A DNA stretch of 63,935 nucleotides, taken from the NCBI GenBank assembly GCA_030528715.1, contig JAUMYJ010000008.1, forward strand, positions 1-63,935, written 5' to 3'. How positions within the stretch are numbered: position 1 is the stretch's first letter; each line of letters begins with the position of its first letter. Origin of the DNA: Bacteroidales bacterium (GTDB taxonomy: Bacteria; Bacteroidota; Bacteroidia; Bacteroidales; Bacteroidaceae). Under the pieces are notes generated by a model. It saw only the letters and a list, made by a program, of their open reading frames with translations. It searched no databases and was not told where the DNA came from. The position numbers and the translations under genes are program-made. Of this stretch, positions 1 through 63,935 are shown in pieces.

Positions 1-47
1 CACAATTGTATCGTGTCGTGGCACAGCTGTACCGAGACTTGGCACAA
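1..47. repeat. 84-bp palindrome array, copy A (cut by window edge)
   Basis: The last two complete 21-bp units (6-26 and 27-47) and the final five bases of a preceding unit are visible; the rest lies outside the window. Each unit is an imperfect palindrome, TTGTRYCA-N5-TGGYACAA, and the array ends in TTGGCACAA like copies B and C. It sits about 125 bp upstream of the predicted gyrA promoter. No gene is seen in bases 48-249 apart from that promoter. Confidence 0.85.
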
Positions 48-172
48 TGCATAGGTTGGAAGTCGTGAGAGTAGATGTCTTTGATGAAAATGTTTGTTTT
101 TGTTAAAAGGCGTGCTGTGGGGCTGAAAATGCCCTTAAATCGAATTTCTCTGTAAAATACTTGTCTCGTGAT

Positions 173-203
173 TTGGTCAAGTCGCTAGAAAGCCGTAATT
201 TTG
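173..203 (+). promoter_or_regulatory. Predicted gyrA promoter (Bacteroidetes type)
   Basis: A -33 TTG at 173-175 and a -7 TAATTTTG at 196-203 are separated by 20 bp, matching the known Bacteroidetes primary-sigma consensus TTG-N19/20-TAnnTTTG. The start site would fall near 210, giving a leader of about 40 nt before the gyrA ATG. Confidence 0.7.
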
Positions 204-249
204 AATAATAAGCTAGATACAATAAAACGTAGAAAATAGATAATAACAC

Positions 250-2832
250 ATGGCGGATATAACAGACGATAATTTGCTAGAAGAAGGGTTTGCCGAGAGC
301 GACCGTATTATAAAGGTAAATATTGAGGATGAGATGCGATCGAGCTATATTGACTACTCGATGTCGGTAATCGTATCGCGTGCTTTGCCCGATGTGCGCG
401 ATGGCTTTAAGCCTGTACATCGTCGCATCCTCTATGGCATGCGTGAGTTAGGTTTGAGCCATAATAAGCCACCTCGTAAGTGTGCGCGTATCGTGGGGGA
501 TGTACTTGGTAAATATCACCCACACGGCGACTCTTCGGTGTATATGGCTTTGGTACGTATGGCACAGGAGTGGTCTATGCGCTGCCCTACGGTTATTGGG
601 CAAGGTAACTTTGGCTCAATAGATGGTGATGCCCCTGCCGCTATGCGTTATACTGAGGCTAAACTGAGCCCTATCGGTGAGTTCATGATGTATGACTTAG
701 AGAAGCAGACGGTGGATATGACCGAAAACTTCGATAATTCTACTAAGGAACCAACTGTATTGCCTACGCGTATTCCTAACCTCTTAGTAAATGGAGCGAA
801 TGGTATTGCTGTGGGTATGGCTACTAATGTCCCCACACATAACTTGGCCGAAGTTATTGATGGCTGTATTGCCTATATGGATAATACAGAGATTACGGTA
901 GATGAACTGATGCACCACATAAAGAGTCCTGATTTTCCTACGGGAGGGTATTTGCTGGGTACATCGGGTGCACGCCAGGCTTATGAAACGGGGCGTGGGC
1001 GTGTCGTCATTCGCGCGAAAACGAATATCGAGGTAGAAGGGCAACATGAGCGCATTGTGGTAACAGAGCTACCTTATGGCGTAAATCGTGCTGAACTCAT
1101 TACACATATTGTGCAGTTGGCAAAAGAAGGACGTGTAGATGGTATTGCTAACGCCAATGACGAATCGGGTCGTGAGGGGATGCGTGTCGTGGTAGACCTA
1201 AAACGTGATGCAAATGCTAATGTGGTGCTCAATAAGTTGTTTAAAATGACCGCATTGCAGACGAGTTTTAGTGTTAATACGATTGCGCTTGTGAAAGGTC
1301 GTCCTATGACACTTACGCTCAAAGACTGTTTGAAGTACTTCATAGAGCATCGCAACGATGTCGTAGTTCGTCGTACACAATACGACTTGGGTAAGGCGCG
1401 CGATCGTGCCCATATTATTGATGCACTCGTGATAGCTTGTGACCATATTGACGAGGTTATTAGTATAATTCGTGGGTCAAAAACTCCTTCGGATGCTGTC
1501 AATGCGCTGATGGAACGCTTCGGTTTCGACACTATCCAAGCACAAGCTATCGTAGACATGCGCCTGCGTCAGCTCACCAATACTAAAGTAGATGAGCTCT
1601 TGGCCGAGCAGGCTGAAATTGCAGCACGTATTGAGTATTTAGAGCGCGTGTTGAACGACGACACGTTCCGTAAGCAAGTGATTAAAGATGAGCTTATGGA
1701 AGTTAAGGAAAAATATGGCGATGTGCGCCGTAGCGAGATTGTTCCCTATGGTGAAGATTTTAACCCAGAAGACTTCTATGCTAACGATGAGGTTGTGATT
1801 ACGCTGAGTCGCGAAGGCTATATTAAGCGTACACCGCTGGCGGAGTTTCGTGCACAAGCTCGTGGAGGTGTTGGTAGTAAGGGAGGCAGTACACGTGATA
1901 AAGATTTTATAGAGTCAATTTACACGGCTACGATGCATAACACGATGCTCTTCTTTACAGCTAAGGGACGTTGCTATTGGCTTAAAGTGTATGAGCTACC
2001 CGAAGGAGCTAAGAATGCTAAGGGTCGTGCTATTCAAAACCTACTAAATATTGAGCCAGGAGACTCTATTAGTGCATGTCTCCATATTAAGAAACTCAAT
2101 GATGCTGATTTCTGTCAGTCGCACTATGTGGTATTCTGTACGAAGCAAGGTGTGATTAAGAAGACGCGCTTGGCAGACTACTCTCGCCCGAGAGCTAATG
2201 GTGTTATCGCTATTAACATCAATGAGGGTGACGATGTGATAAGCGTGGAGCTGACTAATGGCGAAAATGAACTCATAGTGGCTAATCGCGAAGGTCGTGC
2301 TGTACGCTTCAATGAAAATACGGTGCGTGTGATGGGGCGTGGTGCTACTGGGGTTAAAGCTATGACACTCGATACCGAAGTTGGTGATGAAGTGGTAGGT
2401 ATGGTTTGTGTGAACGACCCCTCTACCGAAACTATTATGGTGGTTAGTGAGCAAGGGTATGGTAAACGAAGCTCAGTAGAGGACTATCGTATTACGAACC
2501 GTGGCACAAAGGGAGTCAAAACACTCAATATCACTGAGAAAACGGGTAAGGTGGTGGCCATTAAGATCGTAACAGAAGAGCACGACTTAATGATTATCAA
2601 CCAGAGTGGTATTGCTATTCGTCTCAAAATGGAAGATGTGCGTGTGATGGGACGTGCTACGCAAGGTGTTCGTCTTATAAATTTAGGTAAGCGTAACGAT
2701 GTGATAGCTAGCGTATGTCGTGTGAACACGGAAAATGAAGAGGAGCTAGAAGCTGCTGAGAGTACAGATGCTACATCGAACGACACCTCCCTAGACACGT
2801 CTGTGGATAACACAACTGAATTGAATAACTAA
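250..2832 (+). CDS. gyrA: DNA gyrase subunit A
   Basis: Breakage-reunion subunit of gyrase, which introduces negative supercoils together with GyrB in the cytoplasm. The 860-residue length is normal. The N-terminal domain has the catalytic tyrosine in AAMRYTEA (Tyr134) and the quinolone-region motif HPHGDSSVY (about 90-98). The C-terminal half holds the repeated beta-pinwheel blades; its GyrA box is the loosened form QARGGVG, as I recall it from Bacteroides GyrA. The residue aligned with E. coli Ser83 is Ser95, but the one aligned with Asp87 is Met99. The tail (about 835-860) is acidic and low complexity. The TPR gene follows after 13 bp, so the two are probably cotranscribed. Confidence 0.97.
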
Positions 2833-2845
2833 AAAACATAGCATT

Positions 2846-4087
2846 ATGATGAAACAAATGATGCTTACCACCTTGGCACTCGTAATGGCAGGTGGTATGG
2901 CAGCTCAGAATGGTTTGATTACCAAGGCAGAAGTGGCCATGAATGAAGGCAAACTCGATATGGCTGAAACTACTATTAACGAAGCGCTGGCTAGTGGTAA
3001 AACCAAAGATATGGTAAAGGCGCATCTTGTGCTTGGTAATATCAAGGTACGTCAAGCAAGTGCTGATGTAGATTTGGCTGTAAAGAAGCAGCCATTTGAT
3101 ACGGTGGCTTTTTATGATAAGCTGATGGGTGCGCTTAATGGCTTTGAGCAAAGCTATAAGCTAGATAATACGCCCGACGAAAAGGGGCGTGTAAAAGCGA
3201 AACACCTTGCAGAGCAAGCTAAGGGTGTAAAGAGCATCGCTACTTATTTTGTATATGCTGGTCAATGGTTTAACGCCTCTAAAGACTTTGCACGTGCTTT
3301 TAAGGCCTTTAAGGCTTATGGAGATATCTTTGACTCTCCTGTGTTAAGTGCAGAGCGTGAGGCACTCAAAGCGGGTGCTGCGGAAACGCTTACTGATGTG
3401 AATTTCTATGCAGTTATTATGGCTTCGCAAGCCAAAGACTATGCAGGTGTACTTGAGGTTGTAGACCGTTCATTAGCTGCTGGTGAGCACCTCAATGAGC
3501 TTTACATGTTCAAACTCAATGCTCAAGAAAAGCTGGGTAAGACTGTCGAGCGCGTAGAAACACTCAAAGAAGCCATGGAGCGTGTGGCTGACAATATGCC
3601 TTACATTAACGAACTCATTGGCTATTATAGCGAACAGGGTGATTCGGCTGCTGTGCGTAAACTGGGTAACGATCTCGTGAGCTCTTCGCCTAACACTGCC
3701 ACGCCTTTGTTGGTGCGTGCTGTTACGATCAACCAAAATTTCTTTAAAGATAATGTGGCTGCTCGTGAAGACCTTAACAAGGTGTTAGAGATAGAGCCTA
3801 ATAATGCTAAGGCGTTGGCTAGTGTGGCTATTGTTATCTACAATGATGTTCTTGACCTTACATCAAAGATGACTACAGATAGTCGCTCAAAGGCCTATCA
3901 GCAAGCTAAGGCAGTAATTCGTACACGCTGTGAAGAAGCATTACCTTATGCCGAAAAGGCACGTGCGAATGCGCCTGATGAGCCTAAAATTTGGGCAAAT
4001 ATTTTGCGTAACCTGTACTACGAGCTTGGCCAAAATGATAAGGGAAAAGAAATGACGGAGCTTCTAAATACGTTAACAAGTAAGTAA
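2846..4087 (+). CDS. Exported tetratricopeptide-repeat protein
   Basis: A 413-residue protein that begins with a signal peptide (MMKQMMLTTLALVMAGGMAA, likely cut before QNG). The rest is alanine-rich and helical with TPR-like repeats, for example around residues 24-60 (AEVAMNEGKLDMAETTINEAL) and near 310-330 (LNKVLEIEPNNAKALA). TPR proteins mediate protein contacts, so a periplasmic scaffold role is likely, but no specific function can be read. It lies 13 bp behind gyrA and ends at a strong bidirectional terminator. A second ATG three bases in is an alternative start. Confidence 0.85.
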   Translation: MMKQMMLTTLALVMAGGMAAQNGLITKAEVAMNEGKLDMAETTINEALASGKTKDMVKAHLVLGNIKVRQASADVDLAVKKQPFDTVAFYDKLMGALNGFEQSYKLDNTPDEKGRVKAKHLAEQAKGVKSIATYFVYAGQWFNASKDFARAFKAFKAYGDIFDSPVLSAEREALKAGAAETLTDVNFYAVIMASQAKDYAGVLEVVDRSLAAGEHLNELYMFKLNAQEKLGKTVERVETLKEAMERVADNMPYINELIGYYSEQGDSAAVRKLGNDLVSSSPNTATPLLVRAVTINQNFFKDNVAAREDLNKVLEIEPNNAKALASVAIVIYNDVLDLTSKMTTDSRSKAYQQAKAVIRTRCEEALPYAEKARANAPDEPKIWANILRNLYYELGQNDKGKEMTELLNTLTSK

Positions 4088-4109
4088 CTTACGCTCAAGT
4101 ATTAAACGT

Positions 4110-4154
4110 ATAATCCGCAATACGACCCCATTCTTGGGGAGTATTGCGGATTAT
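4110..4154. terminator. Bidirectional terminator between TPR gene and mutS2
   Basis: Arms ATAATCCGCAATAC (4110-4123) and GTATTGCGGATTAT (4141-4154) are perfectly complementary over 14 bp; the apex holds a further CCCC/GGGG pair. It separates two convergent genes and can serve both strands. Confidence 0.8.
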
Positions 4155-4187
4155 TATATATGCTTCTCTAGGAGCAATTTTGTTGAT

Positions 4188-6749
4188 TTAAGTTAGTTCT
4201 ACTACTGTAATGCCTGCTCCACCAAATTGGACATGCTCGTCTTGGAAGTGACGTACGGTAGGCATTGTGGCAAGTATCTCTCGGATGGCAATTTTAAGAG
4301 CCCCTGTGCCAGTACCATGTAAAATGCGTACTTGGCTGCTACCCACCATGACTGCTTCGTCAATATATTGCATTACTGCGTCTATAGCTTCGATTGCACG
4401 CAAACCACGTACATCAATACTTTGCTTAAAATTAAGACGCTTATCGCGCATTACTTCACGTGTTTCTTTGCTCACGAAAGTAGCAGCTGCTGTCAGAGCT
4501 GGGCGTTTGTTTGCCGGTGTTGGTAGAGCAGCATGTTCAAGATTTTTGAGCTTTATAGTGGTGAGTACTTCTCCAAAACGTACACGCGCTTCTTGTTTGC
4601 GCAACTCTTCAATAACACCGATAGTATGTTGACCTTTGATACGCACACTATCACCTTTGACCATGGAACGCTGAATTGTAGAGCTGGCTAGGGTAGGAGT
4701 TTTGTCGGCATTTGCTTTTTTATCTGCCTCTTGGCGTTTGCGTTCTTCGCGGCGTTGTTTGCGTTGCTCGATTTGCCTCATCTTTTTGAGTATAGTCTCA
4801 TCAGATAAACCCGTGGGGGTCTCTTCTATACTCTCTCGGAAGGCATTAAGGTCGGTACGTAGTTGTTTGGTACGTTCCTTTTCAGCTTGTACTTCGCGAA
4901 TTTCTAGGATTGTACGCTCAATTTGTGCATTGGCCTCTTTTAATAGAGCTTCGGCTTGTATTTTGGCTTCGTCTATGATATTTTTCCGCCTTGCTTCGAT
5001 GCTCTTGATATCACGTTCATGGCGATTGACAAGTTCATCAAGTTGTTTTTCTCGTTGATGTATTTTCTGTCGTTTATGCTCCCAATAGCGCTTGTCACGT
5101 ACGATATCTTGTAGGTATTTTTCTGTTTGTGTATAGTCGTTGCCTACTAAGTCTTTGGCGTGATTTATAACATCGTTAGGTAGCCCTATCTTCTGTGCGA
5201 TTTCGATAGCAAAGCTATTGCCTGGGTGACCAATTTCTAGTGTAAAGAGAGGGTTCATTTTTTGGCGGTCATAGAGCATCGCAGCGTTGGCAATCTCTGG
5301 GCAACTATCGGCAAAGAGTTTGAGATTTTGATAGTGCGTTGTGATGACACCATGGCATCCTTGTGCTACGAAACGCGATAGTATGGCTTCGGCTATGGCG
5401 CCACCGATGGTGGGTTCGGTACCTCCCCCAAACTCGTCAATGAGTAGTAGGCTAGCTTCGTTGGCATGGCGTAACGTGTGTTTCATGTGTGTGAGATGAC
5501 CCGAATAGGTGCTTAGCTCGTTCTCTATGTCTTGTCCATCGCCTATATCTATAAAGATGCGATCAAATAGCCCCATTTGTGAGTCGGGGTGTACGGGTAC
5601 TGGGATACCGCACTGCCACATGTATTGCAGTAGACCTACTGTCTTTAAGCAGACTGATTTACCACCAGCATTAGGGCCAGAGATGAGTACGATACGGTGT
5701 GTGTACCCCATCGTGATATTAAGTGGTATGGCCACTTTGCCATGCTTTTCGAGTGTTTGTCGTAAGATGGGGTGTACAGCCTCTCGCCAGTTTAGTTTAG
5801 TTTTTGTGCTAAACTGTGGAAAACTTGTTTTGTTTGCTATGCTCCATAATGCCTTGGCGCGCACAAAATCAAATTGTCCTAGTAGTAAGAACGCGGAGTG
5901 GATAGCATCAAGGTGTGGACGTAGTTCACTTGCAGCAGCTTGTAGTACTTTGATTACCTCTCTACGCTCTGCGGCTTGTAGCTCACGAATCTGATTGTTG
6001 GCATCAACGATTTCGCTAGGTTCTACATAGAGGGTTTTTCCCGTTGCAGACTCGTCATGTACGATACCACGTATGCGCCTTTTAGCTGCGGGGATAATTG
6101 GGATAACTAGGCGCCCATCGCGCATCGTGGGCGACCATTCTTTTTCGGCATATCCCTCAGCTTGTGCTTTGCGTAAAATGCTGTGTATCGTTGCTGATAT
6201 GCTACGTTCTGTGGCTTCTAGCTGACGACGAATTGTGTAGAGCTGTGTAGAGGCATTGTCTCGTATATGCCCAAACTTGTCAATTACTCTGTCAAGGCTA
6301 GATACTAGGGTGGGAAATGTCTCGTGGCTGGAAGTAAGGCGTTGTAGGTGTGGATAGCTGTAAGTGACAGGAGTCGTGCTGTGAGCTTCTTCGTTGGGTT
6401 CTCTGGTATTTTCACTCTTATTTAGAAAAACAAGAATTGCATTGAAACTACGTAATGCTTTTAGAAGTTCAAACAGCTCATCTTCGGCTAGATAGGTGTC
6501 AAAAGGGCGAATGCGATGGAGTGACTGTCGTAAGTCTCGACATGATTCGTTTGGAAACTCTACACCCTCTGAGAGAATACGGCAATATTCCTGCGTGCAG
6601 CCTAAGGCAAAGCGTACTTGTGCTGCATCGTTTGTAAACTGCATGTTAGCTACGTACTCTTCGCCTAATGTTGATTGGCATAAGGAGCTGATCTGATTGC
6701 GTATATCGTGAAAGCCTATCTTTAGCTCTAAATCGTTGGGATATATCAT
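4188..6749 (-). CDS. mutS2: Endonuclease MutS2
   Basis: MutS2 is a MutS paralogue lacking the mismatch-recognition domain; family members suppress recombination and, in some bacteria, rescue collided ribosomes. With the chosen start it has 853 residues. It shows a MutS core, a P-loop GPNAGGKS (about 358-365), the DEFGGGTEPTIG Walker B/signature block, a long charged coiled coil, and a C-terminal Smr nuclease domain (DVRGLRAIEA and the LHGTGTGAL motif). An ATG ten codons further upstream exists, but the predicted -7 element (6777-6784) overlaps it, so MIYPNDLELK at 6749 is the better start. Monocistronic. Confidence 0.95.
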   Translation of the reverse strand: MIYPNDLELKIGFHDIRNQISSLCQSTLGEEYVANMQFTNDAAQVRFALGCTQEYCRILSEGVEFPNESCRDLRQSLHRIRPFDTYLAEDELFELLKALRSFNAILVFLNKSENTREPNEEAHSTTPVTYSYPHLQRLTSSHETFPTLVSSLDRVIDKFGHIRDNASTQLYTIRRQLEATERSISATIHSILRKAQAEGYAEKEWSPTMRDGRLVIPIIPAAKRRIRGIVHDESATGKTLYVEPSEIVDANNQIRELQAAERREVIKVLQAAASELRPHLDAIHSAFLLLGQFDFVRAKALWSIANKTSFPQFSTKTKLNWREAVHPILRQTLEKHGKVAIPLNITMGYTHRIVLISGPNAGGKSVCLKTVGLLQYMWQCGIPVPVHPDSQMGLFDRIFIDIGDGQDIENELSTYSGHLTHMKHTLRHANEASLLLIDEFGGGTEPTIGGAIAEAILSRFVAQGCHGVITTHYQNLKLFADSCPEIANAAMLYDRQKMNPLFTLEIGHPGNSFAIEIAQKIGLPNDVINHAKDLVGNDYTQTEKYLQDIVRDKRYWEHKRQKIHQREKQLDELVNRHERDIKSIEARRKNIIDEAKIQAEALLKEANAQIERTILEIREVQAEKERTKQLRTDLNAFRESIEETPTGLSDETILKKMRQIEQRKQRREERKRQEADKKANADKTPTLASSTIQRSMVKGDSVRIKGQHTIGVIEELRKQEARVRFGEVLTTIKLKNLEHAALPTPANKRPALTAAATFVSKETREVMRDKRLNFKQSIDVRGLRAIEAIDAVMQYIDEAVMVGSSQVRILHGTGTGALKIAIREILATMPTVRHFQDEHVQFGGAGITVVELT

Positions 6750-6776
6750 GTAGATAATATAAACTATATAGTGCGA

Positions 6777-6784
6777 CAAAGATA
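6777..6784 (-). promoter_or_regulatory. Predicted mutS2 promoter -7 element
   Basis: The minus strand reads TATCTTTG, a perfect TAnnTTTG -7 element, about 28 bp before the chosen mutS2 start. I could not find a clear -33 TTG at the expected distance. Confidence 0.5.
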
Positions 6785-6867
6785 CGCATTTTGTTTCTCT
6801 TCTCCTAGCCGTTTTGTTGGCATATCGTTCGTATGATTACGCTTGAGGCGATATTTTGTGTGTTCAT

Positions 6868-6898
6868 TTGGCTATGTCGCTGTTTTTTTGTAACTTTG
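6868..6898 (+). promoter_or_regulatory. Predicted promoter of the GT5-like/DUF4270 pair
   Basis: TTG at 6868-6870 and TAACTTTG at 6891-6898 with a 20-bp spacer match the Bacteroidetes consensus. The start site would be near 6905, about 25 bp before the ATG. Confidence 0.7.
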
Positions 6899-6930
6899 CA
6901 TTCAAGCATTATAAGAATCGAATAGTATAG

Positions 6931-7749
6931 ATGAAGCGAAAAAAAATCCTGCATATAGCACAAGAAATACATCCCTACGTATCCGAGGGTGAAGCTGCGC
7001 TTGCAGAATATAGCGTTATTAAAGCTATCTCTACCAAGGGAGGCGAAGTGCGTGTATTTATGCCCAAATGGGGCGAAGTTAATGAGCGTCGTAACCAGTT
7101 GCATGAGGTAATCCGCCTTTCGGGGCTCAATATTGATGTAGACGATAGTGACCACTCGCTAATCATTAAGGTGGCCAATATTCAAGCTTTACGTACGCAG
7201 ATTTACTTCATCGACAACGATGATTTCTTTACTGGTCGTTTAATGGCTTATGACGAGGGGGGCAAAGTCTATGCTGATAATGTGCATCGTGCTGCGTTTT
7301 ATGCGCGTGGTGTACTCGAAACGGTAAAGCGTTTGCGCTGGAACCCTGATATAATTCACTGCCATGGCTGGATGTCGGCGATAGCGGTACTTTATATTAA
7401 GGAGCTTTATCGTGATTTACCTCAATTTGAGCATGCTAAGGTGGTCTTCTCTGCGTATGATGATATGCTTATAGGGCAGTCTACCGAAGACTTTTTAGGT
7501 GCGATTAGCCATAAAGAGGTTAATGCTGAAAGTTTGGCTAAAATGGGTCTTGATACGACGAAGTACGACGCACTCTATCAAATAGCTTTGCAATATGCTG
7601 ACGCCTTTGTAGCAGCTACGGCTGATGTTCCCGCTGAGGTGCTTGCATTTGCCGAAGAGCGTGGCCTACCTATGTTACACTATAACGAGGAGCAGGATTT
7701 AGCTACGATATATAGCGACTTTTATAGTCAACTTACAGCAGGCGAATAG
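6931..7749 (+). CDS. Glycogen synthase-like protein, N-terminal domain only
   Basis: A 272-residue protein that matches only the N-terminal Rossmann domain of GT5 glycogen/starch synthases (KILHIAQEIHPY at the start, PDIIHCHGWMSAI near 135-148). True enzymes have about 480 residues with a second Rossmann domain. The ADP-glucose-binding K-x-G-G motif is replaced by SEGE (18-21) and the C-terminal domain is absent, so it is unlikely to make glycogen. I recall similar short GT5-like proteins in other Bacteroidales, so this is a lineage paralogue, not fresh decay. The DUF4270 gene follows after 32 bp and should share its transcript. Role unknown. Confidence 0.8.
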   Translation: MKRKKILHIAQEIHPYVSEGEAALAEYSVIKAISTKGGEVRVFMPKWGEVNERRNQLHEVIRLSGLNIDVDDSDHSLIIKVANIQALRTQIYFIDNDDFFTGRLMAYDEGGKVYADNVHRAAFYARGVLETVKRLRWNPDIIHCHGWMSAIAVLYIKELYRDLPQFEHAKVVFSAYDDMLIGQSTEDFLGAISHKEVNAESLAKMGLDTTKYDALYQIALQYADAFVAATADVPAEVLAFAEERGLPMLHYNEEQDLATIYSDFYSQLTAGE

Positions 7750-7781
7750 TTATCTTTACCAAATTCTAAACATCTTGGCTT

Positions 7782-9251
7782 ATGTCCTTTTTCAAGCCAT
7801 TATATATTGCTGCAATATGCAGCTTTTCTGTCATAACGTCTTTTACTTCGTGTGATGACGACGTTACTAGTATCGGGCAGACCATACTGCCTAAGTATGA
7901 TAATATCACCACTACACAAGCTGTGTACAATGTTAATACAGCTACGCTTTTGCCCGATTCTATTTTAGTCAATAATACTAATGGGTATCTTGGCCGCCTC
8001 ATTGACCCTATTACGCGTGTAAGCACTACTAGTAATTATGTAGCACAATATGCCGTACTTGATGGATTTAGTTTTCCACCACAAGCACTTATGGCGCGTA
8101 ATGATGAGGGCAAAATCGAGGCAGACTCTGTTACCTTAATGCTCAACTTTAAGTCTTATCAAGGTGACTCGCTAGCACCGATGCGCTTGGGATTGTATGA
8201 ACTCTCTATGGATAATCCGTTGAGTGAGGGAACCTACTATTATAGTAATGTCGATTTGTCTAACTATGTAGATACTACCAGCAGCCTCAATCGTGCCATA
8301 AGCTACACGCTACGTGACCTTACACGTCCAGATTCGCTTTGGAACAATGCTAAATATTATAATAGTGTGCGTGTAAAGCTACCTAAAAGCTATGGTACAG
8401 CTATCCTCAATCACTATTATACTAAGCCCAATGACTTTGCTAGTACGTATCGTTTTATCCGAAATGTTGTACCAGGGTTTTACTTTAAAGTGTTAGATGG
8501 CTTAGGTGCAATGATGCACATCGAACATACAGCACTCAACGTTTATTTTACTTATCATACCGAGGCGAAGCCTGACTCTCTGATTGGTGGTATGGCTACT
8601 TTTGCAGGCACACAGGAGGCATTGCAGTTTACACTATCTACCAATGTTGGAGACCTTCAAGCCCAAGCTAACGCGTCAGACTATACACTAATAAAATCGC
8701 CAGGAGCAGCTTTTACAGCCGTAACACTACCTGTGGACTCTGTTTTCTTTGGACATGAAACAGACTCTATTACTGCCGCAGTACTATCATTACCGTGTCT
8801 CGTTGAGCCTCATGTAGCCACTGTTAGCGCACCATCTGCACTCCTATTGATACGTGCAAGAGATTATAAGGACTTTTTTGAGAAACGCCAAATCCCTAAT
8901 GGACATACAGCTTTCCTAACAACGTACAATAGGGACAAAAATGCTTATATTTATACTAATGTGGCCAACTTGATGGCGTCTTTACGTAGTGAATACGTTA
9001 GTATTGGCTTAGCTAAGACAGATACGCCCGAACAGTATGCTGCTAAGCTCGCAGCTTATACAGCCGCTAACCCCGATTGGAATAAGGCCTATCTTGTTCC
9101 TGTAGAAATAAGCTATGGTATTAGTGGAGAAGCTAAAACGAGTAGTCTTTTGAGTGTACGTCATGCCTCATCAGTAAGTTCCGCACGTTTGCTACGTGGT
9201 AATGATAATGGTGCACTAACACTATCGGTAATCTATGATAGTTATAAATAA
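7782..9251 (+). CDS. DUF4270 family lipoprotein
   Basis: 489 residues. The N-terminus is a hydrophobic signal with a lipobox, SFTSC, so the mature protein should be lipidated at Cys24 and carry acidic residues right after it (DDD), as is common for Bacteroidetes surface or outer-membrane lipoproteins. The family DUF4270 is recognised from the opening after the lipobox (SIGQTILPKYDNI) and overall length; its function is unknown. It is the second gene after the GT5-like gene and is followed by a terminator. Confidence 0.8.
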   Translation: MSFFKPLYIAAICSFSVITSFTSCDDDVTSIGQTILPKYDNITTTQAVYNVNTATLLPDSILVNNTNGYLGRLIDPITRVSTTSNYVAQYAVLDGFSFPPQALMARNDEGKIEADSVTLMLNFKSYQGDSLAPMRLGLYELSMDNPLSEGTYYYSNVDLSNYVDTTSSLNRAISYTLRDLTRPDSLWNNAKYYNSVRVKLPKSYGTAILNHYYTKPNDFASTYRFIRNVVPGFYFKVLDGLGAMMHIEHTALNVYFTYHTEAKPDSLIGGMATFAGTQEALQFTLSTNVGDLQAQANASDYTLIKSPGAAFTAVTLPVDSVFFGHETDSITAAVLSLPCLVEPHVATVSAPSALLLIRARDYKDFFEKRQIPNGHTAFLTTYNRDKNAYIYTNVANLMASLRSEYVSIGLAKTDTPEQYAAKLAAYTAANPDWNKAYLVPVEISYGISGEAKTSSLLSVRHASSVSSARLLRGNDNGALTLSVIYDSYK

Positions 9252-9277
9252 ATGAGTTTTTATATATCTCCTAGCTT

Positions 9278-9322
9278 AAATCCACATGGCTATATCCTTT
9301 GGGATAAACCATGTGGATTTTT
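9278..9322 (+). terminator. Rho-independent terminator after the DUF4270 gene
   Basis: AAATCCACATGG (9278-9289) pairs perfectly with CCATGTGGATTT (9309-9320) and is followed by two more T residues. It lies 26 bp after the stop codon. Confidence 0.8.
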
Positions 9323-9386
9323 AGGTATAGAAAAGAGCTCTTCTTTTTTTTCTATTTGGAGGTTGCAGTCTTCGCTCGAATGTTTG

Positions 9387-9442
9387 ATGTCCGAAGACAA
9401 TTGTCCGAAGACACCAGCCATTTGTCTGAGGTCTTCGGATAT
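9387..9442. repeat. Short direct and inverted repeat between convergent genes
   Basis: TGTCCGAAGACA occurs twice with 14-bp spacing (9388-9399 and 9402-9413). A third, inverted copy GTCTTCGGATAT (9431-9442) can pair with ATGTCCGAAGAC (9387-9398) over 12 bp with one wobble. The region lies between the DUF4270 terminator and the HAD gene terminator. I see no gene in 9252-9540. Confidence 0.6.
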
Positions 9443-9511
9443 AATCTAGTGCTTTATTGCCTAAATGTGCTATTGCCTGCAAAGTATGTATAGGCTAATA
9501 TAGAATTAGGA

Positions 9512-9544
9512 GAAAAAGTAAAGCGTAGGCAACTTCTCGCCTAC
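9512..9544 (-). terminator. Terminator of the nitroreductase-DUF2520-HAD operon
   Basis: On the minus strand GTAGGC, an 8-nt loop and GCCTAC form a hairpin (9525-9544) overlapping the HAD stop codon. It is followed by a T-rich stretch read from 9523 down to 9511. Confidence 0.65.
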
Positions 9545-10059
9545 CAGCCAAAAGCTTTTTCGCATGCCATCCATCGTCCTTGGGCTTTGAGTACTTGTTC
9601 GATAATATCTCGTGCGACACCTTCTCCTCCCTTGTGAGGAGAGATATAGGTACAAATACTTTGTATTTCAGGAGCTGCATCGGTAGGGCAGCAGCTACAC
9701 CCACAACGTTGTAGTACTTGATAGTCGGGTATGTCGTCACCTACGTAGAGTATTTCTTCGTCTTTAAGTCCATATTTAGCTTTCCAATCTTCGTAGTCTT
9801 CGGTTTTTTGGCTACTGGCTAGATATACGTCTTGTACCCCAAGGCTTTCGTAGCGTACGCGTACGGCTTGTGTTTTGCCACCTGTGATGATGGCTAATGG
9901 CATGCCAAGTTTAGCTGCTAGATGTAGTGCATAGCCATCTTTGATATTGGCTGTACGTAAGGGTTCGCCTTCTGCATTGACTGTGATGACGGTGTTGCTT
10001 AACACCCCATCTACGTCAAAAGCTAAGGCCTTAATTTTAGTTAGGTCATAGTTTATCAT
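9541..10059 (-). CDS. KdsC-like HAD-family phosphatase
   Basis: A 172-residue haloacid-dehalogenase-family protein of the small, cap-less KdsC/YrbI class, which forms tetramers and typically removes phosphate from KDO-8-phosphate during LPS synthesis. Motif I is DVDGVLS (Asp15/Asp17), motif II IITGG and motif III YVGDDIPD. The KDG block matches KdsC-type proteins. The CxxxCCP segment near residues 119-124 is unusual. It overlaps the DUF2520 gene start by 4 bp (9541-10059 against 10056), so the two are translationally coupled. KDO phosphatase is the best guess; another small-sugar phosphatase is possible. Confidence 0.82.
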   Translation of the reverse strand: MINYDLTKIKALAFDVDGVLSNTVITVNAEGEPLRTANIKDGYALHLAAKLGMPLAIITGGKTQAVRVRYESLGVQDVYLASSQKTEDYEDWKAKYGLKDEEILYVGDDIPDYQVLQRCGCSCCPTDAAPEIQSICTYISPHKGGEGVARDIIEQVLKAQGRWMACEKAFGW

Positions 10060-10853
10060 AGAGTGCTATTTTGTAATCTCTGTTTTGTTTGGTCTAGATA
10101 TTGGATACTTTCGCTCATATGGCGGTAGATGTCTTGCATGTATCGTGTGTCGTTTAGCATTTCGCAGTGTCGGGCTATGATTGCTTGCTCTTGGCGTATG
10201 GCAGGTCCTGTTTGTGCTAATGCTGGCGATAGCTGACAGGCTTTGCGAGCAGTTTCTTGTATCAGTGGGTGAAGTAGGCTAAAAGGGAGCTGTGCTTGCT
10301 CTAAGATCTCTGCCGCCAAGGCATAACTGTGGTTTGCAAAGTTAGAGGCAAAAACAGCTGCCAAATGTAGCAAACGTCGCTGTTCGTTACTAGCTCTATA
10401 TTGAGGACCTCCTAAGGTGTCGGCTAAGGCTTGTATGATGGCTTGTGCTTGTGGCGTGGTCCACGATAGTAGCAGTGGTATATAGCTAAAATCTACACTA
10501 TGCTCTAAAGAAAAAGTTTGAAAAGGGTAGAGTACACCGATATGTTGGCTAGCGGCGCTGAGTTCTTGCATGTCTAGGCTACCTGCTGTGTGCAACACTA
10601 CGGCATTGGTAGTCAAGTGATGTAGTTTGTGAGCTATTGTATTTATGGCACTATCTGAGGTACTAATGATATAGGCCTCAGCTTTTGCTAAGGTCTTGAA
10701 GTCAGTGGTAGCTGTGCAGCCAATACGCTCTGCTAGGCGTGCTGCCGAGGCTTGTGTGCGGCTTACAATCTGGACGACCTTGTGTCTGTTGCCATGTAGC
10801 GCAAGTGCTAGGTGTGTGGCTACACGGCCAGCACCAATGATGACAATGTTCAT
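10056..10853 (-). CDS. Rossmann-fold DUF2520 protein (oxidoreductase-like)
   Basis: 265 residues. The start MNIVIIGAGRVATHLA is a GxGxxA nucleotide-binding Rossmann motif like that of pyrroline-carboxylate reductase and NADP oxidoreductases. The C-terminal half (about 130-250) is the helical DUF2520 domain with the HLAAVFASNFANH block. The substrate is unknown. It lies 4 bp after the nitroreductase and overlaps the HAD gene. I recall DUF2520 next to a HAD gene in other Bacteroidetes, which suggests a shared but unassigned pathway. Confidence 0.82.
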   Translation of the reverse strand: MNIVIIGAGRVATHLALALHGNRHKVVQIVSRTQASAARLAERIGCTATTDFKTLAKAEAYIISTSDSAINTIAHKLHHLTTNAVVLHTAGSLDMQELSAASQHIGVLYPFQTFSLEHSVDFSYIPLLLSWTTPQAQAIIQALADTLGGPQYRASNEQRRLLHLAAVFASNFANHSYALAAEILEQAQLPFSLLHPLIQETARKACQLSPALAQTGPAIRQEQAIIARHCEMLNDTRYMQDIYRHMSESIQYLDQTKQRLQNSTL

Positions 10854-10857
10854 ACGA

Positions 10858-11430
10858 TTAGTGAATGTCTAGGTCTTGATAGGTTTCGTGAGCTTCGTTT
10901 TGCATACCATTAAAGTGTACTTTTTCCCAAGCTAATTCCCCTTGGCTAATAGGCTTGTGGTGTTTGTGTGTGGCATGGCCTATACTCAATATGCTATGGG
11001 CTTGTAACCCAGCAGGAATGTTTAGAATATCGGCTACGAAGTCAGCGCATGGTGTGCCATCAGTTTGTGTGCGTTGGTGTAGTTGTACCCAGCAAGCACC
11101 TAGTCCCAAGGCTTCGGCTTGTAGCCACATGAATGTGTGTGCTACGCTACAATCCTCGACCCAAGTATCGCTAGTATATGGCTCGGCAACAAACACGATA
11201 GCTACCGCAGCATGTTCAACAAAAGTACTCCCTATGGGTTTGCACTCTGAAAGTTGATGAAGTAGGTGAGGGGCATCAACTACGATGAATTGCCAGGGGC
11301 GTAAACTACGTGAAGAGGGGGCTCGTAGCCCTGCTTCAACAATTGTAACCACTTGCTCTTCGCTAAGTGACTCAGGGGTATAGTGGCGAATGCTCTGACG
11401 CTGAGCTATGAGTTCTTGAAAACTAAGCAT
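10858..11430 (-). CDS. Nitroreductase-family protein
   Basis: 190 residues, the usual size of the FMN-dependent nitroreductase fold. The N-terminal block RQSIRHYTPESLSEEQV and the APSSRSLRPWQFIVV block are the FMN-contacting signatures; GLGACWVQ near 125 is the second conserved region. Such proteins use NAD(P)H to reduce nitro groups, quinones or flavins; the natural substrate cannot be predicted. The C-terminus is rich in His. First gene of a three-gene unit. Confidence 0.88.
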   Translation of the reverse strand: MLSFQELIAQRQSIRHYTPESLSEEQVVTIVEAGLRAPSSRSLRPWQFIVVDAPHLLHQLSECKPIGSTFVEHAAVAIVFVAEPYTSDTWVEDCSVAHTFMWLQAEALGLGACWVQLHQRTQTDGTPCADFVADILNIPAGLQAHSILSIGHATHKHHKPISQGELAWEKVHFNGMQNEAHETYQDLDIH

Positions 11431-11487
11431 ATAAGAGGGGGTATCGGAAGGGGAAACAAATAGCTGATGCTAAACCATTGAATTTAA

Positions 11488-11524
11488 TAAAAATCCCTTG
11501 GCTACATAGTGTGAAGCCAAGGGA
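11488..11524 (-). terminator. Terminator of the rpmB-rpmG-DUF4295 operon
   Basis: On the minus strand TCCCTTGGCT pairs with AGCCAAGGGA (11494-11503 with 11515-11524) and is followed by TTTTTATT. It lies about 57 bp after the DUF4295 stop. In other Bacteroidetes I recall ftsY following here; it does not in this genome. Confidence 0.8.
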
Positions 11525-11580
11525 GTATATTCTACTTGCTTAGTTCTGTTGCTTTGACGCTACAAAACTGAAAGAGAAGA

Positions 11581-11739
11581 TTAGTTGTTGAAGAAGTCTT
11601 TTACGGCTTCATTAGGTACCATTTGCTCATCGAACACGTAAGCACCAGTCTTTGGGCTCTTTACCATTTTAATTACTTTTGTGTAAGAGCGACCGTCGGT
11701 CTTGCCAGATTGGAGGCTGGCTACAGTTTTCTTTGCCAT
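11581..11739 (-). CDS. DUF4295 small ribosome-operon protein
   Basis: A 52-residue basic protein starting MAKKTVASLQSGKTDGRSYT and ending in VKDFFNN. It matches DUF4295, a small conserved Bacteroidetes family found directly after rpmG. Its place in a ribosomal protein operon and its lysine-rich sequence suggest a ribosome-associated role, which is inference. The start codon is 14 bp after the rpmG stop. Confidence 0.9.
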   Translation of the reverse strand: MAKKTVASLQSGKTDGRSYTKVIKMVKSPKTGAYVFDEQMVPNEAVKDFFNN

Positions 11740-11753
11740 GGTCTATGCTTGTA

Positions 11754-11942
11754 TTACTTGATTTCTTTGTGTATAGTATAACGACGAAGGATTGGGTTAT
11801 ATTTACGCATTTCCAATCGTTCGGGCGTATTTTTACGATTTTTGGTAGTCACATAGCGTGAAGTACCTGGCAAACCGCTTTCTTTAATTTCGGTGCATTC
11901 GAGGATTACTTGTACTCTATTGCCTTTTGCTTTCTTAGCCAT
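11754..11942 (-). CDS. rpmG: 50S ribosomal protein L33
   Basis: 62 residues, [20 protein letters not shown] with the conserved [23 protein letters not shown] block of L33. The zinc-binding cysteine pairs of the C+ form are absent; a single Cys (CTEIK) remains, so this is the zinc-free form. Middle gene of rpmB-rpmG-DUF4295, with 14-bp gaps on both sides. Confidence 0.96.
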
Positions 11943-11956
11943 GATAGTTATTCTAT

Positions 11957-12217
11957 TTAAGCGATTACCTTAATATCTTTCCAATCGCAGTAGCCTTTAG
12001 CTACGGCATTAACGAGTGCTGCATCAAGGCCAATTTTGTTGATGGTGCGTAGGCCAGAGGCACTCAGCTTTAATTGAATCCAGCATTCTTGCTCTACGTA
12101 GTAGAATTTTTTAGTAAACAAGTTCACATCAAAGGTACGCTTTGTACGACGTTTAGAGTGTGATACATTGTTGCCAATCATGGCTTTCTTACCTGTAATT
12201 TGACAAATCTTAGACAT
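11957..12217 (-). CDS. rpmB: 50S ribosomal protein L28
   Basis: 86 residues from [20 protein letters not shown], the standard L28 opening; the [12 protein letters not shown] block is the family signature. An in-frame ATG nine codons upstream would add MKRKNKRIA, which is not part of the family, so the internal start at 12217 is preferred. First gene of its operon behind a good promoter. Confidence 0.95.
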
Positions 12218-12281
12218 CGCTATCCGTTTATTTTTTCGTTTCAATCAATGGTATATCGGGTGCATCACGCCCAATACAGCG

Positions 12282-12312
12282 CAAAATTACAAATTTCTGA
12301 CGATATACACAA
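12282..12312 (-). promoter_or_regulatory. Predicted promoter of the rpmB operon
   Basis: On the minus strand TTG (12312-12310) and TAATTTTG (12289-12282) are 20 bp apart, a full match to the Bacteroidetes consensus. The start site would be near 12275, about 58 nt before the L28 ATG. Confidence 0.7.
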
Positions 12313-12407
12313 GCACTGACAGCATTTTGTTATAAATGAAGTGCTGATTTTTAGGACTATTGCTCGCTACTATGGTGTGTTACTACTTAATTGAGCTATG
12401 TAATGCC

Positions 12408-13505
12408 TTAGGCTTCTGCTGCAAAGCGGGCTACTTGTTCGCGAATGAGTTCGGCATCATCAAAGTAGTTGATTTTCATAGCTTGGCGTACCTCATCTAA
12501 TGTGGCAGCAGCAGCAGTACGAGCCTCTTCACAGCCTGCTTTTAGCATAGCATAGACGGCTGGAATATCCTTGGTGAACTCTGTACGACGCTCACGGATT
12601 GGGCGAAGCTCTTCTTGTAATATCTCGTTGAGAAAGTTCTTTACTTTGACATCTCCCAAGCCACCACGCATGTAGTGAGCTTTTAGCTCGTCAAGATTAG
12701 GGTAGTCTGGCAAAAAGGCTTCAAAATGTTCGGGACGGCTGAATGCATCAAGATAGGTGAATACGGTGTTACCTTCTACTTTCCCAGGGTCTTGTACGCG
12801 TAAATGGTCTGGGTCGGTAAACATACCGCGTACGGCTTTTTGAATGGTGTCGGCTGAGTCAGAGAGGTAGATACAATTGCCAAGTGACTTGCTCATCTTG
12901 GCTTTACCATCGGTACCTGGTAGGCGCATGCATGCCGCATTGTCTGGAAGCATGATAGCGGGCTCTACGAGTGTGTCGCCATAGATATGGTTGAAACGGC
13001 GTACGATTTCGCAAGTTTGTTCTAGCATAGGTTTTTGATCTTCACCTACGGGGACTACAGTAGCTTTGAAAGCAGCGATGTCTGCAGCTTGGCTGATAGG
13101 GTAGGTAAAGAACCCCACGGGAATGCTAGTTTCAAAATTACGCATTTGGATTTCAGTCTTTACCGTAGGGTTGCGTTGTAGACGCGACACTGTTACCATA
13201 TTTTGGAAGTAGAAAGCCAGCTCACATAATTCGGGTATTTGCGACTGAATGTAGATGGTGCTTTTAGTGGGGTCAAGTCCTACGGCAAGGTAATCTAGTG
13301 CAACCTCAATGACGTTTTGGCGTACTTTCTCGGGGTTGTCTGCATTATCTGTTAACGCTTGCGCATCAGCTATGAAAACATACATTTTGTCAAAGTCACC
13401 TTGTTCTTGTAGTAGTACACGGCGTTTGAGTGAGCCTACATAATGGCCTAAGTGAAGGCGGCCAGTAGGTCGGTCGCCTGTGAGCATGATTTTTTTCTTT
13501 TCCAT
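12408..13505 (-). CDS. trpS: Tryptophanyl-tRNA synthetase
   Basis: Class I synthetase charging tRNA-Trp. 365 residues, somewhat longer than the 330 of E. coli because of a C-terminal extension. The HIGH-type motif is [10 protein letters not shown] (about 15-24) and KMSKS is at 203-207. It lies 36 bp after the DEAD-box helicase gene and is the last gene of the lon-tgt-permease-helicase-trpS series. No clear terminator follows. Confidence 0.96.
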
Positions 13506-13541
13506 ATTGGGGGTATCTTGGGAAGTCTGCGTTAAAATAAG

Positions 13542-14915
13542 TTATTCTGTTGTGGTTTGGGCTCTTACGCCTTCTGAATTGGGGGTATGGTGCTTGCTCC
13601 GTTTGCTCCGATGTTTACGTTTTTGTTGCTCACTAGTTGAAGATTTGTTTTGTTGTGGAGCGGTAGAGGTGTTTTTGCTTGTATGTAAACGAGGATTTCC
13701 CGAACTTCCTCGTCTATTAGTTCCCTGGTTGTTTTTTTGACTATGTTTATTAGGGCGTTTGCTCTCGATTTCTTCTTCGATTTCCTCCATCCCTTCTGGT
13801 AGGGGAAGACGATCTATGGTCTTTTCGAGAAAGTGCTCAATTGTAGCCCATTTACTACGGTCACGACCAGATACTAATGTAATGGCTGCCCCATCACGCC
13901 CTGCACGTGCGCTGCGCCCGATGCGATGTACATAGTCTTCGGCGTCATGTGGTACATCGTAGTTTATGACGAGGCGTATGTCGTCAATGTCGATTCCACG
14001 TGAGATGATGTCGGTGGCAACAAGGATATCTACCTCGCTAGTTTTGAAGCGGTACATCATTTGGTCACGCTCTTTTTGTGCGAGGTCTGAATGCATTTCG
14101 CCGACGTTAAACTTACTGCGTAGTAATACACGTGTAAGCTCTTTTACTTTGAGCTTTGATGACGAGAAAATAATAACTTTCTCAGGCGTTTCATGTTTGA
14201 AAATATCTTGAATGATACGTACCTTTTGCGTTTCTGCACAAAGGTAGCAGTTTTGCTTGATCTTTTCGGCTGGTTTTGATACGGCTAGTTTTATCTCGAC
14301 TGGCTTGTTCATGATCTTGCGCGCAAGCTCTACGATTTTATCGGGCATAGTAGCCGAGAAAAGGATTGTTTGGCGATTTTTGGGGAGTAGTTTTTCAATT
14401 TGCATGATATCGTCACTAAATCCCATGTCAAGCATACGGTCGGCTTCGTCTAAAATGAAGAATGATACCTTAGAGAAGTCTACATTGCCCAAAGAAGCAT
14501 GCGAAATCAAGCGACCAGGTGTGGCAATAATAACATCAGCACCACGTTCCAAACTGCGTTTTTCGTTGGCATAACGAATGCCGTCGTTACCACCATAGAT
14601 TGCCACACTTGATACATTCATAAAGTAGCTAAATCCTTCTAACGCTTGGTCTATTTGCTGTGCCAATTCGCGAGTTGGTGACATGATAAGGCAATTGACA
14701 GCATCTTGTGGGTACTTGCCACTACATAGTTTGCTGAGCACTGGAAGTAGAAAGGCAGCTGTCTTACCTGTGCCAGTTTGAGCCACACCGATGACATCAT
14801 GGCCTTCGAGTATGACGGGGATAGTTTGTTCTTGGACGGGTGTGCAGTCTTGAAACCCCATAGCATCTAGGGCATCAAAGACTTTGTCGTGTAAATCTAA
14901 TTCGTAAAAATCCAC
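13542..14915 (-). CDS. DEAD-box ATP-dependent RNA helicase (RhlE type)
   Basis: 457 residues. Motif I AQTGTGKT (45-52), DEAD box in ILDEADRMLD (about 154-157), SAT motif FSATMP and the C-terminal HRIGRSARAGRDG motif are all intact. The last 85 residues form a charged low-complexity tail rich in Lys, Arg, Ser and Asn, typical of RhlE proteins and used for RNA binding. Such helicases work in ribosome assembly and RNA turnover. It lies 47 bp after the permease gene, consistent with cotranscription. Confidence 0.93.
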   Translation of the reverse strand: MDFYELDLHDKVFDALDAMGFQDCTPVQEQTIPVILEGHDVIGVAQTGTGKTAAFLLPVLSKLCSGKYPQDAVNCLIMSPTRELAQQIDQALEGFSYFMNVSSVAIYGGNDGIRYANEKRSLERGADVIIATPGRLISHASLGNVDFSKVSFFILDEADRMLDMGFSDDIMQIEKLLPKNRQTILFSATMPDKIVELARKIMNKPVEIKLAVSKPAEKIKQNCYLCAETQKVRIIQDIFKHETPEKVIIFSSSKLKVKELTRVLLRSKFNVGEMHSDLAQKERDQMMYRFKTSEVDILVATDIISRGIDIDDIRLVINYDVPHDAEDYVHRIGRSARAGRDGAAITLVSGRDRSKWATIEHFLEKTIDRLPLPEGMEEIEEEIESKRPNKHSQKNNQGTNRRGSSGNPRLHTSKNTSTAPQQNKSSTSEQQKRKHRSKRSKHHTPNSEGVRAQTTTE

Positions 14916-14962
14916 GTGATAGCGGTATTATTCTTTGTTCTAAGTTATGAAGTGTGGTAAGC

Positions 14963-16297
14963 TTAGCGTGCCATACGATGATAGAGAATACCAGCGATGA
15001 GCGTAAAAAGAAGGTTGGGTAGCCATACGGATAGCATTGCTGGCCAATCGCTCTGAATAGCTAGCGTAGCCGAGAGTCGTTGAAATAGAATGTAGCCAAA
15101 ACTCAGAGCCAATCCTGCACCTAAGGAAAGTCCCATACCCGATTTTCGCTTTTGATTAGAAAGGCTAAAACCGATAATGGTTAGGATAAACGCAGCCAAA
15201 GGATCGGCAAAGCGGCGATGATATTCTAGCTCAAAGTTGATGACGTTTGTAGCCCCACGCATTGTTTGCCTATCGATAAACTCACGAAGCTCGGGTAGAG
15301 TGAGGGTTTCTTGCTCATTTAAGGTATAGAAGAGCTCCGATGGCTCTACCTTGATAAGTGTGTCAAGCTGTGCTCCACTACTGATAACTTCTTTTTGTCC
15401 TTTAAGATCACGTATTTTGTAACCACTTAATTTCCAGCGGTAGGGCTCAGCAGCCAGAGTATCGTATTGGATACGCTCGGCTGTAAGGTGTGCTATGAGC
15501 TGTTTATCTCGAAAGCGATCAAGCGAGAACCCCCATCCAGATTTTGTCGTTATGTCAAAGAACTCAATATGAGCTACTAAACCTGGCTCTACTTGTAACA
15601 TCACATTTTCGGCAGTGGTTATAGCTTGTCGTTTGATATAGGTGCTGCGAAAATTGTTCATGCGCTCTGTACCCGAAGGTATCACAAAGCTGCCAAGGTA
15701 AAAGCTTGCACCAGCAATTACTGCCGCTGACAAGAGGTAGGGCCGTAGCAAACGACGGAAGCTCACACCAGCTGCTTTCATCGCAATAATTTCTGAATTA
15801 CCAGCAAGTTTTGTGGTAAAGAATATGACCGATATAAAGACAAATAGCGAGCTAAACAGATAGGCAAAATAGGGGATAAAATTGACGTAATAGTCTAAAA
15901 TGATTTTACGCATTGGTGCTCCACTACGTGCAAAGCGATCAATCTGCTCATTGTAGTCAAACACGACAGCTATCGTAATAATCAATACGATAGAGAATAG
16001 ATAGGTGCCGAGAAACTGCCCTATGATATAGCGGTCTAAGCGTTTAATGCCTAAATAGCTTAACCACTTGCCAAGCGGTAGTTTAAGCCAGCGATGTTTT
16101 ACAGCGGTGTTATTTGCATGCTGATTGTGGCTCTGTGCTTGGCTAATGCGGTCATTTGCCGTTGTAAGCGTGCTTTGAGTATCTTTGCCCATCGTACTTT
16201 CATCTAGATGCTTTTTGAAAATGAGAGCATTTGGCGTTACCAAAGGAGACTGGCCTACGCACCAAGGCCAACGTTTGATGTTAAAGGGCAGTCGCAT
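14963..16297 (-). CDS. LptF/LptG-type (YjgP/YjgQ) LPS-export permease
   Basis: 444 residues. From about residue 83 it matches the LptF/G family: LDRYIIGQFLGTYLFSIVLI is the first membrane helix, with further helices near 130-160 and 185-205 and three near the C-terminus, enclosing a periplasmic beta-jellyroll-like region. These permeases pull LPS from the inner membrane with the ATPase LptB. The first 80 or so residues are a hydrophilic extension not usual in the family. An internal Met at residue 36 is a possible start, but an upstream start gives the normal 17-bp gap to tgt. I recall the lon-tgt-permease order in other Bacteroidetes. Confidence 0.88.
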   Translation of the reverse strand: MRLPFNIKRWPWCVGQSPLVTPNALIFKKHLDESTMGKDTQSTLTTANDRISQAQSHNQHANNTAVKHRWLKLPLGKWLSYLGIKRLDRYIIGQFLGTYLFSIVLIITIAVVFDYNEQIDRFARSGAPMRKIILDYYVNFIPYFAYLFSSLFVFISVIFFTTKLAGNSEIIAMKAAGVSFRRLLRPYLLSAAVIAGASFYLGSFVIPSGTERMNNFRSTYIKRQAITTAENVMLQVEPGLVAHIEFFDITTKSGWGFSLDRFRDKQLIAHLTAERIQYDTLAAEPYRWKLSGYKIRDLKGQKEVISSGAQLDTLIKVEPSELFYTLNEQETLTLPELREFIDRQTMRGATNVINFELEYHRRFADPLAAFILTIIGFSLSNQKRKSGMGLSLGAGLALSFGYILFQRLSATLAIQSDWPAMLSVWLPNLLFTLIAGILYHRMAR

Positions 16298-16314
16298 GGC
16301 ATAGGAGTATTAGG

Positions 16315-17445
16315 TTAGAGGCGCTGTGATAGGCGTACTACGGCCTCTCGTTTCCATGCTGCAAAGTCTCCTTGCTGAATATGGGCGCGAGCTTCAGTTA
16401 CGAGGCGTAGGTAAAAAGCAAGATTGTGGATACTTGCAATTTGTAGAGCGAGAAGTTCTTTGGCCTTAAAGAGGTGGTGTAAATAAGCTTTGGTGTATGT
16501 TGTATCTACAAAGCAGTCGCTCTCAGCATCTATTAGGCTGAAATCTTGCTCCCATCGCTTATTCTTAATGTTAATGATGCCGTTGGCTGTAAAAAGCATA
16601 GCGTTACGACCATTACGTGTCGGCATTACACAATCGAACATATCTACCCCACGCTCAATAGCTTCTAGAATATTTACTGGCGTGCCCACTCCCATCAAGT
16701 AGCGAGGCTTATCGTTAGGTAACAACTCATTAACAACCTCTATCATTTCATACATTTGTTCGGCTGGTTCGCCTACGGCTAAACCACCAATGGCATAGCC
16801 ATCAGCATCAAACTCTTGGACGAAATTGGCACTCTCACGACGCAAATCAGGATAAACACAGCCCTGTACTATTGGGAAGAGTGATTGCTTATGCCCATAG
16901 AGTGGCTCTGTGCTATTGAAACGATCAAAACAGCGTCGTAGCCAGCGGTGTGTTAGGTCAAGGCTCTTACGTGCATAGGCATAGTCTGCCGTACCAGGAG
17001 GGCATTCGTCAAAAGCCATCATGATGTCTGCCCCGATAGTGCGTTCAATATCCATTACGCCTTCGGGCGTGAAAAAATGTTTGCTTCCATCAATGTGTGA
17101 GCGAAACTCACAACCATCTTCACGTAGTTTACGAATACCTGTTAGCGAAAACACTTGAAAACCTCCACTGTCGGTCAGCATAGGTTTATTAAAACCAATG
17201 AACTTATGCAGTCCACCTGCCTTGCGCAGTGTTTCCATACCTGGACGCAAGTAGAGATGGTAGGTGTTTCCCAAAATGATTTGTGCTTTGATATCCTCAA
17301 TCAATTCGCGTGGGTGAATACCTTTCACAGAGCCTACAGTACCGACAGGCATAAAGATAGGGGTACATATCTCTCCATGGTCAGTCTTGATGCGCCCTGC
17401 ACGTGCATGGCTGTTAGGGTCGGTATGTTCTAGTGTAAACTTCAT
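16315..17445 (-). CDS. tgt: tRNA-guanine transglycosylase
   Basis: Exchanges guanine for preQ1 at the wobble position of Asp, Asn, His and Tyr tRNAs. 376 residues. The catalytic Asp92 lies in TDSGGFQVFS and the nucleophile Asp271 in MFDCVMPTRNGR; the pocket motif GGLAVGEP is present. The zinc site is degenerate: where the family has CxCxxC, this protein has SDCFVD (309-314), keeping only one Cys plus His340. I recall the same loss in Bacteroides TGT. It lies 39 bp after lon. Confidence 0.96.
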   Translation of the reverse strand: MKFTLEHTDPNSHARAGRIKTDHGEICTPIFMPVGTVGSVKGIHPRELIEDIKAQIILGNTYHLYLRPGMETLRKAGGLHKFIGFNKPMLTDSGGFQVFSLTGIRKLREDGCEFRSHIDGSKHFFTPEGVMDIERTIGADIMMAFDECPPGTADYAYARKSLDLTHRWLRRCFDRFNSTEPLYGHKQSLFPIVQGCVYPDLRRESANFVQEFDADGYAIGGLAVGEPAEQMYEMIEVVNELLPNDKPRYLMGVGTPVNILEAIERGVDMFDCVMPTRNGRNAMLFTANGIINIKNKRWEQDFSLIDAESDCFVDTTYTKAYLHHLFKAKELLALQIASIHNLAFYLRLVTEARAHIQQGDFAAWKREAVVRLSQRL

Positions 17446-17484
17446 CGTTACGTATGTATGCCTAGTCGTTTGGTCTTGAGTTTT

Positions 17485-19956
17485 TTACGCATTTGCTTCT
17501 GACTTGTTTTGCTCACTGCGTGGTGAAAGGTCAAGAGGCTGTTCTACCAACTCGTTAAGTAGTGCAAAGTCTACCACTTGTTTGAGTGTTTCTGCATAAT
17601 GAAAATGCAACCCTTCTACATAGGTAGGAGCAATATCATCGATATCTTTTCGGTTTTCTTCGCAGAGTATGATATCGGTAATACCTGCACGTTTTGCTGC
17701 TAGTATCTTTTCCTTGATGCCACCTACGGGTAACACCTTGCCTCGAAGTGAGATTTCGCCAGTCATGGCGATGTTAGGTCGCACACGACGCTGTGTCATT
17801 AGGGAGATGAGTGCAGTCGAAATTGTAATACCCGCCGATGGGCCATCTTTGGGGATTGCGCCTGCTGGGAAGTGTAGATGAATGTTCCACTGCTCAAAGA
17901 TGTGCCGTGCAATACCATAGTGTTCAGCATTGGCTTTAAGGTGTGCTAGTGCGAGGCTGGCCGACTCCTTCATAACATCGCCGAGGTTGCCTGTGAGTGA
18001 TAGCCTTCCCTTGCCAGGGCTGAGGCTTGTTTCTATGAGCAATACATCGCCTCCCGCACTTGTCCATGCTAAGCCTGTAACTACGCCTGCATATTTGTTG
18101 CCCTCATAACGCTCTCGTGTGTAGAGGGGCTTACCTAGTAGGTCTGTGAGGGCATGAGGCTGCACTGTGTAGCTCCCACGTGTGAGTTTTAGCTTACCCA
18201 ATACGTAGCGATGCGTTAGTTTGCGTAGCACTTTGTTTATTTGTTGTTCAAGCTGTCGTACGCCACTTTCACGGGTATAATTGTCTACAATATGCTCTAT
18301 GGTATCGTTTGGAAGTTTTACTTTTACTTCTTTTTCTAAGCCATTTTCTTTTAGCGCTTTGGGAAGTAGGTGACGCTTGGCTATTTCAATTTTTTCCTCA
18401 ATGATATAACCACTCATTGGTATGAGCTCCATGCGGTCAAGTAGTGGTGTTGGGATATTGCCTATATTATTGGCCGTAGCTATGAATAGCACCTTTGATA
18501 GGTCATAGTCGAGGTCGAGATAGTTGTCATGAAAGGTTGTATTCTGTTCAGGGTCAAGCACCTCTAAGAGTGCCGATGAGGGGTCACCATGGTGTGTGTG
18601 GCCACCTACTTTGTCAATTTCGTCAAGTAAGAATACAGGGTTATTTGTACCAGCCTTTATGATACTTTTAACGATACGTCCAGGCATGGCTCCGATATAG
18701 GTGCGTCGATGTCCACGGATTTCGGCTTCATCGTGTACACCCCCTAGTGCGATACGAATATATTTGCGTTTTAAGGCCTCCGCTACGCTTTTCCCTAGTG
18801 ACGTTTTACCCACGCCAGGAGGGCCATAAAGGCAGATAATGGGTGCTTTCATATCACCACGCATTTTCAATACGGCTAGATGTTCGAGAATACGTTCTTT
18901 TACCTTTTCAAGGCCGTAGTGGTCACGATTGAGTGTGCGTTCAGCAGTACCAAGATTTAGATTGTCTTTCGAGCACTCTCCCCAGGGTAGGCTAGTGAGT
19001 GTTTGTAGGTAGGTTAGCTGTATGTTGTAGTCAGGGCTTTGTGGGTTGAGTGTACGTAACTTGGCTGCTTCTTTGTCAAACTGTTTGCGCACGGCTTCGG
19101 GCATGGCTTTTTTGTCAGCAGTGTCAATTATTGACTGTACTTCATCGGCAAAGCTGTCACCTAACTCTTGCTGTATGTTTTTGAGTTCTTGCTGCAAAAA
19201 GTAGTGCTTTTGTTGTTCATCAAGCTCGTCACGTGTGCGCTGCTGGATACTCATTTTTAGCTCCAAGAATTGTGCTTCACGATTGAGTAGCTTCAACAAG
19301 CGGAAGGTGCGCATGAACAAGCTGGGTTGTGCCAGCAGATCTACTTTTTCCTCTATGGGTAGAGGCATGTTGGTGGCTATGAAGTTGACGAGTACCACAT
19401 TTTGTTTAATGCTACGTATGGCAAAAGTGGCTTCATCGCGTACACTCTCGTTGGCCATGATATAGCGCAGGGTAACCTCCCTGCATCCTTCGGCCAAGGC
19501 GCGAAATTCTTCATCATGAGTCTCAGGTAGCTCATCGCGTAGGGTCACTACATGGGCTTTGAGGTAAGGTTTCTCTGTCAAGGGAGCTTGTAGCTCTACG
19601 CGCGAAAAACCTTGGATTAAGGCTGTCGTCGTTTGGTCAGGCATCTCAATGAGGCGCAATACCTTACCTAATGTTCCTATGGGGTGTAGCTGCTCGAAAG
19701 TGGGATGCTCATTGTCGGCATTTTTCTGACAATGTAGAGCAATGTAACTATCGTTTTTAGCAGCTTCTTTCACTACTTTGAGTGATGTCGAGCGGCCTAT
19801 CGTCACTGGAGCGATAACGCCAGGAAATAGAACCATATTGCGTAGTGGCAATACGGGGAGTGCTTCTTGCACTTCAACATTAAAGAGTTGGTCTATGTCG
19901 CCTTCAAAGTCGGCTACGAGTGAAAAAGGGGCAGACGTTGTATCGTTTTGGCTCAT
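17485..19956 (-). CDS. lon: ATP-dependent protease La (Lon)
   Basis: 823 residues, full length. The order is an N-terminal substrate-binding domain, coiled coil (about 230-270), AAA+ module with GPPGVGKT (378-385), and C-terminal protease domain with the Ser-Lys dyad Ser707 (KDGPSAG) and Lys750 (GGIKEK). It degrades misfolded and regulatory proteins in the cytoplasm. First gene of the long minus-strand series with tgt, the permease, the helicase and trpS. A predicted promoter lies about 85 bp upstream, with a C5/G5 hairpin in the leader. Confidence 0.97.
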
Positions 19957-20002
19957 GTTGCTCTATTGTGGGTCTTAGATGATGCGTTGTTGTACACCAT
20001 GC

Positions 20003-20029
20003 AATACCCCCTCCATAGTAGTGGGGGCT
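20003..20029 (-). other. Hairpin in the lon leader
   Basis: ATACCCCC followed by TCCATAGTA and GTGGGGGCT gives a short G/C-rich hairpin between the predicted lon start site (near 20034) and the ATG. Its role is unknown; an mRNA stability or translation effect is possible. The 19957-20368 gap also holds the lon promoter, repeat copy B, the exporter promoter and a candidate operator. Confidence 0.4.
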
Positions 20030-20040
20030 AAATCAATGTG

Positions 20041-20073
20041 CAAAGATAGCAAAATCTAGTGATATTGTGGCAA
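20041..20073 (-). promoter_or_regulatory. Predicted lon promoter
   Basis: On the minus strand TATCTTTG (20048-20041) is a perfect -7 element; a TTG (20073-20071) lies 22 bp upstream, slightly longer than the usual spacing. Confidence 0.5.
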
Positions 20074-20165
20074 TAATACGCCTTGTATTCAGATGCTACT
20101 TAAACTTTTAATTTGGCATATGAGTGACACTATGTGTATGGTAAGGCTATTTTACACGCGTGTTT

Positions 20166-20249
20166 TTGTGCCATACCTGGGTACATTTGTGTCTGTTCGT
20201 GGTACGTTTGTGTCATGACGCGAAACAATTGTATCGTGACTTGGCACAA
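20166..20249. repeat. 84-bp palindrome array, copy B
   Basis: Four contiguous 21-bp units start at 20166, 20187, 20208 and 20229. The array starts TTGTGCCA and ends TGGCACAA, so its ends are perfect 8-bp inverted repeats. Each unit follows TTGTRYCA-N5-TGGYACAA with some mismatches. It lies between the divergent lon and exporter promoters, 37 bp upstream of the exporter -33 element. Confidence 0.9.
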
Positions 20250-20286
20250 TGTTTTTGTCGAAAAAACGAAATAATCCTTCTTTTAC

Positions 20287-20317
20287 TTGTCTATATTAAA
20301 TTATTTTTCTAATTTTG
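20287..20317 (+). promoter_or_regulatory. Predicted promoter of the eight-gene exporter operon
   Basis: TTG (20287-20289) and TAATTTTG (20310-20317) are 20 bp apart. The start site falls near 20324, which rules out the upstream in-frame start codon at 20315 for the first gene. Confidence 0.72.
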
Positions 20318-20320
20318 CAC

Positions 20321-20340
20321 TGTACTAATTTTCTATTACA
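20321..20340 (+). promoter_or_regulatory. Candidate operator for the operon's GntR regulator
   Basis: TGTACTA, six bases and TATTACA form an imperfect inverted repeat (one mismatch) exactly at the predicted transcription start. Its TGTA ends and position suit a GntR/YtrA-type repressor site, and the operon encodes such a regulator. This is inference from position and symmetry. Confidence 0.4.
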
Positions 20341-20368
20341 CGCGTTTTCGATAAAATACATAACGATA

Positions 20369-21211
20369 ATGATACGAATTGATAATCTTGATTTTGCCTA
20401 CGATCAGCCGGTGCTGACGAGGTTTAGTGTTGGTATTGCCCCTGGGCGTATCTACGGTCTTTTGGGTAAGAATGGAGAAGGAAAGAGTACGCTATTACAG
20501 CTCATTTGCGGTATGTTGCGTCCTGCACATGGTGTCATCACGATAGATGGCTACGACACTAGAGAGCGAGCTCCCGAATTGCTTCAAGAGTTATTTATAG
20601 TGCCCGAAGAGATGCATTTACCTAATATCTCGCTGATGGACTATGTGCGGGTTAATGCTGTGTTTTATCCTCGATTTAGTCAAGAGCAAATGGAGGAGTA
20701 TTTGGCTGTTTTTGGCTATCGTAAGGACGTGAACTTTGGCGCACTCTCAATGGGTGAGCGTAAAAAGGTGTTTTTGAGCTTTGCGCTTGCTACCAATACG
20801 CGCTACTTGCTTATGGACGAGCCCACGAATGGGTTAGATATTCCTTCAAAAAACTTTTTTCGAAAGGTGCTCATGCAGGCGATGAACGAACAGCGTACAG
20901 TAATTATCTCAACGCATCAAGTGCGTGATATTGATGCGCTGTTAGATCATCTGCTCGTCATCAACGATGGTCGTTTGTTGATAGACCATAGTGTGAGCGA
21001 AATCTGCGATCGTTTGTCGTTTTATGAGGTAGGTGTTGATGCTGATCTATCTGGTGTCATTTATGCTATCCCCTCGATACATGGTAGCTATGTGGTGCGT
21101 CCTTTTATAGGAGAGCACACTAAGCTCAATCTTGAACTGTTCTTTACTGCTGTACTTGGTGCTACCGATGATCTCATTAAGGCTCTCAATGCCCCATCAC
21201 AACGCGCTTAA
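20369..21211 (+). CDS. ABC transporter ATP-binding protein (YtrB-like)
   Basis: 280 residues from MIRIDNLDFAYDQPV. Walker A is LGKNGEGKST, the signature motif LSMGERKK and Walker B LLMDEPTNGLD, followed by the H-loop STHQ. The start at 20369 is chosen because an upstream in-frame start would precede the predicted transcription start. Partner permease follows after 15 bp and a GntR regulator after that, an arrangement like the ytr operons of Firmicutes. The substrate is unknown. First gene of the exporter operon. Confidence 0.9.
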   Translation: MIRIDNLDFAYDQPVLTRFSVGIAPGRIYGLLGKNGEGKSTLLQLICGMLRPAHGVITIDGYDTRERAPELLQELFIVPEEMHLPNISLMDYVRVNAVFYPRFSQEQMEEYLAVFGYRKDVNFGALSMGERKKVFLSFALATNTRYLLMDEPTNGLDIPSKNFFRKVLMQAMNEQRTVIISTHQVRDIDALLDHLLVINDGRLLIDHSVSEICDRLSFYEVGVDADLSGVIYAIPSIHGSYVVRPFIGEHTKLNLELFFTAVLGATDDLIKALNAPSQRA

Positions 21212-21226
21212 TATTAAAATAATAAG

Positions 21227-22081
21227 ATGATGAAGACAAGTTTTAATTTCAGTCGCTATATGCTCTTGCTCCGCCACGATTTGGCCGAAAACAAGCAGAG
21301 TTACCGCATTTATCTCCTAGCTACACTTATTGCTTCTTGGGGCGTAATGGCGTTAAATATATTGTTTTCTGTATTGTCGTATTATACATCGTTGGCCGAT
21401 GAGTCAGAGTGGGCTCGCAGCCGTGCTTTGGATAATATTGGTTTGGGGTGGGGTATCGATATGTTGATGCAGAGTATGGTTTTAGTAGTACTAATGGGAG
21501 TGGCACAAACGACACTTTTTAGCTGCTATAACACACGTATTAAGCGTATGCGCTATCTTATCGTTCCTGGCTCGCAGCTCGAAAAGTTTTTGTCGCGCTT
21601 CACGATTACTAATATTTTGGGTGTGTTTATACCTCTCGTAGCGGTAGGCGTAGCCTTTGTGTTGCATGGTCTTGTGGCCATTAGTTTTGATGTATTAATT
21701 TTGGATCAAGCCTTAACTAGGGTTTATGAGATCTTGATTAAAGTGTTTCATGATGAAAACTTTGTTCTTACTCTTGTTACGCTGATTTCTATGAGCATAT
21801 TTAATACGTCGGTAAATATTTTTGCTAGTGCTATCTTCCGGAGTTATGCTTATATTAAACTGATGGTGGTGCAATATGTTCTTACAATACCATTTGTTGT
21901 GTTTTTGCCTTTCTTAGAAGGCTTTGTTAGAGATGTTATAAACTTGATAGAGCTTTATACGTCTGCTTTCTTGTGGACGTCTAATCTTATTGTCCTTTGT
22001 CTCTCTGCACTGCTCATTTGGGTAAGTTACCACCTCTTTAAACGCACAGACTTGACGGGCTATAAACTTTTTAGACGATGA
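21227..22081 (+). CDS. ABC transporter permease
   Basis: 284 residues with about six predicted membrane helices (near 27-50, 85-105, 125-155, 185-205, 215-235 and 248-270) and no recognisable soluble domain. It is the membrane partner of the preceding ATPase by position, 15 bp downstream. The stop overlaps the GntR start by 4 bp. Substrate unknown. MMKTSF offers two adjacent ATG starts. Confidence 0.8.
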   Translation: MMKTSFNFSRYMLLLRHDLAENKQSYRIYLLATLIASWGVMALNILFSVLSYYTSLADESEWARSRALDNIGLGWGIDMLMQSMVLVVLMGVAQTTLFSCYNTRIKRMRYLIVPGSQLEKFLSRFTITNILGVFIPLVAVGVAFVLHGLVAISFDVLILDQALTRVYEILIKVFHDENFVLTLVTLISMSIFNTSVNIFASAIFRSYAYIKLMVVQYVLTIPFVVFLPFLEGFVRDVINLIELYTSAFLWTSNLIVLCLSALLIWVSYHLFKRTDLTGYKLFRR

Positions 22082-22446
22082 TTTTTAAGGAGAATAATAG
22101 TATATACCTCCAAATAGGAGAGCGTGTATGCGAAGAAATACTAAAAGGCCGTTATCCCGAGGGAGGGCGTATACCTAGCGTGCGTGACTATGCTGTGATG
22201 GTTGAGGTCAATGTAAATACGATGGTAAAAGTTTATGAGCACCTCGAACGCCAAGGTGTGATCCACGCCAAGCGTGGATTGGGATATTTCGTAAGTGAGG
22301 GTGCAGTAGACCTATTGCGTGAGAATAAGCGTAATACTTTTCTTGCTGAACTTTGGCCAGAGGTGCTACGTCAAGCTGAGTTGCTAGGCATTAGTCGCCA
22401 AGAGCTAATGGCAGCATTTGATAAGGTAGATGCCATAGAATTATAA
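22078..22446 (+). CDS. GntR-family transcriptional regulator (YtrA type)
   Basis: 122 residues, which is short: a winged helix-turn-helix (about 10-75, with GGRIPSVRDYAVMVEVNVNTMVKVYEHLE as the recognition region) and a small helical dimerisation tail, without a ligand-binding domain. This is the YtrA subfamily, whose members usually repress their own transporter operon. It overlaps the permease gene by 4 bp and precedes the MacB-type ATPase by 4 bp. A candidate operator lies at the operon promoter (20321-20340). Confidence 0.9.
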   Translation: MIFKENNSIYLQIGERVCEEILKGRYPEGGRIPSVRDYAVMVEVNVNTMVKVYEHLERQGVIHAKRGLGYFVSEGAVDLLRENKRNTFLAELWPEVLRQAELLGISRQELMAAFDKVDAIEL

Positions 22447-22450
22447 AACG

Positions 22451-23167
22451 ATGATACAGCTTCACAACATTCATAAAACCTACAATAATGGCACGCCACT
22501 GCATGTGTTGAAGGGGATTGACCTGACAATCAATGAGGGCGAGTTTGTAGCTATCATGGGGAGCTCGGGTTCTGGTAAGAGTACCCTGCTCAATATCCTT
22601 GGTATTCTTGACCAATATGATGAGGGAGATTATACGCTGGCAGATGTATCCATCAAAAACCTGAGTGAAAATCGTGCAGCGGATTATCGTAATCGGTTGA
22701 TAGGCTTTATCTTTCAATCGTTTAATCTCATTAACTATAAAACTGCATTGGAGAATGTAGCCCTGCCTCTGTTTTATCAAGGTGTGAGTCGTACTCGTCG
22801 CAACGCATTAGCTATGCAGCAATTGGAGCGTTTAGGGTTAAAAGATTGGGCGTACCATTTGCCCTCTGAACTCTCAGGAGGACAAAAACAGCGCGTTGCC
22901 ATTGCACGCGCACTGATTACTAATCCTAAACTTCTGTTAGCTGATGAGCCAACAGGAGCGCTTGATAGCAAAACAAGTGATGAGGTCATGACGTTACTTG
23001 AGCAGCTTCATCGTGAGGGGCAAACCATCGTGGTGGTGACGCATGAGAGTGGTGTGGCTTATCGTACGCATCGCATCGTGCGTATCAAAGATGGCCTAAT
23101 TGAGAGCGATGAGTCACGTGGCGATTTTGCCGATAGCGTATTTGCTACGGGAGGACTAATGAAATAG
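22451..23167 (+). CDS. MacB/LolD-type ABC ATPase
   Basis: 238 residues. Walker [11 protein letters not shown]-loop FQSFNL, signature LSGGQKQR and Walker [13 protein letters not shown] are intact. The GALD ending and the SKTSDEVM block are typical of the MacB/LolD/FtsE group, which drives periplasmic conformational work and not transport through its own channel. The two following permeases are its partners. It starts 4 bp after the GntR gene. Confidence 0.93.
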
Positions 23168-23174
23168 TCTAGCT

Positions 23175-24482
23175 ATGATAAGATATATAAAACGAACCCT
23201 CGAACGATGGGGAACGTATGTGGAGGTGTGGCATGAGGTAATGCAGAGCCTCGGGCGTAACAAGCTTCGTACCGCACTTACAGGACTTGCAGTAACAATG
23301 GGCATGTTTCTTCTAGTTTTTTTAATGGGTGCATCAAGTGGTGTACTCAATGCCTTTGAAATGCAAATGAACGAAACGCCAATGCATGTGTTAAGACTTA
23401 TTCCAGGGCATACTTCCGAGGCTTATCAAGGTTTGGGGAAAGGGCGTGAAATAGAATTTGACAACCAATCCCTGAGTATTACGACTAGTGAGGTAAAGCG
23501 ATATGAGCGTAGCCGAGTGGCTACGCTATCTATGTCAAGCGTAGCTCTGCGTTATGGCAAGGAAGGTATGACAGGAGAGCTTAAAGGTGTATACCCTGAG
23601 GAACAGGAAGTGTCGCTCCATAAGCTTCTTTATGGGCGCTATCTTAATGCTACTGACTTAGATGAGCGACGCAAAGTCGCACTTATTTGGGAAAGTGATG
23701 CCAAAGAGCTCTATGGTAGCTCTATTGCTGCACTCCATAGTTATATTACCGCAGACAATACACTCTATCGTATCGTTGGTGTATTGCAAAAGAGTGATGG
23801 CTTAGGAGTGAATACAGAGGGAGAACTGTTGGTGCCATTTACTACGTTGCAGAGCATTTCTGGTAAGAGTAATACCGTGGAGGAGGTAAGTCTATTGACC
23901 AAAGACCTTGTAACAAGTGAAGAGAATGCCAGCTTTGAGCAGAAATTACGTACCCTTTGGGCGGCTGTTTATAGCTTTGCTGTTACCGATGAAAGTGCGC
24001 TTTATATAAGTAATGGCACAACTGGTGCTGAAGAAAGTGATATTGCCCTCAAGCTCATGCACAGAGCTGTTTTTATTGTAGGGTTACTTACGTTACTCAG
24101 CGGTGTGGTAGGTATTAGTAATATAATGCTTATTTCGGTAAAAGAGCGTACGCGAGAGTTTGGCATTCGTAAAGCACTAGGTGCACGTCCTTTAAGTATA
24201 TTGAGAGAGGTTATTATTGAGAGTTTGGTCATAACACTTCTCTTCGGTTATTTGGGTATCGTGATAGGTATAGCTGCTACTGAGTATCTTGATTATCAAG
24301 CGCATCAGAAAGCGGTAACGATTGCTTCGAGCTTTACGATTGTAGTCTTTCACAATCCACATGTGAGCTTATCGATTGCTATAAGTGCTCTTGCTACACT
24401 TGCAATTGCTGGCGTCGTAGCTGGTTATCTGCCAGCATTGAAGGCTGTTCGTATTAAACCTGTAGAAGCTCTTAAAGGATAA
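23175..24482 (+). CDS. MacB-type permease (first of two)
   Basis: 435 residues with one N-terminal membrane helix (about 38-58), a long periplasmic core domain (about 60-290) and three C-terminal helices in an FtsX-type domain (about 300-425), where ISNIMLISVKERTREFGIRKALGARP is the conserved coupling segment. It should pair with the next permease as a heterodimer. In MacB systems this unit passes peptides or small molecules to a TolC channel through a fusion protein. Confidence 0.92.
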   Translation: MIRYIKRTLERWGTYVEVWHEVMQSLGRNKLRTALTGLAVTMGMFLLVFLMGASSGVLNAFEMQMNETPMHVLRLIPGHTSEAYQGLGKGREIEFDNQSLSITTSEVKRYERSRVATLSMSSVALRYGKEGMTGELKGVYPEEQEVSLHKLLYGRYLNATDLDERRKVALIWESDAKELYGSSIAALHSYITADNTLYRIVGVLQKSDGLGVNTEGELLVPFTTLQSISGKSNTVEEVSLLTKDLVTSEENASFEQKLRTLWAAVYSFAVTDESALYISNGTTGAEESDIALKLMHRAVFIVGLLTLLSGVVGISNIMLISVKERTREFGIRKALGARPLSILREVIIESLVITLLFGYLGIVIGIAATEYLDYQAHQKAVTIASSFTIVVFHNPHVSLSIAISALATLAIAGVVAGYLPALKAVRIKPVEALKG

Positions 24483-24490
24483 CAAGTACT

Positions 24491-25756
24491 ATGAAGCAAA
24501 GAAAGTTTTCTTTTTTAGATCCCGACAAGTGGAGCGAAGTATTACAGGCCTTACTGCGAAATAAGACGCGCAGTATGCTCACGGCCTTTGGTGTTTTTTG
24601 GGGCATCTTTATGCTCGTCTTTCTTATGGGGGGTGGGAAAGGTTTCCAGAGACTTCTTGAAGCTAACTTCGATGGCATTGCTTCTAATGCGTATTTTGCT
24701 TTTGCGAGACCTACTACTAAACCCTATCAAGGCTTACCTGAGGGACGTCAATGGGATCTTGAACATGCTGACTTAGAACGCGTGAAACGAGCCATTCCTG
24801 AGGTGGAACTAGCTGTACCCTTGCTCGCCGAGTGGGCTGTTGCTCTACAATATAAAGAACGAAGCACGATGGCTATTACGATGAAAGGAGTAAGCCCTGA
24901 ATATGCTGATATAGAGATGCCAGACATCGTTGTAGGGCGTAATATTAACGCATCAGATGTCGGAGAGCATCGTCGGGTATGTGTACTGGGGCGTCAACTC
25001 GTTTCCCAACTCTTTACAAGTGCTGCCGAGGCTGTTGGTAAGCATGTTAAAATTGGTGGTCACTATTACGAAGTTGTGGGTGTAAATGGTCGTCAAGGAC
25101 ATATGGGCATCATGGGGCCAGCCCCACGTACGGTGATGGTGCCATTTAGTACGATGCAGCGTCTTGGAAATTTTGGCAATAAAATAGACTTCCTAGCCAT
25201 CACTATCAAACGTGGTCACACCGTAGCCGAAATACAAGATAAAATTAGAAATGTGCTTAGAGAAGCCCATCGTATCTCTCCGAACGATGAAAAAGCAGTG
25301 GCTGACTTTAATCTCGAAATGCTTTTTTCGATGATAAATAACCTCTTTGATGGTATTGAGATGCTCATATGGATGATTGGTCTTGGCACGCTCTTGTCAG
25401 GTGCTATCGGTGTGAGCAATATTATGATGGTTACTGTTAGTGAGCGAACGATGGAAATAGGTATTCGCCGTGCAATAGGTGCACGCCCTAGTCATATTCT
25501 TGCACAGGTACTTAGCGAGAGTATGCTACTCACGATTGTAGCTGGCTTATGTGGTATCGCTTTTGCCACGCTATTGCTCATCGGTGTCGAATATCTTGCT
25601 GAAAACATGACTAAACTAGAAGCCAATTTTCAAATTAGTTTTTTTATGGCTATTGCCGCAGCAGTAGCCTTAGCATTAATGGGAGCTGCTGCTGGTATTA
25701 TGCCTGCCTTACGCGCACTGAAAATACGCCCTATTGATGCCATACGTGACGAATGA
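24491..25756 (+). CDS. MacB-type permease (second of two)
   Basis: 421 residues, a paralogue of the preceding protein with the same plan: N-terminal helix (about 34-54), periplasmic MacB core, and three C-terminal helices with the segment VSNIMMVTVSERTMEIGIRRAIGARP. It starts 8 bp after its partner. Its stop codon overlaps a potential ATG of the next gene (ATGA). Confidence 0.92.
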   Translation: MKQRKFSFLDPDKWSEVLQALLRNKTRSMLTAFGVFWGIFMLVFLMGGGKGFQRLLEANFDGIASNAYFAFARPTTKPYQGLPEGRQWDLEHADLERVKRAIPEVELAVPLLAEWAVALQYKERSTMAITMKGVSPEYADIEMPDIVVGRNINASDVGEHRRVCVLGRQLVSQLFTSAAEAVGKHVKIGGHYYEVVGVNGRQGHMGIMGPAPRTVMVPFSTMQRLGNFGNKIDFLAITIKRGHTVAEIQDKIRNVLREAHRISPNDEKAVADFNLEMLFSMINNLFDGIEMLIWMIGLGTLLSGAIGVSNIMMVTVSERTMEIGIRRAIGARPSHILAQVLSESMLLTIVAGLCGIAFATLLLIGVEYLAENMTKLEANFQISFFMAIAAAVALALMGAAAGIMPALRALKIRPIDAIRDE

Positions 25757-25794
25757 AAAAAAGAACATATTCATATATCCTATTAAGTATCCCC

Positions 25795-26925
25795 ATGAAA
25801 AAAATCGTAAAATACACGGCCATCGCTGTGGCAATTCTTTTGTTTGTAGGCACTTTTGTCTATCTCTATCAGAGTGCACAGCCCGAGGAAATAACTTATG
25901 ATCTGGCAAAGGTCACGTCACAAGATATTATGAAGAAGAGTGTTATAACTGGCACGATAGAGCCACGCGATGAAGTGAAAATTAAACCCCAAATAGCTGG
26001 TATCATAGCAGAGGTGTACAAAAAGGCTGGTGATATGGTGAAGGTAGGTGATGTTATTGCTAAGGTAAAAGTTGTGCCAGATATCGGGCAGCTAAGCTCG
26101 GGCGAAAATCGTGTGAGGCTAGCTCAGCTTAATGCCGGGCAGCAGGCCAATGAATATGCACGCAGCCAAAAGCTTTATTCAGATCGCCTCATCAGTCGCG
26201 AGGAATATGAACGCGCTTTGCTTGCTTACAATCAAGCCAAAGAAGAGGTTGTAGCTGCCCGAGAAGCCTTAGAAATTACGCGCGAGGGAGTATCCAAGAG
26301 TAATGCTCAGCTGAGTAGTACGCTCATTCGAGCTACGATTGATGGGCTTATTCTAGATATTCCGGTCAAGGTAGGAGACAATGTTATACAAAGCAATACA
26401 TTCAATGAGGGTACTACCGTAGCAACAGTTGCTGATATGACGCGCTTGATGTTCAAAGGCTATGTGGACGAAATCGAAGTGGCAAAGGTCAAGGTAGGGC
26501 AAACGATAGAAATTCTCATAGGTGCGTTGCAAGGCGAGGCGTTTGAGGCAGTGGTAGACTTTATCGCGCCTAAGGTGTCTAGCGAGGCTGGTAAGGCCAA
26601 TCACTATGAGCTACGTGCCGAACTGAGACAAAAAACAGCTGCCACTATTCGTGCTGGTTATAGTGCTAATGCTGAGCTGATACTTGATGAGCGTCGACAA
26701 GTTACTGCCTTGCCTGAGGGAGCGATTGTTTACGAGGGCGGAAAACCTTATGTTTATCGTTTGACCAAGTCTGAGCCCCAAACTTTTGATCGAGTGGCTG
26801 TGACGTTGGGCGTGAGCGATGGTGTACATGTGCAGGTGGTCAGTGGCTTAAATCAAGGAGATAGTGTACGTTATTTGCCAATATCGGCCAAGACCAAGGC
26901 TACGGAAATTGAAGTGAATATATAA
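25795..26925 (+). CDS. Membrane-fusion protein (MacA/HlyD family)
   Basis: 376 residues from MKKIVKYTAIAVAILLFVGT, an N-terminal signal anchor. It has the split biotinyl-lipoyl halves (VKIKPQIAGIIAEVYKKAGDMVKVGDVIAKV, about 60-90, and the GLILDIPVKVGDNV block near 185), an alpha-helical hairpin (about 95-175) and a beta-barrel. It bridges the MacB-type pair to the outer-membrane channel. An ATG at 25753 overlapping the permease stop would add 14 residues; the internal start gives a normal signal anchor, though coupling from 25753 is possible. Confidence 0.9.
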   Translation: MKKIVKYTAIAVAILLFVGTFVYLYQSAQPEEITYDLAKVTSQDIMKKSVITGTIEPRDEVKIKPQIAGIIAEVYKKAGDMVKVGDVIAKVKVVPDIGQLSSGENRVRLAQLNAGQQANEYARSQKLYSDRLISREEYERALLAYNQAKEEVVAAREALEITREGVSKSNAQLSSTLIRATIDGLILDIPVKVGDNVIQSNTFNEGTTVATVADMTRLMFKGYVDEIEVAKVKVGQTIEILIGALQGEAFEAVVDFIAPKVSSEAGKANHYELRAELRQKTAATIRAGYSANAELILDERRQVTALPEGAIVYEGGKPYVYRLTKSEPQTFDRVAVTLGVSDGVHVQVVSGLNQGDSVRYLPISAKTKATEIEVNI

Positions 26926-26936
26926 TCTCTACAGCT

Positions 26937-28259
26937 ATGTTGACATCTCGTTTTTTTGCCATGCTCACGGCATTAGCTACATCTGCTTTGCTGAGTACAG
27001 CTACGGCACAAACTATGACCTTAGCTGAGTGTATAGCTCATGCACAGACGCATAACCTCAATGTAAAGCGGTTGCGATTAGCACTTATTCATCGCGAGAC
27101 ACAACTACAAGCAGCCAAAGATAGCCGTTTGCCAACGGTCTCTGCCAACGCATCTGGTGCGCTTAACTTTGGGCGAGGGTTAAATGCACACAACGCTTAC
27201 GTAAGTCAAAATACACAGACTATTGGGCTTAATGCTAATGCAGCACTGCCTATTTTTACAGGGCATCGTCTTAGCTCTACTATCACGCAGGCACGCATTG
27301 ATCTCAGTGCTGCTACAGCCGATTTGCAAAAGGCTAACGAAGAGCTTAGTATAAGCGTAGCACAAGCCTATCTGCAAACACTTTTTCAAAGCGAAATGGT
27401 TGCAACGGCTAAGGAACAATTGGCTATGAGTAAAGCAGTAAAAGTCCGTTTTGACTCTTTATTGCATATAGGTCGTATTGCCGAGTATGAAGTGGTGCAA
27501 GCTGAGGCACAGGTGGCTGCCGATGAACTAGCACTTACCGAGGCTAACAACACTTATGCGCTGTCATTACTCGAGTTGAGCCAACTCTTAGAGTTACCCC
27601 AGCCTGAGGGCTTTGCGATAGTAGCTCCTCAAGATAGTGTTCCTACATTTACTTATTCACGTCCCGATGCTATCTTTGCTATAGCTTCCCAGCAACGTCC
27701 TGCTATTGAGGCTGAGCGTCATCGTGTGGCTAGTACCAAAGAACAAATACGTCAAGCTCGTGCAGGTTACTACCCTACAATAAGTCTTACTGCGGGTATT
27801 GGTAGTAGTTATTTTCGTGTTGCAGGCTCTCAAAATACTGCTTTTGCACGTCAAATGAGCAATAATTTTGCCCAAACGTTTGGCGTGAGCATTACGTATC
27901 CCATTTTTGATGCCTTTACTACGCGCCATGCCGTACGTCAAGCACGTATTGCGCATGAAGATCAAGCGTTACAGCTTTCACAGGCGCTTAAAACTCTCTA
28001 TACCGAAATACAGCGAGCTTACTATAATGCGACGGCTGCACAAGCCAAATATACCGCAAGTCTTACCGCTGAGGTTACCGCACGTGAAGCGTTGCGATTG
28101 GCAGCTAAAAAATATGAGTATGGGCGAGGCAATCAAATAGAATATACTGAGGCACGCACGAAGTGGGCACTAGCACAATCGCAAGTGTTACAAGCCAAAT
28201 ACGAATACATATTTCGGCATAAAATCCTTGGTTTCTATGCAGGTAAAAGCATAGAGTAG
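26937..28259 (+). CDS. TolC-family outer-membrane efflux protein
   Basis: 440 residues with a signal peptide ending at TATAQ. Two outer-membrane efflux protein repeats follow, each with long helices and short beta segments: GRGLNAHNAYVSQNTQTIGLNANAALPIF (about 80-110) and the matching LSNNFAQTFGVSITYPIF segment near 315. It forms the trimeric exit duct. Last gene of the exporter operon, 11 bp after the fusion protein. Confidence 0.93.
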   Translation: MLTSRFFAMLTALATSALLSTATAQTMTLAECIAHAQTHNLNVKRLRLALIHRETQLQAAKDSRLPTVSANASGALNFGRGLNAHNAYVSQNTQTIGLNANAALPIFTGHRLSSTITQARIDLSAATADLQKANEELSISVAQAYLQTLFQSEMVATAKEQLAMSKAVKVRFDSLLHIGRIAEYEVVQAEAQVAADELALTEANNTYALSLLELSQLLELPQPEGFAIVAPQDSVPTFTYSRPDAIFAIASQQRPAIEAERHRVASTKEQIRQARAGYYPTISLTAGIGSSYFRVAGSQNTAFARQMSNNFAQTFGVSITYPIFDAFTTRHAVRQARIAHEDQALQLSQALKTLYTEIQRAYYNATAAQAKYTASLTAEVTAREALRLAAKKYEYGRGNQIEYTEARTKWALAQSQVLQAKYEYIFRHKILGFYAGKSIE

Positions 28260-28288
28260 AGCGTTATTATGATGTTATTATTAGTTCC

Positions 28289-28321
28289 GATAGCGTATGG
28301 CTTTACTGGTCATACGCTATC
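28289..28321 (+). terminator. Terminator-like hairpin after the exporter operon
   Basis: GATAGCGTATG (28289-28299) and CATACGCTATC (28311-28321) are perfect 11-bp arms. No strong T-run follows, so termination is likely but not certain. The 28260-28617 gap otherwise holds repeat copy C and the next promoter. Confidence 0.6.
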
Positions 28322-28377
28322 AAAGTGTTAGGAGAATAAGGATAACCATGGTGTTATCTAGTGCTTTGTTCAAGATA

Positions 28378-28461
28378 TTGTGCCAGGCTGTGGAACATTT
28401 GTACCAAGTCGTTATACAGTTGTACCACGTCAAGGTACAACTGTATCACGACTTGGTACAA
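28378..28461. repeat. 84-bp palindrome array, copy C
   Basis: Units start at 28378, 28399, 28420 and 28441. The third unit, TTGTACCA-CGTCA-AGGTACAA, is a nearly perfect palindrome. The array starts TTGTGCCA and ends TGGTACAA. It lies between two genes read in the same direction, 74 bp upstream of the PepSY-gene -33 element. Confidence 0.9.
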
Positions 28462-28534
28462 AGCGTTAGGTGTAGCTTAACATACGTTTGGGTACTATGA
28501 TGAGTGATGTCGAGGTATGTCTTTTTATATGGTC

Positions 28535-28565
28535 TTGGTTACCTTGTCCTTTTTGTGTAATTTCG
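28535..28565 (+). promoter_or_regulatory. Predicted promoter of the PepSY-type gene
   Basis: TTG (28535-28537) and TAATTTCG (28558-28565) are 20 bp apart; the -7 element has C for T at the seventh base. The start site near 28572 supports the ATG at 28618. Confidence 0.55.
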
Positions 28566-28617
28566 CACATGATATGTGAGTATTATATCTCTTACTCCAT
28601 GTGCTAATCATTTTTAC

Positions 28618-30102
28618 ATGCAATTACGTACATTCAAACGCCATCATAAGTGGCTTGGGCTCATACTGAGTCTTTTCTTGATATTATTTAGCTTGTCGGG
28701 TATTGTACTCAATCATCGTTCGCTGGTAGCTAACGCTGCGTTATCGCGTAGTTATCTGCCATCGGAGTATCATTTTTCTGCTTGGAATAATGGGCTACTA
28801 CGAGGCACGATAACGCTAGACGATAGTACTGGTATATTGGCCTATGGTACGGCAGGGGTATGGCTTACCGATAGTATGGGGAATATATGGCAAGCCTATA
28901 ATAAGGGATTACCCGATGGGGCTGATCACAAAACAATACGCCGTGTATTGCAAACAGAGAGTGGTACCGTGTTTGCTTGCACACCTTTTGCTGTTTATCG
29001 TTTGGTAGAAGGGGAATGGCATGCTATTCCCCTACCTATGTCTGAAATACATGAAGATTTGGTAGATTTAGCATATGGTAGAGATACCCTAGTGGTAGTA
29101 GGACGCTCACATCTCTATGTAGCTGCTCCTCCTTATACTACGTTTCGTGTGGTAACTCTTCTGCCCAGTGATACGCACGACTATCGCGTATCGCTCTTTC
29201 GTACGATATGGCTGCTGCATAGCGGTGAGCTCTTTGGCTTAGTGGGCAAAGTACTGATAGACCTATTAGGCGTATTGATGGTTGTTTTGGTGGTTACTGG
29301 TGTCATGCATTGGTTTTTCCCGAAGTGGATACGTCACTTACGCCATCGGGTAGAGCAGCGTAAGCAGGCTACACAACAGATGTTGCGCAACTTTCGCTTG
29401 CATAATCGCTTGGGTAAATATACGATAGGTGCGATGATCTTTGTCGTATTTACAGGGTGGTGTTTGCGTCCACCCTTGCTGATCGCTTTGGCACAATGGC
29501 AAGTGCCAGTTATCCCATATACGTTACTTGACCGTCCAGGGAACGCATGGCACGATCGCTTGCGTACACTGCGCTATGATGTGTACTCACATACGTGGCT
29601 ACTCAACACCTCAGTTGGTTTTTACGAGTTGCCCACACTTGCTAGCGTACCGAAGCGATTGCCTCATACGCCGCCTATTAGTGTTATGGGTATCAATGCA
29701 ATGGAGCAACGAACTGATGGTACATGGGTAGTAGGTAGCTTCGCGGGTATTTATACTTGGAATAGAGTGTTAGGACAAGTGCGTGACTATTATACGCAGT
29801 TACCACCAAAGGAGCAGTCAGGACCACCCATCGGGCAAAATATATGTGCTGGGTATAGCGACGATTTTGTACTGGGAGAACTTGTTGTACTTTATGACAA
29901 GGGAAGCTCTCTACTGCCAATGCCAGATGAGATGCGTTACTTGCCAATGAGTCTATGGCACATGGCACTCGAAGTGCATACGGGGCGTATTTATACTTTT
30001 CTCGGTATTGGCAAGCATTTTGTTGTCTTTGCTATCGGCTTGGCTACGCTATGGTGTTTATGGGCTGGCTATCGTGTAAGGCATAGGCGTCAGACAAAGT
30101 AG
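28618..30102 (+). CDS. PepSY-associated transmembrane protein
   Basis: 494 residues. The opening RTFKRHHKWLGLILSLFLILFSLSGIVLNHR is the first membrane helix of PepSY-associated proteins; further helices lie near residues 205-232 (VLIDLLGVLMVVLVVTGVMHW), 262-290 and at the C-terminus (FVVFAIGLATLWCLWAGY). The two large periplasmic segments contain WLTDSMGNIW and WVVGSFAGIYTW stretches that look like beta-propeller blades. Family members are often linked to iron or redox systems in the membrane; function here is unknown. Start chosen over an upstream GTG (28576) that sits next to the predicted transcription start. Confidence 0.72.
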   Translation: MQLRTFKRHHKWLGLILSLFLILFSLSGIVLNHRSLVANAALSRSYLPSEYHFSAWNNGLLRGTITLDDSTGILAYGTAGVWLTDSMGNIWQAYNKGLPDGADHKTIRRVLQTESGTVFACTPFAVYRLVEGEWHAIPLPMSEIHEDLVDLAYGRDTLVVVGRSHLYVAAPPYTTFRVVTLLPSDTHDYRVSLFRTIWLLHSGELFGLVGKVLIDLLGVLMVVLVVTGVMHWFFPKWIRHLRHRVEQRKQATQQMLRNFRLHNRLGKYTIGAMIFVVFTGWCLRPPLLIALAQWQVPVIPYTLLDRPGNAWHDRLRTLRYDVYSHTWLLNTSVGFYELPTLASVPKRLPHTPPISVMGINAMEQRTDGTWVVGSFAGIYTWNRVLGQVRDYYTQLPPKEQSGPPIGQNICAGYSDDFVLGELVVLYDKGSSLLPMPDEMRYLPMSLWHMALEVHTGRIYTFLGIGKHFVVFAIGLATLWCLWAGYRVRHRRQTK

Positions 30103-30127
30103 GTACTTAAAGGCTAATAAATAGGAA

Positions 30128-30159
30128 GCCCAAGGATATGCTAGCAGCAGTCCTTGGGC
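30128..30159. terminator. Bidirectional terminator, PepSY gene / SPOR gene
   Basis: GCCCAAGGA (30128-30136) and TCCTTGGGC (30151-30159) form a 9-bp G/C-rich stem between two convergent genes. Confidence 0.7.
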
Positions 30160-30187
30160 ATAAATGTAAATATGTGAGAGGGCGATG

Positions 30188-30730
30188 TTACTTCGCAAGT
30201 AGCCAAGCACCAGTATATTTACCACGTAAGCCATCTCTAGAAGTAGCAGCGGCCTCACGTGTGTTGTGTGTTGTTGCGATAACGCGATACCAACCTGTGA
30301 TACCATTGATCGTCTCGTCTGTCTTGATTATTTGTGCACTAGTGTAGCCTGTATTTTTGAGTGTAGTCAGTAGCCCCTGAGCGTTGGCTTCTGATGTGAA
30401 ACTACCTACTACAACGCTATAAGCTTGTATTTGGCCACCACCTAACACCGTAATATTACCATTGATTCGACGTACATCGGTAGATGTCGTTGTCGTGGTA
30501 GGTTGTTGTATGGTTACAGGAGTTTGATAGGCTTGTTGTGTAGCTGTTTGCGCCGTTTGTGCTGCATCAATGGCTACTTGATGGGCAGAAGCAGCTGATT
30601 GATTGGCAGCCTGTTTGGCTGCTTGTGCTTTTTCGTAAGCTTTCTTATAGGCACTCTCACTTGAACTCTTGCATGAAGTAGCTGAGAGAATGAGGGTAGC
30701 AACGGCTACCATTCCGAAGATTTTTTTCAT
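30188..30730 (-). CDS. SPOR-domain lipoprotein
   Basis: 180 residues. The signal MKKIFGMVAVATLILSATSC ends in a lipobox, so it should be a lipoprotein. An alanine/glutamine-rich linker (about 25-85) leads to a C-terminal SPOR domain (about 100-180: QAYSVVVGSFTSEANAQ to GAWLLAK). SPOR domains bind peptidoglycan stripped of stem peptides at division sites, so a cell-envelope or division role is likely. Single gene with its own promoter. Confidence 0.88.
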   Translation of the reverse strand: MKKIFGMVAVATLILSATSCKSSSESAYKKAYEKAQAAKQAANQSAASAHQVAIDAAQTAQTATQQAYQTPVTIQQPTTTTTSTDVRRINGNITVLGGGQIQAYSVVVGSFTSEANAQGLLTTLKNTGYTSAQIIKTDETINGITGWYRVIATTHNTREAAATSRDGLRGKYTGAWLLAK

Positions 30731-30793
30731 TGAGCTATCATTTATAATAGTGTGTATGCGATTTTATTCTGCGTTTACTTAATACGTAATACG

Positions 30794-30801
30794 CAAAGAT
30801 A
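30794..30801 (-). promoter_or_regulatory. Predicted -7 element of the SPOR gene
   Basis: The minus strand reads TATCTTTG, 63 bp before the ATG. No clear -33 TTG at the usual distance. Confidence 0.45.
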
Positions 30802-30895
30802 CAATTATTATTGTAGATGAAGCCCATTTGAGGTAGTGTTTTTGTGGTTTGAGCAGAAAAATGATGTAAACAGCAAGAATTTTGCATTAGGAACA

Positions 30896-30925
30896 TTGTT
30901 ATATAGACAAAAAGTATTATCTTTG
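30896..30925 (+). promoter_or_regulatory. Predicted promoter of the YtxH-holin trio
   Basis: TTG (30896-30898) and TATCTTTG (30918-30925) are 19 bp apart. The start site near 30932 gives a leader of about 75 nt. Confidence 0.65.
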
Positions 30926-31006
30926 CTTATACTAGTACTGATATTAAAGTGTTGAAGTACTAGGTATGAGTTTACATGTTTTTTAACCCCTTAAAACAAT
31001 GACATT

Positions 31007-31216
31007 ATGAAAGGTCTTAGTATTCTTGCTGCCTTCTTGGGTGGTGCTGCCGTAGGTGCAGCTTGTGGTATTCTCTTTGCACCAGAGTCTGGTGACAGCA
31101 CACGTAGCCGTATCGCTGATGCGCTTCGCAAACGTGGCGTAAAGTTGGATTCGTTGAGCTTTGACAGTCTCGTGAATGACATTGCCGAAGAATTGACCCC
31201 TGAAACCAAGTCTTAA
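31007..31216 (+). CDS. YtxH-domain small membrane protein
   Basis: 69 residues. A glycine/alanine-rich membrane segment (about 5-27, with AAFLGGAAVGAACGILFAPESG) followed by an amphipathic tail is the YtxH pattern; the FAPESG motif is the family signature. In Firmicutes YtxH proteins are general-stress proteins; the function in Bacteroidetes is unknown. First of three tightly packed genes. Confidence 0.85.
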   Translation: MKGLSILAAFLGGAAVGAACGILFAPESGDSTRSRIADALRKRGVKLDSLSFDSLVNDIAEELTPETKS

Positions 31217-31225
31217 TGCATTGCT

Positions 31226-31627
31226 ATGTTTGGGCAATTGCTAAATGGTCAAGCTTTACAAACGCTTAAATACGAAGCCCAACGCTACTTGGCCTCAAAA
31301 TATAGCGAGGTTATCTTGACGTTTATCGTTAAGATGACACTGCTGTTGTCTGCCTTAGCTGTTGTTATAGTGCTTTTTGCCATAGGTATTTTGGTGGCTT
31401 TTTATGCTTCCTTTGCGCTCACGGCTTGGCTTGAACAGCTGACGGGTAGTGCCATTGTGTCTTATGCACTTATGGCGGGTGTCTTTTTGGTGATAGCAGC
31501 GGTTGTTTATCTGCTGCGTAAGTCACTTATTGAGCGTCCCATAGCGACTTTGCTTACACGTATTTTTTATAGTAACGATTATGGTGCCCAATCAGCAAAC
31601 CCAAACACTTCTCGAACGGTTAAATAG
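31226..31627 (+). CDS. Phage-holin-like membrane protein
   Basis: 133 residues with two strong membrane helices (about 34-62 and 71-95) and a basic region after them (RKSLIERP). This matches the holin-superfamily/YqjE-like proteins found behind YtxH in many Bacteroidetes; it is a chromosomal membrane protein and there are no phage genes nearby. Starts 9 bp after ytxH. Its last 47 bp overlap the next gene in another frame. Confidence 0.8.
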   Translation: MFGQLLNGQALQTLKYEAQRYLASKYSEVILTFIVKMTLLLSALAVVIVLFAIGILVAFYASFALTAWLEQLTGSAIVSYALMAGVFLVIAAVVYLLRKSLIERPIATLLTRIFYSNDYGAQSANPNTSRTVK

Positions 31628-31859
31628 TAAGGGGAGTGTAAGTGTAGCCGATGTGTATCAAGAAATCGAACGCATAGTAGGGCTGCGCCATGAACAAGGT
31701 CACAATCTTACAACAATTACTAACGCAAGGCGGAAACCTAAGCGTAGTGTACCATTAGCAGTACGGTTATTACGTAATGCCGACAAAGTCCTTGTTGTCA
31801 TTACGGGGGTAATGGCAGGAGTGCGTGTAATGCGCCGTATTAAGCGTTTGTTTCGCTAA
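31581..31859 (+). CDS. Small basic conserved protein, third gene of the YtxH trio
   Basis: 92 residues, starting MVPNQQTQTLLERLNSKGSV, with many Arg/Lys and a short hydrophobic segment near 68-82 (KVLVVITGVMAGVRVM) before RRIKRLFR. I do not recognise the family. It overlaps the holin-like gene by 47 bp, which is long; the codon pattern and the complete reading frame to the terminator support a real gene, and no other Met is available near the N-terminus. Confidence 0.65.
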   Translation: MVPNQQTQTLLERLNSKGSVSVADVYQEIERIVGLRHEQGHNLTTITNARRKPKRSVPLAVRLLRNADKVLVVITGVMAGVRVMRRIKRLFR

Positions 31860-31882
31860 TAGTGTTGTAATATATTTATTCA

Positions 31883-31925
31883 TATGCCTATGGTCTGCAT
31901 TATCGTCATGCGAACCATAGGCATA
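31883..31925 (+). terminator. Terminator-like hairpin after the YtxH trio
   Basis: TATGCCTATGGT (31883-31894) and ACCATAGGCATA (31914-31925) are perfect 12-bp arms; the downstream sequence is A/T-rich but has no long T-run. Confidence 0.65.
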
Positions 31926-32011
31926 TAGTAAATATTCGGTCAATAGACTGATGTTAAGGTGTTGGAAATGCTGTTTTATACTAGAATAGTGTAAAATAAT
32001 TGAGCATAGCC

Positions 32012-32042
32012 TTGTCCAACTGCTTATTATTTAGTAAATTTG
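32012..32042 (+). promoter_or_regulatory. Predicted promoter of rplM-rpsI-rpsB-tsf
   Basis: TTG (32012-32014) and TAAATTTG (32035-32042) are 20 bp apart. The start site would be near 32049. Confidence 0.7.
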
Positions 32043-32048
32043 CATGCC

Positions 32049-32169
32049 GATTATTATTTTGCCTCTTAATATAGGGGCATTGCGTGTGTGAAAGCGTCTG
32101 CCTTTGGCCGGGCTAGCGTTAGTAGTGCAGGCTTGATTTAGTAGTAAATAAACAAAACAAAAAGACAAA
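32049..32169 (+). promoter_or_regulatory. Candidate L13 autoregulatory leader
   Basis: The 120-nt leader between the predicted start site and the L13 start codon holds a stem TGCCTCT/AGGGGCA (32060-32066 with 32073-32079), a GCC-TTT-GGC hairpin (32100-32108), and an A-rich stretch before the start. Ribosomal protein leaders upstream of L13 have been proposed for Bacteroidia from comparative work; I cannot confirm from one sequence that this is that family. Confidence 0.4.
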
Positions 32170-32631
32170 GTGGACACTTTAAGTTACAAGACCATTTCTG
32201 CCAACAAGGAGACCGTAAACAAAGAGTGGGTCATCGTTGATGCAGAAAATCAAGTGTTGGGTCGTCTTGCCTCTAAGGTGGCAAAGTTGCTCCGTGGCAA
32301 GTATAAGCCCAATTTTACGCCTCACGTAGATTGTGGTGATAATGTCATTATCATCAACGCTGACAAGGTAAAGCTGACAGGTAATAAGATGACAGAGCGC
32401 ATCTATTTGCACTATACTGGCTATCCTGGTGGTCAACGCGAGAATACACCAGCCTCTATCTTGGCTAAGCCCAATGGTGCGGATCGTCTCGTGCGTCGTG
32501 TAGTAAAGGGTATGTTGCCAAAGAATCGTCTAGGTGCCAAAATACTTGGTAATCTATACATCTACGAAGGTACAGAGCATAAGCACGAAGCTCAAAGCCC
32601 CAAAGCAATTGATATTAACCAATACAAGTAA
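32170..32631 (+). CDS. rplM: 50S ribosomal protein L13
   Basis: 153 residues; the reading frame opens with GTG (coding MDTLSYKTISANK), the usual L13 N-terminus for Bacteroidetes, so GTG is the real start. The core GRLASKVAKLLRGKYKPNFTPHVDCGD and the MLPKNRLGAKIL block are conserved. First of rplM-rpsI, with rpsI 9 bp downstream. Confidence 0.97.
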   Translation: MDTLSYKTISANKETVNKEWVIVDAENQVLGRLASKVAKLLRGKYKPNFTPHVDCGDNVIIINADKVKLTGNKMTERIYLHYTGYPGGQRENTPASILAKPNGADRLVRRVVKGMLPKNRLGAKILGNLYIYEGTEHKHEAQSPKAIDINQYK

Positions 32632-32640
32632 GCTAAAAGG

Positions 32641-33027
32641 ATGGAAGTAATTAATGCATTAGGCCGCCGTAAGAGCGCAGTAGCTCGTGTTTACGTGACC
32701 GAAGGTAGTGGCAAAATCATTATCAACAAGCGTGATCTCACAGAATATTTCCCCTCTTCGATCCTACAGTTCGTAGTAAAGCAGCCTTTGAGCTTGCTTG
32801 GCGTGACTGAAAAGTACGATATCAAAGCTAATATCTTTGGTGGTGGCTTTACTGGTCAGTCTCAAGCTTTGCGCTTGGCTATCGCTCGTGCACTTGTAAA
32901 GATTAATGCAGAGGACAAGTCAGCACTTCGTGCCGAAGGCTTTATGACACGTGACCCACGTGCGGTAGAGCGTAAGAAGCCAGGTCAGCCAAAGGCTCGC
33001 CGTCGATTCCAGTTCAGCAAACGTTAA
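32641..33027 (+). CDS. rpsI: 30S ribosomal protein S9
   Basis: 128 residues, EVINALGRRKSAVARVYV at the start, GGGFTGQSQALRLAIARAL in the middle and the basic tail RKKPGQPKARRRFQFSKR reaching into the ribosomal P site. It follows rplM by 9 bp, the universal rplM-rpsI pairing. Confidence 0.97.
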   Translation: MEVINALGRRKSAVARVYVTEGSGKIIINKRDLTEYFPSSILQFVVKQPLSLLGVTEKYDIKANIFGGGFTGQSQALRLAIARALVKINAEDKSALRAEGFMTRDPRAVERKKPGQPKARRRFQFSKR

Positions 33028-33216
33028 TATTCGGCCGTTATTGCTGGATTTACGTTTAGTATCTAAGCTTTTCAGACTCGTAGCAACTTAGCTTACGACT
33101 ACTGCAAAGGCTGGTTGACTCAAACGACAGGTACTATGTGCCTATTGGGGGAGTACATAAACAAATAGCTCCCCGACAACTAACAAGAAAGTAAACGAAA
33201 TAAAAAAACGACAACA
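33028..33216 (+). promoter_or_regulatory. Intercistronic region before rpsB, candidate S2 leader
   Basis: 189 nt without an ORF. Two hairpins are visible: GGTAC-TAT-GTGCC (33130-33142) and GGGGAG/CTCCCC (33148-33153 with 33169-33174). I found no promoter consensus, so readthrough from rplM is likely. The structures could regulate rpsB-tsf, as S2 leaders do elsewhere; this is inference. Confidence 0.3.
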
Positions 33217-33987
33217 ATGTCAAGAACAAACTTTGAAACCCTGCTACAAGCAGGTTGCCACTTTGGCCACCTTAAGCGCAAGTGGAATCCCGCTATGGCT
33301 CCTTATATTTTTATGGAGCACAACGATATCCACATCATTGACTTGCACAAGACTGTTGCAAAAATTGATGAAGCTGCTGAGGCTCTCAAACAAATAGCTA
33401 AGGCTGGCAAGCGTGTTTTGTTTGTTGCTACTAAAAAACAAGCTAAGCAAGTTGTAGCCGATAAGGCTGCTTCTGTAAATATGCCTTTCGTAAACGAACG
33501 CTGGCCTGGTGGTATGCTTACCAACTTCCCAACGATTCGTAAGGCTGTAAAGAAAATGGCCACTATTGATAAGCTTACCGCTGATGGTACTTATTCTAAC
33601 CTTTCTAAGCGTGAGTTGCTTCAAATCTCACGTCAGCGTGCTAAACTCGAAAAGAATCTTGGCTCTATAGCAGACCTTAATCGTTTGCCAGCTGCTCTTT
33701 TCGTGGTAGACGTAGTAAAAGAGCACATCGCTGTTCGTGAAGCTAACCGCTTGGGTATCCCTGTGTTTGCTATCGTAGATACAAACTCAAACCCTGCTAA
33801 TATCGACTTTGTAATCCCTGCAAACGACGATGCAACTAAGAGTGTAGAGGTTATCCTTGACGCTTGCTGCGCTGCGATTGCTGAAGGTCTTGAAGAACGT
33901 AAAGTAGAAAAGGTAGACGCTCCCGAAGAAAACGAAGCCCGTCCACGCCGTGCACGTGCTGAAAAGGAAGCCGAAGCTGCTGAATAA
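33217..33987 (+). CDS. rpsB: 30S ribosomal protein S2
   Basis: 256 residues. Signatures include LLQAGCHFGHLKRKWNPAMAPYIF at the start, NERWPGGMLTNFPTIRKAV (about 93-111) and ANRLGIPVFAIVDTNSNP (about 177-195). An acidic/basic tail (PEENEARPRRARAEKEAEAAE) follows the fold. It is followed after 33 bp by tsf, the standard pairing. Confidence 0.97.
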   Translation: MSRTNFETLLQAGCHFGHLKRKWNPAMAPYIFMEHNDIHIIDLHKTVAKIDEAAEALKQIAKAGKRVLFVATKKQAKQVVADKAASVNMPFVNERWPGGMLTNFPTIRKAVKKMATIDKLTADGTYSNLSKRELLQISRQRAKLEKNLGSIADLNRLPAALFVVDVVKEHIAVREANRLGIPVFAIVDTNSNPANIDFVIPANDDATKSVEVILDACCAAIAEGLEERKVEKVDAPEENEARPRRARAEKEAEAAE

Positions 33988-34020
33988 TCACATACTAAAA
34001 GATTACACATATCCTACATT

Positions 34021-34845
34021 ATGGCAGTAAATCTGGAAGACGTAAAGAAACTGCGTGAAATGACTGGCGCAGGTCTTGGTGACTGTAAGAATGCTTTGGC
34101 CGAAGCCGAAGGTAATATTGAAGCAGCTATCGAAATCATTCGTAAGAAAGGGCAAGCTGTGGCTGCGAAACGCTCAGATAGAGAAGCCGCAGAAGGCTGT
34201 GTACTTTGCAAAGTAGATGGTAACTTCGGAGCTATCATTGCCTTAAAGTGCGAAACGGATTTCGTAGCTCAAAATGCTGACTTTGTAGCATTGACACAGC
34301 AAATCCTTGATGCTGCTGTGGCTGCTCGCTGTCAAACACTTGATGACGTGAAAGCGCTAACACTTGACGGCCGTCCTGTATTAGACGTGATTACCGATCG
34401 TAGTGGTATCACGGGCGAGAAGATGGAACTTGATGGTTACAACGTGGTAGAAGGTACGCAAGTAGCTGCTTATAACCACCAAAGCAAAAATTTCCTTTGT
34501 ACACTCGTAGCACTTAGTACAGAGGTACCAGCTGAATATGGCCATGCAGTAGCCATGCAGGTAGCAGCTATGAACCCTGTATCTATTAGCGAAGCAGATG
34601 TACCTGAATCTATTAAGTCTCAGGAGTACGAAATTGCTGCTGGTAAGGCTCGCGAAGAAGGTAAGCCTGAAAATATGATCGAGCGTATTGCTATGGGTCG
34701 TATGCAGAAATTCTACAAAGAATCATGCTTGCTTAATCAAGAGTTTATCCAAGATAGCAGCAAGACTGTGGCACAATATTTACAGGAAGCCGATAAGGCT
34801 TGCACTGTGACTGCTTTTAAGCGTTTCACATTGCGCGCTGAATAA
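34021..34845 (+). CDS. tsf: Elongation factor Ts
   Basis: 274 residues. It recycles EF-Tu by exchanging GDP for GTP. The N-terminal UBA-like domain and the TGAGLGDCKNALAEAEGNIEAAIE signature are present, as is the core KCETDFVAQN motif (about 76-85). Last gene of the operon, ending at a strong terminator. Confidence 0.97.
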   Translation: MAVNLEDVKKLREMTGAGLGDCKNALAEAEGNIEAAIEIIRKKGQAVAAKRSDREAAEGCVLCKVDGNFGAIIALKCETDFVAQNADFVALTQQILDAAVAARCQTLDDVKALTLDGRPVLDVITDRSGITGEKMELDGYNVVEGTQVAAYNHQSKNFLCTLVALSTEVPAEYGHAVAMQVAAMNPVSISEADVPESIKSQEYEIAAGKAREEGKPENMIERIAMGRMQKFYKESCLLNQEFIQDSSKTVAQYLQEADKACTVTAFKRFTLRAE

Positions 34846-34869
34846 AATCTTGCTGATATTTAAAATTAA

Positions 34870-34899
34870 AGAGAGGTTGAACTTCAACCTCTCTTTTTG
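34870..34899 (+). terminator. Terminator after tsf
   Basis: GAGAGGTTGA (34871-34880) and TCAACCTCTC (34884-34893) form a tight hairpin followed by TTTTTG. Confidence 0.9.
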
Positions 34900-35190
34900 T
34901 ATATAGTATTTGTTATGTGCTAAGTTTTTTGTGTCTTTGCAATGTAGTCGTAAAAATGGCTACACTTTGCTCAGTTTCTCGGCCGAATTCCGACCTCGAA
35001 TGAGAAGAGCGAGTCTTTACCCAAATACACATGAGTTGTATCTTTAAGGCGCAAACTATTTCATAGTGTATTTGGAGGCTGTCGGAAGCCTGGCTGAGAA
35101 TATGGAGGGTTTGTGCCTTTTTATGTTCGATTACAGCCATGCTTCTTGTGTTTAAGGCTCTTATAGCAATAATTCCAAATACAAATTATC
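34900..35190 (+). other. Gap between tsf and the exported protein; possible long leader
   Basis: No convincing gene. TTG (34910-34912) and TGTCTTTG (34932-34939) are 19 bp apart and resemble a promoter with G for A in the -7 element; a transcript from there would carry a leader of about 245 nt before the gene at 35191. A 15-codon ORF starts at 34957 (MATLCSV...), too short to judge. A minus-strand 75-codon frame (34913-35140) has no family resemblance. Confidence 0.3.
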
Positions 35191-35688
35191 ATAAAAAAAG
35201 TTTTGCTAAGCATGGCAATGGGCGTATTGATGCTACCTGCATTCGCTCAAAAGCAAGTGACGTTGAAGTCTGGTACTATCATACCACTTCAAGCCGTAAA
35301 CAGTGTCAAGGCCGCTGATGTATCTGAAGGTCAAAGCGTAGACTTTCGTGTTAGTCAAGACATTCTTGTAGAGGGTACTATCGTTATCCCTCGTGGCACA
35401 TTAGCCAAAGGTAAAGTTGTAGAACGTAAGAAAAATTCTGTTGCTGGTACTAAGGGGCGTCTTGTTATTAGCTTAACAGGTTTAACACTAGATAATGGAG
35501 AGTCAGTTTACTTCTCAAATAGTGAAGTACGTATCTATGGTCGTAATCGTACACCAATAGCGGTAGTGGCTGCTATTTTTACATGGGGCTGGGGGATTCT
35601 TTGGCCAGGCTCTAAGGCTATGATGCCTGCGAACTACGAAGTACAAGCCACTGTAGCTTCTAATGTTACTTTAACGGTTGGAGCGTAA
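35191..35688 (+). CDS. Exported conserved protein with apparent ATA start
   Basis: From the codon ATA at 35191 the frame reads (M)KKVLLSMAMGVLMLPAFAQKQ, a textbook signal peptide cut at AFA-Q; no ATG, GTG or TTG exists at that position. The first conventional start is TTG at 35203, which would remove both lysines, and ATG at 35212 would cut deeper. The mature part (about 145 residues) is beta-rich with VTLKSGTIIPLQAVNSV, VIPRGTLAKGKVV and a C-terminal hydrophobic stretch FTWGWGILWPGSKAMMPANYEV, resembling uncharacterised Bacteroidales exported proteins. Function unknown. A strong terminator follows. Confidence 0.75.
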   Translation: MKKVLLSMAMGVLMLPAFAQKQVTLKSGTIIPLQAVNSVKAADVSEGQSVDFRVSQDILVEGTIVIPRGTLAKGKVVERKKNSVAGTKGRLVISLTGLTLDNGESVYFSNSEVRIYGRNRTPIAVVAAIFTWGWGILWPGSKAMMPANYEVQATVASNVTLTVGA

Positions 35689-35712
35689 GGCTAAGTACAC
35701 TTAGAAATGACT

Positions 35713-35759
35713 AAAGTTTTGCTGTATTTGAAGATGAAAAGGTACAGCAAAACTTTTTT
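35713..35759 (+). terminator. Terminator after the exported protein
   Basis: AAAGTTTTGCTGTA (35713-35726) and TACAGCAAAACTTT (35743-35756) are perfect 14-bp arms followed by a T-run. Confidence 0.9.
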
Positions 35760-35767
35760 CTTTATCA

Positions 35768-35799
35768 TTTGGCTGTTTCTTATTTTCTTTGTATCTTTG
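35768..35799 (+). promoter_or_regulatory. Predicted promoter of tRNA-Thr
   Basis: TTTG (35768-35771) and TATCTTTG (35792-35799) are 20 bp apart; the start site would be a few bases before the tRNA 5' end at 35810. Confidence 0.7.
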
Positions 35800-35809
35800 C
35801 ACTCGCAAT

Positions 35810-35882
35810 GCCGAAATAGCTCAGTTGGTAGAGCAATTCATTCGTAATGAATAGGTCGCCGGTTCGAGTCCGGCTTTCGGCT
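35810..35882 (+). tRNA. tRNA-Thr (anticodon CGU)
   Basis: 73 nt. Acceptor arms GCCGAAA and TTTCGGC pair perfectly, the discriminator is T, and the 3' CCA is not encoded. The D arm is GCTCAGTTGGTAGAGC, the anticodon stem ATTCA/TGAAT holds the loop TTCGTAA (anticodon CGT), and the T arm contains GGTTCGAGTCC. It decodes ACG and stands alone, with its own promoter and terminator. Confidence 0.96.
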
Positions 35883-35891
35883 CACCGAGGT

Positions 35892-35923
35892 TATTCCCAA
35901 TGCTTGTAAAAGCATTGGGAATA
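35892..35923 (+). terminator. Terminator after tRNA-Thr
   Basis: TATTCCCAATGCTT (35892-35905), loop GTAA, AAGCATTGGGAATA (35910-35923); a T-rich tract follows. It may also help the convergent ABC-F gene. Confidence 0.85.
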
Positions 35924-36037
35924 GATTTTATCTCTATTCTTTTGCTATAGTATTAGTATAAAGCACTTGCGGTGTAGTGACTATAATGCTCTACACCGCA
36001 AGTTTTAATTATAGTTTTATTGTTTTATGGCTGTTGT

Positions 36038-37690
<1,653 letters not shown>

Positions 37691-37701
37691 TTATGTGTTT
37701 A

Positions 37702-37709
37702 CAAAGTTA
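37702..37709 (-). promoter_or_regulatory. Predicted -7 element of the ABC-F gene
   Basis: The minus strand reads TAACTTTG, 38 bp before the ABC-F ATG. No clear -33 element. The 37664-37978 gap also holds repeat copy D and the promoter of the next gene. Confidence 0.5.
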
Positions 37710-37806
37710 CAAAAAAAAGCTGACATAGGCTAAGTCGACATAGATACCTCAATAACCTTTGGCAGTAGATGTAACGATGGCCGATCGCCTTGTAAGGAAT
37801 AAGGAG

Positions 37807-37890
37807 GTGTGCCGTGTCGGGATACATTTGTATCACATCTAGATACAGATATTTCACGACATGGCACACATGTATTCTGACATGGCACAA
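37807..37890. repeat. 84-bp palindrome array, copy D
   Basis: Units start at 37807, 37828, 37849 and 37870. Unit 2, TTGTATC-ACATCTA-GATACAG, is close to a perfect palindrome. The array starts GTGTGCC and ends TGGCACAA. It lies between the divergent ABC-F and small-protein promoters, 32 bp upstream of the latter's -33 element. Confidence 0.9.
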
Positions 37891-37922
37891 GCCTTTATGT
37901 GCAAAAGTGATTGTGCTGTGCC

Positions 37923-37953
37923 TTGGCTTAATGGCCAAAAACATGTAATTTTG
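37923..37953 (+). promoter_or_regulatory. Predicted promoter of the 67-residue protein gene
   Basis: TTG (37923-37925) and TAATTTTG (37946-37953) are 20 bp apart; the start site near 37960 gives a leader of about 20 nt. Confidence 0.7.
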
Positions 37954-37978
37954 TAGTCGGACTAAATAATACGATGTT

Positions 37979-38182
37979 ATGAGCGATGGTAACTTTAATC
38001 GAAACTTACTACCTTATCAAAATTATCAAAGTGGTTTGCGTGCTGGTAAAGCCATTGGCAAAACTAAGGCGATAGAGGCTCTGACACTATTGTTGGCCTC
38101 AGAAGGAAAACTGCTGAATGAGTCACAGCAGGCTGCATTGATAAGCCAATTTAAGCAACAATTAGACTTAATGCTAGGCTAA
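37979..38182 (+). CDS. Small conserved Bacteroidetes protein
   Basis: 67 residues, MSDGNFNRNLLPYQNYQSGL then RAGKAIGKTKAIEALTLLL and an amphipathic helical end. The FNRxLLPxxNYQSGxRAG opening is one I recall from small uncharacterised Bacteroidales proteins. No catalytic motif is visible. It has a full promoter of its own and ends 45 bp before a large inverted repeat, supporting a genuine single-gene unit. Confidence 0.78.
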   Translation: MSDGNFNRNLLPYQNYQSGLRAGKAIGKTKAIEALTLLLASEGKLLNESQQAALISQFKQQLDLMLG

Positions 38183-38226
38183 TAGGTGCATGCTATGGTG
38201 TCTGTCTATTAGGTGTTGTTAATATG

Positions 38227-38271
38227 TATGATGGTCGTAAGACGTGTTAAACACGTCTTACGACCATCATA
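38227..38271. terminator. 45-nt perfect inverted repeat between convergent genes
   Basis: Two 22-nt arms around one central A (38249) are perfectly complementary; the outer arm sequence begins TATGATGGTCG and the core is GACGTGTT-A-AACACGTC. It lies between the small-protein gene and the minus-strand lipoprotein gene. It probably terminates both, although it is much longer than needed and has no T-run on either side. Confidence 0.6.
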
Positions 38272-38319
38272 ACTTGTGGTGTAGCTATGTGGTAAAGTAC
38301 TTGTGCTATTTTCTTTGGT

Positions 38320-38889
38320 CTAATCTAGAGTATGTGCTGATGGTTCAAGTTCGCTGCTCTCAGGAGTGGTCAAAGACATTTCACCTGTCGGTGTAATGTT
38401 GATAGCTACGCTCTGAAAGGCTTCATCGTCAATGCCATCGGGATAGCCTATCGTGGCAATGAATTTTAGGTTATTTCCTTGATTACCAATACCTACAAGG
38501 TTGATAAGTAGACCATATTGGCGAAACTCCTCACTAAGGTAGGTGGTAAAGTCGCTTTTTTGAAATGTACGATCGAAAATCGTATTGCTGCCTGTACGTA
38601 TGTGTAGACGAATAGTGTTGTCGTAATAGCTTCTGCCTTTGATGTCAATGGGGGGCTCTGTTTCGTTGCTTGTTCGGCTACTTGTCCATACATAGCTTTG
38701 CCCTGATAGCTTAATAGGTAGGACTTTGTTGTTGTGTGTGATGGGCATCATAGCTGTGGGCTGGCTACTCGCTTCTTGAGCTGCTGTGAGGGTCTCTGTT
38801 GTGGCAGGAGTGTCTATCTTATGCTCGGCACCGCAGGCATAGAGGGTGAAAAGAGTAATAACCCCAATGGCGTAAAATGTTGTTTTCAT
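38320..38889 (-). CDS. Hypothetical lipoprotein
   Basis: 189 residues from MKTTFYAIGVITLFTLYACG, a lipoprotein signal with lipobox LYAC. The body has two blocks: SGQSYVWTSSRTSNETEPPIDI with YYDNTIRLHIRTGSN, then LINLVGIGNQGNNLKFIATIGYP; it looks like a beta-sandwich. No family recognised. An upstream in-frame ATG (38919) lies at the predicted -7 element, so the start at 38889 is chosen. Confidence 0.75.
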   Translation of the reverse strand: MKTTFYAIGVITLFTLYACGAEHKIDTPATTETLTAAQEASSQPTAMMPITHNNKVLPIKLSGQSYVWTSSRTSNETEPPIDIKGRSYYDNTIRLHIRTGSNTIFDRTFQKSDFTTYLSEEFRQYGLLINLVGIGNQGNNLKFIATIGYPDGIDDEAFQSVAINITPTGEMSLTTPESSELEPSAHTLD

Positions 38890-38916
38890 GTGGGATAAGA
38901 AATACATTGCTACATG

Positions 38917-38924
38917 CAAAGATA
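38917..38924 (-). promoter_or_regulatory. Predicted -7 element of the lipoprotein gene
   Basis: The minus strand reads TATCTTTG, 27 bp before the chosen ATG; no clear -33 TTG. Confidence 0.45.
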
Positions 38925-38999
38925 GAGAAAAATACTAGAAAATGGCGTATAGTAGCCCATTTCTTATGGTATTCATAGTGAATTGTGCGATAAAAGCTC

Positions 39000-39007
39000 T
39001 ATCTTTG
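39000..39007 (+). promoter_or_regulatory. Predicted -7 element of the C11 protease gene
   Basis: TATCTTTG on the plus strand; the start site near 39014 would leave a 44-nt leader and excludes the more upstream in-frame ATG at 38983. Confidence 0.45.
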
Positions 39008-39057
39008 TAGTTGTGGCTGCCTCTAATATGCTTGTGGGCAGTCTAAAATGTATAGAC

Positions 39058-40350
39058 ATGATGAAAAGCAACTATTTACACACCATTATTGGGTGTTTAC
39101 TTATCTTTACTACTGCTATGCTTAGCTCATGTATTGTAGATGAGCAAGTAGCCGTAAAGCGCACCGTTATTATTTATGTGTCGGCACAAAATACACTGAC
39201 CACGTGGATGAAACGTGACTCTACCGAAATTTGGGAGGGAGCTAAGCGTATGGAAAATGGCCAAAAACTTGTAGTGTTTATGGATACTCGTGAGCGTCCT
39301 GCCATATATGTATTGACTAATAAAACTGGTAATACTGCGCCAGTAGCTTATCAGTTTTCTGGTAAGGTAGATAGCTCAGACCCACGTACATTATCGACTG
39401 TTATTGCATGGGCAAAAGCAAATGCTGCTAACGATGAATATGCACTTGTGTTGGGCTCTCATGGTGACGGCTGGCTACCTTCGCTTAATACGGATTATGA
39501 GGGAGTGACTAGCGGACAGTCGGGGATACATCGGTGGGCAGGGCACAAACGCCCAGCCTCGTGGGGCATTGATAGCGAACGCTCATATTCCGACTCTAAG
39601 GTAGGCAACAAATATGGTACACAGATGAATATTGCTGACCTTGCTGCGGCTATTGAGCAAACGGGAACGAAGTTAAAATATCTATTCTTTGATGCCTGTT
39701 TGATGCAAGGCCTTGAGGTTGCCTATGATATGCGTCGTGTAGCAGAGTATATGATAGGTTCACCTATGTATATTCCAGCCGCAGGAGCTTATTATACTAA
39801 TATGGTCCCCAAAGGTTTATTTGCTGCACATCCTGTTGAGATAGCCAAGCAATACATTGCAGATGCAACAGATGCGAAAAACCCTTATGCAGATAATTAT
39901 AGTACGGTAGGCATGGTAATCTCGGTTATTGACCTTAATTATATGGACGAACTAGCCACAGCAACATACGCTGCATTGGCTCATAGTTCATTGGCTGGTA
40001 TAAGCCCAGATTTGACAGGTGTGCAGAGTTATCTTGCCTTTCGTGGATACCCCTTTTTTCATGATGCAGGTATGAGTATGTCGTGTCTCGTGTCACCAGA
40101 TAGTTATAGGGCTTGGCGTAGTGTATTTGATCGTGTTGTCGTTTATAAGGCAGCGACCAAACGTTTTATAGCTAATGCATCGTCTAATCTTTATTACGCA
40201 GTACAAGATGGCTATACAGGAGTGTCTATGTTTGTTCCACAAGAATATTACAATACAAGTGCTTCTGCCTCATCTTGGGGTAACCATAATGTGAACTTTA
40301 AAGCTACGCATTGGTATGCTGTGTCTGGTTGGAAACAGGCAGGCTGGTAG
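39058..40350 (+). CDS. Clostripain-like (C11) cysteine protease, lipoprotein
   Basis: 430 residues. A signal peptide ends in the lipobox MLSSC (Cys25), so the enzyme should be anchored in a membrane, possibly at the cell surface. The C11 catalytic pair is visible as His135 in LVLGSHGDGW and Cys214 in LFFDACLMQG; the strand YVSAQNTLTTW and the VFMDTRER region match the caspase-like fold of clan CD. C11 proteases cut after Arg or Lys and often self-process. ADLAAAIEQTG precedes the catalytic Cys as in the family. Monocistronic; ends at a 19-bp hairpin. Confidence 0.9.
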   Translation: MMKSNYLHTIIGCLLIFTTAMLSSCIVDEQVAVKRTVIIYVSAQNTLTTWMKRDSTEIWEGAKRMENGQKLVVFMDTRERPAIYVLTNKTGNTAPVAYQFSGKVDSSDPRTLSTVIAWAKANAANDEYALVLGSHGDGWLPSLNTDYEGVTSGQSGIHRWAGHKRPASWGIDSERSYSDSKVGNKYGTQMNIADLAAAIEQTGTKLKYLFFDACLMQGLEVAYDMRRVAEYMIGSPMYIPAAGAYYTNMVPKGLFAAHPVEIAKQYIADATDAKNPYADNYSTVGMVISVIDLNYMDELATATYAALAHSSLAGISPDLTGVQSYLAFRGYPFFHDAGMSMSCLVSPDSYRAWRSVFDRVVVYKAATKRFIANASSNLYYAVQDGYTGVSMFVPQEYYNTSASASSWGNHNVNFKATHWYAVSGWKQAGW

Positions 40351-40370
40351 AGGGGTATAGTGTTGATAAA

Positions 40371-40417
40371 GTAGCCCTGCTTACATCGCTATAATGATGC
40401 GATGTAAGCAGGGCTAC
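40371..40417. terminator. Bidirectional terminator, C11 gene / TPR gene
   Basis: GTAGCCCTGCTTACATCGC (40371-40389) and its exact complement (40399-40417) give a 19-bp stem with a 9-nt loop between convergent genes. Confidence 0.85.
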
Positions 40418-40425
40418 ATACTTCG

Positions 40426-41667
40426 TTAATGATTTTCTTCTAAGTCTTGGAGCTCTTGTCCGAGGTTTAGGTTGTAGTAAATCGTATAGAGTAGGGGATA
40501 CCATAGTTCGCGCTGCTCTTTACGTCTCTGGCGATAAATTTCTAACGATGGACGAGCTGCTGCATAAAGTGCGTTTCGAGCTTTAAGATTTTTTTGACGT
40601 TCTGCAAGGCGTAAGGCATTATTGGGCAGAGATTCGGCTTGCATATAATAGCTATATCCAATATTGTAATAGGCGTCTACAAAAATACTATCGTTGGCAC
40701 TATCGCTGGCTAACACCTGTTCGGAGAACGTTATACACTCTTTATAGCGTTGTAGTTTGAGTAAAGCTACTGACTTAACATAGAGATAGAGTGATTGTTT
40801 AGGGTAATGCATCGTGAGTGAGTCGGCCATTTGTAGTACCTGTGTGTAGTGGCCTTGCGCAAGATAAGCATCTGATAAGTGGCTAAAAAAGTAGGTGTCT
40901 TGGGGGTAAAGTGTAAGTGCTTCTTGTAGTGTGTTGATGTATTGTGTTGTATCGGCAGCATGGTATAGTACATTTGCAAGCAAGCGATAGGTCATAATAC
41001 GATGTGTAGTATCTGCAAGTGCTAGTTGACCATAATATAGCGTTTGTGATAGACTATCAAGTACGGCGTAGGTATGTGCAGCAATATAGGCAGTGCTAGA
41101 TAAAGGCTGGGTGTACTTAAACTTACCATAGGCTTGGAATAGCGGAGACTCGTTGAGTGTGAAGTAGCGTGCAAAAAAGCGTGCTGCTTGATGATGATCC
41201 TGCTTATTGTAGTGAAAGATAGCAGCAGAACTGAGGTTGGTTGCAATACGTGATAGCTTACTATGGTTAGTGGGGCTATGTTGTATCTTGGCTCGTCCAC
41301 GATCGTCGGGCTGCGTTTCGAGAGCATAGCACCGAGCAGCATAAGTACTCATACCATAGATTGCATTAAAGTACCGCACGGTATCGTAGCTGCGTTTAAG
41401 GTAATTTAGCTCATTCTCACGTTCAAACTGTTTGGTATAGAGGTCAAAGCCATATTGTGCTAGCTGTACTTTATCTTGTATCTTGACAATGGTGCTATCA
41501 CTTTCAAGTTCAGACACGAGACGAATAGCTGCATCAAGGTTTTGTCCCGTCTTGATAGCAGCTTTGAGAGAGCGAAACTTTTTGTTGGCTTTTGCAACTG
41601 GTGTGCAATAGATTGCAGTAATCAGCACTAGACTGACGAAAGCAAAAAGGCGTGTGTATGTAGCCAT
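40426..41667 (-). CDS. Exported TPR protein
   Basis: 413 residues from MATYTRLFAFVSLVLITAIY, a signal peptide. The rest is helical with TPR-like repeats, clearest near residues 225-330 (LANVLYHAADTTQYINTLQEALTLYPQDT and FSHLSDAYLAQGHYTQVLQMADSLTMHYP). No catalytic motif. An ATG six codons upstream (41685) lies at the edge of the aspS terminator hairpin, so the downstream ATG is preferred. A separate transcript or readthrough from aspS are both possible. Confidence 0.82.
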   Translation of the reverse strand: MATYTRLFAFVSLVLITAIYCTPVAKANKKFRSLKAAIKTGQNLDAAIRLVSELESDSTIVKIQDKVQLAQYGFDLYTKQFERENELNYLKRSYDTVRYFNAIYGMSTYAARCYALETQPDDRGRAKIQHSPTNHSKLSRIATNLSSAAIFHYNKQDHHQAARFFARYFTLNESPLFQAYGKFKYTQPLSSTAYIAAHTYAVLDSLSQTLYYGQLALADTTHRIMTYRLLANVLYHAADTTQYINTLQEALTLYPQDTYFFSHLSDAYLAQGHYTQVLQMADSLTMHYPKQSLYLYVKSVALLKLQRYKECITFSEQVLASDSANDSIFVDAYYNIGYSYYMQAESLPNNALRLAERQKNLKARNALYAAARPSLEIYRQRRKEQRELWYPLLYTIYYNLNLGQELQDLEENH

Positions 41668-41685
41668 AAGAGTATGTAAAAACAT

Positions 41686-41729
41686 AGCGTGCCTACCCTA
41701 AGCTAGGAAAGCCAAGGCAGAGGCACGCT
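41686..41729 (-). terminator. Terminator after aspS
   Basis: AGCGTGCCT (41686-41694) and AGGCACGCT (41721-41729) pair; on the minus strand the hairpin is followed by ATGTTTTTAC. Confidence 0.65.
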
Positions 41730-41752
41730 GATGAAAAGATAGGAGAAATATC

Positions 41753-43516
41753 TTATTTTTTCTCTATGAGGTTAAGGCAGAGTTCATCAAGCTGAGCTGG
41801 TGCCAACTGCGAGGGCGCATCAAGCATCACGTCACGGCCAGAGTTATTTTTGGGGAAAGCTATCACATCGCGTATGCTATCCAAGCCTGCAAAAAGTGAT
41901 ACGAAGCGATCTAAACCATAGGCTAAGCCACCATGAGGTGGCGCACCATACTTGAAAGCATTCATGAGGAAGCCAAATTGTGCCTGAGCTTCTTCGGGTG
42001 TAAACGATAGCAAATTAAATATCTTTTGTTGTAGCTCGCTATCGAAGATACGGATAGAACCACCGCCTACTTCGACACCATTGCATACCATGTCGTAAGC
42101 GTTAGCACGTACTTGTTCGGGAGCCGTGTCTAGCAAATGGTAATCCTCTTGTTTAGGAGCAGTAAATGGGTGGTGCATGGCATAGAGGCGTTGTGTTTCT
42201 TCATCCCACTCAAACATAGGAAAGTCCACTACCCACAAAAGAGCAAACGTGTTCTTATCACGCAGGCCTAAACGCTCGCCCATCTCTAAGCGTAGCTCAC
42301 AGAGTTGCTTGCGCGTTTTCATGGCATTATCGCCACTTAGGATGAGAATGAGGTCACCGGGTTTAGCATTCATTGTCTTGACAAGCTCAGCTAGAATAGC
42401 CTCATCGTAGAATTTTGTTAAGGCTGACTTCACGCTACCATCTTCATTTATGCTGGCATATACCATACCCTTAGCACCAATTTGTGGGCTTTTAACGAAG
42501 TCGGTTAACTGGTCTATTTGTTTACGTGTGTAGCAGCTACCACAACCAGTAGCACAGATTCCCCCAATGTAGTTGGCATCGTTGAATACGGCAAACTCTC
42601 CCGTCCCACGTAGGAGGTTAGCTAACTCTACAAACTCCATACCAAAGCGCATGTCTGGCTTGTCTGAACCGAAGCGACGCATGGCTTCTGCCCATGGCAT
42701 ACGCAAGAAAGGTTTTGTGAGCTCTACGCCTCGTAGTGTCTTAAATAGGTGTTTAGTAAGCCCTTCAAAGGTGTTGATAACATCGTCTTGATCAACAAAA
42801 CTCATCTCACAATCTATCTGTGTAAACTCTGGCTGACGGTCGGCACGCAAGTCTTCGTCACGGAAGCATTTTACGATTTGGAAATAGCGGTCTATCCCTC
42901 CTACCATGAGTAATTGCTTCAAAATCTGTGGGCTTTGAGGTAGTGCATAAAACTGTCCAGGGTTCATACGTGAAGGAACTACAAAGTCGCGAGCTCCTTC
43001 GGGAGTAGAACCTACGAGCACAGGAGTTTCTACCTCTAAAAAGCCTTGTTGGTCAAGATAGCTACGTGTTTCGAGGCAAAATTTATGGCGTAATTCGAGG
43101 TTACTGCGCACGGGATTACGACGAATATCAAGGTAGCGATATTTCATACGCAGCTCATCTCCGCCATCAGTATTATCTTCTATTGTGAATGGAGGTGTCT
43201 CGGCTGTATTGAGTACTACGAGTTGCGTCACAATAATTTCTATATCTCCCGTAGGAAGTTTGTCATTTTTACTATAACGTTCATTGACAACTCCCTTGAC
43301 TTGGATCACATATTCACGGCCAATTTCATTGGCTCGTGCGCAGAGTGAAGCGTCGGTCTCTTCGTTGAACACCAATTGTGTGATGCCATAGCGGTCACGT
43401 AGGTCGATAAAGGTCATACCGCCCATTTTACGTACACGCTGCACCCAACCTGCTAAGGTTACGTTTTCATTGACGTGTTGGAGGCGAAGTTCGCCACAAG
43501 TTTTATCTCTGTACAT
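41753..43516 (-). CDS. aspS: Aspartyl-tRNA synthetase
   Basis: Class II synthetase charging tRNA-Asp. 587 residues with the N-terminal OB-fold anticodon domain (about 15-105, [23 protein letters not shown]), class II motif 2 in [18 protein letters not shown] (about 218-235), the bacterial GAD insertion (about 300-410) and motif 3 in [16 protein letters not shown] near the C-terminus. Last gene of the ileS-TraR-lspA-DUF4296-small protein-aspS series. Confidence 0.97.
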
Positions 43517-43546
43517 ATCTTGATATATAGCTTGTTCTAAAAAAGT

Positions 43547-43732
43547 CTATTGAAGAGGGCCTTTGAGCGTCCAGTCTTTAGGCTGCCATTCTACAAAAGC
43601 TAACTCATGGGTCAGTGGCTCATAGCTTAGTACATCTCCATTGTTAGCAAGTGTCAAAACTTGACGTGTGAGTATACTACCATTAGGTAAGTGCAGACGT
43701 AGCACTGCAATGCGCTTAGGGTGTTGTGACAT
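43547..43732 (-). CDS. Small conserved protein before aspS
   Basis: 61 residues. The pattern LPNGSILTRQVLTLANNGDVLSYEPLTHELAFVEW is one I recall in small uncharacterised Bacteroidales proteins next to lspA or DUF4296 genes. Predicted beta-rich, cytoplasmic, no signal. It lies 26 bp after DUF4296 and 30 bp before aspS. Confidence 0.75.
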   Translation of the reverse strand: MSQHPKRIAVLRLHLPNGSILTRQVLTLANNGDVLSYEPLTHELAFVEWQPKDWTLKGPLQ

Positions 43733-43758
43733 ATTACATTGGTCATGTATTATCTAGC

Positions 43759-44607
43759 CTAAATGCTATCGGTAGCTATTTGTGTGCTGCTATCTTTGGT
43801 GAGGCTATCGGCGGCAGAGTCAGGCAAAGCTATACCGCTATTAGGTAAAGCCTGGTGCTTGTAGCGTACGAGTGCCAAGTTACTAATTAGACATAATTTG
43901 TTGCTATTGTCTATGGCTTCATCAAGGTAAACGTGCCCATACACTTCTTTGGTAGGACGGTTACCTACAATGAGTGTTAAGAGTTGCTGTCCATTGCCAT
44001 ATATACGATTGACACTAGTAGCAATCGAGTCATTGTCGTAGCGAATGGCTAAAAGTACGATGGCAGACTTGTTGCCACTTGAATATATAAAGTCGCTATT
44101 AAAGCGCCACTCGATTTTATCTTGACTGTGGAGTGTTGTATCTGTGGAGAGGGTAAAGTGTAGCGTGTTGTTATAGCTTGATGGGGATAACCAATAAACT
44201 GAACGGCCAGTCCAAATGTTGGCAGTATCTCCAAATGTTGCAAACGTAGCTATCTCAGAGGAATGATTAAAAGAAGTACCGAGTCTTTGGTCTAAGCGCT
44301 CGTTGATGGTGTTGTATATCTCATAAAACTCCTCGTTATTACGACTATACCATAGTAATGATGTGTCAAAAGTAGCTTGGCTGATACCATGCTTCGCGAG
44401 CACCATATTGGCGTAGTCCTCTTGGCTTAGCGTATCGCTTGCCTGTTGATGTTTGGCTATGGCCTGTGCGAGATGGTAGTCATAAAGCACTTCTGCCATT
44501 TTGTTACGTGTAAGTATAGCCTCATCAGGTTGCTGGCTACATGTCCCAATACCTAAAAGCGAGCCAATAGTTAGGCTTATATAAATAGGTTTTTTGCTTA
44601 TAACCAT
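43759..44607 (-). CDS. DUF4296 lipoprotein
   Basis: 282 residues. The signal ends in GIGTC, a lipobox, so it is a probable lipoprotein. The DUF4296 domain (about 28-115) is recognised from NKMAEVLYDYHLAQAI and ANMVLAKHGISQATFDTSLLWYSRNNEEFYEIYNTI. The C-terminal half is a beta-rich region without assignment. It sits 14 bp after lspA, whose product would process its own signal peptide. Function unknown. Confidence 0.85.
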   Translation of the reverse strand: MVISKKPIYISLTIGSLLGIGTCSQQPDEAILTRNKMAEVLYDYHLAQAIAKHQQASDTLSQEDYANMVLAKHGISQATFDTSLLWYSRNNEEFYEIYNTINERLDQRLGTSFNHSSEIATFATFGDTANIWTGRSVYWLSPSSYNNTLHFTLSTDTTLHSQDKIEWRFNSDFIYSSGNKSAIVLLAIRYDNDSIATSVNRIYGNGQQLLTLIVGNRPTKEVYGHVYLDEAIDNSNKLCLISNLALVRYKHQALPNSGIALPDSAADSLTKDSSTQIATDSI

Positions 44608-44621
44608 ATCAATATATAGGA

Positions 44622-45275
44622 CTATACAGCATCTACTTCTCCGCTGGGGGCTTTCTTTTCTAAATCTTCACTCAGCTGTTTGCGACAAAAGAGGGCGATA
44701 AAGATGGCGCCACAGCTGATAGCAGCATCAGCTAAGTTGAAAATAGGGCTAAAAAACACAAAGCGTTCCCCTCCTTTTATAGGTACCCATCCAGGGAGTG
44801 TCGTATCTATGATGGGGAAGTAGAACATGTCTACGACATGTCCTGACAAAAAGCCAGCATAACCTTCACCTATTGGTACAACCTCTGCTAGGGCATACGG
44901 AGTAGACGCAGTGAAGATGAGGCCATAAAAGCAATTGTCTATTACATTACCCAAAGCCCCTGCAAGCACTAAAGCGATACATACTATATAGAGCAAAGGG
45001 CGCATCGTACGCACTAAGCGAACGAGGTAGATGGTCAATAAACTGATAGCAATCAAACGAAAAAGTGTCAAGTATTCCGTACTTATAAAGTCGAAGCTAA
45101 ATGCCATTCCGTCATTTTCCGTAAATAGTAAATAGGCCCAATCGCTAGCAAGACAGATGCGCTCATACATTAGCATTGAGGTCTTTACCCATATTTTGAG
45201 CATTTGGTCGGCAATAATAGTCAGCAAAATAGTGCTTGCTGCTATTATTGCCGTATGCTTACGACTTATTTTCAT
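44622..45275 (-). CDS. lspA: Lipoprotein signal peptidase (signal peptidase II)
   Basis: Membrane aspartic protease that cuts the signal peptide of lipidated prolipoproteins. 217 residues with four membrane helices. The catalytic aspartates are Asp113 in GALGNVIDN and Asp183 in IFNLADAAI; Asp23 in IADQMLKIWV is also conserved. The protein has a loop insertion between helices 3 and 4 (about 125-170), common in Bacteroidetes, making it longer than the 160-170 residues of E. coli. Its many likely clients in this window are the lipobox proteins. Confidence 0.95.
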   Translation of the reverse strand: MKISRKHTAIIAASTILLTIIADQMLKIWVKTSMLMYERICLASDWAYLLFTENDGMAFSFDFISTEYLTLFRLIAISLLTIYLVRLVRTMRPLLYIVCIALVLAGALGNVIDNCFYGLIFTASTPYALAEVVPIGEGYAGFLSGHVVDMFYFPIIDTTLPGWVPIKGGERFVFFSPIFNLADAAISCGAIFIALFCRKQLSEDLEKKAPSGEVDAV

Positions 45276-45297
45276 TCGTTTATGCTATTGGTTTAAT

Positions 45298-45681
45298 TTA
45301 ATGTTGGCGTGTATGCCCAATTTTGGCTTCTAGAGTTTGTGTGGTGTGTGGCACAGCACGCAGACGTTCTTTGGGTATTAAGTTTCCCGTGATGCGGCAG
45401 ATACCATAGGTTTTGTTCTCAATGCGTAACAATGCACCTTGCAAACCTTGTATAAACTTTTGTTGGCGTGCTGCCATAGTCATGGCTTCATCTTTCGACA
45501 TACCACCGAGTTCTTCCATATTTTTGAACGTTGGTGAGGTGTCATTGACATCATTGCCTGCCTGATTGCGTACTACCGCCATCAACTCATCGTATTCGGC
45601 TGTGGCACGTGCTAGCTTTTCCTCAATGATAGCGCGGAACTCTTGGAGTTCTTCATCGCTATAACGCAACTTTTCGGTCAT
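45298..45681 (-). CDS. TraR/DksA-family protein without zinc cysteines
   Basis: 127 residues: a coiled-coil hairpin (about 5-75) and a C-terminal zinc-finger-like fold, YGICRITGNLIPKERLRAVPHTT. Three of the four zinc cysteines of DksA are gone; only Cys remains in YGIC. I recall the same in other Bacteroidetes. DksA enters the RNA polymerase secondary channel and acts with ppGpp; whether this protein does so is not shown. It lies between ileS and lspA in an evident operon. Confidence 0.85.
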   Translation of the reverse strand: MTEKLRYSDEELQEFRAIIEEKLARATAEYDELMAVVRNQAGNDVNDTSPTFKNMEELGGMSKDEAMTMAARQQKFIQGLQGALLRIENKTYGICRITGNLIPKERLRAVPHTTQTLEAKIGHTRQH

Positions 45682-45725
45682 AGTGTTATTGTGGTTTATG
45701 GTGTTGTTGCTTTATGTGGTAGTGC

Positions 45726-48700
45726 TTATACTACTGTAATATTTACTTGTATACTAAATGTATCGAAGTCAAATGTAACACTCTCCTTAACTTCACCAGT
45801 CTCAATGCCATCTGCAAGTACTTGGGTACAGATATAGGGCGCAAATTGTGCTAACATTTCATTGAGTAGAGGGTGAGTGCTTACAACAATACGTATGCGG
45901 TCGGTAATTTCAAAGCCACTTTCTTTGCGGTAAGTTTGTACGCGCTTGATAAATTCGCGTGCTAAGCCCTCACGGCGCAAATCATCTGTAATTTCTAAAT
46001 CGAGTGCAACGGTTACTTTACCATCACTTACAACTTTCCAGCCTGGAATGCCTTCGGTAATGATTTCCACATCTGCCAATTCTATTGTGTAGCTCTCGTT
46101 TTCATGCGTAAGTATCACACTTTGAGCTTGTTCAAGCGTAGCTATCTCGGCTTGGGTCATTTGCTCTACGGCATGCGATACAGCTTTCATTTGCTTGCCA
46201 AACTTCTTACCCATGATACGGAAGTTGCACTTCACTTTCTTCTCAAGCGAACTTCCTTCGATAAAGTTCAAGCTTTTAACGTTTACTTCTTCGAGAATGA
46301 GGTCGCGCACCAATGTAATCGCTTCGCGTTGTTTCGCATCTACTACTGGGATAGAGAGTGTTTGTAGTGGTTGGCGTACGATGATATGTTCTTGCTTTCG
46401 GATAGAGAGCACCATAGAGGTAATACTCTGCGCCAATGCCATACGGTATTCGAGCTCGGCATCAATATATGCTTCGTTGGCTTTGGGGAACGAGGCGAGG
46501 TGTACGCTCTGTGTTGTATCACGACTAGTAGCTGCTATCAAGTCTGTGTAAAGACGGTCAGCATAGAAAGGAGCAATTGGGGCGATAAGTTTGGCTACCG
46601 TTTCAAGACAAGTATAAAGCACCTGATAGGCACTGATTTTGTCGGTGTCTAGACCGCTTCCCCAAAAACGTTTACGGCTAAGGCGCACAAACCAATTAGA
46701 AAGGTTGTTAATGACGAAGTCTTCGATAAGACGACCTGCTTTCGTAGGCTCGTAGTCAGCGTAGCATTCGTCTACCTTTTTCACCAAAGTGTTGAGCAGC
46801 GATAGTACCCAGCGGTCAATCACGGGACGGTCGGCAAGGGCTATGTCTTCTTCTGCATAGGTGAAACCATCTACGTTGGCATACATGGTGAGGAAACTAT
46901 ACGTTTGAAATAGTTTGCCAAAAAAGCCACGTGACACCTCTTTAATGCCCTCTTCGTCAAACTTTAAGTTATCCCAAGGTGAGGCGTTTGTTAGCATATA
47001 CCAACGCAATGGATCCGAGCCGTATTTGTCGATCGTGACAAATGGGTCTACGGCATTGCCTAGGCGCTTACTCATCTTGTTGCCATTCTTGTCTAGTACG
47101 AGGCCATTGCTTACGACGGCTTTGAATGCCACGTTGTCAAATACCATCGTACCCAATGCGTGGAGGGTAAAGAACCAACCACGCGTTTGGTCGACTCCCT
47201 CGGCAATGAAGTCGGCGGGGAACACTCCTCCCTTATCAAATAACTCTTTATTCTCGAAGGGATAGTGTAGCTGGGCGTAAGGCATAGCACCAGAGTCAAA
47301 CCACACATCAATCAAGTCGCTTTCGCGATGCATAGGCTTACCCGTAGCACTTACGAGTATAATCTCGTCCACGTAAGGGCGATGCAGGTCTATTTTGTCA
47401 TAGTTAGCTTTGCTATAATCTCCTGGCACAAACCCTTTATCGCGAAGTGGGTTGCTAAGCATATAGCCTGCTGCTACACTTCTGTCGATAGCATTGTATA
47501 GCTCTTCGAGACTTGATATACATAGCTCTTCGCCATCTTCGTTACGCCATATCGGGAGTGGAGTACCCCAATAGCGGCTGCGACTTAGGTTCCAATCATT
47601 AAGGTTTTCAAGCCATTTGCCAAAGCGGCCAGTACCTGTACTCTCAGGTTTCCAATAAATGCCTTGGTTGAGTTCTTGCATTCGCTCTTTGCATGCCGTA
47701 GAACGGATAAACCAGCTATCAAGTGGGTAGTAGAGTAGAGGCTTGTCTGTACGCCAGCAGTGTGGATAGTTGTGTACATATTTCTCAATGCGGAAGGCCA
47801 AGCCTGCAGCTTTGAGTGCAATGCAGATGCTCACGTCTAGCGTTTCGTCTTTTTCGGTTAATGTTTGGTCGTAGTCGTTTTTGACGTAGCGACCAGCATA
47901 TGGAGCATAGGCTTCTCGGTTTACTTGATTGGCTACAAAAGTTTCATCAAGCTCTTCGATAGGATAGTAGCGACCTTGTAGGTCTACCATCGGGCGTAGT
48001 TCACCTTTCTTAGTGACGAGTTGCAGCGGAGGTACGCCAGCTTGTTTGGCTACGAAAGCATCGTCTGCACCAAAGGTGGGCGCAATATGTACGATACCTG
48101 TACCATCTTCTGTCGTGACATAGTCTCCTAAAATAACGCGAAATGCGCCCTCCCCAGGATTAACAAAAGGTAGTAGCTGCTCATAGGCTATATCTTTCAA
48201 GTCTGTACCTTTGTAACGCGCTACGATACGGTAAGGAATAATCTTGTCACCAGATTTATACGATTCAAAATCAATGTCTTTTCCAGCTTCATTAAAGTAA
48301 GCACTGATGCGTGCTTCGGCAATGACCACTGTAATCGGAGCACCTGTATAGGCATTGAACGTTTGTACGGCTACGTAGTCAATGTTAGGGCCAACACAGA
48401 GTGCTGTGTTAGAGGGCAATGTCCAAGGTGTTGTTGTCCAAGCTAGAAGATATGCTTCGCCCCATGCTGTGAGTTCAGTAGGTGGATTGACTAGTTTGAA
48501 TTGTGCCGTGATAGTGGTGTCCTTGACATCACGATACGTACCTGGCTGGTTGAGTTCGTGTGAACTCAGGCCAGTGCCAGCAGCGGGAGAGTAGGGTTGT
48601 ATCGTGTAGCCCTTATAGAGTAGTCCTTTTTTGTAGAGCTGGCCAAGTAGCCACCACAGTGTTTCGATATAGCTATTTTCGTAGGTGATATAAGGGTTGT

Positions 48701-49139
48701 CCATATCTACCCAATAGCCCATTTTATGACTTAGGTCACGCCATTCTTCTGTGTATTTCATGACGTTAGTCCGGCAGCGGTTATTATAATCTTCTACACT
48801 GACGGTGCGACCGATATCTTCTTTAGTGATACCCATTTCTTTCTCTACGCCAAGCTCTACGGGCAGACCATGAGTATCCCAACCGGCTTTACGATCTACA
48901 CGAAAGCCCTTCATGGTTTTATAGCGGCAAAATACGTCTTTGATAGAGCGTGCCATCACATGGTGTATGCCTGGGTGTCCATTGGCCGAAGGTGGCCCTT
49001 CGTAGAACACAAAAGCGGGGCAGTCTGCACGTTCGCTTAGGCTACGTTCAAACATGTTGCTCTTATCCCACTCGGCTAGTACCTCTTTATTGATGGCTGC
49101 GAGGTCAAATTGGCTACGTTCTATAAACTTTTTTGCCAT
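45726..49139 (-). CDS. ileS: Isoleucyl-tRNA synthetase
   Basis: Class I synthetase of 1137 residues, longer than the 940 of E. coli, and like the eukaryote-type IleRS in length. The HIGH motif appears as GIHH (57-60, in GPPSANGHPGIHHVM) and KMSKR in NGNKMSKRLGNAVDP (about 690). The editing domain (about 200-420) and an extended C-terminal anticodon domain are present. Long clade-2 enzymes are often less sensitive to mupirocin; this is inference from family. First gene of a six-gene unit. Confidence 0.96.
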   Translation of the reverse strand: MAKKFIERSQFDLAAINKEVLAEWDKSNMFERSLSERADCPAFVFYEGPPSANGHPGIHHVMARSIKDVFCRYKTMKGFRVDRKAGWDTHGLPVELGVEKEMGITKEDIGRTVSVEDYNNRCRTNVMKYTEEWRDLSHKMGYWVDMDNPYITYENSYIETLWWLLGQLYKKGLLYKGYTIQPYSPAAGTGLSSHELNQPGTYRDVKDTTITAQFKLVNPPTELTAWGEAYLLAWTTTPWTLPSNTALCVGPNIDYVAVQTFNAYTGAPITVVIAEARISAYFNEAGKDIDFESYKSGDKIIPYRIVARYKGTDLKDIAYEQLLPFVNPGEGAFRVILGDYVTTEDGTGIVHIAPTFGADDAFVAKQAGVPPLQLVTKKGELRPMVDLQGRYYPIEELDETFVANQVNREAYAPYAGRYVKNDYDQTLTEKDETLDVSICIALKAAGLAFRIEKYVHNYPHCWRTDKPLLYYPLDSWFIRSTACKERMQELNQGIYWKPESTGTGRFGKWLENLNDWNLSRSRYWGTPLPIWRNEDGEELCISSLEELYNAIDRSVAAGYMLSNPLRDKGFVPGDYSKANYDKIDLHRPYVDEIILVSATGKPMHRESDLIDVWFDSGAMPYAQLHYPFENKELFDKGGVFPADFIAEGVDQTRGWFFTLHALGTMVFDNVAFKAVVSNGLVLDKNGNKMSKRLGNAVDPFVTIDKYGSDPLRWYMLTNASPWDNLKFDEEGIKEVSRGFFGKLFQTYSFLTMYANVDGFTYAEEDIALADRPVIDRWVLSLLNTLVKKVDECYADYEPTKAGRLIEDFVINNLSNWFVRLSRKRFWGSGLDTDKISAYQVLYTCLETVAKLIAPIAPFYADRLYTDLIAATSRDTTQSVHLASFPKANEAYIDAELEYRMALAQSITSMVLSIRKQEHIIVRQPLQTLSIPVVDAKQREAITLVRDLILEEVNVKSLNFIEGSSLEKKVKCNFRIMGKKFGKQMKAVSHAVEQMTQAEIATLEQAQSVILTHENESYTIELADVEIITEGIPGWKVVSDGKVTVALDLEITDDLRREGLAREFIKRVQTYRKESGFEITDRIRIVVSTHPLLNEMLAQFAPYICTQVLADGIETGEVKESVTFDFDTFSIQVNITVV

Positions 49140-49195
49140 ATTCTATAATCGTTTCTTACTTGATATCACCTTGTAATCTAGCGTGATTATAGGTG

Positions 49196-49330
49196 TTATA
49201 TATATTTGTTTTTATATGTATAAGTGATGTCGGGATAGTAGGACGTTATAGCTGCTTTTATGCTTAGCTCTTTGACATATTGAGCGAGTTTGCTTGGTGT
49301 GTCAAAGCTGGGCACGAATGATGCTTGCAT
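49196..49330 (-). CDS. Candidate 44-residue leader ORF before ileS
   Basis: ATG at 49330 opens MQASFVPSFDTPSKLAQYVK and runs 44 codons to TAA (49196-49198), ending NKYI. It begins about 15 nt after the predicted start site and ends 56 nt before ileS, so it would be translated first on the ileS transcript. Amino-acid make-up is protein-like and four Ile codons (three ATA, one ATC) occur, including the last codon. It could be a small protein or a leader peptide; no homologue is known to me. Confidence 0.35.
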   Translation of the reverse strand: MQASFVPSFDTPSKLAQYVKELSIKAAITSYYPDITYTYKNKYI

Positions 49331-49351
49331 ATCTTACCCCATAGTTAAGTG

Positions 49352-49359
49352 CAAACTTA
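49352..49359 (-). promoter_or_regulatory. Predicted -7 element of the ileS operon
   Basis: The minus strand reads TAAGTTTG. The start site near 49345 gives ileS a leader of about 205 nt. No -33 TTG at 19-20 bp was found, so this is tentative. Confidence 0.4.
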
Positions 49360-49501
49360 CACAAAAAAAATGAGATAAGAGCTACCCAAAGCCTATAAAA
49401 CTACGATAAAGTGCGCTGTTTGAGTTAGAATTTAAGGAAGTATTTGCACTGAGTTGGCTCTGTTTGCTAAGCGTGGTATGTGAGGAAATTTTCACAAGTC
49501 T

Positions 49502-49585
49502 TTGTGCCATGTCGTGGTACGATTGTTTCCAGTCGTGAGACACATGTGCCATGGCGTGGCACATGTGTGCCGTAACTAGATACAC
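49502..49585. repeat. 84-bp palindrome array, copy E
   Basis: Units start at 49502, 49523, 49544 and 49565. Unit 1 reads TTGTGCCA-TGTCG-TGGTACGA and unit 3 ATGTGCCA-TGGCG-TGGCACAT, both near-perfect palindromes. It lies between the divergent ileS and clpB genes, 232 bp before clpB. The 49140-49816 gap also holds the leader ORF, the ileS promoter and the motifs at 49660-49726. Confidence 0.9.
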
Positions 49586-49659
49586 CCCCTTGCTGCGTTA
49601 TGGCTAAATGCGAGTGTACTTTGGGCATGATTACTTAGTAAACCATGGTCTGCCTTATT

Positions 49660-49726
49660 TGTCCGACAGAACACTTTGGTAAGACAAATTGTCAGTTGCT
49701 GTGTTGTTTTAAGTGTCAATTTGTCA
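49660..49726 (+). promoter_or_regulatory. TGTC/GACA motifs upstream of clpB, candidate regulatory region
   Basis: Three related motifs lie 91-157 bp before the clpB ATG: TGTC-C-GACA (49660-49668), GACAA-A-TTGTC (49683-49693) and TGTCAATTTGTCA (49714-49726). Two are short inverted repeats. They could be heat-shock regulator sites; no CIRCE element (TTAGCACTC-N9-GAGTGCTAA) is present. I could not place a consensus promoter with confidence. Confidence 0.35.
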
Positions 49727-49816
49727 GTGTGTTATAGGGGTTTGTTGTCTTGGAATATGGCTTGATACATAGAGGGTGTATGGCCATAAGTACTAACACC
49801 ATTAAAAAGCAATGAT

Positions 49817-52414
49817 ATGAATTTAGATAATTATACGATTAAAGCCCAAGAGGCACTTAACGTTGCTGTAAAGCTGACACAAAGCCTCAATAACCAGCAG
49901 ATTGATCCGCTACACTTACTTTCCGGAGTGTTGCAAGTTGGTGAACAAGTCACTCGCTTCGTATTTAGTAAGCTGGGTGTGAACGAGAATAATCTTACAC
50001 GTGTGCTAAATGCTGCGCTCGAAGCCCTGCCAAAGATGCATGGTGGTCAGCCTTATCTGACCAATACTGCCCAGCAGGTACTTACTAAGGCTGAAGATGT
50101 GGCTAAGACGGGAGGTGATACTTACGTAGGCCTAGAACCCTTGTTGATAGCTTTGCTGCAAGTAAATAGTACTGCGAGTACACTGCTCAAAGATGCAGGC
50201 GTAGTGCAAGCAGAACTTGAAGCTGCTATTATGGAGCTGCGTGGTGGCCAAAAGGCAACATCGGCATCTAGTGAAGATACCTATCAGGCGTTGAGTAAGT
50301 ATGCCCGTAATCTAGTAGACGAAGCACGTGCTGGAAAACTGGATCCTGTTATTGGTCGAGATGATGAAATTCGTCGTGTATTGCAAATACTGAGTCGTCG
50401 TACCAAAAACAATCCTATCCTTATTGGAGAGCCAGGAACGGGTAAAACTGCCATCGTAGAGGGGCTTGCAGAGCGTATTTTGCGAGGCGATGTACCCGAC
50501 AACCTGCGCCACAAGCAGCTATATAGCCTAGATATGGGGGCATTGGTTGCAGGAGCAAAGTATAAGGGAGAGTTTGAAGAGCGCCTTAAAAGCGTGGTTA
50601 ATGAAGTAATACGTGCAGAGGGCAATATCATTCTCTTTATTGACGAGATACATACGCTCGTGGGTGCTGGCAAGGGAGAAGGAGCTATGGATGCTGCCAA
50701 TATTCTCAAACCTGCACTAGCACGTGGTGAGCTGCGTAGTATAGGAGCTACGACCTTAGATGAATATCAAAAGTATTTTGAAAAGGATAAGGCCTTAGAG
50801 CGTCGTTTTCAGATTGTTGCCGTAGACGAGCCTACGGTAGAAGATAGTCTGAGCATTTTGCGTGGCTTAAAAGAGCGTTATGAAAACCATCATCATGTAC
50901 GCATTCAAGACGATGCTCTTATTGCTGCTGTACAACTCTCACATCGCTATATTACCGAACGCTTCTTGCCTGACAAGGCCATTGACCTCATGGACGAGGC
51001 TGCTGCCAAGCTACGTATGGAGCGCGACTCACAGCCAGAGGAGCTAGACGAAGCCACACGCCGCTTGAAACAGTTGGAAATAGAACGTGAAGCCATTAAA
51101 CGTGAGCAGAATGAGGTAAAGTTAGCCGAACTCAATAAAGAAATTGCTACCATCGAAGAGCAAGTGACCTATCTTAAGGCGCAATGGGAAGGCGAGCGTG
51201 AGTTGGTGAACCAAATCCAGCAAGATAAGGAGGAAATCGAACGCTTGAAATATGAAGCGGAAACAGCTGAGCGCGAAGGAAACTATGCGCGTGTGGCCGA
51301 AATACGCTACGGGCGTTTACAAGCATTACAAGCCAATATAGAAGAGGTGCAAGCGAAGCTACATGCACAGCAAGGAGGTAGTGCTATGATTAAGGAAGAA
51401 GTCACGAGTGATGATATAGCCGATGTCGTAAGTCGCTGGACGGGTATCCCCGTCACACGTATGCTGCAAGCAGAGAGAGAAAAACTCTTGTGCCTCGAAA
51501 GCGAATTGCACCATCGTGTCGTAGGGCAAGATGAAGCAGTACAAGCTGTGAGTGATGCAGTACGCCGTAGCCGTGCAGGCTTGCAAGATCCTAAGCGCCC
51601 GATAGGCTCGTTTATTTTCCTTGGTACGACAGGAGTTGGTAAGACTGAGCTTGCTAAGGCATTAGCAGACTATCTCTTCAATGACGAAACGATGATGACA
51701 CGCATTGATATGAGTGAGTATCAAGAGAAGCATAGTGTAAGTCGTTTGGTTGGTGCACCTCCTGGATATGTAGGCTATGATGAAGGTGGCCAATTAACAG
51801 AGGCTGTACGTCGTAAGCCTTATAGTGTGGTGCTCTTTGATGAGATAGAAAAAGCACACCCTGATGTGTTCAATATTCTTCTACAAGTGTTGGACGATGG
51901 TCGTTTGACAGACAATAAAGGACGGGTTGTGAATTTCAAAAACACTATCGTTATTATGACGAGCAACATGGGAAGCCACTATATTCAGCAGCAATTTGAT
52001 GAGATGCGTGGAAAGCCTATTGCTGAGCGTGAAGCAATGACCGAAGAAACAAAGCGTGAAGTACTACAAATGCTCAAACAGACGATACGTCCAGAGTTTC
52101 TCAATCGTATTGATGATATTATTATGTTTGCGCCCTTGGGTGAAGCAGAAATAGCAGAGATCGTTCGCTTACAAGTGGCTAACGTGGTGTGTCGCTTAGA
52201 AGAACAAGGTGTAAAGCTGCAAGTGGGAGAAGATGCCGTGGCTTTACTCAGTCGAGAAGGCTTTGACCCTGAATTTGGAGCACGGCCAGTGAAGCGTGCA
52301 TTACAGCGACTTTTACTTAATGCACTAAGTAAGACACTTTTGTCTGATGCTGTGGATCGTACAAAACCCATTATGGTGCATGTCGCAGATGACGCACTCG
52401 TATTTAGTAATTAA
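49817..52414 (+). CDS. clpB: ClpB disaggregase chaperone
   Basis: Hexameric AAA+ chaperone that extracts proteins from aggregates together with DnaK. 865 residues in the standard order: N-domain (1-145), NBD1 with GEPGTGKT (204-211), the coiled-coil M domain (about 400-520, rich in Glu/Arg) and NBD2 with [11 protein letters not shown]. The [10 protein letters not shown] pore-loop region is intact, and the absence of an IGF loop marks it as ClpB and not ClpA. Single gene, terminator at 52419. Confidence 0.97.
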
Positions 52415-52418
52415 ATAG

Positions 52419-52460
52419 ACAATCCCCCTCTAAGTAATAAAAGACTAGGAGGGGGATTGT
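52419..52460. terminator. Terminator after clpB
   Basis: ACAATCCCCCTC (52419-52430) and GAGGGGGATTGT (52449-52460) are perfect 12-bp arms. It can also end the minus-strand unit coming from 52488. Confidence 0.85.
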
Positions 52461-52487
52461 TATATATAATCATCTTTATTCGCTAGG

Positions 52488-52658
52488 TCAAGGTAAAGTA
52501 TCTTGTGGATAGCCCCAAAGTATTTCGTCGGGGCATTGGCGCCCTAGCATAGGCTGTGTAGACACAATATCATGCCGTTGTAGCGTAGAAGTGTGGAGTA
52601 ATGAAGTAGAAGCGATGGTAAAACGTTTGCAGGTCGGAGGGTGGTAAAGCTTTGTCAT
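52488..52658 (-). CDS. Candidate 56-residue protein downstream of the T9SS cargo gene
   Basis: ATG at 52658 opens MTKLYHPPTCKRFTIASTSL and the frame ends with TGA at 52488-52490 after 56 codons (ending YPQDTLP). It starts 9 bp after the cargo gene stop, in the same direction, and ends before the clpB terminator hairpin. The K-x-Y-x-x-P...F-x-I...SLL opening and Trp near the end resemble small peptides I recall near Bacteroidetes surface-protein genes. Function unknown. Confidence 0.55.
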   Translation of the reverse strand: MTKLYHPPTCKRFTIASTSLLHTSTLQRHDIVSTQPMLGRQCPDEILWGYPQDTLP

Positions 52659-52667
52659 GAGTAGACG

Positions 52668-54386
52668 TTATTTGACTACAATATTGCGATTAACGATGTA
52701 AAGCCCTTGGGGTAATACATGCCATTGTGACGTAGTACCAACGACTTGGCCTGTCAGTGAATAAACGATATAAGGCGAAGGAGCTTCCTTTATGCTTTTT
52801 ATGTGCGTAATGTCGTTGTCTAAATGTATGTAGGCTGCTTGGTCACTATGTGGTAGTGCTAAAACGCAGCGATATGGTGGAATTATGGCCTGCCCATCGT
52901 CTTGGCGACGATAGAAGCCAAGGCCATGTATGTCGTAAGAAAGGCCGTAATACACTTTCGTGACATCAGTAGTTAAGAAGGGAGTTGTGCTACTATTTCC
53001 TAAGAGTAGATTGTGTTTTGTTGACTCTATACTCTTGGTAGGCTTTAAGCTGCTACCTTTGTTAATAGCATTAGCATATGTACCTAATGCTCCACGAAGT
53101 AATAGTGCTTGGCCAGCTGGTACGATATCATCTGTCGTGTATATCCAATCAAAGCCGATATCACGTCCTTTGACCTCCAAGGCAATGGCACCTTGTATTC
53201 CTGGGGGAATACTATAAGGATAGCGTGTTGTAAAGGTCGTATAGCCTAGCTCGGATAGCGTAAAGTGCTCGTGCCCATTTCCTAAGAACACCAAAGACTC
53301 AAATCCTTCTGGTGTAAGGGTAGGGCATTGTTGCTGAGTGTCGTAGGTAAAATAGCCATAGAGTAATGCTGAATCATTAAGGAAACGTTCCGCTGAAAAC
53401 TCATGGGCGAGCCCATAGCCATCAAGACTGAACGTGGCGTAAGGTTTGCTCTCGGAAGTTTGATAGCCAAGTATAATGTTATCGACGTGATGTAGGCCTT
53501 TTATAACTTTACCATAGGCGTTTAGACTACCAATGAGCCTACCAGCTACCCATAGAGGTACATTACTGATAGGGGTAACTTTGGCTTGTGTTATAAAGTC
53601 AATATCTTCTAGACTATAAGGTTTCTCGCGGCTGCCATTGCCAACAAAAGGGAAAGGCTCGGGCTTAAAGACTTGCACATCGCTATATAGGCCATCTAAT
53701 GTAAATGTTGTTGCTTGAAGTGTAGTGGCTGTTGTCAAACGTATCGGTGATGTGTAGAGAGGGCTCTCTGCTGTCGGAGGGCTACCATCGGTGGTATAGC
53801 GTATTACACCTTCGCTGGAACTAAGGTGTAGTAATAATGTATCAATGAAGTAATGTTTTTTATTGTAGTTGTATGTAATGGCTTGATATTTAGGAGGCTC
53901 TGGTCTTCGCCAGATTACTTGTATCGCGTTGATATGAAGTATTGCGTTTTTGGTAATGGTTATAGACGGAATGATTTTTTCGTTAGGAGCTCGCCATACA
54001 TCGTATGACGATGATTCATCTTCATATTCTTTTGAGGTAAAGGTTCCAAGAATGTTAAAGCTACTGGCTTCGGCGAGATTGTAAGTACTAGTAGTTTTGG
54101 GGTGTTGTATTTTTATCTGCTCAATGGTAGCTCCTCGAGGGACGGTGATATTGATGATGGATATACCACCCTTGCCAGCAGCCCAATATCTATTCTTCTT
54201 CTCAATATTAGCAATCTTAATCTCAACGCTTGATTTGTTATGTACATAGTTTCTTTGTGGGCCAATGGAAAACTCTTTTGAATCAAATGTGGTTGTGACA
54301 GTGGTTTGTGCCGTGAGTGGTAGGATATAGCAACTTATCACAAAAATGATAGCAAGGCTATGGCGAAATAATGAATGTATATACAT
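52668..54386 (-). CDS. T9SS-secreted protein with chitobiase-type C-terminal domain
   Basis: 572 residues from MYIHSLFRHSLAIIFVISCY, a signal peptide ending at LTAQ. Residues about 170-240 form a CHB_HEX_C-type Ig-like domain (GVIRYTTDGSPPTAESPLYTSPI). Next, about 250-325 resembles the OB-fold DUF6359 (PLWVAGRLIGSLNAYGKV). The end, YIVYSLTGQVVG and LPQGLYIVNRNIVVK, is a type-A T9SS sorting domain, so it should be exported through the type IX system. No catalytic domain seen. An in-frame ATG 49 codons upstream precedes the predicted promoter and is rejected. Confidence 0.82.
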   Translation of the reverse strand: MYIHSLFRHSLAIIFVISCYILPLTAQTTVTTTFDSKEFSIGPQRNYVHNKSSVEIKIANIEKKNRYWAAGKGGISIINITVPRGATIEQIKIQHPKTTSTYNLAEASSFNILGTFTSKEYEDESSSYDVWRAPNEKIIPSITITKNAILHINAIQVIWRRPEPPKYQAITYNYNKKHYFIDTLLLHLSSSEGVIRYTTDGSPPTAESPLYTSPIRLTTATTLQATTFTLDGLYSDVQVFKPEPFPFVGNGSREKPYSLEDIDFITQAKVTPISNVPLWVAGRLIGSLNAYGKVIKGLHHVDNIILGYQTSESKPYATFSLDGYGLAHEFSAERFLNDSALLYGYFTYDTQQQCPTLTPEGFESLVFLGNGHEHFTLSELGYTTFTTRYPYSIPPGIQGAIALEVKGRDIGFDWIYTTDDIVPAGQALLLRGALGTYANAINKGSSLKPTKSIESTKHNLLLGNSSTTPFLTTDVTKVYYGLSYDIHGLGFYRRQDDGQAIIPPYRCVLALPHSDQAAYIHLDNDITHIKSIKEAPSPYIVYSLTGQVVGTTSQWHVLPQGLYIVNRNIVVK

Positions 54387-54447
54387 AATCGAAAAGTAGG
54401 CAATAAGTACTAAATAGATAAGAAGAGAATAGTTAGTATATATGATG

Positions 54448-54478
54448 CAAATATATGTAATTATTTTAATATAAGCAA
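54448..54478 (-). promoter_or_regulatory. Predicted promoter of the T9SS cargo gene
   Basis: On the minus strand TTG (54478-54476) and TATATTTG (54455-54448) are 20 bp apart; the start site near 54441 leaves a 55-nt leader to the chosen ATG. Confidence 0.65.
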
Positions 54479-54559
54479 GAATAAGTCTAAGAGAACGAGT
54501 TTTACTATCGTGCTTACATCTAGATATAAACACGATAGGGATTTCATGAAGATATAAAG

Positions 54560-54602
54560 ATGCGAGGCAGTGTCGTCAATGTAAGAAGATACTGCCTCGC
54601 AT
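54560..54602 (-). terminator. Terminator after secA
   Basis: ATGCGAGGCAGT (54560-54571) and ACTGCCTCGCAT (54591-54602) are perfect 12-bp arms; the minus-strand sequence after the stem is CTTTATATC. Confidence 0.75.
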
Positions 54603-54615
54603 AATATTGTGTGCA

Positions 54616-57600
54616 TTACGCACTCATAGCTTCATTTGAAGCTTGTGAATGGTCTGATGGTTCGTCCGTTGGAGTATCGGCAAAGCCTGGGATGTGGCAT
54701 CGCATTAGCGTACTGACAGCTCCGTCGTAAATCTCGTTTACCATTTCGTCAAAGAGCTTGACACTTTCGAGCTTGAAGATAAGTAGTGGATCTTTCTGTT
54801 CGTAAGTAGCATTGTTTACCGAATGTTTAAGCTCGTCAAGCGCACGGAGATTTTCTTTCCAAGCCTCGTCAATATGGCGAAGTAATACAGCTTTTTCAAA
54901 CTCTAAGATAATGCTTTGTCCTTGTGATTGGTGAGCTTCTTCAAGGTTAGCTTGAATGTTATAAATTAGGCGCCCATCACTAACAGGTATCAGAATATTC
55001 TCGAAAGTGTCACGCTGTGTCTCATAGACTTGTGCAATGACGGGAGCGGCAACCGTGGCTAGGCGTGTTGTACGCTGCTTGAATGCTTTAATGACAGCAT
55101 CAAAGCATTGTTCTTCGAGATCTGCACGATTAAGCTTTTCGAAGTCTTCTTCGCTGAAAGGTACTTCGATTGAGAAAACTTCAAAGAAACGTAGGCGTAA
55201 GTCCGCATAGACAGGGGTTTTACCTACGATAGACACACAACGATCCCATAGCATGTTTGTTATATCTACTCCAAGGCGCTCTCCCATTAAAGCGTGGCGA
55301 CGCTTTTCGTAGATTACAGTTCGCTGTTTATTCATGACGTCATCAAACTCTAACAAACGCTTACGTGTACCAAAGTGATTTTCCTCAACTTTGCGCTGAG
55401 CACGTTCGATACTATTGCTAATCATAGAGTGCTCGATGACATCGTCTTCTCCGAAGCCAAGCCGATCCATAATATTAGCGATGCGATCACTTGCAAATAG
55501 ACGCATTAACTCGTCTTCAAGTGATACAAAAAATACAGAAGAGCCTGGGTCTCCTTGACGCCCTGAACGGCCACGAAGCTGACGGTCTACACGGCGGTTC
55601 TCATGGCGTGCTGTACCTAAGATAGCTAATCCACCGGCAGCTTTTACCTCATCGCTTAGTTTAATGTCCGTACCACGACCTGCCATATTTGTAGCAATCG
55701 TTACAGCACCTTTCAAGCCTGCTTGGGCAACAATCTCGGCTTCTTGTTGGTGAAGCTTTGCGTTGAGTACATTGTGTTGTATTTTTCGCATACTTAGCAT
55801 CTTGCTTAGCTTTTCACTTGCGTCAACGCTAGTTGTACCAATAAGTACAGGGCGCCCTTGTGCTATGAGCTGCTCTACCTCATCAATTACGGCACGATAT
55901 TTAGCCGTTACTGTCTTGTAGATACGATCGTTCATGTCCTTACGAGCGATGGGACGATTAGTGGGAATTTCTACAACATCTAGTTTATAAATGTCCCAAA
56001 ACTCACCAGCTTCGGTCGTAGCTGTACCAGTCATACCAGCGAGTTTGTGGTACATTCGGAAGTAGTTTTGAAGGGTTATGGTAGCAAAGGTTTGTGTTGC
56101 GGCTTGAATTTCTACACGTTCTTTGGCTTCTATGGCTTGATGTAAGCCATCACTCCAACGACGGCCGTCCATAATACGGCCAGTACCTTCGTCAACAATC
56201 ATTACTTTACCATCAATCACGACGTATTCTTCCTCACGATTGAACATCGTGTAGGCTTTGAGCAATTGTTGTAGTGTGTGTACACGCTCTGACTTGATTG
56301 CATAATCTACCATGAGCTCATCTTTACGCATTGCACGCTGTTCATCTGTCAGCGTTGTGTCTATTTCAAGCTCAGAAAGTAGCTGCGTGATGTTTGGCAA
56401 GACGAAGAGGTCGCTATCACTCGTTTGTTTAGCAAGCCATTCGGTACCTTTGTCAGTGAGGTCTACTGAGTGCATCTTTTCATCTACTACAAAGAACAAT
56501 GGCTCTACCGCTTCTGGCATGCGCTTATTGTTATTCTCCATATAGATTTCCTCTGTTTTGAGCATACCTGCTTTGATACCCTGCTCCGAGAGGAATTTTA
56601 TCAGAGGGCGATGCTTAGGCAATGCTTTATGACTACGGAAAAGTTGCAAGAACCCTTGCTCGCGTTTGTCTTTGTCTTCTGAAACAACGAGCTTTTTGGC
56701 TTCGTTTAGGAAGTCAGCAGCGAGTTTGCGTTGCTCGTTAACCAAGCGTTCTACGAGTGGTTGATATTGTTCAAAGAGCTGATCGTCTCCTTTGGCTACT
56801 GGCCCTGATATGATGAGTGGTGTACGAGCATCGTCAATAAGTACTGAGTCTACTTCATCGACAATAGCATAGTTATGCTTACGTTGTACTAGTTCACTTG
56901 GCTTCATCGCCATGTTATCGCGTAAGTAGTCGAAGCCAAACTCATTATTTGTGCCAAATGTGATGTCTGCACGATAGGCACGTCGTCGTGCCTCTGAATT
57001 TGGTTGATGTTTATCAATACAATCCACACTTAATCCGTGGAACATGTAGAGAGGCCCCATCCACTCTGAGTCACGTTTGGCAAGATAGTCATTTACGGTG
57101 ACTACATGTACGCCATTACCAGTCAGTGCATTTAGGAAAACAGGCAGGGTAGCCACAAGCGTTTTACCCTCACCCGTAGCCATCTCGGCAATTTTACCTT
57201 GTGTTAGTACTACACCACCGAAGAGCTGTACATCGTAGTGTATCATGCTCCAAGTCATTTTGTTGCCACCAGCTACCCAAGAATTGCTATAAATCGCATT
57301 GTCGCCCTCAATGCGTACGAAATCGTATTGAGCAGCAAGTTCTCGGTCAAAGTCATTAGCCGTTACGATTACTTCTGTGTTCTCAGTAAAGCGTTTTGCT
57401 GTTTCTTTGACAATTGCGTAAGCTTGAGGCATCACCTCGGTCAACCCCTCCTCGTAGCGTTCCAAAATATCTTTTTCGAGTTTGTCAATCTCGGCAAAAA
57501 GTGGTTCGCGTTCTTCAATCGCTGTTTCAAGGACTTGTGCACGAAGTTCTTCTACTTTGGCACATTGTTCTGCGCCTTTTTCTTTGATAATTGTTTTGAG

Positions 57601-57750
57601 TGTTTCGGTACGTGCTCGCAGTTCATCGTTGTTTAGCGCTGCAATTTCAGGGTACGCTTCTTTAATTTTATCCACCCATGGTTGGATAAGTTTCATATCG
57701 CGCGTTGATTTATTGCCGAATAATTTTGTAAGAATATCTATAATACCCAT
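54616..57750 (-). CDS. secA: Protein translocase ATPase SecA
   Basis: Motor ATPase pushing preproteins through SecYEG. 1044 residues. Walker A is ATGEGKT (191-197); the [13 protein letters not shown] motif, the preprotein-crosslinking domain and [12 protein letters not shown] of the second motor domain are present. Compared with E. coli there are insertions, as usual in Bacteroidetes. The C-terminus ends in an acidic tail (about 1018-1044) with no CxCxSGxxYKxCC zinc motif, which normally helps SecB and lipid binding. It is the last gene of a possible seven-gene unit that also holds secG. Confidence 0.97.
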
Positions 57751-57789
57751 TATTGTTCTTTGTTAGTGTATGATTTTAATGATGATTTT

Positions 57790-59370
57790 CTAAAACCCTT
57801 TTAATAGCGTGGCTGAGCAGGCGTTTGGTGCTCGAATGCGCAGGGCTTTTGATAGTGTAGGTGCTACGGCATCTACCTGTACTACTTCGCCGATACGCTC
57901 ATGAGCTATATTAAAGCCATAAAATACGAGTGGGAATGGGATTTTTGTATAACTCGCAGTATAGTTTTCGCCATGCGAGTCATTGATAAGTTTCCAGCCC
58001 GTACGTAGTTGTAGCCACACATCTCCAGAGGTTACGCTATTATAGGCATTCCGTAGATATATTCCCTCTGGTGTACCAATACTCTGTGAGATATGTTGGG
58101 GGGTATATACCGCTTTTATTCCACTCAGTTGTAGTAAAAAGGCTTCAACTTTGGCTAGCACCTCTTGTCGTAAAAGGTTCTTTTGGTTGAGTAGTGAATG
58201 ATTGAGGTAGATCTCACGGCCGAAGACCCCCTCAACATATTGCCCATTGCCATAGATAGCCATTAGATATACGTTTAACAAGTGGCTAATACGCTGTATA
58301 TCCACCTCTCCCGTTGGAACGCGATATTTCTTATACTGGTCGTTAGTTTGGCTAGTTGTACCTGTTGAGGATAATACTACGAGTGTGTTGCTTATACCAA
58401 TGTGTTTCTCTATATGCTTTAATACATTAGCAATGGCTGCATCAAGGCGCACATAGGTATCTTGTAGCTCCATGCTTACTTGTTCTGTAGAAGCATGGCG
58501 GTAGGTGTAAGCATTGAATGTTATAGAGAGATAGTCTGCAACTTCATCACGCCCGAGTGTAGTGTGTGACAAACAATGTCTAGTGGCTTCGGCAATGTCT
58601 CCATTTATAAGGCCACTTGTCTTATAATCTTTGTAGCGATTGTTACCTTCAAATTTATGTTTAAAAGCTATTTTTTTACCGCCAGCACCGAGGTATGAGA
58701 AACTACCAACCACAGCATCTGTAGGTACCCATACTTTAGCTGCCCCGATGGCTGCGGAATATTTACTATTAACGATGTGTGCCCATTGAGGGAACTCACC
58801 ATAGTAGCTTGTTGAGGCCCAACTCCCAGTCACATCATCTAGCCAAATTGCTGAGTTGGCAGAATGTCCTGCCGTCAAAATTGCTGTTTCGCGCGATGGG
58901 GCTATGGCATACACGAGTGCTTTGCCCTCGGTAGCAATTTTGAGCTCATCACTAAAAGTGGATACTTGTAGGCGTGCTGCCGATGACTTTTGTGTAGTAT
59001 TAAGCCCCTGTTGTGTCGCATCGTCTACTGCATTTATAGGGCGTAGTGTTTCTCTGTCCCACCATGTGCTAGCTATAATGCCATTGTCAAATGCTGTAGC
59101 ACCTGTCGCAAATAGTGCTGCTGCCGAAGCATGATCTAAACGTTTGGTAGGATATGTGGCTTGTTCATAGACACGTCCTTGTGCTAAGAGACGTTTGAAG
59201 CCTTCCTCTCCATAAAGTGGCATAAAGGCCTCCAGGTAGTCCGTGCGAAGTTGATCTACCAATATGCTTACAACGAGGCGAGGCATAGCCTTTTGAGATT
59301 GGCTATGCACTTCCATTTGACTCAGTGCCATAAGCACAATGAGTGATGTGAGCAGATGCTTTTGCTTCAT
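57790..59370 (-). CDS. PafA-like alkaline phosphatase-family protein, likely non-catalytic
   Basis: 526 residues with a signal peptide (ending VHSQSQ). The fold matches the alkaline phosphatase superfamily, with one metal-type Asp39 (LVDQLRTD) and NGIIASTWWDRET. However, the nucleophile region reads YPTKRLDHAS and the DHG metal motif is replaced by STG (335-337). I recall a Bacteroidetes branch with the same changes. It probably has a non-catalytic or altered role. Its start overlaps the DUF4105 stop by 4 bp, so the two are translationally coupled. Confidence 0.82.
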   Translation of the reverse strand: MKQKHLLTSLIVLMALSQMEVHSQSQKAMPRLVVSILVDQLRTDYLEAFMPLYGEEGFKRLLAQGRVYEQATYPTKRLDHASAAALFATGATAFDNGIIASTWWDRETLRPINAVDDATQQGLNTTQKSSAARLQVSTFSDELKIATEGKALVYAIAPSRETAILTAGHSANSAIWLDDVTGSWASTSYYGEFPQWAHIVNSKYSAAIGAAKVWVPTDAVVGSFSYLGAGGKKIAFKHKFEGNNRYKDYKTSGLINGDIAEATRHCLSHTTLGRDEVADYLSITFNAYTYRHASTEQVSMELQDTYVRLDAAIANVLKHIEKHIGISNTLVVLSSTGTTSQTNDQYKKYRVPTGEVDIQRISHLLNVYLMAIYGNGQYVEGVFGREIYLNHSLLNQKNLLRQEVLAKVEAFLLQLSGIKAVYTPQHISQSIGTPEGIYLRNAYNSVTSGDVWLQLRTGWKLINDSHGENYTASYTKIPFPLVFYGFNIAHERIGEVVQVDAVAPTLSKALRIRAPNACSATLLKGF

Positions 59371-60590
59371 GCAGTTAGTATTCTTGTGCTATGGTATTGT
59401 TGATAGTAGCGTATGAAATGTAGGAGTAGTAGGTTAAACGCCCAAAGTCCCATCGCACTACTGATCCATTGCCACTCTAAACAAAATGATACTAAGAAAG
59501 CAGTATAGACTACTATTGCTACCACATTATAGGGATCTGCTTGTTGGTGTTTACGCAGGTAAATATAGCGTGGTAGGTAAAGGAGTGGTAGTGGGTTCAT
59601 CACAAGTATTATCCAGTTTATATTGACACTAGGATGCTCACTACATAGCACCATGAATGCAACGAGTATGCCTGGAATGCCTTGAAGTAATAAAAGTATC
59701 ACGTCCCATATCCATAATTGGCGTTGTAAACGCTTTTCTAAGATAAACATCGCACCTGTTATCACCAGTAAGAGGGTAGATACGTGCCAAGGCAACAATG
59801 TATGGCTTGAAAAATTTATAGCTCTGACTTCTCCAATTGTATTAGTCTGTACTATAAGGGGACGTATTGCACCAGTACTATCCTCTATTTGTGCATAATT
59901 CAAAGACTTTAATAAGTTTTGTGGTACAAACTGCTGCTCACTGAGTGCGATGGTAGTGTCGGCACCATAGCCAAGTAAGAGGTCTTGACTAAACTTAGTC
60001 CAAGGAGTATGAGCTGTGTATTCATGAACAATCGCTCTAAACGAAGTTTTGAAATCGAGGTCTGATATCTTGTAGTAGATTTTTCCCTCAATTGCACGAA
60101 CTATTGCATCACGTGCCATAGAGCTACAATTTTTATAGAAGTAATTGTAGCGATACACACGATTGGTAGAATTAAGTGTGTCTTCAAGGCTTTGTAATAG
60201 TCGTTGTGCCTCTCTATATGTAAGGTTGATGACTTGCTCTGTGATGTATGAGCCTCGTTCAAGATAAGCACGTTCAAAGTATTCATAAGGCTGCTTGCCC
60301 AAATAGTAGTCTGTATGTCCTAATGCAAAACGCCATCCAAAATTAGGACTGTTAAAGTCAAAAAGTCCATAGTTATAAACCTCGTCTATGCCACGTGTTA
60401 CATCGGTTATGCGCAGTGCCGTATGGCCGTATAGCGCATATATCTCTTCACTTGGAGAACAGGTGAGTAAACTGATACGCAGTAAGCCGCCTTCGTTTAA
60501 CAAAGGCGACTGTTGTGCATAGGTACGTGCCATAGGCCAGACCACAATGGCTAGGCATAATAGGCAGATGTGAAGTAGCTTAAACTTCAA
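59367..60590 (-). CDS. DUF4105 membrane protein
   Basis: 407 residues with a signal peptide (ending TYAQQ), a soluble DUF4105 domain (about 25-200) and about five membrane helices in the C-terminal part. The domain has His in YALYGHTALRI and Cys in YNYFYKNCSSMARD, a layout like permuted NlpC/P60 papain-like enzymes, so an amidase or peptidase acting in the periplasm is possible. It overlaps the PafA-like gene by 4 bp and lies 55 bp after secG. Function unproven. Confidence 0.85.
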   Translation of the reverse strand: MKFKLLHICLLCLAIVVWPMARTYAQQSPLLNEGGLLRISLLTCSPSEEIYALYGHTALRITDVTRGIDEVYNYGLFDFNSPNFGWRFALGHTDYYLGKQPYEYFERAYLERGSYITEQVINLTYREAQRLLQSLEDTLNSTNRVYRYNYFYKNCSSMARDAIVRAIEGKIYYKISDLDFKTSFRAIVHEYTAHTPWTKFSQDLLLGYGADTTIALSEQQFVPQNLLKSLNYAQIEDSTGAIRPLIVQTNTIGEVRAINFSSHTLLPWHVSTLLLVITGAMFILEKRLQRQLWIWDVILLLLQGIPGILVAFMVLCSEHPSVNINWIILVMNPLPLLYLPRYIYLRKHQQADPYNVVAIVVYTAFLVSFCLEWQWISSAMGLWAFNLLLLHFIRYYQQYHSTRILTA

Positions 60591-60645
60591 GCCTTAATGA
60601 GTATGTATAGCTTTGAAACGCTTATTGCAGTATCTCGTGCAATGA

Positions 60646-60987
60646 TTAGTTTTGTGTAGGTGTTGCTGCTTCTGTTGGAGCTGTTGGAGCAGTAGGAATT
60701 GCTGTGGAAACAGGTGCTGTGGGCTGTGCTTGTATCTGCATGATTTGTTCATCACTGCTAGTACTACCCTTGGCAAAGTATGTGCTAGCAATGCAAAGCA
60801 ATACTAAGATGGCGGCTAGTGTCCAAGTGGTCTTTTCGATCACATCGGTTGTCTTGCGTACGCCCATAATGGCATTTGACGAGGCATAATTAGAAGCCAA
60901 ACCACCGCTCTTCGAGTCTTGTATTAATACAACGAGGCAGAGTAGGATAGCTGTAATGACTGTCAATACGATAATTACTGTGTACAT
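60646..60987 (-). CDS. secG: Preprotein translocase subunit SecG
   Basis: 113 residues with two membrane helices (about 3-22 and 54-72) and the SecG signature LVVLIQDSKSGGLAS between them. The C-terminal tail (about 75-113) is low complexity with repeated TAPT-like units, probably cytoplasmic or periplasmic and disordered. SecG assists SecYE during SecA cycling; secA lies further down the same strand. Confidence 0.92.
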   Translation of the reverse strand: MYTVIIVLTVITAILLCLVVLIQDSKSGGLASNYASSNAIMGVRKTTDVIEKTTWTLAAILVLLCIASTYFAKGSTSSDEQIMQIQAQPTAPVSTAIPTAPTAPTEAATPTQN

Positions 60988-61046
60988 GATGTTTTATATT
61001 ATATGTAAATTCTATTTCTATCGCTATTGTCTTGCACTAATATAGC

Positions 61047-61856
61047 CTAACTGTCGGCTGAAAAACGCTGGTTAATGGCTAGTTTATGCAGAAAACGTAT
61101 TTGGTCTGCAAAATAACGATTTTTTTTCGGATTACGTGTACTCAAAACTCTAAGAATTTCGATAGCACGCTCATATCTTTGCTGATTGATATAGATTTTG
61201 GCCAAAGTTTCGGTGAAAAACGCTTCTTCTCCTTCAATATGTTGATTCGAGGATTGAGAATTTGGCGTAGCAACGTGCTCGTCTTGGACTAGATGCTTTG
61301 GCTCCTCTATAAGGGAGGTGTCTGTTGTCTCCTTTGTGGTCAAGGCTTCTAATGGTTGTAGTGCAGCTTCGTGGAGTAGACTATTAAGTCTTTGTCCACT
61401 TTTGACTACGATTTCAGGTGCTTGTGGCTTGTAGACTTCATCAGCATGTTGTTGTGTCCAATAAGCCATATAATCACTTGTCGGGTCAGCAGGAGTGGTG
61501 TTGGGGCTGCGTGAGGGCTCTTTAGCCCGCGGACTGTTAAGAAAACGATCTATTAAGCTAGTAGAGCGTTCATGAGGACGCTCTGTATAAGGAGCTTGTG
61601 TGTTGAGGGCAGTAGATAGACCTAGTGCTTGCCCCTCGGTTGCTCGGAAAAGTATATTGCGATCGGCTAGGTAGATAGCTTGTTTATGCAATGCTGTGCT
61701 ATAATCAGTATCGCGCAATTGATACATGTTGTAGAGCAAAAGCAAGCGTGCAGTCTGGTCGTAAGGGCACTCAGCGACGCGTTTGCGCAAGGCTGCGAGG
61801 GTCTCGCCGTCTAGCTTATAAGGGTTTCTTACGAGATCAGAAATACTGATAGCCAT
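61047..61856 (-). CDS. Hypothetical TPR-like protein
   Basis: 269 residues with no signal peptide. The N-terminal part (about 15-80) and the C-terminal part (about 205-265, ETLAKIYINQQRYERAIEILRVLSTRNPKKNRYFADQIRFLHKL) are helical and TPR-like; the middle (about 85-200) is low complexity and rich in Thr, Pro and Glu. It sits between lptE and secG; I recall a similar hypothetical at this place in other Bacteroidetes. Function unknown. Confidence 0.82.
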   Translation of the reverse strand: MAISISDLVRNPYKLDGETLAALRKRVAECPYDQTARLLLLYNMYQLRDTDYSTALHKQAIYLADRNILFRATEGQALGLSTALNTQAPYTERPHERSTSLIDRFLNSPRAKEPSRSPNTTPADPTSDYMAYWTQQHADEVYKPQAPEIVVKSGQRLNSLLHEAALQPLEALTTKETTDTSLIEEPKHLVQDEHVATPNSQSSNQHIEGEEAFFTETLAKIYINQQRYERAIEILRVLSTRNPKKNRYFADQIRFLHKLAINQRFSADS

Positions 61857-61944
61857 AACGCTAAGGTAAAACTAGGTGTGATGGATAGTTTAGTAACGAA
61901 TATTATGCCTAACTACAAGAGCATGTTGAGCCTTAGTGTCAGTT

Positions 61945-62472
61945 TTACCAATTTACAACAGTAGCGTTGTATATTTGATCTACTAAGTCCTCTATCATTT
62001 GCTCTACTAAGCGTGATTGTACTGCAGATAGTTGCTGTGATGAGTCATAATCGGTCGTAGCTGTAAATTGTCGCTCAAAGTCTTGGCTATGGTTTTTAGT
62101 ATTTACAAATCTCACGTTAACGGTCATTTTTAGCTGTGTCTGCGATGAATAGCCAGAAGCCGAGATGCTCTTATTAAATTGGTCATAGCCTATAATTTCA
62201 CCTGAGAGTTGCAGGTCGGCATTGCGTTTTACGAGGCTGAGTTTTGTCTGATTGGCAAAAGCGTCTTGCAGCTTGTTGTCAAACATAGACTTCATAGGTG
62301 CCCATACGTAGGCCGAGCGTAGTGGAAAACCTTCAATAGAAATGGTTTTTATTTCATTGTAGTTGATAGAAGCACCATTAAACTTATAGCTCACGGTACA
62401 ACTATTAAGCGAGAGGTAACTTAGCAGTAAGGTTAGCCATAGTAGTGTGTTAATTATCTTCCTTCCAGCCAT
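61945..62472 (-). CDS. lptE: LPS-assembly lipoprotein LptE
   Basis: 175 residues from MAGRKIINTLLWLTLLLSYL, whose lipobox is SLNSC. The rest (VSYKFNGASINYNEIKTISIEGFPLRSA and FANQTKLSLVKRNADLQLSGEIIGYD) is the LptE fold. It plugs the outer-membrane LptD barrel and helps insert LPS. An in-frame ATG 35 codons upstream would place the lipobox too deep, so the internal start is chosen; it overlaps the activator gene by 23 bp. Confidence 0.92.
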   Translation of the reverse strand: MAGRKIINTLLWLTLLLSYLSLNSCTVSYKFNGASINYNEIKTISIEGFPLRSAYVWAPMKSMFDNKLQDAFANQTKLSLVKRNADLQLSGEIIGYDQFNKSISASGYSSQTQLKMTVNVRFVNTKNHSQDFERQFTATTDYDSSQQLSAVQSRLVEQMIEDLVDQIYNATVVNW

Positions 62473-63703
62473 AGTCTTTGATTTTTCGGTAAAGGGTGCG
62501 TTCAGACATGCCGAGCTCTTTGGCAGCATTTTTACGACTCCAATTGTTGCGTAGCAAGGCACGATGGATAAAGTCACGCTCCATTTCCTCTAAGGTTTGT
62601 ATTTCCTCGGTGTAAGTATGTTCTGTTGCGATGGGAGAGGGAAGGGAGGGGTCTGCCGTGGTGATTATTGGTAGGTCTGATGGCGCGGGTAAGGCTTTTG
62701 GGGTAGGGCGTGTGAGTGCTGTCGCAGATGGGCAGAGCTCATCTAAACGTGCTGTATGATCGCCCGATTGCTGTTGTAGTGTATAAAGCGTTTGACGAAG
62801 CTCGTTGATTTCTCGCTTTAAGTCAGAGTACATTTGTAGCCATACACCATGATCAAAAGGTTCGTTGGTAGCCATGAGTGGCTGCTTGACAAGTACTACC
62901 TCATGAGTTGCTGTGTTTTGTGGTAGGTATAGTGTCAGTTGCGCTGCGCTTATTTCACGTGTTTCTGCGGTAATAGAAATGTTCTCGGCCAAGTTTTTGA
63001 GTTGTCGTACATTGCCTGGCCAGCTGTATTGCAGTAAGAGTGCTTCGGCTTCAGATGTTAGTCTAATACTAGGAAAATGGTAGCGTTCGCTCATCTCGAA
63101 AGCAAACTTACGGAAAAGTAAAATCACATCTTCGCCACGCTCGCGTAATGGTGGTACTTGTATCGGGATTGTGTTAAGACGGTAATACAAGTCTTGGCGA
63201 AAGCGACCTTTGGCAATAGCAGTTTCCATATCTACATTGGTAGCTGCTACGATACGTACGTCTGTTTTGAGCACCTTGCTTGAACCTACACGGATGTATT
63301 CGCCTGTTTCGAGCACGCGCAGTAAACGAGCTTGTGTGCTTAGGGGTAGTTCGCCCACTTCATCTAGAAAGAGTGTACCTCCATTGGCGGCTGCAAAATA
63401 GCCCTCACGCTCACTTACAGCTCCGGTAAAAGCACCTTTTTCGTGACCAAAGAGTTCTGAATCTATTGTTCCCTCTGGTATTGACCCACAGTTAATAGCA
63501 AAGTATTTGCCCATCTTTCTTAGGCTGTGGTCGTGTAAAATACGAGGGAATACTTCTTTACCCACACCATTCTCGCCTACGATAAGTACGTTAAGGTCTA
63601 CCGCTGCTACTTTTAGCGCGGTTTCTATCGCTAGGTTTAGGCCAGTGCTATTACCCACAATGCCATACCTATTCTTTATATCTTGTAGTTCGTTAGCGAG
63701 CAT
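62450..63703 (-). CDS. Sigma-54-type transcriptional activator without receiver domain
   Basis: 417 residues. The AAA+ module starts almost at once: GENGVGKE is Walker A (about 43-50), GAFTGA (about 88-93) is the loop that contacts sigma-54, and TLFLDEVGELP is Walker B. A C-terminal Fis-type helix-turn-helix (about 375-412, NAAKELGMSERTLYRKIKDYGW) follows a low-complexity linker. There is no phosphorylation domain, so activity is probably set by another signal or by expression. Its location upstream of lptE and secG is common in Bacteroidetes. Confidence 0.9.
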   Translation of the reverse strand: MLANELQDIKNRYGIVGNSTGLNLAIETALKVAAVDLNVLIVGENGVGKEVFPRILHDHSLRKMGKYFAINCGSIPEGTIDSELFGHEKGAFTGAVSEREGYFAAANGGTLFLDEVGELPLSTQARLLRVLETGEYIRVGSSKVLKTDVRIVAATNVDMETAIAKGRFRQDLYYRLNTIPIQVPPLRERGEDVILLFRKFAFEMSERYHFPSIRLTSEAEALLLQYSWPGNVRQLKNLAENISITAETREISAAQLTLYLPQNTATHEVVLVKQPLMATNEPFDHGVWLQMYSDLKREINELRQTLYTLQQQSGDHTARLDELCPSATALTRPTPKALPAPSDLPIITTADPSLPSPIATEHTYTEEIQTLEEMERDFIHRALLRNNWSRKNAAKELGMSERTLYRKIKDYGWKEDN

Positions 63704-63723
63704 AGTGCAGTCTTACGTAGGTA

Positions 63724-63731
63724 CAAAGATA
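63724..63731 (-). promoter_or_regulatory. Predicted -7 element of the activator-lptE-secG unit
   Basis: The minus strand reads TATCTTTG, 21 bp before the activator ATG; no clear -33 TTG. Apart from repeat copy F, nothing else is visible in 63732-63935. Confidence 0.45.
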
Positions 63732-63845
63732 CTAAAAACTCACGAAATAGCTGAATACTGATGTTACAAATTAGAGGCTATTATATGTATATGATAGGAG
63801 TACTTTGAAGTTTAAGTTACTCTAAAAAATACGTTAGGATAGATT

Positions 63846-63887
63846 TTGTGTTATGACGAGATACAGATGTTTCTCTTTATGGAACTA
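63846..63887. repeat. 84-bp palindrome array, copy F (decayed)
   Basis: Two adjacent 21-bp units can be recognised: TTGTGTTATGACGAGATACAG-type (63846-63866, matching the half-site ends TTGT and ATACAG) and a weaker one ATGTTTC...GGAACTA (63867-63887). Units three and four are not recognisable in the following sequence. Phase and spacing match the intact arrays, so this is probably an eroded copy. Confidence 0.55.
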
Positions 63888-63935
63888 TCAGAGGAAAGGG
63901 TATTAGAGAGAAAATGATAGGTAAGTGAATGGAAA

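Follow-up and report, generated by a model that had tools for sequence, protein, structure and literature searches.

The parS, matS and Noc sites are palindromic, scattered over the chromosome and bound by one protein. The division of bacterial chromosomes into supercoil domains of approximately 10 kb is a classical concept; to our knowledge, fixed, sequence-marked boundaries of such domains at the ~10-kb scale have not been established. Among dispersed repeats, the available sections of a REP survey in E. coli report no clear clustering or periodicity (PMC12306157), and the portion at hand of a study of REP-associated tyrosine transposases (RAYTs) describes RAYT subclass 2.6 of Bacteroidetes as having atypical secondary structures on its flanks, copies of which occur elsewhere (PMC6006769). 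The BrickBuilt (BBlt) MITE of Porphyromonas gingivalis consists, according to the accessible text of its description, of 23-nt units in 1 to 22.8 repeats with leader and tail segments and IS5-like terminal repeats; the same text notes that tandem repeats of 22 nt had been described before from strain W83, with no locations given (PMC4596501).

Here we analyze arrays of four tandem palindromes, with a period of 21 or 22 bp, in a Bacteroidales genome and its relatives. In the open-access literature searched, including the available part of PMC5771137, we found no description of four-unit arrays of this kind; such a description may exist elsewhere.

Results

The window, that is, the whole stretch of 63,935 nt under analysis, is contig C17 of a Bacteroidales MAG (1.64 Mb in 42 contigs, 71% complete). 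Arrays B (20166–20249, with units at 20166, 20187, 20208 and 20229), C (28378–28461), D (37807–37890) and E (49502–49585) are each exactly 84 bp long and comprise four palindromic 21-bp units in register, just as an initial sequence-only reading of the window had described them. That reading was also right that array A is cut at the window edge and that array F is decayed: A (1–47), truncated by the contig start, retains the last five bases of unit 2 together with units 3 and 4, and F (63846–63887), near the contig end, has about two recognizable units. All six of its copies, assigned here to family F1, stand, but its list was incomplete because it missed, within a 20-kb gap, a seventh array of four 21-bp units (9359–9442) that belongs to the sister family F2 (consensus TTGTCYGAAGWCTTCRGACAA). 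The gaps between successive arrays in the window are 9.4, 10.8, 8.2, 9.4, 11.7 and 14.3 kb. Allowing up to 3 mismatches, the unit pattern has 29 matches on both strands of the window, compared with a mean of 4.07 and a largest value of 17 in 100 dinucleotide-preserving shuffles. No Rfam family reached its gathering score at the window arrays.

The neighboring genes are oriented in every way. Array B is flanked by divergent genes for lon (−) and an ABC transporter ATPase (+), and array E by divergent ileS (−) and clpB (+); array C lies between same-strand genes for an outer membrane efflux protein and a PepSY-TM protein, and the F2 array lies between convergent neighbors (7782–9251, + and 9541–10059, −). 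Array D is located between two minus-strand genes, encoding an ABC-F ATPase and a DUF4738 protein; since the right neighbor (38320–38919, −) is a real gene, the placement between divergent promoters that had been proposed for B, D and E applies to B and E only. To the right of array C, positions 28462–28475 are an imperfect match to a symmetric F1 flank motif with the outward consensus TRCYTTRGGCNTAG.

Genome-wide, the F1 unit pattern with at most 2 mismatches has 84 forward matches, against 1 for a reversed-pattern control, and the two-unit pattern with at most 3 mismatches has 167, against 0; a sequence model built from 17 copies was used beside these two patterns. Initial scoring yielded 69 clusters: 56 four-slot, two three-slot (C13:14606 and C30:112238), three two-slot (C17:6 and C5:3, cut by contig ends, and the decayed C17:63846) and eight single-unit, one of which belongs to C11:4323, a four-slot F1/F2 mixture; the other seven single-unit matches were left out of the catalog as probable chance. 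The genome-wide scan suggested by the sequence-only reading thereby gave 62 catalogued F1 loci, with a near-constant unit number: four slots in 57, three in 2, contig-cut in 2, decayed in 1 and five in none. The catalog is complete at the two-unit threshold because the catalogued regions contain all 167 two-unit matches of the genome, and it corresponds to one locus per 26 kb (62 in 1.64 Mb). The intergenic placement reported for the window copies extends to the genome, given that called ORFs overlap only 9 of the 62 loci; six of these ORFs are 246–468 bp long, and in the three longer ones the chosen start lies within the array or at most 23 bp away. Two of the 84 assembly contig ends fall inside F1 arrays (window 1–47 and the start of contig C5 of G000), where simple arithmetic, not simulation, gives an expectation of about 0.3; F1 arrays may hinder assembly.

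Across 56 F1 arrays, every unit strongly retains the skeleton T2 G3 T4, C7, G10, C12, G15 and A18 C19 A20. The weakest skeleton position is T2 of unit 3 (42/56), and T4, A18 and C19 are each conserved in 54–56 of the 56 arrays in every unit; variation is found at positions 5, 6, 8, 9, 13, 14, 16 and 17 and at the inner junctions. The most regular part of the array is its outer ends (TTGTGCC ... GGCACAA), beyond which the flank motif is read outward on both sides, with T at its position 5 in 97 of 111 flanks and a weak echo one further 21-bp step outward. Among 55 copies, mean pairwise identity is 62%, and the maximum is.786, where column shuffling gives a maximum of.769 on average; in the same copies we detected neither a clear family tree nor a clear excess of flanking direct repeats as would mark target-site duplication, the absence of which the sequence-only reading had proposed to check. 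Neutral decay from a master copy would wear all columns alike; the retention of the skeleton at near-shuffled identity thus argues that these are sites under selection and not recent copies. Selection on spacing, as claimed for the window copies, fits the skeleton kept in each unit together with the fixed two-turn period.

As palindromes, the F1 arrays are imperfect (scores of 18–26 of 36), and the stems show no compensation, within-unit Watson-Crick matches numbering 1311 against 1329 ± 15. Because the stems are uncompensated, we take the units to be duplex sites that protein dimers would bind, and the earlier suggestion that dimers face one side of the DNA would fit the two-turn period and these uncompensated stems. 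A plain duplex-site model does not, however, predict two further features: a correlation between positions of the same unit that is not of the complementary kind (mutual information z 5.3), and an excess of complementarity across junctions 1|2 and 3|4 (1417 vs 1374.5 ± 14.7 expected). Whole-element and 2x3 foldings show no excess complementarity.

A first sequence-free scan was too permissive, picking up periods of 24 and 27 from coding DNA, and stricter scans took its place. The detector scores four tandem palindromes by palindromicity plus half the neighbor identity and ranks 55 of the 56 F1 arrays above the shuffled maximum. When applied to 160 kb of the window's genome picked for the absence of F1, it found five arrays, every one with period 21 or 22. 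Family F2 has a 21-bp period and a 4x21 layout, whereas F3 has a 22-bp period, the consensus CTGTATAACGNNCGTTATACAG and mostly a 4x22 layout. Nine four-slot F2 arrays, obtained by four-slot scoring, were counted along with two weak or partial ones; F3 comprises six four-unit arrays, one with a one-base slip (C13:47244), one three-unit array (C13:58969) and a few partial matches. Three arrays mix F1 and F2 units, in the orders 1221 (C11:4323), 1121 (C30:41219) and 1211 (C37:22703), with four slots in all three, and C9:184229 reads ?222. Two or more unit types are interchangeable within the four slots. F2 flanks resemble F1 flanks, 11 of 18 exceeding the 95th percentile for random sites; the resemblance is weaker for F3 flanks (6 of 14).

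The arrays are spaced more evenly than random placement would give. Genome-wide, none of the 34 within-contig gaps between F1 loci is shorter than 6 kb (minimum 6254 bp), compared with 11.5 expected, and 0 of 5000 uniform simulations were as extreme. Six contigs (C8, C13, C15, C17, C18 and C20; 387 kb), five of them chosen among F1 carriers and C15 with its regularity seen before the choice, were scanned entire for F1, F2 and F3 and contain 34 arrays with 28 gaps of 5.8–32.1 kb (minimum 5.77, mean 10.7 kb), the weak matches at C13:108 and two units near C18:24131 being excluded. The coefficient of variation (CV) of these gaps is.47, against 1.00 for random intergenic bases in the same number per contig (largest minimum gap 2.4 kb) and.87 when whole intergenic gaps are drawn (largest minimum 3.4 kb), with 0 of 20,000 in either null; with F1 alone it is.67, so that adding F2 and F3 evens the spacing. 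F1 is denser on these contigs (25 in 387 kb) than genome-wide, so the 10.7-kb mean is probably tighter than the genome average, and the mean spacing of all families across the genome probably lies closer to 15 kb than to 10; the evenness tests are independent of mean spacing. One close pair departs from this spacing: on C9, which is not among the six contigs, ~1 kb separates an F3 array at 145829 from an F1 array at 146884.

The 119 gene ends adjoining F1 arrays comprise 61 5′ and 58 3′ ends, and the 57 classified F1 contexts are tandem in 36 cases, divergent in 13 and convergent in 8; on the six contigs, 11 of 32 arrays of all families lie between convergent genes. The arrays are indifferent to promoters, and their distribution is even irrespective of gene orientation, as for chromosome-organization sites.

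The layout recurs in other members of the order. In 1.09 Mb of other Bacteroidales (197 loci not selected for arrays, some of which came via F1-pattern or RAYT searches), the detector gave 19 matches scoring at least 42, against 0 in shuffled DNA, 16 of them with period 21 or 22; in 400 kb of six same-genus genomes, it gave 17 matches scoring at least 38.5, against 0.33, 15 of them with these periods. These shuffles preserve base composition only; of the 11 periods tested, the matches concentrate at 21 and 22, which serves as an internal control. The same-genus genomes with such arrays are G080, G033, G027 and G008; with the same detector, 100 kb of G004, 60 kb of G081 and 100 kb of G168, a genome from another family of the order, gave none. 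G168 has five loci of exactly 4x21 with an F1-like skeleton, and a sixth with two units, and its arrays carry symmetric flanks. A further 140 kb from four genomes yielded five period 21–22 matches, none resembling a four-unit array: three belong to long tandem repeats in G378, and the remaining two fall in low-complexity G229 DNA. In G378, contigs C20 and C54 (L331 and L332) have long arrays of 21-bp palindromes, e.g., TTGTACCGAGTAATGGTACTG, made up of roughly twelve units and different from the four-unit arrays. Long tandem repeats with units of ~79 and 414 bp were also seen in G017 and G015 (L162, 744–1404 and L166, 1–1187), at loci sampled for Y1 transposase matches; the two genomes have 18–19 forward F1 unit-pattern matches and no F1-model match.

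The largest same-genus sample is a 460-kb block of G080, picked because its first stretches contained arrays. It has 39 arrays, 30 counted as four-unit and nine as five-unit, in at least six sequence families by eye; five of the nine five-unit arrays belong to one family, and one of the nine (197821) has four units by eye. Array midpoints are intergenic in 32 of 39 cases, the intergenic share of the block being 18.8%. The minimum gap of 2.8 kb exceeds the largest minimum of the null, 2.0 (0 of 20,000), and the gap CV is.80 vs 1.04 (630 of 20,000), a weaker spacing than in the window's genome.

In Parabacteroides sp. 52, a 22-bp unit of its own has 142 matches, against 0 in four other named genomes. 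Twenty loci of this 4x22 family (L446–L465), selected for a perfect unit, have four units in 19 cases, and one counts three; the outward flank AGAAT is present at 14 of the 20 loci on the left and at 11 on the right. Here the copies are related by descent, with a maximum identity of.95 vs.88 (19 copies), and the stems again lack compensation (595 vs 587 ± 7); junction complementarity is below expectation (599 vs 612 ± 6), opposite to F1. Many copies show, by eye, CC and then a T-run beyond AGAAT, possibly an additional outer motif or else a terminator.

The F1 sequence itself is patchy in its occurrence. In 393 genomes drawn evenly from the order, only G168 (11) and G378 (12), besides the window genome, have more than three two-unit matches to the F1 skeleton, and pattern scans of genome-contig and viral-contig collections gave no match. 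A five-unit array lies upstream of clpB in G008 and a four-unit array upstream of clpB in the window genome; since a single positional match may be due to chance, we draw no inference from it. The closest genus members are 65–66% identical to the window genome in the N-terminal part of ClpB (200 residues). For the IleS protein, the three best named relatives, with 69–71% identity, are Bacteroidales records. Another locus from the clpB scan, L341, contains a different, long inverted repeat. Arrays are found just upstream of ileS at 5 of 80 ileS loci (L197, L203, L206, L211 and L213), from which we likewise infer nothing because that gap makes up much of the intergenic DNA sampled there.

Discussion

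Taken with some reserve, and at somewhat less than even confidence, our preferred reading is that the arrays are four-dimer binding sites serving as chromosome landmarks, with the dimer binding, the cooperativity and the chromosome role all inferred; the anatomy, fixed count, spacing, uncompensated stems, mixed arrays and taxonomic spread are observed directly. Each array would be a double-stranded protein-binding element with four palindromic sites two helical turns apart. Because the two-turn pitch puts the palindrome centers on one face of the DNA, four dimers bound side by side on that face could touch, and the fixed count suggests a complex of defined size. Symmetric flanks border the array. 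Such complexes, placed between genes every ~10–15 kb in any gene orientation, might act as anchors, loop bases or supercoil-domain boundaries. A chromosome-level role is suggested by the even spacing, the indifference to gene direction and the grid common to several families, and among the roles that the sequence-only reading had listed, chromosome organization is the one that the even spacing favors. Related lineages would use the four-slot design with other letters, presumably since binding proteins and sites change together.

The same reading had also proposed a small mobile element, and the evidence divides on this point. The arrays could be non-autonomous elements of ~100–110 bp, the palindromes and flanks of which are recognized by a transposase or recombinase, with target immunity keeping copies apart and a different, often lost, enzyme for each family. 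Several families per genome and patchy, species-specific sequences are typical of mobile repeats too; the symmetric flanks of the arrays in three genomes (the window's, G168 and Parabacteroides sp. 52), the minimum spacing and the related copies of Parabacteroides sp. 52 point the same way, and a copying mechanism that avoids its own neighborhood could generate even spacing. Against such elements stand the lack of target-site duplication and of a family tree among the 55 F1 copies, in which every unit is constrained at 62% mean identity, and the mixed F1/F2 arrays, which stay four-slot and are more easily explained by slot-by-slot replacement than by insertion. We regard a mobile nature as unlikely, albeit a serious contender. 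The related Parabacteroides copies indicate that arrays can spread by copying or conversion, and a mobile-element origin followed by retention for use is plausible. A more specific version, in which RAYTs acting on single-strand hairpins produce the arrays as REP-type repeats, draws on the extragenic, species-specific palindromes and on G023, where a RAYT-like ORF (L080, G023:C162, 584–1546) runs at its 3′ end into a 4x22 array (1501–1587). We take this ORF to be RAYT-like from its PDHMHGI motif and from a G007 relative that overlaps a match to Y1_Tnp; its 236-residue core has no Pfam match. Y1_Tnp matches are present in each of G008, G020, G023, G024 and G022, relatives with F1-model matches, against a base rate of 28 of 58 genomes. 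The window genome (71% complete), on the other hand, has no match to PF01797 or to the G023 protein, and among 45 loci with a RAYT or RAYT-like gene, a tandem repeat of period 21 or 22 is present in the sampled DNA of only 6 (L260 and L161 with 4–5 copies, four others with 2–3). The uncompensated stems of F1 and Parabacteroides sp. 52 make hairpin use less likely, and REPs, in the available portion of their description, occur as single units, dimers or variable clusters, not as a fixed four (PMC3733652). This origin thus appears improbable.

The two remaining readings concern gene expression. Palindromes of the dimer type spaced two turns apart are a classic form of cooperative operator, and 13 of the 57 classified arrays lie between divergent genes, so that the arrays might be operators of a global transcription regulator, akin to the multi-gene operator once suggested for the window copies. 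The nearly equal numbers of adjoining 5′ and 3′ ends, the prevalence of tandem over divergent contexts and the convergent contexts of 8 of 57 F1 loci and 11 of 32 arrays on the six contigs speak against this, as does the even spacing, which a regulon does not predict; we consider operators quite improbable. RNA-level elements, such as tandem hairpins acting as bidirectional terminators or transcript stabilizers, would agree with the short stem possible in each unit and with the intergenic position in all gene contexts. The stem positions are, however, uncompensated, the F1 palindromes are imperfect and the window arrays match no Rfam family at gathering score; we rank a hairpin or RNA function below the landmark explanation on account of the stems and the Rfam result, and its probability is very small.

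At its broadest, the landmark reading predicts a chromosome grid of the Bacteroidales: four-slot arrays every 10–15 kb or so, each binding four dimers, with conserved count and pitch and with specificities, at least two per genome, rewritten in each lineage. In this general form it is possible but doubtful. If the arrays are supercoil-domain boundaries, the question becomes testable, as the sites are base-exact, evenly placed and available in a named record, Parabacteroides sp. 52. If they are selfish instead, mobile repeats that avoid one another and keep a fixed four-unit structure would be unusual too. Either way, the arrays provide a computable, sequence-independent signature for finding more.

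With REP, BIME and REPIN elements and their RAYTs, the arrays share an extragenic, palindromic and dispersed nature and species-specific sequences. They differ in the fixed four units, the two-turn period, the several unit families per frame, the even spacing, the uncompensated stems and the failure to find a RAYT in the 71%-complete window genome. Moreover, REPs have a guide tetranucleotide (GTAG or CGTC) at the hairpin foot, whereas the F1 unit ends in TTGT/ACAA and could accommodate CGTC only at its center. BrickBuilt, in the accessible text of its description, likewise consists of intergenic tandem short repeats across a Bacteroidales genome (PMC4596501); the arrays differ in having 21- or 22-bp units in fours (sometimes fives), with four slots at 57 of 62 F1 loci. 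F1 has the symmetric flank TRCYTTRGGCNTAG, which may or may not correspond to the terminal inverted repeats of a MITE; target-site duplications, another MITE trait, were not clearly seen in 55 copies. An identity with BrickBuilt was set aside in view of its 23-nt unit and variable repeat number. The archaeal SegB sites are, as far as the available part of their description goes, palindromic, distributed chromosome-wide and bound by one protein, as is putatively the case for the arrays; they differ in being motifs of 13 bp that fall mainly within genes and have an uneven distribution (PMC12284271).

Thus, REP/RAYT repeats, BrickBuilt and SegB-type sites each share some features with the arrays, which do not appear to match any of them fully, and we know of no fixed four-unit array among SegB, parS, matS or Noc sites.
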